DNA from: a virus | Virus record (IMG/VR): IMGVR_UViG_3300019759_000001 | Location: 1-37,330 of that record | DNA: 37,330 bases | Strand: one strand, 5' to 3' | In this document: piece after piece, positions 1-37,330 of the stretch | Layout: each line of letters starts with the position of its first letter | Position numbering within the stretch: the first letter of the stretch is position 1 | Position numbers and translations under genes: made by a program | The notes under the pieces: generated by a model | Told to the model about the DNA's origin: nothing | Seen by the model: the letters and a program-made list of their open reading frames with translations, nothing else | The model's database searches: none

Positions 1-117
1 CATTCAGATGGTAAACTTGATAAAGAATTGAAGCGTAAACACCAATTAAGGTTAATGGAAACTATGAGCATGGACGAATTTATAAAATTATTCGGCCGTA
101 GCTATGTAGGTATGTAG
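1..117 (+). CDS. 3' end of HNH/NinG-like nuclease gene (partial copy)
   Basis: This is the last 38 codons plus stop of the gene that is complete at 36953-37324, present here only because the window ends overlap. It encodes the basic, helical C-terminal tail after the zinc and HNH-like core. It shows that the first gene of the window (132) directly follows the nuclease gene in the real circular map, 14 bases downstream. Confidence 0.9.
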   Translation, partial: HSDGKLDKELKRKHQLRLMETMSMDEFIKLFGRSYVGM

Positions 118-123
118 AAAGAA
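1..123. repeat. Terminal direct repeat, left copy
   Basis: Bases 1-123 are identical to 37208-37330. A perfect repeat of this length at both window ends is what a short-read assembler leaves when it closes a circular or circularly permuted molecule. It could instead be a true short terminal repeat. The repeat begins and ends inside or just after one gene, with no sign of a packaging end, so an assembly overlap is more likely. The unique genome is then about 37,207 bp. Confidence 0.9.
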
Positions 124-131
124 GGTTAGAT

Positions 132-317
132 ATGATATTAACAATTTATTTAGCAATAGCATTTGTATTTGCAGTAATAAGTGTAGTGCTTAGTTTTAAA
201 GATGCTAAGGTAAGGTTAGGAGTAGCAGAAGTATCAATTTATAAATGTGCGTTTAAATCTTTACTGTGGCCTTTAATATTAGTGGCGGGATTGGTATTAG
301 CTATTGTAGGTGATTAA
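132..317 (+). CDS. Small two-helix membrane protein
   Basis: A 61-residue protein. Residues 1-21 form a hydrophobic segment, there is a short charged loop (KDAK...R), and residues 44-60 form a second segment. A plain two-span membrane protein is all the sequence shows. An AGAAAGAAGG tract precedes the ATG. The stop abuts the ATG of the NinB-like gene, so it sits in the recombination operon that runs across the window join. No family recognised; an early host-takeover or exclusion role would be a guess. Confidence 0.75.
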   Translation: MILTIYLAIAFVFAVISVVLSFKDAKVRLGVAEVSIYKCAFKSLLWPLILVAGLVLAIVGD

Positions 318-878
318 ATGAAGTTAGATTACAACATAAAAAACAAACCTAAGTTATTACAAGCACCTAATGGTATTTCTTTTATAAATATAGCTATACC
401 TAAAAGTGATGTTGAAAGCTTGGTAAAAATATTAAACAACGACAATATTACAGTTGAAATAAATAAAACTAAAGTAAAAAGGTCAGAGTCGGCAAATAGA
501 TACCTGTGGGAATTGATTGGAAAGTTATCAGAGGTATTAACTATACCTAAAGGTGATTTATATATTAAAACAATAAAACAGTATGGTGTGTATGAAAGTT
601 TAATAATTAAAAAAGAAGCATTGGATCAAGCAGAAGCTAAATGGAATCAACAAAATACAAGCGTGTTGCATCAAGAAAGTTTAATAGATGTAACACGTAC
701 ATTTGAATCAAAAGGGGTTGTATGGGTGGAAATTAACGCACACTATGGAACTTCTTTGTATGATTCGAAGCAATTTAGCGTATTGTTAGAAGGTTTGATT
801 TCGGACTGCAAATTAGCTAATGTGGAAACACTACCACCAGCAGAGGTGGAACGATTAATAAAATTAATGGAGGGGTAA
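318..878 (+). CDS. NinB/Orf-like recombination protein
   Basis: A 186-residue protein. The central RSxxANRYLWxLIGKLSE stretch (about residues 55-72), followed by helical segments and a C-terminal block containing YDSKQFSVLLEG, SDCK and ETLPPAEVERL, matches the layout of phage NinB-like proteins. In that family lambda Orf/NinB binds single-stranded DNA and helps load recombination proteins. Neighbours fit: ERF annealing protein and an HNH nuclease upstream across the join, and a PD-(D/E)XK-like nuclease downstream. It begins right after the previous stop. The family call rests on recalled motif layout, not an alignment. Confidence 0.7.
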   Translation: MKLDYNIKNKPKLLQAPNGISFINIAIPKSDVESLVKILNNDNITVEINKTKVKRSESANRYLWELIGKLSEVLTIPKGDLYIKTIKQYGVYESLIIKKEALDQAEAKWNQQNTSVLHQESLIDVTRTFESKGVVWVEINAHYGTSLYDSKQFSVLLEGLISDCKLANVETLPPAEVERLIKLMEG

Positions 879-880
879 AG

Positions 881-1072
881 ATGTGTAAATATTGTGAAGG
901 GCCAAACGAAGACAGATTAACATTACAAGATGAAGATTTTGAAGAAGTAAAACTTAAAATATGGAGTTATTATTTTTTAGACAAAGTAACTCTTTCAGAT
1001 GCTTTTACAGGCGATGATTCAATTCCTATCAACTACTGCCCTATGTGCGGACGTAAACTAAATGAAGAATAA
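881..1072 (+). CDS. Small zinc-finger-like protein
   Basis: A 63-residue protein with CKYC at residues 2-5 and CPMCGRKL near the C-terminus: two CxxC pairs separated by a mostly acidic, aromatic stretch. This resembles small phage proteins thought to bind zinc. The SD sequence GGAGGGG lies 5-6 bases before the ATG. It overlaps the next gene by 11 bases, which suggests translational coupling. Function unknown; a structural zinc site is inferred from the four cysteines. Confidence 0.75.
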   Translation: MCKYCEGPNEDRLTLQDEDFEEVKLKIWSYYFLDKVTLSDAFTGDDSIPINYCPMCGRKLNEE

Positions 1073-1502
1073 AAACAGACACCTGGGATATTACACCGGC
1101 AAAGACCTAGAGGATCGTATTATTAAACAACTATCTTCTGAAGGTTTTGAACCTATAAAGGATAAAACTTTATCAGATGGAAAACGCAGAATTAAAGATA
1201 TTAAAGCAGATATACAAGTAAATACCGGTCATAAGCTAGAATGTAAAAGCACTACTGAAAATACTAATTTAACTTTTGAAGTCCACAACAGTGGGAAAAG
1301 AGTTAATATTAAATTCCATCAAATAGTAGCAGCAGATTACTTTGTATTTGAATTTAGACCGAACCCGGTATACATTGTAAGCAAAATTAACTTTTTGAAG
1401 TGGTGGTCGAATTTAAAGCGTAACAAGCTATCTATAATGTGGAAAGATGTTAAAGAAATAGGTTTTGAGTTAGATACATTTGATTTTTTAAGGGAGGTTT
1501 AA
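1062..1502 (+). CDS. PD-(D/E)XK-type nuclease, possible Holliday junction resolvase
   Basis: A 146-residue protein. The N-terminal YYTGKDLEDRIIKQL helix is followed by a core reading KADIQV (about residues 49-54) and LECKST (about 60-65). That is a D-x(n)-(E/D)xK arrangement on adjacent strands, as in the PD-(D/E)XK nuclease fold used by RecU-type and related resolvases. The basic, aromatic C-terminal half could bind DNA. It lies in a recombination operon with ERF, a NinB-like protein and an HNH nuclease, which favours branch processing or resolution. The start overlaps the previous gene and has a weak SD, so coupling is likely. The exact subfamily is uncertain. Confidence 0.6.
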   Translation: MKNKNRHLGYYTGKDLEDRIIKQLSSEGFEPIKDKTLSDGKRRIKDIKADIQVNTGHKLECKSTTENTNLTFEVHNSGKRVNIKFHQIVAADYFVFEFRPNPVYIVSKINFLKWWSNLKRNKLSIMWKDVKEIGFELDTFDFLREV

Positions 1503-1949
1503 ATGAGTTTAAAAATTTTTAGAGGTGAAGCTTTATGGAATGGTCAACACTATTTTAGTGGTGATTTAGTTGAAGGGTATTTTTTTAAAGATCATAAATC
1601 TAGGTGTTTTATAAAAGTAAACGAGTATATGGACGGGATATTTTGCAGAAGCGTAGATTTAGAAGTGAAGCCAGGAACAGTAAAAAGATATATAATGCCT
1701 GATTTAAATGGTAAAAAAGTTTTTGAAGATGATGTTGTTAGTTTTGAAGAAATTGAATATTTAGAAATGGGTGTGACCAATACCTTTACATGTTTTTATA
1801 AAGTTATTTACTTAGAAGGAAGTTATGTATTTAAAGACGTATACACTGGTGATGAAATGTTTATTAGCGATATGCAAAACGAAGGTGTTATAGACGGAAA
1901 AGTCTTAGGAAGTGGTCAAAAATTAATTAATACATTATTAGGAATTTAA
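1503..1949 (+). CDS. YopX-family protein
   Basis: A 148-residue protein. It has the YopX-like pattern: an N-terminal FRGEALWNG strand, a mid-protein DLNGKKVFEDDVV turn (about residues 63-75; the family usually reads D.NGK.I.EGDIV), and a beta-rich C-terminus. YopX proteins are common in Bacillota phages and prophages and have no firmly known role. The ATG follows the preceding stop, with AGGGAGG just upstream. The gene has no overlap with its neighbours except close spacing. Confidence 0.75.
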   Translation: MSLKIFRGEALWNGQHYFSGDLVEGYFFKDHKSRCFIKVNEYMDGIFCRSVDLEVKPGTVKRYIMPDLNGKKVFEDDVVSFEEIEYLEMGVTNTFTCFYKVIYLEGSYVFKDVYTGDEMFISDMQNEGVIDGKVLGSGQKLINTLLGI

Positions 1950-1959
1950 GGAGGTTTAA

Positions 1960-2148
1960 ATGATACCTGATGAAGTTAAACGATATGATCACTGTTACCA
2001 TTGCCTAGATATTAAAGCTACACCTATACCAATAGTAGGCAAGACAAAAGAACGTATATGGCTGCGTACTGGTGATAAACTATTAATACTAGATATAGAA
2101 CAAGCAAAGGAGTATAACAAGATATATGACTATAGAAGAAGAAATTAA
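1960..2148 (+). CDS. Small basic protein, unknown function
   Basis: A 62-residue protein with one CYHC pair at residues 12-15, a beta-rich centre (TPIPIVGKTKERIWL) and a basic DYRRRN end. A strong AAGGAGG sits 6 bases before the ATG. Its 3' end overlaps the next small gene by 23 bases. No family recognised. Confidence 0.7.
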   Translation: MIPDEVKRYDHCYHCLDIKATPIPIVGKTKERIWLRTGDKLLILDIEQAKEYNKIYDYRRRN

Positions 2149-2260
2149 ACAACAGGAGGAAATTATAAGAAAGGCTAAACGTAAACTAAATAGCCTTATA
2201 CTAAAAAAGGATTTACAAGAACAACGAGCAATGGGCCAGATAGAATTAGAGATTACTTAG
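2126..2260 (+). CDS. Small helical protein, last gene of the recombination operon
   Basis: A 44-residue protein, ATG at 2126 and TAG at 2258-2260, made almost entirely of charged residues and leucine or isoleucine, so it is predicted to be one long helix. It overlaps the end of the previous gene by 23 bases. The 5' arm of a terminator (2248 onward) lies inside its last codons, which marks it as the operon's last gene. The nearest SD (AAAGGAG, 2105-2111) is rather far, so the start is less certain. Confidence 0.55.
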   Translation: MTIEEEIKQQEEIIRKAKRKLNSLILKKDLQEQRAMGQIELEIT

Positions 2261-2277
2261 GTAGTCTCTTTTTTATT
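2248..2277 (+). terminator. Rho-independent terminator
   Basis: A 9-bp stem, AGAGATTAC at 2248-2256 pairing with GTAGTCTCT at 2261-2269 (one G-U), has a TTAG loop and then a T-rich run. The stop codon of the gene at 2126 lies in the loop. It ends the recombination operon just before the next promoter. Confidence 0.85.
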
Positions 2278-2301
2278 TTAAAAATAAGTCGTAAAAAAGT
2301 A

Positions 2302-2330
2302 TTGACATACGTCGTATTAAGGTGTAACAT
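2302..2330 (+). promoter_or_regulatory. Sigma-A-type promoter with palindromic operator
   Basis: TTGACA at 2302-2307 and TAACAT at 2325-2330 are 17 bp apart. Between them lies the inverted repeat ATACG-T-CGTAT (2307-2317), well placed for a dimeric repressor to block RNA polymerase. It drives the run of small genes beginning at 2367. Confidence 0.8.
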
Positions 2331-2366
2331 GTAGTTAGGATATAACTTATACGAAAGGAGTTTTAC

Positions 2367-2567
2367 ATGAAAATAATTAAAAGTAATAAACCTTGCACTT
2401 ATTCTGTCGAATGCAATTCTTTGTTAAAGGACGGCATTGACGGAACACACTGTAAAAAATGTAAACAATATGGCGACCACGATTTTAAACAAGGTATTGA
2501 AAACAGATTTTTCAATCCAAACATTCACACTTTAGTAGTTGATTGCAACAAATCATATAGGAGGTAA
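2367..2567 (+). CDS. Small cysteine-rich protein
   Basis: A 66-residue protein with cysteines at residues 10, 16, 29, 32 and 59, including a CKKC pair (29-32) followed by YGDHDF, suggesting a structural zinc site. It is the first gene behind the promoter at 2302, with GAAAGGAG before the ATG. No family recognised; first position in an early operon often marks a host-takeover protein, but that is inference. Confidence 0.7.
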   Translation: MKIIKSNKPCTYSVECNSLLKDGIDGTHCKKCKQYGDHDFKQGIENRFFNPNIHTLVVDCNKSYRR

Positions 2568-2570
2568 AAA

Positions 2571-2849
2571 ATGTTTAAAAAAGTAAAAACTATAATTTTT
2601 TATTATTCAAAAGGAGTTGATAAAGAATTTGAAACACAAGCACTAAAAGAATTAGAAAAAGCAGAACAATGCGAAAAGTTAGCTGATGCTGTATTGTATG
2701 CTATGCGATCTGGAATGTATTTTAAGATCGATAACGGTAGATATATTACTAATGAAAAAGGCGAAATTATAGACTATATTGATTCAATTGATACCGTAGA
2801 AAGCCTTATGGATTGGGTAGAAGAAAGGAAAAAAAATGAGATTAACTGA
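2571..2849 (+). CDS. Acidic helical protein, unknown function
   Basis: A 92-residue protein. Residues 1-15 are basic and hydrophobic, then come two charged helices (about 17-45 and 78-91) and a short NGRYITNEKGEII hairpin between them. AGGAGG precedes the ATG. It overlaps the AbrB-like gene by 13 bases, so the two are probably co-translated. Not recognised. Confidence 0.7.
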   Translation: MFKKVKTIIFYYSKGVDKEFETQALKELEKAEQCEKLADAVLYAMRSGMYFKIDNGRYITNEKGEIIDYIDSIDTVESLMDWVEERKKNEIN

Positions 2850-2983
2850 AAACAAAGGGAGTTACAAGGTTGTACTCCCTAAACACATTATTAAAGAATT
2901 AGGTTGGGAAGATAAGAAAGTACTACAAGCTAAACGTTTAGGAAAGAAAATAATTATAAGTGAGGTGCAAGATGAAAAATAAT
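2837..2983 (+). CDS. AbrB/SpoVT-like DNA-binding protein
   Basis: A 48-residue protein from ATG 2837. It reads as a swapped-hairpin AbrB-like domain: a short strand (SYKVVLP, residues 9-15), helix KHIIKELGW (16-24), then strand KVLQAKRLGKKIIISEV. The 'xVxLPkxIxkelGw' pattern is the usual AbrB/MazE signature. Such proteins bind DNA as dimers and act as transition-state regulators or antitoxins. There is no toxin partner next to it, so a phage transcription regulator is more likely. SD GAAAGGAA lies upstream; it overlaps both neighbours. Confidence 0.65.
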
Positions 2984-3352
2984 TTACAGATGCTAATTAA
3001 TAAAGCAAGTTTTAAATTTCATAAATGCTTTATAAACAATAACAACGAGTTAATAATAGAACCTAGAAATAATATTTATTTCAGACTTGAAGATGTAGAA
3101 ACTGAAAAAGATTTCATTTGCAAAGTTATTGCTTATTGTTCTAGAAGTTGTACAAAAGGTGTTTCATTGTATTGGCAAAGATACATGAGGGAAGGTGTCA
3201 ATTTCTTACTTGAAACAAATTTCAGTGCTGAAGATTTCGAATATATTTATACTTATTTAGGTTGTGATCATACAAGGCAAAGATTAATAGATTTTGTAGA
3301 TAATAGTATGTCGATCGAATGGTTAAGAAAAGAGGTGCAAGATGCTAAGTAA
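2972..3352 (+). CDS. Unknown early protein, 126 residues
   Basis: ATG 2972 is preferred over an upstream GTG because GAGGTG (2962-2967) is correctly placed for it. The protein has a beta-hairpin N-terminus (NNNNELIIEPRNNIYFRL), then mixed helices with three cysteines (about residues 47, 53 and 94). It ends EVQDAK, nearly the same as the previous gene's EVQDEK, because both ends contain the same SD/start segment. No family recognised. Confidence 0.7.
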   Translation: MKNNLQMLINKASFKFHKCFINNNNELIIEPRNNIYFRLEDVETEKDFICKVIAYCSRSCTKGVSLYWQRYMREGVNFLLETNFSAEDFEYIYTYLGCDHTRQRLIDFVDNSMSIEWLRKEVQDAK

Positions 3353-3479
3353 AGAAACAATTGAACTACTAGAAAAGTACGGATGGCAACCAAGAACAAT
3401 GGACGAAGACGAAATAGAAGATGCTTCAGATATGATTAAGGCGTTAACTGAAGAAGAAGGGACAGAGTGGTTAAAATGA
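3342..3479 (+). CDS. Small acidic protein
   Basis: A 45-residue protein from ATG 3342, preceded by GAGGTG (3332-3337). Very acidic in the middle (MDEDEIEDA), with two predicted helices. It overlaps the previous gene by 11 bases and the next by the classic ATGA, so the three are translationally coupled. Not recognised. Confidence 0.65.
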   Translation: MLSKETIELLEKYGWQPRTMDEDEIEDASDMIKALTEEEGTEWLK

Positions 3480-3667
3480 TTTATAACGGTACTCATAGAT
3501 TTTTAGAAGAATCAGAAGAAGAATTCCAACGACACGAACCTTGTGATTGTTACGATTGCGGAGGTACGCACCAATTAAAAAACATGATTTATTACGAATT
3601 GAATGAATATACAGATGTTGATTTGTGTAAACCTTGTTACAAGAAAAGATTGGAGGGGTTAAAATGA
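3476..3667 (+). CDS. Small zinc-finger-like protein
   Basis: A 63-residue protein. ATG 3476 overlaps the previous stop as ATGA, which decides this start over the upstream GTG at 3467. It has CDCYDCG (about residues 24-30) and CKPC (about 51-54): four cysteines spaced like a treble-clef or ribbon zinc site. Ends TGA. Function unknown. Confidence 0.7.
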   Translation: MIYNGTHRFLEESEEEFQRHEPCDCYDCGGTHQLKNMIYYELNEYTDVDLCKPCYKKRLEGLK

Positions 3668-3747
3668 CAAATGAAAATAAAGATTTTATCAAATTAACAA
3701 TAGTAACATTAGTAATGGTTATTCTAATTTTCAGAACATGTATATAA
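3664..3747 (+). CDS. Single-span membrane mini-protein
   Basis: A 27-residue protein, ATG 3664 overlapping the previous TGA by 4 bases. A short charged N-terminus (TNENKDF) is followed by one membrane helix of about 16 residues and an RTCI end. A good SD (GGAGGGG) and ATGA coupling support translation. Role unknown. Confidence 0.55.
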   Translation: MTNENKDFIKLTIVTLVMVILIFRTCI

Positions 3748-3757
3748 GGGGGTTAAT

Positions 3758-4093
3758 ATGTCTCTTAATAGAACTTTGAAACTAATCGTTAGTATTACTA
3801 TAGTTTTCATGTTATATATCGTTGTAGGCGAATATAAGAGCGATAAAGAACTATATCAAAGATACGTAACACTACAACAGACTAACCAAGAATTATTATG
3901 GCAGTACAAGCACTTAGATACAAGTTATGACTTATTGCTGCAGAGAACCAGAAACCTAGAAACGATGGTAATCGATAACAAGAACAAACAGGATCAATGG
4001 AATCAATCGATTGATTTAACAAATGCGAATTTAAGCTTTGTAATAGAAAAGAAGTTAAAAGAGTTTATGGAATATACGGAGGATGGACAATAA
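3758..4093 (+). CDS. Membrane-anchored coiled-coil protein
   Basis: A 111-residue protein with one transmembrane helix near the N-terminus (about residues 8-24) and a long Q/L/K-rich coiled coil (about 30-105). This shape, an N-terminal anchor with an external coiled coil, is seen in i-spanins and other envelope proteins, but the position in the early region and the lack of an outer-membrane partner argue against a spanin. SD AAGGGGG at 3748. A membrane-associated early function is inferred only from topology. Confidence 0.7.
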   Translation: MSLNRTLKLIVSITIVFMLYIVVGEYKSDKELYQRYVTLQQTNQELLWQYKHLDTSYDLLLQRTRNLETMVIDNKNKQDQWNQSIDLTNANLSFVIEKKLKEFMEYTEDGQ

Positions 4094-4134
4094 TGGATAA
4101 TAAACTATTTAAGAAAGATGGTGAAGTGATATGA
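4093..4134 (+). CDS. Possible 13-residue coupled mini-ORF
   Basis: ATG 4093 overlaps the previous TAA (TAATG), and its TGA overlaps the next ATG (ATGA at 4131). A 13-codon ORF placed exactly between two coupled starts could act as a translational link rather than make a stable product. An upstream GGAGG lies 7-8 bases before. Low confidence as a protein. Confidence 0.35.
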   Translation: MDNKLFKKDGEVI

Positions 4135-4364
4135 ATTATCAAAACAGAAAAAGGCACTTAATTTCAAAGTTAACTAAAGCTAAAAATAGGGGTTTTAATA
4201 CTTTTGATGTTATAAATGATGTACAAGATTTTATTGGTGAAAAGTATTGTCGAGGATGTATTCACGAAGATTTTGGACACTGCGATTGCAATTTGAGAGA
4301 CGAAGAACGACATACTATTTATTGCATACCACAAGCTATTAAACATATAGAAAGTGAGGGTTAA
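4131..4364 (+). CDS. Cysteine-rich early protein
   Basis: A 77-residue protein. A basic N-terminal helix (RKRHLISKLTKAKNR) is followed by a helix containing FDVINDVQDF, then CRGCIHEDFGHCDC (about residues 40-53) and a further cysteine near the end. This cluster of five cysteines and two histidines suggests metal binding. GGTGA precedes the ATG. Not recognised. Confidence 0.7.
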   Translation: MNYQNRKRHLISKLTKAKNRGFNTFDVINDVQDFIGEKYCRGCIHEDFGHCDCNLRDEERHTIYCIPQAIKHIESEG

Positions 4365-4478
4365 ATGGCTGATAAAGTATTAGAACTATTAAAACTAAGA
4401 TACCCAGAGGTATCAGAAGAAGTATTAAAACAACGTGTTAAATGGGCGTTGAAGGATATTAAGGAGTGGGAAAGATGA
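4365..4478 (+). CDS. Small helical protein upstream of the methyltransferase
   Basis: A 37-residue protein, ATG 4365 immediately after the previous stop. It reads MADKVLELLKLRYPEVSEE onward: two amphipathic helices with a proline turn. Its TGA overlaps the ATG of the methyltransferase gene (ATGA at 4475), so its translation probably feeds the methyltransferase. Function unknown. Confidence 0.65.
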   Translation: MADKVLELLKLRYPEVSEEVLKQRVKWALKDIKEWER

Positions 4479-5866
4479 TTAGGTTATTCGAAGCGTTTAG
4501 CGGTTATGGTTCGCAAGCTTTAACTATGAAAAGATATGGTATTGAATTTGAATCAGTAGGTATCGCAGAAATAGACAAATACGCTATACAAGCACACGAA
4601 GCATTACATGGACCAATTAAAAATTATGGTGATGTATCAATACTAGAAGTTCACGAATTACCTGATATGGACTTATTTACTTATTCTTTTCCTTGTCAGG
4701 ATATTAGTAACGCTGGTAAGCAAATGGGATTAGAAAAAGGCAGTGGTACTAGATCATCTTTACTATGGGAGTGCGAAAGAATCATCGAAGGTAAGCGACC
4801 TAAATTCCTGATGATGGAAAACGTTAAGAATCTAGTAGGTAAGAAGAATAAACCTCATTTTGACGAATGGCTGCAAGTGTTAGAAAGTTTAGGGTATAAC
4901 AACTATTGGAAAGTTATTAATGCTAAATGGTGCGGTGTACCACAAAACAGAGAACGTGTATTTTGTGTAAGTATTAGAAAAGATGTTGATAATGGACTAT
5001 TTAACTTTTACGAAGACTTTGACAACGGAATCAGATTGAAAGACATTCTTGAAACTGAAGTTGATGAAAAATATTATTTGTCAGAGGAAATACAAAGTCG
5101 ATTTAAGTATAGACCATCAGGCTCTAATATACTAGGGACTACAAAGGGTGAGAATAATACACGTCACGGTCAAAGGGATGTTGTTTATGATACAGGTAAA
5201 AAAATTGGCTGTTTATCTGCTACTGATTATAAGCAGCCAAAACAAATTTTAGTTAAAGAAGCTACTAAAAAAGGTTATAAAGAAGCTTATCCTGGTGATA
5301 GTATTAACCTAGAACATCCAAACAGCAATACTAGACGTGGACGTGTAGGTGTAGGTGTAGCTAATTGTCTAACCACTTCTTGCAATCAAGCAATAGTAGA
5401 GCCAAAAGTTAACGAAATAGGACTATTAAATACTGATAGGCATTCTTCTTGTATGAACACGATACATGGCACAGATAGAATATGTAGAACGTTAGATACT
5501 ATGCAAGGTGGTAATAGACATCCTAAAATATTAGAAGCTGATGGGTTTTATAGTGGTACTAGTGAAGCGTTTATGCCAAAACCTATGAAAGGAATAAGTA
5601 AATGTCTAAAAGCTAATAAACACGATGCTTCGGTAATAGAAAACAATTATAGAATCAGAAAACTTACACCATACGAATGCCTAATTTTAATGGGTTTAAC
5701 TCATGAAGAAGCAATGTTATTAGTTAACTCAGGTATAAGCAATAGTCAACTTTATAAAATGGCTGGTAATTCAATAGTTGTTCAGTGTATGAGGTTCTTA
5801 AAGAAACTTGAGGCGACCAATATATTAAATGAAGATAAGCCTACTGGTCAACTTTCTTTATTCTAG
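4475..5866 (+). CDS. DNA cytosine-5 methyltransferase
   Basis: A 463-residue orphan C5 methyltransferase, which transfers a methyl group from S-adenosylmethionine to cytosine in DNA. Motif I FEAFSGYGS (residues 5-13) binds the cofactor; motif IV SFPCQDIS (71-78) carries catalytic Cys74; motif VI is ENVKNL (115-120); motif VIII CGVPQNRERVF (153-163); the C-terminal RKLTPYE (395-401) and GNSIV (431-435) complete the fold. The target-recognition region (about 170-392) is long and contains four related C-L-x-T/A... motifs. ATG 4475 is chosen over GTG 4466 because AAGGAG (4461-4466) is 8 bases upstream and the ATGA overlap fits. No restriction enzyme is adjacent, so protection against host restriction is the likely role. 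Confidence 0.95.
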   Translation: MIRLFEAFSGYGSQALTMKRYGIEFESVGIAEIDKYAIQAHEALHGPIKNYGDVSILEVHELPDMDLFTYSFPCQDISNAGKQMGLEKGSGTRSSLLWECERIIEGKRPKFLMMENVKNLVGKKNKPHFDEWLQVLESLGYNNYWKVINAKWCGVPQNRERVFCVSIRKDVDNGLFNFYEDFDNGIRLKDILETEVDEKYYLSEEIQSRFKYRPSGSNILGTTKGENNTRHGQRDVVYDTGKKIGCLSATDYKQPKQILVKEATKKGYKEAYPGDSINLEHPNSNTRRGRVGVGVANCLTTSCNQAIVEPKVNEIGLLNTDRHSSCMNTIHGTDRICRTLDTMQGGNRHPKILEADGFYSGTSEAFMPKPMKGISKCLKANKHDASVIENNYRIRKLTPYECLILMGLTHEEAMLLVNSGISNSQLYKMAGNSIVVQCMRFLKKLEATNILNEDKPTGQLSLF

Positions 5867-5873
5867 GAGGATC

Positions 5874-6059
5874 ATGAATAAATGTATTTTATGTGGTACT
5901 AACATAGGCCACCACAATGGAAACCGTAAATACTGCAACAGGTGTAAACATACACCTAAAGTTAAACCTATTGAAAACGTAGTAATAATACCTATAGAAG
6001 AATACCAGAAGCTTATAAAAGACAGTAAGCTGCTAAAGAAGATTAAGGAGGACTTATGA
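5874..6059 (+). CDS. Zinc-ribbon mini-protein
   Basis: A 61-residue protein from ATG 5874, set by AGGAGG at 5865-5870. CILCG (residues 4-8) and CNRC (about 20-23) form a compact zinc ribbon, followed by a strand (VIIPIEEYQ) and a lysine-rich helix. It lies directly behind the methyltransferase and overlaps the next gene by ATGA. Possibly nucleic-acid binding; family not recognised. Confidence 0.75.
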   Translation: MNKCILCGTNIGHHNGNRKYCNRCKHTPKVKPIENVVIIPIEEYQKLIKDSKLLKKIKEDL

Positions 6060-6184
6060 TACACAGACAACCATATCAACCACAAATAACTAAGCGTGAT
6101 AAACCCGATAGTAAATTACAAGCATACATGAATAAAATTGTAGATAAACAGTGTAAAGCTTTTGATAGGATGGTGAAGAAATGA
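6056..6184 (+). CDS. Small basic protein
   Basis: A 42-residue basic protein (MIHRQPYQPQITKRDKP onward) with a helical C-terminal half. ATG 6056 overlaps the previous TGA, GGAGG is 5 bases upstream, and its own TGA overlaps the next ATG at 6181. Coupled on both sides. Not recognised. Confidence 0.6.
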   Translation: MIHRQPYQPQITKRDKPDSKLQAYMNKIVDKQCKAFDRMVKK

Positions 6185-6306
6185 AATACAAGTACGATAG
6201 ACAAACACCGCCTAAGTGCTGCAAGTATAATAAATTTACTGGTGAGTGTTACGAATACAAGTGTAAATGTCATTTAGTTAATTTTAAGTGTGAATGGGAG
6301 GAGTAG
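6181..6306 (+). CDS. Cysteine-rich mini-protein
   Basis: A 41-residue protein with six cysteines (residues 13, 14, 23, 28, 30 and 37) in so short a chain, many lysines and a WEE end. This density points to metal binding or a knotted fold. The start overlaps the previous stop (ATGA). Not recognised. Confidence 0.6.
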   Translation: MKYKYDRQTPPKCCKYNKFTGECYEYKCKCHLVNFKCEWEE

Positions 6307-6307
6307 A

Positions 6308-6598
6308 ATGACAGATAAAGAATGCGGATATTTAATAGATGTTACTAATAAACACGAGTCTATATGTGATGAAATACTAGAAGTTTTGTATATTAAGCAC
6401 GATAGAATACCTAGAAGGAAAGATGTTATTAATGAAATTGAAATGTTAAGAGCCGAAAAAGATTTAAAAGAATCTGATCAAAAATTTCTACAGTTATTAA
6501 TAACGGCTTCGGTATGGTTTTGCAAAGTCCCATTTAGTGAATATCTGCAATTATGGACCTATGAAAGACACATACCGTATAAGAAAGCGGAGGTTTAA
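6308..6598 (+). CDS. Unknown helical protein, 96 residues
   Basis: ATG 6308 is preferred because GGGAGGAG (6297-6304) lies just upstream and it follows the previous TAG by one base. The protein is mostly helical, with an acidic first half (DKECG...ICDEIL) and an aromatic second half (SVWFCKVPF). Not recognised. Confidence 0.65.
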   Translation: MTDKECGYLIDVTNKHESICDEILEVLYIKHDRIPRRKDVINEIEMLRAEKDLKESDQKFLQLLITASVWFCKVPFSEYLQLWTYERHIPYKKAEV

Positions 6599-6599
6599 T

Positions 6600-6890
6600 A
6601 TGACATTAAAGGAAATGAAAAATAATAGAAAACTAGAACGATTGATAGATAGATTGGATTACGCTTCAGAATATACGGAACAAGTGCCATTAATAAGTGC
6701 TGAAACCAAACGAGGATGGTTTTTATTTAAAAACGGTAGTAGGGAATGGTTTTATACCATGGGTGAAATAGCAGAGTATCTAGGCGTATCTTATAAGTAT
6801 GTAGCAGAATTAAGACTAGGTAGGTGTCCTAGTTTACAGTCTCAAGGTTGGTCTATTATGAAAGTAGAGGATACTTTAAAGAAATGTTAA
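6600..6890 (+). CDS. Putative DNA-binding protein with HTH-like segment
   Basis: A 96-residue protein from ATG 6600, with GGAGG 6 bases upstream. Residues about 52-88 read FYTMGEIAEYLGVSYKYVAE and then RLGRCPSLQSQGW. This has the spacing of a helix-turn-helix (GEIAEYLGVSYKYV) and recalls the NUMOD1-type DNA-binding module found next to homing-endonuclease domains. No nuclease domain is present, so it may be a stand-alone regulator. Moderate confidence in DNA binding, low in exact family. Confidence 0.6.
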   Translation: MTLKEMKNNRKLERLIDRLDYASEYTEQVPLISAETKRGWFLFKNGSREWFYTMGEIAEYLGVSYKYVAELRLGRCPSLQSQGWSIMKVEDTLKKC

Positions 6891-7015
6891 AGAAAAGAAT
6901 AGGTGTAAGGTGTGTTTCTTGTAACGCCTGGTTAAATAAAGGAGTGTGTCCTATATGCTCACCAGCTGCAAGGTTAAAAGAAACTAAGAAGATGATAAAA
7001 AGGAGTTTACTGTGA
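6884..7015 (+). CDS. Zinc-ribbon mini-protein
   Basis: A 43-residue protein from ATG 6884, overlapping the previous gene by 7 bases. CVSC (residues 10-13) and CPIC (22-25) form a short zinc ribbon, followed by a basic helix. This resembles the zinc-ribbon mini-proteins common in phages. Its TGA overlaps the next GTG start. Confidence 0.65.
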   Translation: MLKKRIGVRCVSCNAWLNKGVCPICSPAARLKETKKMIKRSLL

Positions 7016-7164
7016 TTATACAAGCAATACAATACCCTCATGTAATAACTAAATGTGGCAAGAGAATAGAAATAAGCAAGATTAAAGGCCATCCATCACC
7101 AGGGAAGGTATTAAACGATCAGTATGAAGTAATCGGTGGCGACGAAAGCAACTGTGAAGTGTGA
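7012..7164 (+). CDS. Small protein with GTG start, unknown function
   Basis: A 50-residue protein beginning with GTG 7012 that overlaps the preceding stop (GTGA), with AAAAGGAG 8 bases upstream. It is rich in short strands and ends CEV. A terminator follows directly, so it closes this operon. Not recognised. Confidence 0.55.
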   Translation: MIIQAIQYPHVITKCGKRIEISKIKGHPSPGKVLNDQYEVIGGDESNCEV

Positions 7165-7179
7165 ACTAAATAATGAGTA

Positions 7180-7207
7180 GGGAGTCAGTTTGATTCCCTT
7201 TTTATTT
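7180..7207 (+). terminator. Rho-independent terminator
   Basis: GGGAGTC (7180-7186) pairs with GATTCCC (7192-7198; one G-U), with an AGTTT loop and a following TTTTTATTT. It separates the small-gene operon from the replication promoter at 7229. Confidence 0.85.
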
Positions 7208-7228
7208 ATAAAAATTCATAACTTGTCA

Positions 7229-7257
7229 TTGACAACGCTAGACAAATGGTGTAATAT
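7229..7257 (+). promoter_or_regulatory. Replication-operon promoter with palindrome over -35
   Basis: TTGACA (7229-7234), a 17-bp spacer and TAATAT (7252-7257) form a good sigma-A promoter. The perfect 13-bp palindrome TTGTCA-T-TGACAA (7223-7235) covers the -35 box. The first gene downstream encodes an HTH protein, which suggests autoregulation of the replication operon. Confidence 0.8.
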
Positions 7258-7276
7258 ATAATCAGGAGGTGAAACA

Positions 7277-7429
7277 ATGTTAACTAAAAAAGAATTAGCA
7301 GAGTTACTAAATGTAACAGAACGAACTATTAATAGGTACATGGAAAAGGGGATTCCTTTTATAAAGTTGCCTACTGGTACAGTTAGGTTTGAAGAAGATG
7401 AAGTTATGAAGTGGTTGAAAGGAGAATAA
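7277..7429 (+). CDS. Excisionase-like HTH regulator
   Basis: A 50-residue protein. TKKELAELLNVTERTINRY (residues 3-21) is a clear helix-turn-helix, followed by the KGIPFIKLPTGTVRF wing and an EDEVMKWLK helix. This is the compact excisionase/MerR-like HTH_17 type. AGGAGG precedes the ATG. It is first in the replication operon, behind a palindromic operator, and directly upstream of the initiator. No integrase is encoded, so an excision role is unlikely. Transcriptional control of replication is the better reading. Confidence 0.8.
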   Translation: MLTKKELAELLNVTERTINRYMEKGIPFIKLPTGTVRFEEDEVMKWLKGE

Positions 7430-7430
7430 A

Positions 7431-8150
7431 GTGGCTAAAGAAGCATATTATTTTTCTCACGATGCCAATTCAAGAACTGATCCTAAAATATTATCTATGA
7501 TGCTTGATTATGGTATTGAAGGGTATGGTATGTTTTGGATTGTTGTTGAGAATTTAAGAGAACAAAGTAACTACAAATTAAAGCAAGATAAGACAACATG
7601 GAGAGCACTTGCAATGCAAATGCATAAGACAGTTGATGAAGTTAAAGTGTTTATAACCGATTGTATAAAAGAGTACGAATTGTTTATAAACGATGAAACT
7701 TTCTTTTATTCTGAATCTCTTTTAAGAAGGATGAATAAAAAAGATGAAATTACACAGAAGCGTAAAGATGCTGCAAATGCTAGATGGAAAGATAAAAATA
7801 ATGCAAGTGATATGCAAATGCATAGCAAAAGTAATGCAAATGATATGCAACTCGATGCAAAGGAAAGTAAATTAAATAAAGGAAATAAAGAAAAGAAAGT
7901 ATTTATACCACCTACTTTTATAGAAGTTGAGAAGTACATATTAGAAAAACAATATGTAGTAGATCCTAAATTCTTTCTTGATTATTTTGAAGCTAGAGAA
8001 TGGATAAATGCAAATGGTAAACCTGTAGCAAGTTGGAAAGGCACAATAGTAACTTGGAATAAATCAGAGTTATCTAAAAACCCAGGAGCTAAACCATATA
8101 AGAAAAAAGAAGCTAAGAAACCTTTAGTAGCAAGAAGGGATGATTATTAA
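7431..8150 (+). CDS. Replication initiator, Lin1244/Lin1753-like (DUF4373)
   Basis: A 239-residue protein with a GTG start one base after the HTH gene and AAAGGAG upstream. The N-terminal domain (about 1-110) has the family features YYFSHDANSRTDPKI, DYGIEGYGMFWIVVE and later RRMNKKDEITQKRKDAANARW. A low-complexity linker (about 122-146) carries an 11-residue tandem repeat encoded by iteron-like DNA. The C-terminal domain (about 155-215) is DnaD-like in pattern (FLDYFEAREW...SWKGTIVTW). These proteins start phage replication by binding the origin and recruiting helicase. It overlaps the primase-helicase gene by one base. Confidence 0.85.
   Translation: MAKEAYYFSHDANSRTDPKILSMMLDYGIEGYGMFWIVVENLREQSNYKLKQDKTTWRALAMQMHKTVDEVKVFITDCIKEYELFINDETFFYSESLLRRMNKKDEITQKRKDAANARWKDKNNASDMQMHSKSNANDMQLDAKESKLNKGNKEKKVFIPPTFIEVEKYILEKQYVVDPKFFLDYFEAREWINANGKPVASWKGTIVTWNKSELSKNPGAKPYKKKEAKKPLVARRDDY
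7799..7864. repeat. Iteron-like tandem repeats, candidate replication origin
   Basis: Two 33-bp units (7799-7831 and 7832-7864) share a near-identical 19-bp head, TAATGCAARTGATATGCAA, and further degenerate GCAA boxes. A 13-mer ATGCAAATGCATA at 7812-7824 also occurs upstream at 7614-7626. Repeats inside the initiator gene, in the linker between its domains, are the usual place for an origin in this kind of phage (as in lambda O). No experimental support. Confidence 0.6.
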
Positions 8151-9988
8151 TGCTAACTGCTGAAGAATTAAAAATTAAACTAGGTGACAGAGCAAAAGAT
8201 ATTATCTCTAGTGGTATAGGTCTACATGGTAAAGGGAAATTTGTTTTGTGTCCTGTACATGATGATAATAAACCTAGTATGAGTTGGTTTGAAGATGGCC
8301 TTATGTGGAGGTGTCACAGTTGCCAATCTACAATAGACATTTATACCTACTTAACAGAATATGAAAGAATGAGTTTCCAAGAAGCTATGAAACATGTAGC
8401 AGAGTTAGTAGGTGAAACTATAAATTTTAGCAATAGGATTAAGAAGCAAGAATATGTATTGCCAAAAATAACAACTGGCGAACTTAGTCAAGCTGCAATT
8501 GATTACATGGCTAAAAGGAAAATTTCTAAGCAAACATTACTTGATTGGAAAGTTGAGCAACGTAATTGGAATGGTCAAGATGTTTATGTATTTAATTACT
8601 ATGACGAATATAACGAAAACAGATTTGTAAGTTATAGAGGTATAGGTAAAAACACTATAAAAGGTGGGTGTGAAAAAGGAACAGAGCCTATTTTGTGGGG
8701 TATGTGGCACACTGTTAAAAATAAACCTTTAGTAATAACAGAAGGTCAACCAGATGCAATGGCAGTATGGGAAAGCGGTTACAAAAATGTAGTATCAGTA
8801 CCAAATGGAGCTAAAAACTTTAAATGGATTGATAGTTGTTGGGAATACATTAATAGTTTTGAAGAAATAATAGTTTTTTATGATAATGATAGAGCTGGTT
8901 ATGAATTTGCCAAAGAATTAGAAAGCAGATTAGAAAATGTTAAGATCATAACACATAACGATAGAAAAGATGCTAACGAAGTACTATTTTATATCGGACC
9001 ACAAGAAGTATTAGGAATGATTAACAATGCTATAAATACTTTACCGGAAAATCTTATAGATATTTCTCAATTAGAGTATAAACATTTGAATGACATTTGC
9101 CATGATGGAATAGAAACAGGTTTAATTGACATCGATGAACATATAGAAGATTTGAAACCTGGAGAATTAACAATATTATTCGGTAGAAATGGCGAAGGTA
9201 AATCAACGGTAATAAGTCAGATTATAAGCCACAATTTAAAGCGTAAAGTAAAAACATTCTTATTCAGTGGTGAGTTAAGCCCGCAAAAGGTCCAAGAATG
9301 GCAGTATAAACAAATGGTAGGCAATAATAAAAAAATGCTTAATGAAGTTAAGACTAAGTATAAAATAAAAAGAGAGCCTAAACCAGAGGTTGTAAAAGTG
9401 ATAAAAGAATGGCATAAAGATACATGGTATTTATACAATAAGAAAACAGATACAGACTTTTTTAAAACAATGTCATTACTTGCTAGAAGGTATGGCGTTA
9501 GATTATTCATTATAGATAATCTTATGACGGTATTAGAAGAAAATGCAGAAAGCCTTTATAGTGACCAAGCTAATTTTGTTCAGAAGTGCAAGGATTTTGC
9601 TATACAACACAATTGTCACTTAATACTTGCTGGGCATCCTAATAAAAGTAAACAAGAGTTAGGGGAAGAAGCGGAAAAAGGAAACCTAGAAAAAACAGAT
9701 ATAAGCGGATCTAACAATATACCTAATAAAGCAGACAATATAATAAGTGTAGAAAGATTGTTTTCTGAAAACAGAACATGTGATGCAATAGTAACTTTAT
9801 TAAAGGATAGGGAGGAGGGACAAAGAAAAGTTATACATTACAACTTTTCAAAGTCTACACTTAGATTTTATAACGAGAGAACAAATGAATCTGATACTTT
9901 TGGATGGGAAAAAACTGTACCAATTATTATAAACAAAGAAAACACATTATATAAACAATCGATAGAAGGGAGTGCACCTTGGGATTAG
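8150..9988 (+). CDS. Bifunctional DNA primase-helicase (T7 gp4-like)
   Basis: A 612-residue protein. The N-terminal zinc domain has CPVH (residues 34-37) and CHSC (55-58). The TOPRIM primase domain has ITEGQPDA with Glu198 and FYDNDRAG with Asp245 and Asp247. The DnaB-type helicase domain has Walker A GRNGEGKS (345-352) and a Walker B RLFIIDN. After that come AGHP and a basic C-terminus. It makes primers and unwinds DNA as a hexameric ring at the fork. With no phage DNA polymerase, it must work with the host replicase. It overlaps the initiator stop by one base (TAATG). Confidence 0.93.
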   Translation: MLTAEELKIKLGDRAKDIISSGIGLHGKGKFVLCPVHDDNKPSMSWFEDGLMWRCHSCQSTIDIYTYLTEYERMSFQEAMKHVAELVGETINFSNRIKKQEYVLPKITTGELSQAAIDYMAKRKISKQTLLDWKVEQRNWNGQDVYVFNYYDEYNENRFVSYRGIGKNTIKGGCEKGTEPILWGMWHTVKNKPLVITEGQPDAMAVWESGYKNVVSVPNGAKNFKWIDSCWEYINSFEEIIVFYDNDRAGYEFAKELESRLENVKIITHNDRKDANEVLFYIGPQEVLGMINNAINTLPENLIDISQLEYKHLNDICHDGIETGLIDIDEHIEDLKPGELTILFGRNGEGKSTVISQIISHNLKRKVKTFLFSGELSPQKVQEWQYKQMVGNNKKMLNEVKTKYKIKREPKPEVVKVIKEWHKDTWYLYNKKTDTDFFKTMSLLARRYGVRLFIIDNLMTVLEENAESLYSDQANFVQKCKDFAIQHNCHLILAGHPNKSKQELGEEAEKGNLEKTDISGSNNIPNKADNIISVERLFSENRTCDAIVTLLKDREEGQRKVIHYNFSKSTLRFYNERTNESDTFGWEKTVPIIINKENTLYKQSIEGSAPWD

Positions 9989-10194
9989 AAAAACTTAAAG
10001 CAGCAATAGAAAAATATGAAAAGGCTACAAAGTGGATTGATGATGCAAATCCTAATGATATAGATAAACATCACGCTAGGTATTTATTAGTGGCAGCAGA
10101 AGCAAGATTAGTTATGGACGAATACACAAAAACTTTAGGTTATGATCCTTTTGAAAACTACAACAGTTTATTAAAAGCGATCAGCGAAATATAG
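9979..10194 (+). CDS. Small helical protein, unknown function
   Basis: A 71-residue protein. The TTG start at 9979 overlaps the end of the primase-helicase gene by 10 bases and has GGGAG upstream. It is almost all helix (LEKLKAAIEKYEKATKW...ARYLLVAAEARLVMDEY). Translation is likely coupled to the helicase. Not recognised. Confidence 0.6.
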   Translation: MGLEKLKAAIEKYEKATKWIDDANPNDIDKHHARYLLVAAEARLVMDEYTKTLGYDPFENYNSLLKAISEI

Positions 10195-10203
10195 GAGGGT
10201 ACT

Positions 10204-10476
10204 ATGAGAGGGATAATAGAATTTACTGAAGATATTTTAGTTTGTAAATGCTCTGAGTATACAAAAGAAGAATTTTTAGAAGAAGCAAGACAAGAATATG
10301 ATTGGATAGAAGTAATAGAAATTTATAAAGCTGAATGGATTAATAAAGGATTATGTAGATTTTATCCTAAAGGCAACAGTGAATTAGGTCCGGAATTTGA
10401 AGACGGTGAACCTGTGTATGGATTTGTTGATAGAAAGAAAAATGGAGTATTTGAAGTTTGGACTTTAGAATATTAG
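10204..10476 (+). CDS. Unknown acidic protein, 90 residues
   Basis: A mixed alpha/beta protein rich in aromatic and acidic residues (W29, W40, W86; stretches EEFLEEARQEYDW and FEDGEPVYGF). AGGAGGG lies upstream of the ATG. It sits in the replication operon between the helicase and MazG-like genes. Not recognised. Confidence 0.7.
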   Translation: MRGIIEFTEDILVCKCSEYTKEEFLEEARQEYDWIEVIEIYKAEWINKGLCRFYPKGNSELGPEFEDGEPVYGFVDRKKNGVFEVWTLEY

Positions 10477-10484
10477 GAGGACTT

Positions 10485-10817
10485 ATGCAAGGAGAAAAGC
10501 AACTAAGGATAGCCAAGTATTTTGGTGAAGCTAATCAGATACTAAAAGCACATGAAGAATTAGAAGAAATAAAAGAAGCTTTAGAGGATTATTGCAACAA
10601 TCAGAACATAGATACTTTAAAACATACTTTAAACGAAGTATATGACCTTGCAAACGTATTAGAGGGTATTTATAGACTAATGGGTGGGTCGTTAGAAGAA
10701 ATCGCTTCTGACAAGGAATATAAACTCTGTAAGACCATCTCTATTATTAACAAAATACCTACAGGTACAAAAGAAGAAGATCGGTTAACAGAATATGAGA
10801 AGATAAGGAGGGGTTAG
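10485..10817 (+). CDS. MazG-like nucleotide pyrophosphohydrolase
   Basis: A 110-residue protein from ATG 10485, set by AGGAGG 5 bases upstream. The helical core shows ExxEE-type metal ligands (HEELEEIKEAL, about 26-36) and a later NEVYDLANVLEG (about 53-64), the ExxE...ExxD layout of all-alpha NTP pyrophosphohydrolases. These hydrolyse NTPs or dNTPs to monophosphates, and phage versions can clean nucleotide pools or lower the alarmone response. Placement in the replication operon fits. The call is by motif only. Confidence 0.65.
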   Translation: MQGEKQLRIAKYFGEANQILKAHEELEEIKEALEDYCNNQNIDTLKHTLNEVYDLANVLEGIYRLMGGSLEEIASDKEYKLCKTISIINKIPTGTKEEDRLTEYEKIRRG

Positions 10818-10967
10818 ATGATCGGTGATAAAATAAGACGGTATATTGAAATTAATTTTTCTGAAATTTTTACAAGTAAAACATCTATGGGTGAAGCACT
10901 ACAAGAACTTGACCAACTATTAGAGTATAAAGAGAAGTGTGAACGGTTAGAAGAGGAATTAGAATAA
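10818..10967 (+). CDS. Small coiled-coil protein
   Basis: A 49-residue protein, ATG 10818 directly after the MazG-like stop, with AGGAGGGG upstream. Residues 27-48 are a strongly charged coiled coil (LQELDQLLEYKEKCERLEEE). Not recognised; possibly a subunit or adaptor. Confidence 0.55.
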   Translation: MIGDKIRRYIEINFSEIFTSKTSMGEALQELDQLLEYKEKCERLEEELE

Positions 10968-10973
10968 ACTAGA

Positions 10974-11195
10974 GTGGAATGGAAAAGATTCGCTTACTTG
11001 TTGAAAAAATCAGATGAAGAAAACGAACAACTTAAACAAGATGCTTTAATGTTTGAAGCGTTAGAAGCAGCTTATAAATCTGATGAAGTTGAAGTATTTA
11101 TGTTTGATGGTACGTTTATGGTTAAGTACAATGATTTTGATGATAGCGACCATCTTGATACTTGGTACAAACGACAAATAGAGAAAGGAGAATAA
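10974..11195 (+). CDS. Small acidic protein with GTG start
   Basis: A 73-residue protein with a GTG start at 10974. The SD is weak (the previous gene's GAGGAA is about 20 bases back), so the start is the least sure in this operon. An N-terminal helix carries LLKKSDEENEQLKQD, and the C-terminal half is acidic and aromatic (VFMFDGTFMVKYNDFDDSD). Not recognised. Confidence 0.5.
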   Translation: MEWKRFAYLLKKSDEENEQLKQDALMFEALEAAYKSDEVEVFMFDGTFMVKYNDFDDSDHLDTWYKRQIEKGE

Positions 11196-11197
11196 CC

Positions 11198-11356
11198 ATG
11201 TCAAACACTGAATATAAACCACCTGGAACATGTGTAGCTGAAGGGAAACAAACTGCTTTTAATGTTATAGTAGTAAAGCAAAGAGGTAGAAAAACTGTTT
11301 ATAGTAAACAGTGTGGAAAGTGGAAACAAAACAGGTACAGACCTTGCAATAACTAG
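11198..11356 (+). CDS. Small basic protein with three cysteines
   Basis: A 52-residue protein from ATG 11198, set by AAAGGAG upstream. It has cysteines at residues 11, 39 and 50 and is very basic (KQRGRKTVYSKQCGKWKQNRYR). It overlaps nothing and ends just before a promoter. Not recognised; the charge suggests nucleic-acid contact. Confidence 0.6.
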   Translation: MSNTEYKPPGTCVAEGKQTAFNVIVVKQRGRKTVYSKQCGKWKQNRYRPCNN

Positions 11357-11372
11357 GGTTTCAGGGTATAAT
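11344..11372 (+). promoter_or_regulatory. Internal promoter before SSB
   Basis: TTGCAA (11344-11349), a 17-bp spacer and a perfect TATAAT (11367-11372). It starts within the last codons of the preceding gene and would give extra expression of the acidic protein at 11398 and of SSB. Confidence 0.7.
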
Positions 11373-11397
11373 AGTAGTATAGAAAGAAGGTAAATAG

Positions 11398-11625
11398 ATG
11401 AATGTATTTTTATTTAGTGTAGAAGCTAACGCAGAAAAGTTATTAATGACTCATGATATGGAACTTGATATAAAATGTAATGCACACGAAAACATGACAA
11501 CAGAAGAATGGGAAAGATTCCAAGAACATTTACAAGAGTGTTGCACAATATCAAGAAACGCTTTGATTAGAAAAGTAAACGAAGGTAACGTTGCAGAAGA
11601 TGATGAATTTGTGGAGGAAGAATAG
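11398..11625 (+). CDS. Acidic protein upstream of SSB
   Basis: A 75-residue protein rich in Glu and Asp, with a helical centre (EEWERFQEHLQECC) and an acidic C-terminus (NVAEDDEFVEEE). AGAAGG precedes the ATG. It abuts the SSB gene, so the two are co-expressed from the promoter at 11344. Not recognised. Confidence 0.65.
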   Translation: MNVFLFSVEANAEKLLMTHDMELDIKCNAHENMTTEEWERFQEHLQECCTISRNALIRKVNEGNVAEDDEFVEEE

Positions 11626-12042
11626 ATGAATCAAGTAGTATTAATAGGCAGATTGACACGTGATCCTGAATTAAGATTTATTCCAAATACAGGTAATGCA
11701 GTAGCAAGATTTAGCATTGCAGTAAATAGAGAATATTCCAAAGAAAAAGAAGCGGATTTCTTTAACATAGTAGTATGGGGTAAGCCGGCAGAAAATTGTG
11801 CTAACTTCTTAAAGAAGGGTAGACTTGTGGCAATTAATGGTGGCATGAGAAACAATAATTACGAGGACAAGAATGGAGTTAAACACTATAACATTGAAGT
11901 AGTTGCAAATAGAGTTGAGTTCTTAGAGTTTGGCGATAGTAACGAGCAACAGTCCACAAATAATCCCCAGCGTGTGGATAAGAAACAAGATGATTTTAAT
12001 GGATTCCAAGCAATGGACGAATCGGAGGATATTCCCTTCTAG
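11626..12042 (+). CDS. ssb: Single-stranded DNA-binding protein
   Basis: A 138-residue bacterial-type SSB. The OB fold begins MNQVVLIGRLTRDPELRF, continues with NAVARFSIAVNR, and includes DFFNIVVWGKPAENCANFLKKG (about 43-64) and VVANRVEFLE. A polar linker (about 105-125) ends in an acidic tail DIPF, the conserved tip that recruits replication and repair proteins. It protects single strands made by the primase-helicase and the ERF pathway. Length and layout are typical. Confidence 0.95.
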   Translation: MNQVVLIGRLTRDPELRFIPNTGNAVARFSIAVNREYSKEKEADFFNIVVWGKPAENCANFLKKGRLVAINGGMRNNNYEDKNGVKHYNIEVVANRVEFLEFGDSNEQQSTNNPQRVDKKQDDFNGFQAMDESEDIPF

Positions 12043-12111
12043 ACAAAATTAGTATACTTTGGATATGGCCTGTATGTTATAGCCCCTCTATCCTTCTATA
12101 AGGAGGTAAGT

Positions 12112-12315
12112 ATGATTATATCTAAAAGAAAGTTTAACAATCTTATAACAGAGGTAGAGTTACCTTTAGTTAAAAGAATAAACCTTAAAGATAATAAAAT
12201 ACAAGAGCTGCAAGAACACATTAATAAACTAGAATCATTTACTACTGAGGAATTAATGGATCATAACATAAACAAGTATATGCTGAAGATGGAGGGTAAC
12301 TATGAAAACGATTAA
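12112..12315 (+). CDS. Small coiled-coil protein
   Basis: A 67-residue protein, mostly one long helix (NKIQELQEHINKLESF), with AAGGAGG before the ATG. It overlaps the interrupted gene at 12302 by 14 bases. The 69 bases between SSB and this gene show no convincing promoter. Not recognised. Confidence 0.65.
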   Translation: MIISKRKFNNLITEVELPLVKRINLKDNKIQELQEHINKLESFTTEELMDHNINKYMLKMEGNYEND

Positions 12316-12676
12316 AGAATGTATAAATTGGATGCTAGATAATCCTATGAAAGAATTAGAAGACACAACAGGTAATTTTACTAACGCTAGATACAACGAT
12401 ATAGAAAAACAGTTTGAATCAATATTATTAACTTTTGGTGGTTCTTCGTGGCAAAAAGATGAATGTTTATTTAATTTTTAAAAAGGAAATTGGACCGAAG
12501 TTATCCAACTGGCAGACTTCTTAACTGCTTATAACGATTGCAAGGAAACAGGGCAAGGATATAAAGGGTATACTCAAATAATGCACAGAAATGAAGTGAG
12601 TGGATTCGTTGTTATAACGTGTAAATATGGTTATTCTAACGCTATCTGTTGTGAAGAGTGGGTGAAGTATGACTAA
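12302..12676 (+). pseudogene. Gene split by an in-frame TAA stop
   Basis: ATG 12302 opens a 59-codon frame that stops at TAA 12479-12481. The same frame then continues open for another 64 codons to TAA 12674-12676. The second part has no start codon with an SD at its beginning, yet looks like normal protein (KGNWTEVIQLADFL... FVVITCKYGYSNAICCEEW). The two parts together would make a protein of about 124 residues. A single base change (for example GAA or CAA to TAA) explains it; stop read-through cannot be excluded. The first part alone could be made as a 59-residue protein. No family recognised. Confidence 0.65.
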
Positions 12677-12860
12677 AACATGTAACAACTGTAAACACAA
12701 AGGAAAGTGTAAGGGTTGTATTAAGATAGGTGATGGTGTGCCTACAGGATGGATTAAAGAACAAGTTGATAAATTTGATAAAACTTACGAAGAAGTACAA
12801 CAAGAATACACAGATCTATTAATTGGTAAGTTAAAACAAATAATAGGGGAGGGTATCTAA
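12669..12860 (+). CDS. Cysteine-rich small protein
   Basis: A 63-residue protein. CNNCKHKGKCKGC at residues 5-17 gives four closely spaced cysteines plus a histidine, a likely metal-binding knuckle. A charged helix (DKFDKTYEEVQQEY) and a final amphipathic helix follow. The ATG overlaps the end of the interrupted gene's frame by 8 bases. Not recognised. Confidence 0.65.
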   Translation: MTKTCNNCKHKGKCKGCIKIGDGVPTGWIKEQVDKFDKTYEEVQQEYTDLLIGKLKQIIGEGI

Positions 12861-12863
12861 AAC

Positions 12864-12977
12864 ATGAAATATATGTTTAAAGAAGATGATGCAATAAGCG
12901 TATACGAAGGTACTCCTGAAGAGATTTTTAAATTAATTAGTCTTATGGCTGAAAGTGAAGAAGAATATGAAGATTAG
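12864..12977 (+). CDS. Small acidic protein
   Basis: A 37-residue protein from ATG 12864 with GGGGAGGG 9 bases upstream. It reads MKYMFKEDDAISVYEG and ends in a run of Glu and Asp. Not recognised. Confidence 0.55.
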   Translation: MKYMFKEDDAISVYEGTPEEIFKLISLMAESEEEYED

Positions 12978-12989
12978 AAAGGACACCTA

Positions 12990-13133
12990 ATGAAAACTAA
13001 GAAGGGTAAGAAAGTAAAATATAAAAAGAAATACATTGTACTGCATGGCTTCGATCAAGATATGAATTATAAAACAGAGAAAGTTGAAATAGAAAAAGGT
13101 GCTAGGATCACAAGGGTAGTTATTACTGGTTAG
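12990..13133 (+). CDS. Small basic protein
   Basis: A 47-residue protein from ATG 12990. AGAAAGG lies upstream. It begins with a lysine cluster (KTKKGKKVKYKKKY) and continues with alternating strands (EKVEIEKGARITRVVIT). Last gene of the replication and early region. Not recognised. Confidence 0.5.
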   Translation: MKTKKGKKVKYKKKYIVLHGFDQDMNYKTEKVEIEKGARITRVVITG

Positions 13134-13177
13134 AAAGGATGTGTAGAGTATGAAACATATTAAATAAGCAATTGATT

Positions 13178-13198
13178 AGCCCCTTAACAGGGCTTCTT
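13178..13198 (+). terminator. Hairpin terminator, weak T-run
   Basis: AGCCC (13178-13182) pairs with GGGCT (13190-13194), with a CTTAACA loop and then TCTTTG. The stem is short and the T-run broken, so it is only a moderate terminator. It sits between the early region and the packaging promoter. Confidence 0.5.
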
Positions 13199-13225
13199 TG
13201 CATTATTCAGATAGTTTGGTATAAT
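13197..13225 (+). promoter_or_regulatory. Promoter for packaging and virion genes
   Basis: TTTGCA (13197-13202), a 17-bp spacer and a perfect TATAAT (13220-13225) preceded by TG one base upstream (TGGTATAAT, an extended -10). It drives the terminase genes. Confidence 0.75.
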
Positions 13226-13244
13226 AAGATAGGAGGTGATAACA

Positions 13245-13625
13245 ATGAGTAAACGAGCATTTAAAGATGCACAAGAGTTTAAAGATAAATTTACGGAATA
13301 TACAGAAGAATGTACAATTAAGGAGAAGTTGCCTAATATAGCTGGTTTCTGTTGGTATTGCGACATTCACAGAGATACTTTTTATGCACAAGAAGAGTAT
13401 TACTCCGACACTTTTAAAAAAATTCAGTCTGCATTAGAGGATTGTGCTATTAATCATAAGGCAACTTCAATGGGTATTTTCTACTTAAAGAATAAGTTTG
13501 GGTATGTAGATAAGGTTGAAACTAGTAATACTAACCACAATGTAAATGAAGATGTAACAGAACTATCTTCAGAGGATAGAAAAACTAGGATAAAAGAGTT
13601 AATGGCTAAAAATAAGAATGGCTAG
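13245..13625 (+). CDS. Terminase small subunit
   Basis: A 126-residue protein from ATG 13245, decided by AGGAGGTGAT ending 4 bases before it. The central FKDKFTEYTEE...LPNIAGFCWYCDIHRDTFY is an HTH-like DNA-recognition segment, and ALEDCAINHKATSMGIFYLKNKFGYVDK near the C-terminus is the usual ending of this Bacillota small-terminase type. It binds the pac region and hands DNA to the large subunit. The gene is followed by the large terminase two genes on, the standard order. The pac site itself could not be located. Confidence 0.8.
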   Translation: MSKRAFKDAQEFKDKFTEYTEECTIKEKLPNIAGFCWYCDIHRDTFYAQEEYYSDTFKKIQSALEDCAINHKATSMGIFYLKNKFGYVDKVETSNTNHNVNEDVTELSSEDRKTRIKELMAKNKNG

Positions 13626-13675
13626 ATTTCAACGTAAAATGCCAATCGCTCACAGGGGGAATACTCGGAGGTTTT

Positions 13676-13873
13676 ATGAATAGAGATAGCGGAAATTCAA
13701 TTATGAAAATGTTATTAGAAGCTAGAAAACAATTACTTGATAATAACGTACCTGAAGAAAAGGTCAACTTATACACAGTGAAAATTACTGGTGAAAACTA
13801 CGATAAGCTTTCAGATGAAAACAAAGAATATATTAAGCGCAATTTCAAGAGTGTAAATTTAGTAGGTGATTAA
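13676..13873 (+). CDS. Small protein between terminase genes
   Basis: A 65-residue protein with a basic helical first half (MKMLLEARKQLLDNN) and a polar second half. CGGAGG precedes the ATG by 5 bases. Its stop abuts the large terminase ATG, implying co-translation. Not recognised; a packaging accessory is inferred from position only. Confidence 0.65.
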   Translation: MNRDSGNSIMKMLLEARKQLLDNNVPEEKVNLYTVKITGENYDKLSDENKEYIKRNFKSVNLVGD

Positions 13874-15364
13874 ATGTTAACTGATAAAGAAGAAATAGAA
13901 CTGTTAAAATTGCTAGAAGAGGAAGAAAAGGATCGTGCTAGAAGTAATTACTATGAGTATGTTAAGTATTGCCATGAAGATTACATTTATAACAAGCATG
14001 GTGAGTTTATATCCAATACAATTGATGATGCTATAAAGAAGCGTGATTTAATGTTAAGTGGCAGTATTCCTACAGAAACACAATACATTATGCTATCCGT
14101 CCCACCAAGACATGGAAAATCTATGCATATATCAGAAACGCTACCTTCTTATGTCATGGGTAAGTATTCTAAGTTTAAAGTTATAATGACTGCTTACTCT
14201 AGTACACTGGCGCATGACTTTGCTAAATCTAATAGTAATAAGTACAAAGAAAGTAATGTATTTGGTGTAAAGGTTACATCTGATAACCAGGATAGAATGA
14301 CATTAGATAACGGTTCAGAAATGATTAAGGCTGGTATCTTAGGTGGTATTACTGGTAAGGGTGCACATTTATTAATTATAGATGATCCTATTAAAACATC
14401 TGAAGAAGCACGAAGTCAGGTCCAAAGAGATAAGATATGGAAAGAATGGGTTTCGTCTTTATCAACTAGACTAGAGATTGCACCTATTGTTATTGTTATT
14501 ATGACTAGATGGCATGAAGATGATTTGTGTGGTAGATTATTAAATCCTGAGTATGGTCAACCTTTGCCATGGAAAGTTATTAATTTACCTTTAGAAGCAG
14601 AAGATAATGATTTATTGGGTAGATTACCTGGTGAACCTCTATGGCCTGAAAGATATGGTTATGAGTTCATAGAAGTTAGGAAGAGATATCCCGAGGACTT
14701 TAACGCACTGTATCAAGGAAGGCCAGTAGCAACAGAGGGTAATATGATCAAGCGTGAATGGTTTGAGGATGATAAGAACTGGTACGTACCTACTCAATCA
14801 TTTATACAACAGATACCTATACTGGTAATGTCAGTAGATGCAACTTTCAAAGATACTTCTAAATCGGATAAGGTTTCTATACAAGTATGGGGACAGGCTA
14901 GGAATAGTTTCTATCTAGTGGATAAGATAAACGCTCGTATGGACTTTCTAGCTACGTTACAGTCTATAAGAAACTTTAAACAACAATATCCACGTATAGG
15001 AATGATATTTGTAGAAGATAAAGCCAATGGATCGGCAATAATGAATGTACTATCAAAAGAAATGACAGGGATAGTACCTGTTAATCCTCTAGGCGGTAAG
15101 GAATCAAGACTACAGTCTGTATTGCCTTATCTAGTGAGTAATGTTAAACTACCTAGGAATAAAGATTTTGTACAATCAATGCTACAAGAATGGTACGCTT
15201 TCCCTAATGGAGCGCATGATGATGATGTAGATGCAATGACACAAGCTATATCACAAATGATTTACTTCTATGGAGAGGTACAGAAGGTGAACATCACAAC
15301 ACAAGATGCTTTCTTTGGAACTAAAGAGGACGATGATAACACAATATGTGGCGATATATACTAA
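13874..15364 (+). CDS. Terminase large subunit
   Basis: A 496-residue packaging motor. The ATPase domain has a Walker-A-like VPPRHGKS (about residues 76-83) and Walker B LLIIDD (166-171). A TRWHEDDL segment follows (about 211-218). The C-terminal RNase-H-like nuclease shows VDATFKDT with Asp322, FVEDKANG with Glu381/Asp382, and HDDDVDA with acidic residues near 449-453. It cuts concatemeric DNA and pumps it into proheads. The similarity of the coat and portal to P22-type proteins fits headful packaging, which would explain the circular assembly. Length is typical. Confidence 0.95.
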   Translation: MLTDKEEIELLKLLEEEEKDRARSNYYEYVKYCHEDYIYNKHGEFISNTIDDAIKKRDLMLSGSIPTETQYIMLSVPPRHGKSMHISETLPSYVMGKYSKFKVIMTAYSSTLAHDFAKSNSNKYKESNVFGVKVTSDNQDRMTLDNGSEMIKAGILGGITGKGAHLLIIDDPIKTSEEARSQVQRDKIWKEWVSSLSTRLEIAPIVIVIMTRWHEDDLCGRLLNPEYGQPLPWKVINLPLEAEDNDLLGRLPGEPLWPERYGYEFIEVRKRYPEDFNALYQGRPVATEGNMIKREWFEDDKNWYVPTQSFIQQIPILVMSVDATFKDTSKSDKVSIQVWGQARNSFYLVDKINARMDFLATLQSIRNFKQQYPRIGMIFVEDKANGSAIMNVLSKEMTGIVPVNPLGGKESRLQSVLPYLVSNVKLPRNKDFVQSMLQEWYAFPNGAHDDDVDAMTQAISQMIYFYGEVQKVNITTQDAFFGTKEDDDNTICGDIY

Positions 15365-15373
15365 GGAGGTTTT

Positions 15374-15553
15374 ATGTTATACGTATTAACAACGGTAAAC
15401 ATTATGTTTTTATTACTACTCGGCACTTTTGTAGCTTACTCAATTGCAAAAGGTCAAGTAATGATAGTGCAGAAACAAGTATTAGACAAAGAAACATCTA
15501 TGAAGCTTGCCAAAGTAATGGAAGAACAAATGAAACAAGGGGGTGAATACTAG
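15374..15553 (+). CDS. Small membrane protein before portal
   Basis: A 59-residue protein from ATG 15374, with AAGGAGG 5 bases upstream. One transmembrane helix (about residues 9-25) is followed by a charged helix (QVLDKETSMKLAKVMEEQMKQ). Its TAG shares a base with the GTG start of the portal gene. A membrane-anchored protein in the packaging cluster is unusual; function unknown. Confidence 0.65.
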   Translation: MLYVLTTVNIMFLLLLGTFVAYSIAKGQVMIVQKQVLDKETSMKLAKVMEEQMKQGGEY

Positions 15554-17247
15554 TGGAGAAGGAAAAGAAACAACTTGATCCTATGGCAGAATTTAAAGAA
15601 CTACAAGATGCCAGGAATTACAAGACGAGTAACAACCTATTTGAAATCGCAAGGGTAAACGAAGAACAATATTCAAGTATACAATGGAATGGTGTAAACT
15701 CTAAGAACCTTAGGCAAACTACATACAACTTTCTAGGTCAGATAGTAGATGTTAAGGCTGCTTCTATATTAGCTAACGAGTTAACTATCCAACGATCAGT
15801 GGACTCTATGGACGAAGAAGACGAAGGAATACAAAAGGCAGTAAAAGCATTTAACTTGGCAGATAAGAAGAATTGGGAACGTCTAAAGCTAGATGCAATG
15901 AATGAACAAGTTGTATTAGATGGTGCATTACAAGGTATAGGGATATCTTATTGGTATTGGGATGATGACATTGTAAATGGTAATACATTCAAGACTAAAG
16001 GCGATATTAATGGTCAGTTAGTTGATATGGTAGACTTATACGTTGCTAATCCTGGTGAAATAGATATACAAAAGCAAATATGGAACAAGTTAACTATTAG
16101 AATGACAGTTAAAGAGTTAAAACAATTAGCTAAGAGCAAGAATGTACCACAAGATCAAATAGATATGATTACTTCTGATGAAGAGGAAAGAACTTATGCA
16201 GCCTTTGAGAAAACAGATACAGAGCAAGACAACAACAAAGGTAAAGATAAGTTAGCAACATTAGTAGTAAACTTAGAAAAACGTAATGGTACTATATGGT
16301 CAGGTCTAAGCACGAAGAATGTAACTATTGAAGAATGGAAAGATACAGAATTAACTAGATATCCATTAGCAGTATTTACTTACAAGCCTAGAAAGAGATT
16401 TATCTATGGTGAAGCAGAGTTTACTAGATACATTGAGAATCAAAGAGTAGTTAACATTCAACAAGCTGCAAGACATAAGCATGCATTAATGTTGGCTATA
16501 CCTAAAGTGTTGTACAATAAGAACATGTTAGGATCATTCTCTTCTGCTATTGGTGGTGTTAATCCAGTAAACGTAGCACCACAAACACAATTAGGTAATG
16601 CTATGATGTTTGTACAACCTGCAGCAATGACAATGGATGTTGATAAATCGATAGATGAAGGCATAGAACGTACACAAACTTTAGCCGGTGTTAATCAAAA
16701 CTTACTAGGAGCAGCTAGACCTGAGAACGCAGCAGCATTATTAACACAAATTAAGCAATCCAACATACCTATTGAGTCTTACAGACGTAGATTATACAAC
16801 TACTTAGAAGATGTAGCCTTGATATGGGAAGACTTCTACAAGACTAAATACAACATTACTAGACGTATGATTGACAAAGAAGCAGAAAATGAAGACGATA
16901 AAATGGTAGAGTTTGTAGGTACTGACTATAAAGACATGAACTTCGGTACTAGAATAGATGTAGGTGCATCTACTCAATGGTCGGAAATTACATCTACTCA
17001 ATTCTTAATGGACTTCTGGGATAGACAAATCATTACTAATCCTAATGATATACTTAAACGTGTACCTAGTGATCTTATCAAAGATTTAGATGGATTGATT
17101 CAAGAGAATGAAGATGACCAACTGTTACAACAATTCATGGGTATGTTTATTCAATCACAACCACCTGAAGTACAACAACAGTTTGCACAGATGGATCCTG
17201 AACAACAGAAACAATTCATAATTGAAAAGATGGGAGGTGCGCAATAA
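15553..17247 (+). CDS. Portal protein (P22-like type)
   Basis: A 564-residue protein. The GTG start overlaps the previous stop by one base, with AAGGGGGTGA upstream. Features of the P22-like portal family are the N-terminal wing, the VVNIQQAARHKHALM helix (about 298-312), the stretch GVNQNLLGAARPENAAALLTQ (about 377-397), and a Q-rich C-terminal end resembling a portal barrel. Portals form the dodecameric ring through which DNA enters and leaves. Position after the large terminase and before scaffold and coat fits. The family assignment is by recalled pattern. Confidence 0.88.
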   Translation: MEKEKKQLDPMAEFKELQDARNYKTSNNLFEIARVNEEQYSSIQWNGVNSKNLRQTTYNFLGQIVDVKAASILANELTIQRSVDSMDEEDEGIQKAVKAFNLADKKNWERLKLDAMNEQVVLDGALQGIGISYWYWDDDIVNGNTFKTKGDINGQLVDMVDLYVANPGEIDIQKQIWNKLTIRMTVKELKQLAKSKNVPQDQIDMITSDEEERTYAAFEKTDTEQDNNKGKDKLATLVVNLEKRNGTIWSGLSTKNVTIEEWKDTELTRYPLAVFTYKPRKRFIYGEAEFTRYIENQRVVNIQQAARHKHALMLAIPKVLYNKNMLGSFSSAIGGVNPVNVAPQTQLGNAMMFVQPAAMTMDVDKSIDEGIERTQTLAGVNQNLLGAARPENAAALLTQIKQSNIPIESYRRRLYNYLEDVALIWEDFYKTKYNITRRMIDKEAENEDDKMVEFVGTDYKDMNFGTRIDVGASTQWSEITSTQFLMDFWDRQIITNPNDILKRVPSDLIKDLDGLIQENEDDQLLQQFMGMFIQSQPPEVQQQFAQMDPEQQKQFIIEKMGGAQ

Positions 17248-17444
17248 TGAAATGTGAATACTGTGAGCAAGATTTAAGAGTATCAAAGACTTATATGGAA
17301 TCTCCCAAAGATACAGAAACAGTTACATGTGTACAGAAATTAGTATGTGTTAACCCAGATTGTGAGATATACGCTGGAAAAGACTTAAGTAACCCTAAAA
17401 ACATTGCTAGAACTTTAAGAACTGCTATGGCACAGGAGGTTTAG
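17247..17444 (+). CDS. Zinc-ribbon protein in the head cluster
   Basis: A 65-residue protein with CEYC (residues 3-6) and CVNPDC (about 34-39), plus another cysteine at about residue 29. ATG 17247 overlaps the portal stop by one base, so it is co-translated with the portal. Zinc ribbons of this sort recur in phage head operons. Function unknown. Confidence 0.7.
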   Translation: MKCEYCEQDLRVSKTYMESPKDTETVTCVQKLVCVNPDCEIYAGKDLSNPKNIARTLRTAMAQEV

Positions 17445-17603
17445 ATGGAATATCAAGGTAAGAAGATATGTGGTATTAAAATCATAGATGAATCTAATGG
17501 TAATAAAGTGATTGTTAGCATGTGTGATGCTAAGACAGAAACTACAAATGGTTATAAAATAGTGATTGATCCATACTCTGAAGAAGTAAAAGCAAACGAT
17601 TAA
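17445..17603 (+). CDS. Small protein, unknown function
   Basis: A 52-residue protein of alternating strands (KKICGIKIIDESNGNKVIVSM and later KIVIDP), probably a small beta-rich domain. ATG 17445 directly follows the previous stop and has AGGAGG upstream. Not recognised. Confidence 0.65.
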   Translation: MEYQGKKICGIKIIDESNGNKVIVSMCDAKTETTNGYKIVIDPYSEEVKAND

Positions 17604-17613
17604 TACTGAATAT

Positions 17614-17642
17614 TTGATAAAGTTTGTGTTTTATAGTATAAT
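17614..17642 (+). promoter_or_regulatory. Internal promoter in the head region
   Basis: TTGATA (17614-17619), a 17-bp spacer and perfect TATAAT (17637-17642). It starts a short unit of two genes that ends at the terminator 17980-18015, or serves as an extra promoter reading into the capsid genes. Confidence 0.8.
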
Positions 17643-17654
17643 GTGAGGTGAGAA

Positions 17655-17855
17655 ATGAAGAAATATATAGCTATTAAGGAAATATACGAAAAAGTCTCTG
17701 AAGAAGAGTACAACCGTATTAATCCATATCAACGCATGAGGGAAAATATACTAGCAAAGTACCCTAATGCTAAGATACATCATACAGAAACGATTATAGA
17801 GCCATTTGGTAAGCATTTAGTACCAATATTAGCGATGTATTATGAGGTGGCTTAA
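17655..17855 (+). CDS. Unknown protein, 66 residues
   Basis: Mixed helix and strand; the middle reads INPYQRMRENILAKYPNAKIHH. Immediately behind the promoter at 17614, with a GTGAGGTGA SD. Its stop overlaps the next ATG by one base. Not recognised. Confidence 0.7.
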   Translation: MKKYIAIKEIYEKVSEEEYNRINPYQRMRENILAKYPNAKIHHTETIIEPFGKHLVPILAMYYEVA

Positions 17856-17968
17856 TGAAAGAATTAAGATGTAAGAAGTGCAAGAAACTAATAGCTAAAA
17901 CAGATGCTAAAGGTGTGGTAGAAATAAAATGTAAATGTGGTTATTACAACAAAATAGAATTACATTAG
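17855..17968 (+). CDS. Com-like zinc-ribbon protein
   Basis: A 37-residue protein. RCKKC (residues 5-9), then KLIAKTDAKGVVEIKC and CKCGYYN, closely follow the layout of phage Mu Com (RCxxCxKLL.KA.....EI.C.RC). Com is a zinc protein that binds mom mRNA and opens its start site. This copy keeps the N-terminal zinc core and lacks the longer Com tail. It lies alone with the 66-residue gene between a promoter and a strong terminator, far from the methyltransferase. RNA binding is inferred, not shown. Confidence 0.65.
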   Translation: MKELRCKKCKKLIAKTDAKGVVEIKCKCGYYNKIELH

Positions 17969-17979
17969 AGAGTGCCTAG

Positions 17980-18015
17980 AGCGCCATTACTTAATTGTAG
18001 TGGCGCTTTATATAT
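17980..18015 (+). terminator. Strong rho-independent terminator
   Basis: An 11-bp stem, AGCGCCATTAC (17980-17990) with GTAGTGGCGCT (17997-18007; one G-U), loop TTAATT, followed by TTATATAT. It separates the Com-like unit from the scaffold and coat genes. Confidence 0.85.
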
Positions 18016-18018
18016 TAT

Positions 18019-18038
18019 ATAGCCTAACCCAAGGCTAT
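18019..18038 (+). promoter_or_regulatory. Hairpin in the scaffold-coat leader
   Basis: ATAGCC (18019-18024) pairs with GGCTAT (18033-18038) around an 8-base loop. There is no T-run, so it is not a terminator. It lies about 30 bases before the scaffold start and could stabilise the mRNA or limit read-through. Confidence 0.4.
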
Positions 18039-18067
18039 CAAGCAAGTTAGAAAGGAGTCATAGCCCA

Positions 18068-18907
18068 ATGACTGAAGAAATGATGCAAGAAGAAGTAGTA
18101 GAAGAAACTGTAGATGAAACAACAGAGGAAGAAGTTAACCCAACTGATACCGAAGAAGTGGAAAATACAGAAACAGAGGAAACCCAAGAAGAAGAACCTT
18201 TCGACTGGAAATCCTTGGAGCTTAAACACTTGGACGAAGTTAAACAATTAGGAGAGTACACACCTGAAGATGCTGCAAGTATGTTTAGAAAAGGTATCGA
18301 CTACGATCGTAAAGTGTCTAAGTATGAAGAAAAGCTTAACGCACCACACTATAAATGGGTAGACGAGTACATGAAATCAAACGGTTTCACTGATGGTACT
18401 GATTTTGTAAAAGCTATCCAGGTTAATGATAAGAAATCTTCTTTAATGGAAAAAGGTATGTCAGAAGAAGATGCACAAGCAGAAGCCGAAGAGTATGTAA
18501 ATAAAACATTTGGTCAGAAAACAGACCAAAAGACAAAAGAGATAGATGGTTTCTTAAAATGGCATCAAGGCAAAGTAGATAGTGGTAAATTTAATGAATC
18601 GTTAAACGTTGACAGTATACCAAAGCAAGTAATCGAAGCATACGAAAAAGGTGAAAATATTAAAGAAGCGTACATGGATTACTTACTAGATGATATCAAA
18701 GTATCAACAGAACAAGAGACAATTAAGAAGATCACTAAGAACAAGGAAACATCTACAGGTAAACTTAAGCCTAATGCAGCTACAGAAACAAAGCTATCAT
18801 CAAAACAAATAGAAGATAAAATTAATTCATTATCAAGTAGTGCTGAAAAGCAAAGATGGATTAAAAACAATATGGAAATGATTGAAAAATCAGGATATTT
18901 TAATTAG
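18068..18907 (+). CDS. Scaffolding / head assembly protein
   Basis: A 279-residue protein. The first 45 residues are extremely acidic (runs of E, T and D), then helical charged sequence, and the C-terminus has a basic segment (KITKNKETSTGKLKP) and a terminal helix. High charge, coiled helices and the place directly before the coat gene are the hallmarks of phage scaffold proteins, which shape the prohead and leave before packaging. No protease signature seen. AAAGGAG lies upstream. Confidence 0.8.
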   Translation: MTEEMMQEEVVEETVDETTEEEVNPTDTEEVENTETEETQEEEPFDWKSLELKHLDEVKQLGEYTPEDAASMFRKGIDYDRKVSKYEEKLNAPHYKWVDEYMKSNGFTDGTDFVKAIQVNDKKSSLMEKGMSEEDAQAEAEEYVNKTFGQKTDQKTKEIDGFLKWHQGKVDSGKFNESLNVDSIPKQVIEAYEKGENIKEAYMDYLLDDIKVSTEQETIKKITKNKETSTGKLKPNAATETKLSSKQIEDKINSLSSSAEKQRWIKNNMEMIEKSGYFN

Positions 18908-18916
18908 GAGGACATT

Positions 18917-19765
18917 ATGTCAGTAAAAAACTTTATACCTGAACTGTGGTCAAATAAGATTTTAAAGGAATTAGACAAGAAACACGTATTAGTAAAGAAT
19001 TGTACAACTAACTGGTCAGGACAAATCACAGGCGTTGGATCAAAAGTTAAGATTAACTCTATTAACGAACCAACTATTGGTGATTATGTACCTAACTCAA
19101 CAGTAATCACACCTGAAGAGTTAAACGATGAATCAAGATGGTTAGAAATTACTCAATCTAAGTATTTTGCTTTCTACATTGATGATGTTGATGAAAAACA
19201 AACTACTGGTGGAGTATTACAAGAAGGTATTAGAAAAGCAATCGTTGCATTAAAGAACGCTTCAGAAGCTTTCGTAGCTGGTAAATACACAGAAGCTGGC
19301 AACACAGTTACACAAGGTGCTTTAACTTCGGGTAATGTATTATCTACATTGATGAAAGCTAAGACTATCCTTATGGCTAATAACTTAGACGATGGCGAAA
19401 TGTGTCTAGAAGTATCACCTTACGTATTAAACAAGATGATCTTAGCAGATATCGTTTACACTGATACAGGTAAAACTATTGCTTCAGGTAAAATTGGTAA
19501 CTCAATGCAATTAGGAATGATGGTTTATATGTCAAACAACTTAGTTGGTACAGGTACAGACCCTGACTCGGCACAAACTTATTGCTTAATGAGAAGTAAA
19601 GAAGCAGTTGCTTATGCTGAACAAATTATGAAAACTGAGAAGTACAGACCAGAATCTGCTTTCTCTGATGCAGTTAAAGGTTTACATGTATACGGTGCTA
19701 AAGTAATCAAGCCTAGAGAACTTGTTACAATTAATGCTACTTGTGCTGCTGAAACAACAATTTAG
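18917..19765 (+). CDS. Major capsid protein (P22 coat-like)
   Basis: A 282-residue protein beginning VKNFIPELWSNKILKELDKK, then GVGSKVKINSINEPTIGDY and YFAFYIDDVDEKQT, the usual N-arm and early core of the P22 gp5-type HK97-fold coat proteins in Bacillota phages. Later parts (DDGEMCLEVSPYVLNKMI and the alanine-rich GIRKAIVALKNASEAFVAGK) match the helical spine. It is shorter than P22 coat, probably lacking its inserted I-domain. AGGAGG precedes the ATG. It follows scaffold directly. Confidence 0.9.
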   Translation: MSVKNFIPELWSNKILKELDKKHVLVKNCTTNWSGQITGVGSKVKINSINEPTIGDYVPNSTVITPEELNDESRWLEITQSKYFAFYIDDVDEKQTTGGVLQEGIRKAIVALKNASEAFVAGKYTEAGNTVTQGALTSGNVLSTLMKAKTILMANNLDDGEMCLEVSPYVLNKMILADIVYTDTGKTIASGKIGNSMQLGMMVYMSNNLVGTGTDPDSAQTYCLMRSKEAVAYAEQIMKTEKYRPESAFSDAVKGLHVYGAKVIKPRELVTINATCAAETTI

Positions 19766-19797
19766 GACGTAATTTATAATACTAGGAGGTATTAATA

Positions 19798-20175
19798 ATG
19801 GCTGATTTAGTAAAAGTGCAACAACTTAGAAATGATGGCGCAGTATGGTTAAAGACTGCTGGTGCTGCTTCACAAACAATGGTTTATGATCGTAGTGATG
19901 ATATGATTATCTTATTAGTAGAAAACGGAGATGCTGCAGCTTGTAGAATCAAAGTAGCTGCTAATGGATTCGGTGCTGGTTTCACTGATTTAGACGTAGA
20001 TATTGCAGCTGGTGAGTTTGCAGTAATCGGACCTTTAGAGTCAAATAGATTCAAAGATCCTGCAACTCAGAAAGTTACATTTGAAATCTTAGATCAAGAT
20101 AATACCGCTTTTAGTGGTACAGTAACAAACGTATTGTTAACTCAATTAAATGCACCAATTTCATTAACAAACTAA
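19798..20175 (+). CDS. Probable capsid decoration protein
   Basis: A 125-residue, beta-rich, alanine-rich protein with a repeated strand-turn pattern (LVENGDAAACRIKVAANGFGAG, DIAAGEFAVIGP, FSGTVTNVLLTQL). It follows the coat gene with its own AGGAGG and is followed by a terminator, so it is the last gene of the coat unit. This place and fold type suit a head decoration or cement protein. Inferred, not proven. Confidence 0.6.
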   Translation: MADLVKVQQLRNDGAVWLKTAGAASQTMVYDRSDDMIILLVENGDAAACRIKVAANGFGAGFTDLDVDIAAGEFAVIGPLESNRFKDPATQKVTFEILDQDNTAFSGTVTNVLLTQLNAPISLTN

Positions 20176-20185
20176 TAACACTAAG

Positions 20186-20216
20186 AGAGGTGGGGGTTAA
20201 ACCTCTACCTCTTTTT
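20186..20216 (+). terminator. Rho-independent terminator after coat unit
   Basis: An 11-bp stem, AGAGGTGGGGG (20186-20196) with CCTCTACCTCT (20202-20212; two G-U), loop TTAAA, and a T-run. It would lower transcription of the tail genes relative to the coat. Confidence 0.9.
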
Positions 20217-20231
20217 ATTTTAGGAGGAAAT

Positions 20232-20534
20232 ATGATTTTAAAGACTAAAGTACCTGGTAGAGTGGTACAACGTAGAGTAAGAAAAAATGGTGGTGGGTTC
20301 ACTGTTAAACCTTGGTTCAGATTCGACGAGAATGGACTAGCAGAAATAGATGAAAGTAAGTTAACTAAAGCTGATATTATCAAATTAACATCTAAGTTTG
20401 AGGTAGTAGAAGAAGTAGTTAAAGAATATAAAGATATGTCTTACCAAGAATTACAAGTAGCTTACGCAGAGAAAACAGGTAAGAGTGCGGTAGGCATGAG
20501 AAAAAAAGATTTATTAAAAGAATTGGAGGGTTAA
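20232..20534 (+). CDS. Small protein with HeH-like C-terminus
   Basis: A 100-residue protein from ATG 20232 (TAGGAGGAAAT upstream decides it). A basic N-terminus (VVQRRVRKNGGGFTVKPWFRF) is followed by a helical C-terminal segment reading MSYQELQVAYAEKTGKSAVG and MRKKDLLKELEG, like a helix-extended-helix (HeH/Rho-N) motif. Such domains occur at the ends of phage head-completion proteins. Position after coat suggests head-tail joining, but no family is certain. Confidence 0.65.
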   Translation: MILKTKVPGRVVQRRVRKNGGGFTVKPWFRFDENGLAEIDESKLTKADIIKLTSKFEVVEEVVKEYKDMSYQELQVAYAEKTGKSAVGMRKKDLLKELEG

Positions 20535-20535
20535 T

Positions 20536-20691
20536 ATGGCTAATATGAATTTAACCAACGATAATAGTTTTGATGTGTACTTATCTACAGATACAAAACC
20601 GACAACAGGAGTTCCCAACAAAAGAGTAGCCTTAGAAATAGATACTGCAACATGGTATGTGTTTTGGGAAGGCACTTGGTACGCTCAATAG
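20536..20691 (+). CDS. Small beta-rich protein
   Basis: A 51-residue protein from ATG 20536 with GGAGGG upstream. Aromatic end (WYVFWEGTWYAQ). It lies between the HeH-like protein and the LamG protein. Not recognised. Confidence 0.6.
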   Translation: MANMNLTNDNSFDVYLSTDTKPTTGVPNKRVALEIDTATWYVFWEGTWYAQ

Positions 20692-20700
20692 GGGGTATTT

Positions 20701-21801
20701 ATGGGATTTAAAAATGCGGGTTTCCCTAAGTTTGGGTTTAACCCTATAGGATTTAAACAAAGTATAGGTGGTTTCGCTTCGCTAGTAAAAGCAGCGGGTG
20801 GAGTATTATACCTAGATGCACGTAAAGCAGATGGTTCAGGACCATTAACAGGGAATGATAGTCCTTTTGTGGACTTGGCTAATAAGATAGGTAAGAATTT
20901 AGTAGGTAGTATTGAACAAGGAGATATAGGAATCAGTGGACAGGAAATAACTTCTTCTGTTTATGTAAGACCTGTAGATTACATTGAGGTTTTATCATCA
21001 ACACAGTATAAATTATCTTCATCAAAAGGTACAGCTAATTGCAGAGTGGCTTATTATGATTCTGATAAAATTTTTATTTCTGTAGAATCGAATGGAGTAG
21101 ATGATTTAAACACACCATCGAACTGTAAATTTGTAAGGTTTAGAACACCTAGTACAGATTTGAATGTAGGTATTCAATTAGAAAAAGGTTCTGTTGCAAC
21201 ATCATACGAACCACACACTCGTAACGATGGATCCTTAACCAACTTCGCAGGTACAGGCACATCAGGTTGGCAAGTGACCCCTAACGTACTCCGTTTTGAC
21301 GGTGTAGACGACTTTGTAGCATTTGCAGATACTGCAAGCTTGGATATAACTAATGCACCGTTGGCTATAGGGGTGACGATAAAAGCAAATAGTCAAGACG
21401 AATATATAGTAAGCAGGAATTTAAGCGGAACAACAACCGACCACCAATATGGATTTTTAACACAAACGAACGCAATACGATTTATAATAGGTGGAACGAG
21501 CAAACAAGAAGTTTTACCGCAAAGTGGATATATTAACATAGTTGGGTGTTGGGACGGAGAAAATATGACGCTTTATATTAACGGAACTTTAATAGGGTTG
21601 CCTGTTCCTAAAACGGGGCCGATAACAAGTAAACCTAATACACAAGTAGGAGCGAGAAGCAGTTCTGTTGACGGACTATCAAAAACGGCGTTTTTTGGTG
21701 GAGACATAGCCACAGTAACAATCTACACAGGTTCAGACATTAAAAAGATACTTAAAGCAGAAGCTAAAATATCTGCTGAATACTTAGCACTTAACCCATA
21801 G
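20701..21801 (+). CDS. LamG/lectin-domain virion protein
   Basis: A 366-residue protein. N-terminal repeats of GF-P/GF (residues 1-25) precede a jelly-roll-like domain (about 60-170) ending GIQLEKGSVATSYEPH, a phrase common in carbohydrate-binding virion modules. A LamG-type (concanavalin-like) domain follows (about 195-345) with LRFDGVDDFV and GCWDGENMTLYINGTLIG. Such domains bind sugars. It sits between the coat and connector genes rather than with the fibre, so it may decorate the head or the tail base. Codon use in the LamG part is richer in G and C than its neighbours. Confidence 0.75.
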   Translation: MGFKNAGFPKFGFNPIGFKQSIGGFASLVKAAGGVLYLDARKADGSGPLTGNDSPFVDLANKIGKNLVGSIEQGDIGISGQEITSSVYVRPVDYIEVLSSTQYKLSSSKGTANCRVAYYDSDKIFISVESNGVDDLNTPSNCKFVRFRTPSTDLNVGIQLEKGSVATSYEPHTRNDGSLTNFAGTGTSGWQVTPNVLRFDGVDDFVAFADTASLDITNAPLAIGVTIKANSQDEYIVSRNLSGTTTDHQYGFLTQTNAIRFIIGGTSKQEVLPQSGYINIVGCWDGENMTLYINGTLIGLPVPKTGPITSKPNTQVGARSSSVDGLSKTAFFGGDIATVTIYTGSDIKKILKAEAKISAEYLALNP

Positions 21802-21809
21802 GAGGTAAT

Positions 21810-22091
21810 ATGAGTCATACAGAAATGTGGCAAGTGGCAGAGCGTTCTGTCTATGAAGCCAATGGAATTGATGTAACAACAGAAAGAGAGTTAACACAAG
21901 CTAATAAACTGTATACTTCTGCTTCTGATGGAACTAGTAGAGATATACAGATAAACACAGGTATGGTAATTAGACATTACTACCTTTTAAACGGTCATAC
22001 GCCTGATGTATGGGGTGTAGAGTTACTAAGACCTATATTTGGTACAGATATGGCTATTATTTTAGCTAACGAACCTTCGGAGGAGGTGTAA
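21810..22091 (+). CDS. Unknown virion-region protein, 93 residues
   Basis: A mixed alpha/beta protein (WQVAERSVYEANGIDV, RDIQINTGMVIRHYYLLNGHTPDVWG). TAGGAGG precedes the ATG. It sits between the LamG protein and the 274-residue virion protein. Not recognised. Confidence 0.65.
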   Translation: MSHTEMWQVAERSVYEANGIDVTTERELTQANKLYTSASDGTSRDIQINTGMVIRHYYLLNGHTPDVWGVELLRPIFGTDMAIILANEPSEEV

Positions 22092-22092
22092 C

Positions 22093-22917
22093 ATGGCTTT
22101 AAACGAAGTATTAAACTTAAGATTACAAGAATTTTTACTATTTAACATGTATGGATTTGATACGATGGCAGGATTAGGAATTAAAGGGGTAGATGCCGGT
22201 AACAAATTTGGTCAAATACCTTTATTTTCTCCGACTGATGGACGTATACCTGTATGGGAGGGTGCAAACCCTTACGAATATCAAACCTCTGCATTTACAC
22301 CTAGCGTAGCTTCTGATGATGCTACAGATACATTGCTAGGTGATGGTGCAAGGATTGTAGTTATTGAAGGTAATGATCCTGAAGGTAACGAACAATCAGA
22401 AACAATAGAGTTAGACGGTCAAACTCCTGTACCTTCTACTTTAACATGGTCAATAGTTTACAGAATGTATGTAGAAAAAGTGGGAGTAGATGGAACTGCA
22501 GCTGGTACAATTTACTGTGGGCTAGGTGCTTTTGCATTGGGTGTACCTGCTACCGAACTAGCAATCGTAAGAAATGGTAATAATCAGACACAAATGTGTA
22601 TTTATACAGTACCTAAAGGGTATTATTGTGGAATAACTTCTATTGCTTACACTACAATTGCAGGTAAACCGGTTATATTCCATGATGAAGCTAGAACAAA
22701 AGACAGTCCGTTTGATTACTCTAGGCCGTTTAGAAACGTAAGGACGGTTAATGTTGATACAGATTACGAATTAAGATTAAACCCTTACGGTATATTCCCT
22801 GAGTTTACAGACTTAAGAATTACCGCTTTAGCTACACAAAATTTATCAACATGTGAATGTGCTTTTAGATTTGTATTAATACCTAAGACATTAGTCGATG
22901 GGTATATAGGAGGTTAA
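22093..22917 (+). CDS. Putative beta-sandwich virion protein
   Basis: A 274-residue, beta-rich protein. The C-terminal half has IVRNGNNQTQMCIYTVPKGYYCGIT, a strand-turn arrangement I associate with virion proteins of several podoviruses, and ends with LRITALATQNLSTCECAFRFVL. GGAGG lies 7 bases before the ATG. Close to the connector genes, it may be a head-surface or adaptor-linked protein. Name and role uncertain. Confidence 0.6.
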   Translation: MALNEVLNLRLQEFLLFNMYGFDTMAGLGIKGVDAGNKFGQIPLFSPTDGRIPVWEGANPYEYQTSAFTPSVASDDATDTLLGDGARIVVIEGNDPEGNEQSETIELDGQTPVPSTLTWSIVYRMYVEKVGVDGTAAGTIYCGLGAFALGVPATELAIVRNGNNQTQMCIYTVPKGYYCGITSIAYTTIAGKPVIFHDEARTKDSPFDYSRPFRNVRTVNVDTDYELRLNPYGIFPEFTDLRITALATQNLSTCECAFRFVLIPKTLVDGYIGG

Positions 22918-22918
22918 T

Positions 22919-23863
22919 ATGGCTACTGTACGAGTAGAAATATATAATAAAATATTATCTATGCTAGACCAATACACTGAAGATGGTGTTAATATAGCCG
23001 AAGAAGATAATATAGACATTGAAAAGAAGGTCATAGTATTAACAGATATGGCCCAAAAGGAAATGTGGAAGTTAAACAAGAATAAAAAACAAATTGAAAT
23101 AACTAACAAACCTGATGAAAACAGACTAGGTTTATTATCTAATATGAGATTAATAGACTTTGAAGGTAAAACACAATACTATCCTAGTACTGATGGTATT
23201 GACAACGTGCAAGGTTATTCTATACAAGTTACTGAAGGTGCAAGCGATAACGCAACGATTACATATCAGGAATTAATAGCTGGTGTGTGGACGGACTTAG
23301 TCGTTTTAAATCCTACAGGTATAGACACTTTAACGACCTACAAGGGTGTTTTAAATATTACTAGTACTACTAACCCGGTTAGAGTTAAAATAGAAGGTAC
23401 AGAGCATTTTCTACACACTAATAGAGCCTTATGGAAAATGAAATATAAAGCTAATTTAGTGCCAACTTATGAACCATGGGTAAAATATGACTTACCTACT
23501 GATTTTAACACTGTAGATATGGTAGTAGAAGAGTTCCCGGATAGACAATATAGTCAATCTGCTAACTATAAAATAGAGAATTACAGAGACTTCTACTATA
23601 ATTTCTACTTTGAGGGTAATTTAAGAGTAACTTACCTACCTATCCCGACTACTATTACAAGTTTAGATGATGAATTACAAATAGATACAACTTTCTCACA
23701 AACAATTGTGTATGACATTATATCTAAACTAGGTTTCTATGAGAACCCTGACTTGGTTAACTGGGCTGAAGGTAGACGTATAGAAAATAAACAAAGCGCT
23801 ACTAATGACGAACCATTAAGCGCAGAGGTTGTAATTGATTACTATGGAGGTGGAAATGGCTAG
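22919..23863 (+). CDS. Head-to-tail connector/adaptor protein
   Basis: A 314-residue protein. The N-terminal helical part (VEIYNKILSMLDQYTED...LTDMAQKEMWKL) and the C-terminal part (FSQTIVYDIISKLGFYENPDLVNWAEG) look like the two helical halves of a podoviral adaptor, with a beta-sandwich insertion between them (about 85-165). This is the usual place, just before the nozzle gene. It would form the ring below the portal. Overlaps the next gene by 8 bases. Confidence 0.65.
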   Translation: MATVRVEIYNKILSMLDQYTEDGVNIAEEDNIDIEKKVIVLTDMAQKEMWKLNKNKKQIEITNKPDENRLGLLSNMRLIDFEGKTQYYPSTDGIDNVQGYSIQVTEGASDNATITYQELIAGVWTDLVVLNPTGIDTLTTYKGVLNITSTTNPVRVKIEGTEHFLHTNRALWKMKYKANLVPTYEPWVKYDLPTDFNTVDMVVEEFPDRQYSQSANYKIENYRDFYYNFYFEGNLRVTYLPIPTTITSLDDELQIDTTFSQTIVYDIISKLGFYENPDLVNWAEGRRIENKQSATNDEPLSAEVVIDYYGGGNG

Positions 23864-25688
23864 AGCAAACTTTCAGAAACCACCTAAACCTATTGAAATA
23901 GATAAGTTTCTAGGATTAAATGAATCTGTGGGTAATACAGAAATACAAATAGGTGAGTTTAGTTTACTAGAAAACTTTAGGATCACAAAGAACTATAAGC
24001 TACAGAAAAGACCAGGACATCATACTTTTATTAACTTTACAACTACTGCTGATGTACAAGGTATATGGCAAGGTGTTATAGATGGCAAAGAAATACTGTT
24101 AACATGTTGGAATGGGAATGTATATGAATACAACCTAACTATAAACACTGATACGGTTGATATAGCCGATCTAATCACAGAAGGTACAGTTACTATCATA
24201 GGAACATTAACAGATGCTAGAACGTGTATATTTTGGTTTAAAGACAAGGTTTACTTTATGAATGGTACAGATTACAAAGAGTACGATGGTACAACTTTTG
24301 GTGATGTTGTAGGGTATATCCCTACCATTGCCATCAATTCACCACCATTAGGCGGGGGTACTTTATTTGAAGAAGTAAATTTATTATCAGGCCAAAAGTC
24401 GCAAACATTTATAGGTGACGGTACTACATTATATCAGTTAGCAGAAACTACGCTAGATGTTGATACTGTATTAATCTCTGTAGATGGTGTACCTAAGACA
24501 GAGGGTGTTGACTTTACAGTTAATAGAACATTAGGACAAGTTACATTTACTGTAGCACCTGTTAATTTATCGACAGTTATCATTACATGGACTAAGGTTA
24601 CTGCTGGCAATGCTGATTTAGTTAAGAATCATAAGTACGCTATCGACTTCGGTGTGCAAAATGATACTAACTTATTTATATTTGGTAATCCTAACGAAAA
24701 GTATGTATTCAGATTCAGTGGAATTGCTAAAGCTAATTACTTCCCCGCTAATAGTTTTGTAGGCGTAGGATCAACTGAGTTTGCTATAACAGACCTTAAA
24801 CCTAACCAACAGAATTTACTAGTATTTAAGGAAAGGGCGACATTTATAGTTAAGCCTAGTGTTAATCCTAACTTTGCCGATAACTCCGGTCTAAACCCTT
24901 ATAATTACGGATATGAGGACCTTAACGAGCAAGTTGGTAATTTAGCGCCAAAGATGGTACAATTAATTGAGGATAGCCCGGTAAGTTTAGATGGTTTCTC
25001 TATGTGGCTATGGGGTATTACACAAGTAGAACTACAAAGAAGTGCTAAGATCATTTCTGATAGAATGAAACTTAGTTTACAAGTGCTTAACCTTAGAAAT
25101 TCAGTTACCTTTAATTATCAGAATCAAAAGGAATACTGGGTAAACGTAGATAATACGGTTTACATTTGGAATTATGGCAATGATACAATGTATAAATATA
25201 CTAATATTAAGGCCACACAGTTTATAGAATATGAAGAACAAATTATATATGGTTCAAATGGTACAGTCGAGTTAATAAATGAAAACTTTGTATCTGATGT
25301 AACTGTACTAGGTGATACTATTCCATGTATAGGCAAGTTAGGCTTTACAGATTTAGGTATGCTAAACCTTGAAAAGAATATGCGTGATGAATGGTTAGCA
25401 ATAGAACCAGCTAGTAGAACGTCAGTTATAATTAAATTTGTTACAGATAGAAAGAACGAACAACAATCAAAAGAATTGAATGTAGAATACGTGTTAATGG
25501 ATTTTAATAATGTTGACTTTAATAACTTTTCATTCTTAACTAATGTTAATCCGCAACCAAAGAGACTTAAGGGCAAGATAAAGAAGTTTACGTATTTACA
25601 AACAATTTTTGAAAATGAAACAAATAATGAAACTTTAACAGTTTTAAAATTATTACTACCTGTTAAAGCACACAGATACAGTGGATAA
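23856..25688 (+). CDS. Tail nozzle / tubular protein
   Basis: A 610-residue protein from ATG 23856, favoured by GGAGG 5 bases upstream over earlier starts. It is beta-rich throughout with a propeller-like succession of strands. LFIFGNPNEKYVFRFSG and LLVFKERATFIVKPS are typical of podoviral nozzle proteins (P22 gp10 and T7 gp12 types). An inserted beta domain lies near residues 175-250 (SQTFIGDGTTLYQLAETTL). It forms the tail tip channel. Confidence 0.75.
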   Translation: MARANFQKPPKPIEIDKFLGLNESVGNTEIQIGEFSLLENFRITKNYKLQKRPGHHTFINFTTTADVQGIWQGVIDGKEILLTCWNGNVYEYNLTINTDTVDIADLITEGTVTIIGTLTDARTCIFWFKDKVYFMNGTDYKEYDGTTFGDVVGYIPTIAINSPPLGGGTLFEEVNLLSGQKSQTFIGDGTTLYQLAETTLDVDTVLISVDGVPKTEGVDFTVNRTLGQVTFTVAPVNLSTVIITWTKVTAGNADLVKNHKYAIDFGVQNDTNLFIFGNPNEKYVFRFSGIAKANYFPANSFVGVGSTEFAITDLKPNQQNLLVFKERATFIVKPSVNPNFADNSGLNPYNYGYEDLNEQVGNLAPKMVQLIEDSPVSLDGFSMWLWGITQVELQRSAKIISDRMKLSLQVLNLRNSVTFNYQNQKEYWVNVDNTVYIWNYGNDTMYKYTNIKATQFIEYEEQIIYGSNGTVELINENFVSDVTVLGDTIPCIGKLGFTDLGMLNLEKNMRDEWLAIEPASRTSVIIKFVTDRKNEQQSKELNVEYVLMDFNNVDFNNFSFLTNVNPQPKRLKGKIKKFTYLQTIFENETNNETLTVLKLLLPVKAHRYSG

Positions 25689-25699
25689 GGAGGTAAGAC

Positions 25700-26914
25700 G
25701 TGTCGAAAAAAACACTTACTCAATCAACGGTCGCTACTAATAACATACAGAGTCAACCTGATCAAGTAGTAGACCAATCAACCGCTTTAAAATTAGCGTT
25801 TGATCAATACGGTATAGACAGTAAACAGTACAACAACGTTACATTGCTTGCAGAGTTAGCAGATGAATCACCAAGCAACAGTGGTTCAAATACAATAGGT
25901 CATAACTCACCTGGTATTACTGCTAATAATGTTGGTGACGGACTAGAAGAATTAAAAGATGCCTTAGATGGCATAGTATTAGGTCAAATACCTGATAACA
26001 CATTAACAGAAGCTAAAATGGCAGCAGAAATGAAGAAGCAAGCTGGTGGTGTCTACCCTTATAATAGCGGTGACACTAATGCTACTAACATCGGAACTAA
26101 TGCAAACAACGTAGATATACTAAGAACTGGTGCAACCGTTGGAGGTTCTGCAAATGCTATAACTTTAACAAGTGCGACCGCTAGTAATTTCGATTTCGCA
26201 ATAGATTTAAACCCAATAACATTTATGCCAACTGCAAATAATACAGGTGCGGTTACTGTTAACCTAGACGATCATGGTGTGGTTTCTGTACTAAAGCCCG
26301 ATGGAGTAGGTGGTACAACCGCACTTGAAGCAGATGATTTAGTTGATGGCGTACCGGCAACTTTCTACAGGAGGGTATCAGGTAATTTTTTCTTATTTAG
26401 TCCCAAAGGTGGGGCAGATGTTATAAAATCTGAACAAACTGGAACATTTACTTCTGGTAGTGCTGCGACTTTTGATTTAACAATTGCACCAGTTGACGTA
26501 GACGCTTCTGTAGTTGATGTGTATGTGCAAGGTGTCGTTTTAGGAGCTGATATTAATCTTTTTAGGGTGAAACTTATAAATTCCACTACAGTTAGAGTAA
26601 TAAGAGGCGGAACTGGTACAATGTCTACTATTAATTTAGCTTACCAAGTGACTGAATATGTTAAAGAAAATGTAAAAAGTAAGCAAGAATTAGATTTTAC
26701 AATAACTACAACCGCTCACATTATACCAATTTCATCTGTCGATATAAACAAAGCAATATTATCTGCTAGTTTAAGTAGCGGAAGCACGAGTGCAAATTTG
26801 CAAGATGGAACATATAGATATTATTACAATAATAGTACTGGTGTATGGTTCTGGTATCCTGGAAGTTTATCTGGTACGGTTATAACTACACTTCAAGTAA
26901 TTGAATTTAATTAG
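25700..26914 (+). CDS. Tail fibre / receptor-binding protein
   Basis: A 404-residue protein with a GTG start at 25700 and GGAGG upstream. The N-terminal part (STALKLAFDQYGIDSKQYNNV, then EELKDALDGIVLGQIPDNTLTEAKMA) is a typical trimeric fibre stalk start in Bacillota phages. The rest is repetitive and rich in T, S, N, G and A, as in fibre shafts, and it ends in an aromatic domain (YRYYYNNSTGVWFWYP). Likely contacts the host surface. Directly follows the nozzle. Confidence 0.75.
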   Translation: MSKKTLTQSTVATNNIQSQPDQVVDQSTALKLAFDQYGIDSKQYNNVTLLAELADESPSNSGSNTIGHNSPGITANNVGDGLEELKDALDGIVLGQIPDNTLTEAKMAAEMKKQAGGVYPYNSGDTNATNIGTNANNVDILRTGATVGGSANAITLTSATASNFDFAIDLNPITFMPTANNTGAVTVNLDDHGVVSVLKPDGVGGTTALEADDLVDGVPATFYRRVSGNFFLFSPKGGADVIKSEQTGTFTSGSAATFDLTIAPVDVDASVVDVYVQGVVLGADINLFRVKLINSTTVRVIRGGTGTMSTINLAYQVTEYVKENVKSKQELDFTITTTAHIIPISSVDINKAILSASLSSGSTSANLQDGTYRYYYNNSTGVWFWYPGSLSGTVITTLQVIEFN

Positions 26915-26922
26915 GAGGAATT

Positions 26923-27207
26923 ATGAGATTTATACAAACAGATAAAAATAACAGAGTTGTAAGAACTGGTACAGATTCTTTAGGAAGAATACCTGAAGGT
27001 TGCATAGAATCAAATCTAGGAGAGTTAGGTCAAATAATGAATGAAGATGGAACTTTTTCAGATTATATTCCAACAGAACAAGAACAACAAGAACAACTTA
27101 ACCAACAAGAAATAACTGAGTTAAACAACTGGTTAGACTTAAGAAGAAATATAGAACATCCTGACAAGGCAGCTAAACAAGCAAGATTATTAGAGTTATT
27201 AGCATAG
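26923..27207 (+). CDS. Fibre-associated small protein
   Basis: A 94-residue protein. A short beta start (FIQTDKNNRVVRTG) is followed by a Q/E-rich helix (EQEQQEQLNQQEITELNNW) and a charged tail. This shape, directly behind a fibre gene, fits the tail-fibre assembly or XkdW-like accessory proteins. Role inferred from position. AGGAGG upstream. Confidence 0.55.
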   Translation: MRFIQTDKNNRVVRTGTDSLGRIPEGCIESNLGELGQIMNEDGTFSDYIPTEQEQQEQLNQQEITELNNWLDLRRNIEHPDKAAKQARLLELLA

Positions 27208-27216
27208 GAGGTAAAC

Positions 27217-28581
27217 ATGGCAGTATTCGATCCTTTAAAGTTTAAAAATGTTTCTGATGAAAACGTTAATAAACTAATAAAACAAAAAGAAAGATTTGCA
27301 AAAGCTCCTAATTTTCAAGAACAACAATTTGCAAGTATGGAAGCTGATAAAATACGATCGCAGTCAGGGTTAGAATCACCTCCGGGTGGTTTAGCTTCCC
27401 TTGACCAATTAAATCAATTAATGGCCACTAGAAAGCAAAACGAGCCTAAACCTGTACAACCTAGTCCACAAGACTTGCAAAGCCAAATGATAGATAGACA
27501 GAAAAACTTAGAAGTGCAAAACTTTCAAAACGCATTACAACAACAGATGCAAGGTTTCCAACAAGAAAGACAACAGTTAAAACCTTTATTTAGAGAAGCT
27601 ACAGGCCAAGTAAGAACTGAGGATACAATGGCTAGGGAACGTGCTGGTAAGATGCAAGAAACGCAAGGTTTAAGCGGTGCGGGTGCTGCTAGTCAAACAG
27701 ATATAGCACAAAATGTTATAGTTGGCGGTCAAATGTCTAATTTAAGACAACAACGTAATGAAATAGAAGCTAATATTAACGCACGTATGCAACAAGCACA
27801 AGCAGAAGCGGCACAAGGTATAGCTACCGCAGAGAATCAAGCAGAGTTACAAAAGATGCAAATGCAATTACAACAGATGGAAACACAAGCAGCTGCAGAG
27901 TTAAAAGCTACAGAACTAGCAGATAAAAGAGCGTACGATCAATTTATAAGAGATGTAGAGTTTGAAAACGAAACTACACTTAGATTATTAGACAATGAAT
28001 TAAAGCAAGATAACGCTAGATTAGATGGTGAAATTAAACTGGCGCTTGATAATAATGATTTTGAACAAGCTAAAATACTTAACGCTCAAAAGTTTGATAA
28101 TGACCAAAAGTTACAAGTTATTAAACAATCAGGTGCTATGCAACAAATAGGTGCTAGAAATCAAGCATCACAACAACAAATATTACTTAGGGATCAACTA
28201 GAAAGAGAAAGAGAACAAGCGATTACCGAAGAAGGTGGTATGCCTATAGAAACTATTACTCAATCACTAGAAAATGTTGTAGGTGGAATTGTTAACCCAG
28301 AAGTGGCTGAGTTACAAAGAGAAGTGCTAGGAGCTACTGATAAGACTGAGTTAGATATAATAACTAAAAAAATAAAAGCTTTAGAGGGTGTTAGTCCTGA
28401 TACTACAGTGAAAAATAACACGGTTATGGAAACTTTATTTAATAACACCTCTTGGTTTGAAGGTCCAGACGGTGAAATGAAACTAGCTACGGCTTTAGCT
28501 TTAAACGGTTTAGATGCTGATGATTTAAAAAGGTACAAAGAATTTAGAGAGTCGGCTTTAAGTGATAGAGCTTTTGAATAG
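27217..28581 (+). CDS. Q-rich coiled-coil protein, probable ejection protein
   Basis: A 454-residue protein. Almost entirely helical, with long Q/A/E/R stretches (about residues 90-330, e.g. QQQMQGFQQERQQLKPLF and AQAEAAQGIATAENQAEL) that should form coiled coils. No catalytic motif seen. Location between fibre and the 1115-residue protein, in a phage without a tape-measure gene, suggests an internal virion protein that leaves with the DNA and helps it cross the envelope, as P22 gp7/16/20 and T7 gp14-16 do. Inferred by analogy. Confidence 0.6.
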   Translation: MAVFDPLKFKNVSDENVNKLIKQKERFAKAPNFQEQQFASMEADKIRSQSGLESPPGGLASLDQLNQLMATRKQNEPKPVQPSPQDLQSQMIDRQKNLEVQNFQNALQQQMQGFQQERQQLKPLFREATGQVRTEDTMARERAGKMQETQGLSGAGAASQTDIAQNVIVGGQMSNLRQQRNEIEANINARMQQAQAEAAQGIATAENQAELQKMQMQLQQMETQAAAELKATELADKRAYDQFIRDVEFENETTLRLLDNELKQDNARLDGEIKLALDNNDFEQAKILNAQKFDNDQKLQVIKQSGAMQQIGARNQASQQQILLRDQLEREREQAITEEGGMPIETITQSLENVVGGIVNPEVAELQREVLGATDKTELDIITKKIKALEGVSPDTTVKNNTVMETLFNNTSWFEGPDGEMKLATALALNGLDADDLKRYKEFRESALSDRAFE

Positions 28582-28589
28582 GAGGAAAA

Positions 28590-31500
28590 ATGGGTGAATT
28601 ATTAGATTTGTTAAAAAAAGCACCTAAAAAAGAAAGTTTGTTAGACATACTAGGCTCTAAGTCTAGTGTGCCTATTGAATCTGAAAAGAAATTCATTTCT
28701 CAAGCGGATATAGCAAGACAATCACTAGAAGAAGCAGAAAAAGATAGAACTATAAATATAAGCTTAGGTCAAGAATCTACACCAGAGCAAAAAGCTGATG
28801 CAGCAGATTTTAGACGTAGACAAGAATTATTTGAAAAATCGCAGTTAGCGAAAACAGAAGAAGGCCAACGTGCTAGTTTGTTTGAGAAATTTGTTAAACC
28901 TAAATCTACATTAAAACAAATAACCGACACTTTAACTAGACCATCTAGGTTATTAGAAGAAGTAACCGGAGCTAATCCTACTGTATCTAAAAGTATAGAA
29001 GCAACAACTGCTAGTGGAATAAAAGCAATTCCTTTTGTAGGAAGTCAAGTTGTATCTGATGAAGAAATGGCAAGATTAAGACAAGAAACACCTACATTAG
29101 GTACGATTCCTAAAAAAGTACCATTCGTAGGTGGTCGAGATGTAAAGTTAAGCGATGTTACTGGTATCGCTGCTAACTTAGGAATGACTGCTTATCAATA
29201 TGGTAAAGTTAATGATGCTTTAAAAAGTGTGAATACGGCATCTAAGCTTGGTAAACTTATGGGTAAATCTAAATTAGCTAAGTTTGGAACTGCTCAAACT
29301 GTAGATGTATTGGCAGACGTTATAGTACAAAGCCCTGTTGAAGCTTTTGAAGCAATAAAAAAAGGTGATAGCTTAGGTGAATTTGGTGATACTTGGTTGA
29401 ATAATCGTAAGTGGGATATTGTTTTTAATGCATTAGTAGGTGGAGCAATAGAGTTAGGTTCTATAAAAAAATTAAAAAACCAAGCAAAACTAGAGCCTAA
29501 ATTAGTAAGTGATGCCATTTCTAAAGTTGATGATGTTAACTTACAAAAAACTATACAAGAAGAATTAGGTTTAACTTCGAAATTAGTCACTGAAGATGCT
29601 TTAAAAGATACACGCTTAGATGTGGATTCCGTCGCTAAGTCAATAGATCAAACTAAAGGTGGCGAATTATCAGAAATATTAGGTGTTAAATCTAGCGATG
29701 TTGCAAAAACTGCAGAATTAAAATTTGATGATATTAATAAAGGTTTTAAAACTACTGTAGAGTTAGATGATGGCGCTGATAGAGCTTTTAATAAATTGCT
29801 AAATAAAGGTTATGAAGTACCAGAAGCTACAATAGTTCAAGATGTAGCAAAAGGGTTTGAAAATTACAAAGATGTTGGTTCGTTAGAGCGATACAATACT
29901 GACGTTTATAGAATTTATGACAAGGTATTTGGTGAAAATGCAAGTAAGGTTAAAAGTGTAACACTTGATAAATTAGATGGTGCAAAAAAAGTTAGAATTG
30001 AAGAAGAAATTTCTTTGGCTGACTCACTGAAAAAAGATATAGTTGATAAATTTGGGTTCAAAAAAGGTTCAAAAGAATCTGCTTTAATTCAAAGATATGG
30101 TGAAGGTAACATTGATAAAAATGGTTTGGTTGATATGGTTGGAGAACAGAAAGCAAATAATATAATTGCAGCTGATGAATGGTTTAGAAATAAGTATAAT
30201 GATTTAATAGATGACATAAATACATCTAGAATAGCTATCGGAAAAGAAGCTATACCTAAATTAAATGATTACTATAGACATTTTAACGAAATTAGTGGTC
30301 TTCAGGGAGTCAAAGATTTATTTACTGCTAATAAACAAATATCTCCACAATTAGCCGGTATATCTGATTTTACTAAACCTGGTGAGAAGTGGGCAAGTTT
30401 CAAGCAAACTAGAAAGGGTGGTAAGTTTAAAGAAGATGCAATTGGTGGATTTATAGACTACGTACCAGCTGCTACTTATGCTAAACACATAGATCCCGAG
30501 ATTACCAGACTACGAACATTTGAAAATGAGTTGAGAAGAACTGTGGGTGAAGAAACTAACATTAATAATTTCTTAGAATTTATGAATGATTACACAAACG
30601 CACTAGCTGGTAAAACTAATCCATTTGATAGAATGACTCAGAAAGTTTTAGGACGTAAAACTTTTGGTATGATTAATAAGTTAAATTCTAGAATGAAAGC
30701 TAACTCAGTTTTAGGAAATGCTTCATCATCATTAGCCCAAATTGCAAACGTTCCTCAAGCAATAGCTTTTGTTAAAAACCCTAAACAAATAGCCGGAGGT
30801 TTAGATGGCTACTTTAAATCATTGACAGGTGGAGGAGACAAAGCGTTATACGATCAATCTGGGTTTATTAAAGAAAGAATTACAGATACTATGAAACAAT
30901 TTGACACTAGAATGGTTGACCAACCAAAAAAACTTGCAAAATGGATGCTTGGAGCATTAGACGAAACAGGCACAAAGTTTATATGGTCAAGCGTGTATAG
31001 AAAAGGCTTGTCTGAAGGTGTACAAAATCCAGTTAAATATGCAGATGATGTAACTAGAAAATTAGTAGCCGGTCGTGGTATAGGCGAAGTTCCAATACAA
31101 CAACAGTCAAAATTATTCCAATTAGTAGCTCCGTTTACATTAGAGGTAAGCAATTTGTGGAAAGTACAGAAAGATTTTTTAAAAAACAAAGATTTTGCAG
31201 CACTTGGCATTTTATTTGGTTCTAACTTCTTGTTAAATGAAGCAATGGAAGATATCAGAGGATCTAGAGTTACATTTGATCCTATAAATGCAATAATAGA
31301 AGGACTTGAGGAAGGCGATGGAATAGGAGGGAAAATATTAAGTGCAACTGGTAGTTTAGGTGGAGAAGTCTTAGGAAATGTACCTTTAGGTCAGTCTTTA
31401 GCCTCTGTTTATCCTGAATACGGTGGGAAAGTATTTGGAGTTGATTTACCTACTAGAGCAAAATTATTCGGAGAAAACGATCCAACTAGATATGGTGTTC

Positions 31501-31937
31501 AATTACCTATAGCTAGAGCTATTCAAAAACCTATTTCTTCTTTATTATTACCATTTGGAGGCCAACAAGTTAGAAAGTCTTTAGAAGGTGCAAAGTCTTT
31601 ATTAGAAGGTTTCGCTAGAAATAAATCAGGGAATATAATTACACCAGTTGATAAAAACATCGAATCAGTTGCTAAAGGTTTAATATTTGGTAAATATGCA
31701 ATACCAGAAGTTAAATCTGTTTATGAATCAGACGGAAGAGCTTTTAGTGATAAAGGTAGTAAAAACTTTGAAAATCTTGTCTCTGAAGGATTTGAATCTA
31801 AACAACTATTTGATGCAATTGCAGAAGCTAAGGCCTCACGTAAAAAGGATGACATTGTAAAAGTGTTAGAAAAGTATTATAATAATGATAAAATAAATAA
31901 GATATTAATTGATTTTTACGACTTTAAAGGGAGGTAG
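28590..31937 (+). CDS. Large internal virion / DNA ejection protein
   Basis: A 1115-residue protein, the largest gene of the genome. The first 300 residues mix charged helices and hydrophobic stretches (GIKAIPFVGSQVV, VGGAIELGSIKKL). The middle is helical and charged. A C-terminal region (about 640-1000) has amphipathic segments such as RMKANSVLGNASSSLAQIAN and FAALGILFGSNFLLNEAME, like the membrane-active parts of large virion proteins. No peptidase or transglycosylase motif is visible. It probably enters the cell envelope with the DNA. Possible similarity to large polyvalent virion protein families is not confirmed. Confidence 0.65.
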   Translation: MGELLDLLKKAPKKESLLDILGSKSSVPIESEKKFISQADIARQSLEEAEKDRTINISLGQESTPEQKADAADFRRRQELFEKSQLAKTEEGQRASLFEKFVKPKSTLKQITDTLTRPSRLLEEVTGANPTVSKSIEATTASGIKAIPFVGSQVVSDEEMARLRQETPTLGTIPKKVPFVGGRDVKLSDVTGIAANLGMTAYQYGKVNDALKSVNTASKLGKLMGKSKLAKFGTAQTVDVLADVIVQSPVEAFEAIKKGDSLGEFGDTWLNNRKWDIVFNALVGGAIELGSIKKLKNQAKLEPKLVSDAISKVDDVNLQKTIQEELGLTSKLVTEDALKDTRLDVDSVAKSIDQTKGGELSEILGVKSSDVAKTAELKFDDINKGFKTTVELDDGADRAFNKLLNKGYEVPEATIVQDVAKGFENYKDVGSLERYNTDVYRIYDKVFGENASKVKSVTLDKLDGAKKVRIEEEISLADSLKKDIVDKFGFKKGSKESALIQRYGEGNIDKNGLVDMVGEQKANNIIAADEWFRNKYNDLIDDINTSRIAIGKEAIPKLNDYYRHFNEISGLQGVKDLFTANKQISPQLAGISDFTKPGEKWASFKQTRKGGKFKEDAIGGFIDYVPAATYAKHIDPEITRLRTFENELRRTVGEETNINNFLEFMNDYTNALAGKTNPFDRMTQKVLGRKTFGMINKLNSRMKANSVLGNASSSLAQIANVPQAIAFVKNPKQIAGGLDGYFKSLTGGGDKALYDQSGFIKERITDTMKQFDTRMVDQPKKLAKWMLGALDETGTKFIWSSVYRKGLSEGVQNPVKYADDVTRKLVAGRGIGEVPIQQQSKLFQLVAPFTLEVSNLWKVQKDFLKNKDFAALGILFGSNFLLNEAMEDIRGSRVTFDPINAIIEGLEEGDGIGGKILSATGSLGGEVLGNVPLGQSLASVYPEYGGKVFGVDLPTRAKLFGENDPTRYGVQLPIARAIQKPISSLLLPFGGQQVRKSLEGAKSLLEGFARNKSGNIITPVDKNIESVAKGLIFGKYAIPEVKSVYESDGRAFSDKGSKNFENLVSEGFESKQLFDAIAEAKASRKKDDIVKVLEKYYNNDKINKILIDFYDFKGR

Positions 31938-31938
31938 C

Positions 31939-32085
31939 ATGAAGATATATGAATTATATATAAAATTTTGTGTTCTTTTGGAAGAACATCTTATATTATG
32001 TCTTCTTATTAATATTGTTTTTTTAGTGCTAGTTTCATACATATTGGCACTGATGAAATATGGAACTCATAAAATCAGGGGGTAG
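31939..32085 (+). CDS. Small membrane protein, lysis cassette
   Basis: A 48-residue protein from ATG 31939 with GGGAGG upstream. One long hydrophobic helix (about residues 19-39) with a charged C-terminus (KYGTHKIRG). First gene of the lysis cassette, two bases before the XhlA-like gene. A holin or holin partner is possible. Confidence 0.6.
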   Translation: MKIYELYIKFCVLLEEHLILCLLINIVFLVLVSYILALMKYGTHKIRG

Positions 32086-32087
32086 CT

Positions 32088-32294
32088 ATGGAATACAAAA
32101 CTTGTCCGGGGTTTATTGATCTAGACAAAAGGGTTGCGGTTCTAGAAACTGAACAGAATACTATGAAAAAAGATATTATTGAAATTAAGCAGAATCAAAA
32201 AGAAGCAAGAAACCTAGCAATGACTACGCTTGTTACAAGTCTTTTATCTACCATAGGTATTATCGTGACTTTATTAGTAATGTTAGGGGGTTGA
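32088..32294 (+). CDS. XhlA-like holin-associated protein
   Basis: A 68-residue protein. An N-terminal coiled coil (LDKRVAVLETEQNTMKKDI) is followed by a C-terminal membrane helix (VTSLLSTIGIIVTLLVMLGG), the exact plan of the XhlA (hemolysin/holin) family. In Bacillus phages XhlA works with a holin and amidase in lysis. SD CAGGGGGT upstream. Followed one base later by the HhH gene. Confidence 0.8.
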   Translation: MEYKTCPGFIDLDKRVAVLETEQNTMKKDIIEIKQNQKEARNLAMTTLVTSLLSTIGIIVTLLVMLGG

Positions 32295-32295
32295 T

Positions 32296-32562
32296 ATGAG
32301 TAAGAGGTTAATAAAATCCTATGCCGTTGTTATACTAGTTGTATTAATTATAGTTAGTGTAATAGCGGTAACATTAAACAAGCCACCAATAGAACAAGCT
32401 ACAATATACGAAATACAAGCTATACAAGGGATAGGTGAGATTTTGTCCCTTCGTATAGTTAATTATATAGGTGATTCAGAAACTTTTGACATAGAGGATT
32501 TATTGAACGTTAAAGGTATAGGAAAAGAAAAGTTAAAAGAACTTAGGAAGGAGTTCAGATGA
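32296..32562 (+). CDS. Membrane-anchored helix-hairpin-helix protein (ComEA-like)
   Basis: An 88-residue protein. Residues about 9-26 form one membrane helix. The rest has two helix-hairpin-helix motifs: EIQAIQGIGEILSLRIVNY (about 40-58) and DIEDLLNVKGIGKEKLKEL (about 65-83). The two GIG turns are the non-specific DNA backbone contacts of ComEA-type HhH domains. With the N-terminal anchor the domain should lie outside the membrane. It lies inside the lysis cassette, and its TGA overlaps the amidase ATG. A ComEA homologue here is unexpected; roles in DNA entry, exclusion or envelope work are only hypotheses. Confidence 0.8.
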   Translation: MSKRLIKSYAVVILVVLIIVSVIAVTLNKPPIEQATIYEIQAIQGIGEILSLRIVNYIGDSETFDIEDLLNVKGIGKEKLKELRKEFR

Positions 32563-33278
32563 TTAAAATAGTATTAGATGCTGGTCATGGACCAGATACA
32601 CCAGGCAAAAGAACGCCAAAATTTGAAGATGGTACTTTCATGCATGAACACGAGTTTAATAATTCGGTTGTAAAAAAACTTAAAGACAAATTAAATTCAG
32701 TAGGTAAGTTTAACGTTACTGTAGTTTCTTCTGAATATAGAGATGTACCACTTGCAGAAAGAGTCAGTCTTGAAAGAGAAGTAAAAGCAGATTTATTTTT
32801 AAGTGTACACGCAAATGCTTTAACAGGTGCATGGGGTACTCAAAACGGTTTAGAATCTTATAGTAATGTAGGATCGGTAATAGGTGCAGAATATTGCAAA
32901 ACTATTCAAAACAATTTAGTTGCTGCTACCGGATTAAGAAATAGAGGTGCTAAAACATCTTCATTCTATGTATTAAAAAATACTTATGGTCCGGCCGTAC
33001 TTGTTGAATGTGGTTTCATGGATAATAAAGAAGAAGCTAAGTTGCTAATGAGTTATGAGTATAGAGAATTAATCGCAGAAAGTCTATTTAAATCCATATG
33101 CAGTATATTTGATGTAGAAGTTGATAAACCTGATGTGGTAGAACACTGGGCAGAAGGTCCATACAAGTTTTTAACTGAAGAAGTAGGTATTACTATTAAC
33201 GAAAAAAGATTTGATGATCCTATAACTAGAGGTGAGGTATTTGCAATATTAGCAAGAATGGAGGGGTACGATGAATAA
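32559..33278 (+). CDS. Endolysin: N-acetylmuramoyl-L-alanine amidase with SLH-like tail
   Basis: A 239-residue protein of the Amidase_3 type. Zinc ligands are His10 in DAGHG, Glu32 in HEFNN and His84 in SVHANA; Glu150 in VECGF is the catalytic acid. It cleaves the bond between muramic acid and the peptide stem. After about residue 192 comes a single S-layer-homology-like module (WAEGPYKFLTEEVGI...DPITRGEVFAILARM), a wall-binding unit. No signal peptide, so release depends on a holin. The start overlaps the HhH gene's stop and the 3' end overlaps the next gene by 8 bases. Confidence 0.93.
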   Translation: MIKIVLDAGHGPDTPGKRTPKFEDGTFMHEHEFNNSVVKKLKDKLNSVGKFNVTVVSSEYRDVPLAERVSLEREVKADLFLSVHANALTGAWGTQNGLESYSNVGSVIGAEYCKTIQNNLVAATGLRNRGAKTSSFYVLKNTYGPAVLVECGFMDNKEEAKLLMSYEYRELIAESLFKSICSIFDVEVDKPDVVEHWAEGPYKFLTEEVGITINEKRFDDPITRGEVFAILARMEGYDE

Positions 33279-33447
33279 ATCAAGTGTTATATATCAATTT
33301 TTAGTACTGATATCAATTATAGTATTTAACGGTTACTTTATTATTTTTAAAGGTGAACTAAACGAAATACTAATAGGAGCATTAATTGGTGTTTTGGTCG
33401 GATTACCTTCTACTACTAATGAAGATGTTAAGAAGGATAAAAAGTAA
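33271..33447 (+). CDS. Holin-like two-span membrane protein
   Basis: A 58-residue protein from ATG 33271 with GGAGGGG upstream. Two hydrophobic segments (about residues 8-26 and 33-47) flank a short charged turn, and the tail is lysine-rich (EDVKKDKK), as in class II holins. It directly follows the endolysin, and a strong terminator follows. Most likely the main holin of the cassette, though the 48-residue protein is an alternative. Confidence 0.7.
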   Translation: MNKSSVIYQFLVLISIIVFNGYFIIFKGELNEILIGALIGVLVGLPSTTNEDVKKDKK

Positions 33448-33456
33448 ATAAAGTTA

Positions 33457-33489
33457 AGCCCTCTTAGAATTAACTAGGAGGGCTTTTTA
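33457..33489 (+). terminator. Strong rho-independent terminator after lysis genes
   Basis: An 11-bp stem, AGCCCTCTTAG (33457-33467) with CTAGGAGGGCT (33474-33484; one T-G wobble), loop AATTAA, T-run to 33489. It ends the virion and lysis unit. Confidence 0.92.
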
Positions 33490-33497
33490 TATTATAT

Positions 33498-33526
33498 TTG
33501 ATTTTAATTTAAAAATGTAGTAAAAT
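33498..33526 (+). promoter_or_regulatory. Promoter for homing endonuclease and tRNA island
   Basis: TTGATT (33498-33503), a 17-bp spacer and TAAAAT (33521-33526). It gives the homing endonuclease and tRNA island its own transcript, separated from the lysis genes by the preceding terminator. Confidence 0.6.
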
Positions 33527-33532
33527 ATAACC

Positions 33533-33609
33533 AACAGATAGGATAGCTTCCGAAAGGTGTGTACCTAGCACACCTTCTGTTATCATAACTAGGGTACTGT
33601 AGGAGGTAC
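33533..33609 (+). promoter_or_regulatory. Structured leader of the homing endonuclease gene
   Basis: A perfect 8-bp hairpin, AAGGTGTG (33554-33561) with CACACCTT (33569-33576), sits under a possible outer stem AACAGA/TCTGTT (33533-33538, 33576-33581). Its loop TACCT (33562-33566) is complementary to AGGTA (33604-33608), which overlaps the SD of the downstream gene. Such a loop-to-SD pairing could hold translation down. A second partner GGTAC lies at 33593-33597. Confidence 0.5.
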
Positions 33610-33612
33610 AAT

Positions 33613-34314
33613 ATGAAAGAAGTTTGGAAGGATATAAAGAGTTACGAAGGTATGTATCAGGTTAGCGATTTGGGTAGAGTTAGAAGTTTAGATAGATTTA
33701 ATTCTTTAGGGAGAAAGATAAGTGGTAAAATACTATCTCCATCTTCGTACAAAGGATATAAAGGAGTTAATTTATGCAAAAATTCTATTGTCAAGTATAT
33801 AAGATTACACACATTAGTAGCTAATGCATTTTTGAAGGAATGTAATTATGACAAGGAAGTTAACCATATAGATTTTGATAGATCAAATAACAAATTAAGC
33901 AATCTTGAGTACGTTACCCATAGAGAAAACATGGAACACTCCGCTAAAAACGGAAGGATGGGTAATGCATATAAAATGGATGAAGAACAAATATTTAGAA
34001 TTTTAATTTATGCTAATAATGGAATTGGTTTGAAAACAATCTCTAATTCTGAAGGGTTGGACGTTCGGTTAGTAAGTAGAATTGTTAATAGACAAATTAA
34101 TTTGCCTATTCCGCTGCAAGATTTTGAAATGAACAATATTGAATCAATTAAAAAACCAAAAGAGAAGTTGGATTTTAAAATGAAATATTTAAGAATGGTC
34201 GGTTTTTCTTTAAAAGATATAGCATATTTGTTTGATATGGATTTTACCAACGTAAGCAAGAGGACTAAAAAATATAAAAATGAAATAGAACTGTATAAAT
34301 CTTATTGTGAGTAA
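33613..34314 (+). CDS. HNH homing endonuclease (NUMOD4-HNH type)
   Basis: A 233-residue protein. EVWKDIKSYEGMYQVSDLGR (residues 3-22) is the NUMOD4 DNA-binding module. HTLVANAFLKEC (about 67-78) and EVNHIDFDRSNNKLSNLEYV (about 84-103) form the HNH core. A C-terminal HTH-like region (DEEQIFRILIYANNGIGLKTI and onward) reads DNA. This is the I-HmuI-like class that spreads by cutting intronless or island-free sites. It is not inside an intron here; it stands beside the tRNA genes. TAGGAGGT lies before the ATG. It probably mobilises this island. Confidence 0.9.
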   Translation: MKEVWKDIKSYEGMYQVSDLGRVRSLDRFNSLGRKISGKILSPSSYKGYKGVNLCKNSIVKYIRLHTLVANAFLKECNYDKEVNHIDFDRSNNKLSNLEYVTHRENMEHSAKNGRMGNAYKMDEEQIFRILIYANNGIGLKTISNSEGLDVRLVSRIVNRQINLPIPLQDFEMNNIESIKKPKEKLDFKMKYLRMVGFSLKDIAYLFDMDFTNVSKRTKKYKNEIELYKSYCE

Positions 34315-34335
34315 AAAACAAATGTTATATAGTTT

Positions 34336-34360
34336 AGAGCAGATTACAAACATCTGTTCT
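34336..34360 (+). other. Hairpin upstream of tRNA-Phe
   Basis: AGAGCAGAT (34336-34344) pairs with ATCTGTTCT (34352-34360) around TACAAAC. No T-run follows, so it is not a terminator. It could be a processing signal at the 5' side of the tRNA transcript. Confidence 0.4.
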
Positions 34361-34366
34361 ATATAT

Positions 34367-34443
34367 GGAAGGATAACTCAGTAGGTCAGAGTGCTTGTTT
34401 GAAACGCAAGAGGTCGGTAGTTCGAATCTACCTTTTTCCACCA
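34367..34443 (+). tRNA. tRNA-Phe (GAA)
   Basis: All four arms form. Acceptor GGAAGGA pairs with TTTTTCC (two G-U). The D arm is ACTC/GAGT with GG in the loop, the anticodon stem is CTTGT/GCAAG with loop TTGAAAC (anticodon GAA), and the T arm is GGTAG/CTACC with loop TTCGAAT. CCA is encoded. Confidence 0.9.
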
Positions 34444-34502
34444 AATGGGTTAGATGGTTACCTTGATAAAAACATCCGATTGGAGTTGTGAGACTCCGCC
34501 AT

Positions 34503-34585
34503 ATCCGAGTAAACTTAAACCTTATAGGATAAGGGCTAGTCTCCAAAACTAGTGTTAAGGAGTTCGATACTTTGCTTGGGTGCCA
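34503..34585 (+). tRNA. Aberrant tRNA-Trp (CCA)
   Basis: Acceptor ATCCGAG (34503-34509) pairs fully with CTTGGGT (two wobbles), with discriminator G and encoded CCA, matching bacterial tRNA-Trp identity (A1-U72, G73). The anticodon arm CTAGT-CTCCAAA-ACTAG is good (anticodon CCA). The D region (about 23 nt instead of about 16) is too long, and the T stem has one mismatch and two G-U pairs. Either an unusual tRNA or a decaying one. Confidence 0.6.
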
Positions 34586-34679
34586 GGGTCGTGTGGAGTT
34601 CGACAATTAAATATAATCTCTAGTCCTCTTTGTATCCTTCAGTAGAAGGATAGACTATAAACTGCTGATAAGAGTCCAT
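34586..34679 (+). other. Spacer with hairpins between tRNA-Trp and tRNA-Pro
   Basis: No gene or complete tRNA found. GTCG...CGAC and ATCCTT-CAGTAG-AAGGAT hairpins are present, and a GTTCGAC resembles a T-loop without a matching stem. It may hold remnants of one or more tRNA genes. The similar stretch 34444-34502 also gave no full tRNA. Confidence 0.4.
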
Positions 34680-34754
34680 GTGAATGTACGCAAGTGGTAT
34701 GCGGCACCGTTTGGGACGGTGAGGTCGTGGGTTCAAGTCCTACCATTCGCACCA
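34680..34754 (+). tRNA. tRNA-Pro (TGG)
   Basis: Acceptor GTGAATG pairs with CATTCGC, the D arm is CGCA/TGCG, the anticodon arm is CACCG-TTTGGGA-CGGTG (anticodon TGG), and the T arm is GTGGG/CCTAC with TTCAAGT. CCA is encoded. All arms are clean. Confidence 0.92.
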
Positions 34755-34804
34755 GAGCCAGAATCCTTTCATCAGGATGAATCATCAGGTTGGCAACTGA
34801 TATA

Positions 34805-34836
34805 AATCATTTCTTTAATTAGAAGTGATTTTTTTT
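34805..34836 (+). terminator. Terminator after tRNA island
   Basis: A 10-bp stem, AATCATTTCT (34805-34814) with AGAAGTGATT (34821-34830; one T-G wobble), loop TTAATT, and a long T-run. It closes the island transcript before the promoter at 34858. Confidence 0.9.
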
Positions 34837-34857
34837 ATACTTTTTTTAATTAACCTC

Positions 34858-34886
34858 TTGACACTAGGATACTTTTAGGATACAAT
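34858..34886 (+). promoter_or_regulatory. Strong promoter with tandem operator-like repeats
   Basis: Perfect TTGACA (34858-34863), a 17-bp spacer and TACAAT (34881-34886). TAGGATAC occurs twice, at 34865-34872 and 34876-34883, 11 bp apart, i.e. one helical turn, across the spacer and -10 box. It starts the recombination operon and is a likely repressor or activator target. Confidence 0.85.
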
Positions 34887-34929
34887 AAGGGTACAAATGA
34901 AGCAAACAAACTATTGAAAGGGGTATGAA

Positions 34930-35094
34930 ATGCATTGGAATAAAGTAGACGTTAGATTGAGGGAATTGGTTAATTGTGTAGCAAAACAACATAATGAAGG
35001 TAGTTCGTATTCATCGGCTATGAATGCTGAAGAAAGACAAAATGAATTATTAGAAGAATTAACTAATGAACTAGAAAAATTAAAGGAGGATTAA
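34930..35094 (+). CDS. Small acidic helical protein
   Basis: A 54-residue protein from ATG 34930, with GAAAGGGG about 9 bases upstream. An earlier ATG at 34925 gives only 7 codons. Helical, ending in a coiled coil (NELLEELTNELEKLKED). First gene after the strong promoter. Stop and next ATG overlap (TAATG). Not recognised. Confidence 0.6.
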   Translation: MHWNKVDVRLRELVNCVAKQHNEGSSYSSAMNAEERQNELLEELTNELEKLKED

Positions 35095-35249
35095 TGAAGA
35101 CTTACATTAAAGTAATAGAGGAAGATAACAAGTTAAAGAAGAGAATCGAAGCACTAAGAGGACCATACACATTATCGCTATGGTGCTACCAAGTATTAGA
35201 AAAAGAAGTAGAACGTTTAGAGAAGAAGAATAAGAAAGCGGGTGTGTAA
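35094..35249 (+). CDS. Small coiled-coil protein
   Basis: A 51-residue protein, start overlapping the previous stop (TAATG) with AAGGAGG upstream. Charged helices flank GPYTLSLWCYQVLEKEVERL. Its stop again overlaps the next ATG. Not recognised. Confidence 0.6.
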   Translation: MKTYIKVIEEDNKLKKRIEALRGPYTLSLWCYQVLEKEVERLEKKNKKAGV

Positions 35250-35431
35250 TGAAAGGTAGAAAACGACTCTTAATAAGAGTTGAGAAAGATAAGTATAGAT
35301 ATGCATCAAAAAAATGTGAATACTGTGGTCGCGAATTAGAAAGAAATCATTGGTATCATGAACGGTACGGAACTTGTGATGCTGAATGTTATATGTACAT
35401 GGTGGGTATGAGTTACAGAGATTTTTACTAA
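35249..35431 (+). CDS. Zinc-finger-like protein
   Basis: A 60-residue protein. A basic N-terminus (KGRKRLLIRVEKDKYRY) precedes CEYCG (about 23-27) and CDAEC (about 43-47), giving four cysteines spaced for a zinc site, and an aromatic end (YRDFY). Overlaps the previous stop by one base. Not recognised. Confidence 0.65.
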   Translation: MKGRKRLLIRVEKDKYRYASKKCEYCGRELERNHWYHERYGTCDAECYMYMVGMSYRDFY

Positions 35432-35446
35432 AGAAAGGACTAACTA

Positions 35447-35782
35447 ATGATAATATCTGGTGACGTTATAAAAGTAACAACAGAAATAGAAGACAGAGAC
35501 ATAATGGGTAAACTCGGCTTAGTTAAAAGTACTAACTCAGAAGGTATATGGGCCATTATTGATGGTGAAGAAATAGGTCTTTATAAAGGTGAGTATATTA
35601 CACTTGAAGAAGAAGAAGCGATGATCGAATGGTTTACACAGTTCACAGGTAAAGAACCAAAAGAAACCAAATTAGATGAAACTTTAGATAAATTAGAACG
35701 AGTTGAAGCAGAGTTAGACCAAGCAAACGATTATATACTACAGTTAAAAGAGGATTTAAACAACATGGGAGGTAATTACTAA
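35447..35782 (+). CDS. Unknown two-domain protein
   Basis: A 111-residue protein. The first 50 residues form a small beta-barrel-like domain (GDVIKVTTEIEDRDIMGKLG, WAIIDGEEIGLYKGEYI). The second half is a coiled coil (DETLDKLERVEAELDQANDY). AGAAAGG precedes the ATG. Not recognised. Confidence 0.65.
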   Translation: MIISGDVIKVTTEIEDRDIMGKLGLVKSTNSEGIWAIIDGEEIGLYKGEYITLEEEEAMIEWFTQFTGKEPKETKLDETLDKLERVEAELDQANDYILQLKEDLNNMGGNY

Positions 35783-35871
35783 TGGATTGGGAAAAAGATA
35801 TGCTAGGGCAAAGTGAGTGGGAATATTTAGAAATGTTAGCGGAACTATCAGAGGGTGAAGATAGAGAATAG
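35782..35871 (+). CDS. Very small acidic protein
   Basis: A 29-residue acidic, helical protein (MDWEKDMLGQSEWEYLEM). The ATG overlaps the previous stop (TAATG) and has GGGAGG about 8 bases upstream. Likely translated by coupling; function unknown. Confidence 0.45.
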   Translation: MDWEKDMLGQSEWEYLEMLAELSEGEDRE

Positions 35872-35880
35872 GAGTATATG

Positions 35881-36351
35881 ATGAAATTATATGAATTAAC
35901 TGAAACTTACAACGATTTATTACAATTAGATTTAGAAGAGCAAGATATGACTACTGCATTAGATTCTTTAGCGGGTACAATCAAAGAAAAGGCAGAAGGT
36001 GTGTTAATGGTTATGAAAACATTAGAAGCCGAACAAGAAGCGTATAACAACGAAATTAAGCGTTTGTCAGAATTGAAAAGTAAAGCTGCTAAAAAAGCTG
36101 CATCTATTAAAGAATATTTATCTTACAATTTACAACAGATGGATATTAACAAGTTAGATACTGCATTATTTAAACTTAGTTTTAGAAAATCTGAATCAGT
36201 AGTTATTGACGATCAAAGCAAATTACCAGAAGGATTTTTAAAAGCAAAAACTACTTATACACCTGATAAGACATTAATTAAGAAAGCTTTAAAAAATAAT
36301 GTAATAGAAGGTTGTCACATTGAAACTAAACACAACTTACAAATAAAATAG
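35881..36351 (+). CDS. Gp157-family protein
   Basis: A 156-residue protein. ATG 35881 has better spacing from GGAG (35871-35874) than the adjacent ATG at 35878. KLYELTETYNDLLQL, then a long coiled coil (about 40-90), and then SFRKSESVVIDDQSKLPEGFL near the C-terminus match the Gp157 family (first described in Streptococcus phages). Gp157 genes sit beside single-strand annealing proteins in many phages and seem to support recombination. The ERF gene follows. Confidence 0.85.
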   Translation: MKLYELTETYNDLLQLDLEEQDMTTALDSLAGTIKEKAEGVLMVMKTLEAEQEAYNNEIKRLSELKSKAAKKAASIKEYLSYNLQQMDINKLDTALFKLSFRKSESVVIDDQSKLPEGFLKAKTTYTPDKTLIKKALKNNVIEGCHIETKHNLQIK

Positions 36352-36366
36352 AATAGAGGTGATAAT

Positions 36367-36948
36367 ATGAACATATATAAAAACTTAGCTAAAGTACAAG
36401 GTGAACTTAAAGCACCTAAGAATCAATATAATTCGTTTGGTAAATACAATTACAGATCATGCGAAGATATACTAGAAGCTGCTAAACCTTTATGTCTGGC
36501 GAATGGACTCATACTTAACCTTAGCGATACTATTATAAATGTAGGGCAAAGTAACTATGTAGAAGCTACTGCAACTGTAATAGATATTGAAACTGGCGAA
36601 AAACATAGTGTAACTGCTAGTGCTAGGGAATCTGTTACTAAAAAAGGTATGGATGATTCACAGATAACAGGTTCATCTTCTTCATACGCTAGAAAGTATG
36701 CACTTAATGGTTTGTTCTCTATTGACGATACAAAAGATGCAGATACAGACCAACACAAGAAGCAGACCAATGAGCCTAGCGAACGCAAAGTAAACACGAA
36801 AGAATTAATTGATATGGCAATTAGAAAAGGCTACACAGAAGAATATTTAACTAAAAAAGCTGGTGTATCTGAAGTTAAATACATTAAAGCAGATGTAAAA
36901 ATTCAATATTACGATCAACTATCAAAACTACCTGACAAGAAAGGGTGA
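36367..36948 (+). CDS. erf: ERF-family single-strand annealing protein
   Basis: A 193-residue protein. The ERF core is clear: IYKNLAKVQGELKAPKNQYN, FGKYNYRSCEDILEAAKPL (about 25-43), GDxxxSYARKYALNGLFSIDDTKDAD-type ending (about 100-125). ERF proteins anneal complementary single strands and promote phage recombination. A charged linker and a helical C-terminal tail follow. Placed between Gp157-like and HNH-like genes. AGAGGTGAT lies before the ATG. Confidence 0.92.
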   Translation: MNIYKNLAKVQGELKAPKNQYNSFGKYNYRSCEDILEAAKPLCLANGLILNLSDTIINVGQSNYVEATATVIDIETGEKHSVTASARESVTKKGMDDSQITGSSSSYARKYALNGLFSIDDTKDADTDQHKKQTNEPSERKVNTKELIDMAIRKGYTEEYLTKKAGVSEVKYIKADVKIQYYDQLSKLPDKKG

Positions 36949-36952
36949 TTAA

Positions 36953-37324
36953 ATGGCTTACTTATCAAAATCTAATCAAGTGATGAGTAACAAACCAATT
37001 AAGAAACATAAACAGAATAAGAAAAAGAAAGTACCTACCCCTCGACCTGAGGGTGAATATAAATGTGCTGGGTGTGGGGTAGAACATTACCTTTCACGCC
37101 ACCACGTGTTTTATGGAAGAGGTCAAAGGGATATATCAAGCAAACATGGTTGTGTAGAATTTTTATGTTGGAAGTGTCACCAATCTAGTACAGGTATCCA
37201 TGGTACACATTCAGATGGTAAACTTGATAAAGAATTGAAGCGTAAACACCAATTAAGGTTAATGGAAACTATGAGCATGGACGAATTTATAAAATTATTC
37301 GGCCGTAGCTATGTAGGTATGTAG
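36953..37324 (+). CDS. HNH/NinG-like recombination nuclease
   Basis: A 123-residue protein. A basic N-terminus (KKHKQNKKKKVPTPRPEG) is followed by CAGCG (about residues 38-42), LSRHHVFYGRGQRD (about 47-60) and CWKCHQSSTGIH (about 72-83). The Cys pairs with the paired histidines and a late CxxCH form a zinc-held HNH-like (beta-beta-alpha metal) core, as in NinG/Rap and phage HNH proteins. It probably cuts branched or single-stranded DNA in ERF recombination. Its 3' end is repeated at 1-117 by the assembly overlap. Confidence 0.75.
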   Translation: MAYLSKSNQVMSNKPIKKHKQNKKKKVPTPRPEGEYKCAGCGVEHYLSRHHVFYGRGQRDISSKHGCVEFLCWKCHQSSTGIHGTHSDGKLDKELKRKHQLRLMETMSMDEFIKLFGRSYVGM

Positions 37325-37330
37325 AAAGAA
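37208..37330. repeat. Terminal direct repeat, right copy
   Basis: Identical to bases 1-123. It falls in the C-terminal codons and just after the nuclease gene at 36953, so the true circular map continues from 37330 to base 124. Confidence 0.9.

Follow-up and report, generated by a model that had tools for sequence, protein, structure and literature searches.

The competence protein ComEA, as known from Bacillus subtilis and Geobacillus (structures 8dfk and 8dss), is positioned on the outer side of the membrane by an N-terminal anchor and carries a pair of helix-hairpin-helix (HhH) motifs that are joined by a loop without a connector helix (PMC9747964). In Gram-positive bacteria, ComEA requires an oligomerization domain; K164 in the first hairpin is essential for transformation, its Geobacillus equivalent is essential for DNA binding, and K199 matters in vivo (PMC9747964). 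Among phage lysis systems, the T4 RI/T complex binds periplasmic DNA, delaying lysis; the holin T consists of a short inside end, one transmembrane (TM) segment and an outer domain (PMC8385771, PMC11413866). PBSX-type XhlA-XhlB-XlyA cassettes as well as the cassettes of Enterococcus phages with XhlA and Phage_holin_1 (PMC10630273) encode an XhlA-like protein, a holin and an endolysin in one operon. The cassette described here resembles these in its parts, but differs from them by an added gene for a membrane HhH protein between the XhlA-like gene and the endolysin gene.

The lysis cassette and its HhH protein

The window, i.e., the whole stretch of 37,330 nucleotides that was analysed, is an IMG/VR record (IMGVR_UViG_3300019759_000001) with phage genes for a large terminase, a primase-helicase, ERF and Gp157; a weak match to PF12236, a head-tail connector of the short-tailed-phage type, is below the cut-off of that family. 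A C-5 cytosine DNA methylase (PF00145, 223.6 bits) is encoded in the early region (4466-5866), and a NUMOD4-HNH homing-type endonuclease gene (33613-34314), located just past the lysis terminator, adjoins genes for tRNA-Phe (34367-34443) and tRNA-Pro (34680-34754). The features of the lysis cassette are listed in Table 1.

Table 1. Features of the lysis cassette and its upstream neighbours (positions in the window).
Feature	Coordinates	Strand	Remarks
Late structural-region gene, 1115 aa	28590..31937	+	Ejection or internal virion gene, judging by position; neighbours cassette upstream
48-aa ORF, one TM helix (residues 19-35)	31939..32085	+	Shine-Dalgarno GGGAGG; precedes cassette; from sequence
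XhlA-like small membrane protein	32088..32294	+	N-terminal coiled-coil-like part; C-terminal TM, residues 48-64
Membrane-anchored HhH protein (the finding)	32296..32562	+	88-aa ORF
TM helix of HhH protein, residues 9-27	32320..32376	+	K/R: 3 on N side, 1 on C side
HhH motif 1, residues 37-59	32404..32472	+	Hairpin GIG 45-47; model helices 37-41 and 47-59
HhH motif 2, residues 66-87	32491..32556	+	Hairpin GIG 74-76 (YIG in both relatives)
Endolysin Shine-Dalgarno AGGAAGGAG	32545..32553	+	Within last HhH codons; from sequence; equivalent in relatives
Endolysin, Amidase_3, 239 aa	32559..33278	+	Pfam 136.6 bits; PHROG 435 endolysin
Probable holin, 58 aa, two TM helices	33271..33447	+	Position of Phage_holin_1 in relatives
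Intrinsic terminator ending cassette	33456..33485	+	12 pairs, T tail

The positional counterpart of the 1115-aa gene in a related phage contig (record G002) matches the internal virion protein PHROG 6651; a 48-aa ORF with one TM helix and a good Shine-Dalgarno sequence sits between this gene and the XhlA-like gene. An initial annotation had placed the HhH gene between an XhlA-like holin protein and the endolysin, overlapping the start of the latter. The position holds, and the overlap comprises 4 bases (ATGA at 32559-32562); the likeness of the upstream protein to XhlA, however, is one of layout only, as its score against XhlA (PF10779) is 11.1 bits, below the Pfam cut-off of 34.7, and it matches PHROG 1193 ("hemolysin") with an E value of 0.009. 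Since the two genes overlap by ATGA and the endolysin Shine-Dalgarno sequence is made of HhH codons, the HhH gene and the endolysin are most likely expressed from one late transcript with coupled translation; promoter-like matches around the cassette do not exceed the shuffled expectation. The C-terminus of the endolysin (33150-33278; EGPYKFLTEEVGI...PITRGEVFAILARM) is similar to one half of an S-layer homology motif and might bind the wall.

The ATG of the HhH ORF is preceded by GGGGG on sequence inspection, and its 88-aa translation is MSKRLIKSYAVVILVVLIIVSVIAVTLNKPPIEQATIYEIQAIQGIGEILSLRIVNYIGDSETFDIEDLLNVKGIGKEKLKELRKEFR. The one-helix anchor and double HhH domain that had been noticed initially were both recovered, i.e., a TM helix at residues 9-27, which form the best 19-residue window and are strongly hydrophobic (mean Kyte-Doolittle value 3.14), and an HhH pair at residues 31-88. 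Across the window protein and its two relatives, K and R residues number 3, 3 and 2 before the helix and 1, 0 and 1 after it; by the positive-inside charge rule, the N-terminus would thus lie inside and the HhH domain on the outer membrane face, as first suggested, and the charge pattern predicts the same for all three proteins. A second membrane HhH protein was observed in record G002 (L057:1480-1938, minus strand; HHH_3 score 33.6 bits), where its gene is located between a tail-fibre-type region and ejection-type genes; this 152-aa protein has two TM helices, with 11 K/R in the loop between them, and a C-terminal HhH domain that is likewise predicted to be outside by charge. Placement of the HhH domain outside becomes more credible because two differently anchored HhH proteins give the same predicted side. 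In the 152-aa protein, the hairpin reads GVGEIRA, and the residue at the site of ComEA K164 is basic.

Relationship of the HhH protein to ComEA

Profile searches, structure models and two relatives all support the proposed ComEA-type design of anchor and HhH pair. The HhH protein matches Pfam HHH_3 over residues 34-88 (27.9 bits, E 2.6e-6; gathering cut-off 27) and, over residues 31-85, the HhH part of the NCBIfam comE model TIGR01259 (E 4.8e-7), with 29.8 bits compared to a family cut-off of 152.35 bits. The nearest solved chains by sequence are the ComEA-related 2duy and ComEA itself (8dfk and 8dss), and a three-sequence profile raises the ComEA match to an E value of 2.2e-7 (8dfk). The window protein and one relative (L004) were modelled with AlphaFold2 (pLDDT 76.6 and 79.5, respectively), and both models consist of a TM helix followed by two helix-hairpin-helix motifs; as in ComEA, a loop rather than a connector helix separates the two motifs. 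Searched against the PDB with Foldseek, these models give 8dss and 2duy as their best matches (probability 1.00; E values 0.013-0.042), and the top fold matches in BFVD are giant-virus HhH proteins of 224-343 aa. The sequence and fold matches are HhH proteins, and neither RI nor T is among the matches listed.

Despite this likeness, the HhH protein, as judged from its sequence, is not ComEA: it has no oligomerization domain, scores far below the comEA model and has no competence context. It comprises 88 aa compared to about 200 for ComEA, and it has neither the ComEA oligomerization domain nor the linker, only 3 residues lying between the TM helix and the HhH region. ComEA is encoded in a competence operon, whereas the HhH gene is part of a phage lysis operon; no competence gene neighbourhood was found, with a lysis cassette present in all three contigs.

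The key DNA-binding lysine of ComEA is also missing. In the window protein and the relatives L004 and L027, respectively, the residues are L, Y and Y at the K164 site, E, S and S at K193, E, K and K at K197, and R in all three at K199; the net charge of the HhH domain is -2 to -5, and the GIG of the first hairpin is invariant. We gave the loss of K164 little weight and did not treat it as decisive, because this site is variable in 67 sampled HhH proteins from Clostridia (of which a few are possibly not ComEA), with K or R in 25 and neither in 42 (T in 25, K in 21, L in 8, I in 6 and R in 4). The YIG found in the second hairpin of both relatives was absent from the sampled Clostridia ComEAs. 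Overall, binding of DNA by the HhH domain appears plausible from its fold, with the balance tipping slightly in its favour.

Relatives in reshuffled cassettes

The family is known from three distinct contigs only; one further contig of the collection carries an identical copy of the HhH protein. Two diverged relatives, L004 in record G001 (45% identity to the window protein) and L027 in record G002 (35% identity to the window protein and 59% to L004), were found in related phage contigs at the equivalent cassette position. The window cassette has the order XhlA-like protein, HhH protein, Amidase_3 and two-TM protein; in G001, where the XhlA-like protein has a relative, the order is XhlA-like protein, HhH protein, Amidase_3 plus Glucosaminidase, and Phage_holin_1; and in G002 the HhH protein is preceded by a TM coiled-coil protein of another kind (PHROG 462) and followed by Peptidase_M15_3 and a Phage_holin_1 closely similar to that of G001. 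The HhH protein is hence the sole part common to the three cassettes; the membrane gene upstream of it, the kind of endolysin and the holin all vary among them. In 3/3 cassettes, the HhH gene overlaps the endolysin gene by ATGA and contains the endolysin Shine-Dalgarno sequence in its 3' end, which partly dictates the conserved C-terminal LRK of the HhH protein. These phages are mosaic, as the window has early and lysis genes in common with G001 and tail-region genes in common with G002.

Identities at the three codon positions are 0.53, 0.73 and 0.40 for the window gene and L004, and 0.65, 0.75 and 0.58 for L004 and L027; dN is smaller than dS in all HhH pairs (with dS near saturation for pairs that include the window gene), a pattern that indicates purifying selection on the HhH protein. 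The ORF is considered real, and its conservation above chance, because two diverged relatives keep its length, layout and position, with codon-position bias and dN below dS. Between the window and G001, the endolysins (76% identity) are closer than the HhH proteins (45%).

Whether HhH genes lie beside endolysins in other phages had been raised as a check on the initial annotation; they do so in the two related contigs, and no true relative was found among GenBank phages. Searches with the three HhH proteins against 50,697 GenBank phage records either yielded nothing or were limited to matches with ComEA, ligases and nucleases, and GenBank phages and plasmids contained no relative beyond ComEA-like and other HhH matches. 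The matches of a ComEA consensus query of GenBank phages were polymerases resembling DnaE and records whose sequence resembles that of a host. Among the consensus matches inspected (only some were), the one in L021 was a Tex-type protein and L138 lies among housekeeping genes; in L138, from the GenBank record of Acinetobacter phage MD-2021a, the ComEA-type gene is flanked by relA, mazG, panB and panC, and part of this record looks like host chromosome. Matches in a genome-contig scan were ComEA, LigA and UvrC on inspection. In a profile search of 391 Clostridia genomes, all matches started at residue 21 or later and were in frames of at least 83 aa, mostly of ComEA size. No HHH_3 protein over the cut-off was present in 16 other viral records with related amidases, and no additional cassettes came to light when the XhlA-like gene or the M15 endolysin served as query. 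According to the initial annotation, no phage system with this layout was known, and our literature search agrees: it turned up no published account of a membrane-bound HhH protein encoded within the lysis cassette of a phage, and the mentions of ComEA that it found in phage papers concern the host receptor. The HhH protein of this lysis cassette is real and conserved in a small group, and seems not to have been described before.

Possible roles in lysis

Membership of the HhH protein in the lysis module is well supported by gene order; a role in lysis is suggested because the HhH gene is constant in otherwise reshuffled cassettes and overlaps the endolysin gene. We tentatively favour, as a possibility, an accessory or regulator of lysis on the outer membrane face that is probably DNA-responsive; this reading was chosen because of the cassette constancy and overlap, the T4 RI/T precedent and the matching layout of T. 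The roles suggested initially, i.e., binding of released DNA, block of superinfection and DNA entry, are not separable from sequence; control of lysis was not among them, and T4 RI/T provides a published precedent for DNA sensing. Several observations count against a lysis regulator, including L, Y and Y in place of K164, the YIG of the second hairpin, the negative domain charge and a divergence between window and G001 that exceeds that of the endolysin.

Some of these same features would also suit an HhH domain that binds protein only; the protein would then act without DNA as a holin partner or antiholin, its outer domain docking on holin, endolysin or some element of the wall. Degeneracy is seen in the basic contact residues and in the GIG of the second hairpin, the domain is negatively charged, and HhH folds acting as protein modules exist (e.g., PsbU of photosystem II, which was among the fold matches of our model). 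ComE1 of Pasteurella is reported to use its HhH motifs to bind fibronectin (PMC2601033). We nevertheless consider a protein-only function somewhat unlikely, given that the first GIG is invariant, the K199 equivalent is basic in 3/3 proteins, and neither upstream nor downstream membrane partners are conserved across the three cassettes. If the HhH domain instead faced inward, it could tether phage DNA to the membrane while this DNA is being replicated or packaged; phi29 p16.7 is described as tethering phage DNA in this manner, HhH domains show no preference for particular sequences when binding DNA, and DNA is plentiful inside the cell. The charges before the helix predict the opposite side, as do those of the two-TM HhH protein of G002, and the gene lies in the lysis rather than the replication region, so that we give a cytoplasmic anchor little credence.

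A late outer HhH domain might also block superinfection, by catching DNA or tail components of incoming phages or by competing with the host ComEA receptor. Such a function would not need tight coupling to the endolysin, and genes for superinfection exclusion are typically early genes or are expressed by the prophage, rather than lying in a late lysis operon. This explanation, which we regard as rather unlikely although it is, next to protein-only binding, a main rival of the favoured reading, would fit the position on the outer face, the existence of surface-exposed exclusion lipoproteins of the Ltp type (PMC3952083) and a report of host ComEA as receptor for an Enterococcus phage (PMC9009173). 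The closest relatives being ComEA, a reduced ComEA could finally be imagined to aid DNA entry or to hold host DNA on the membrane ghost, freeing virions; we find this highly improbable, as the oligomerization domain that Gram-positive ComEA needs (PMC9747964) is missing, no other competence gene is nearby and a phage would gain little from taking up DNA as its host lyses.

Under the favoured reading, that of an outer-face lysis regulator, the HhH protein would be made late and just before the endolysin, with coupled translation, and would reside in the cytoplasmic membrane with its ComEA-type HhH domain in the wall zone. There, the domain could contact DNA outside the membrane that has leaked out or been injected by superinfecting phages. 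Such contact, relayed by the TM helix or by a holin acting as partner, might alter the time at which the holin opens, in the manner of T4 RI/T, which has a different fold. The more specific proposal of a sensor of extramembrane DNA that times lysis, derived from a ComEA-like HhH domain in a phage whose host is probably Gram-positive and convergent with T4 RI/T, appears unlikely at present. If the HhH protein does bind DNA on the outer face, it would represent a simple second form of DNA-responsive control of lysis or superinfection, outside the T-even phages, as well as a small testable model, and would illustrate how a competence-type domain can be taken over by phages for late functions.

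Among known systems, the Ltp-type lipoproteins are likewise small phage proteins exposed on the outer membrane face, but have a lipid anchor and a different fold and are prophage-expressed (PMC3952083). Like T4 T, the HhH protein combines a short inner end, a TM helix and an outer domain, and, like RI/T, it is a lysis-gene product with an outward domain; by contrast, its fold and sequence are unrelated, and the host of T4 is Gram-negative. The HhH protein may perhaps work like RI/T, yet it is not a member of the RI/T family.
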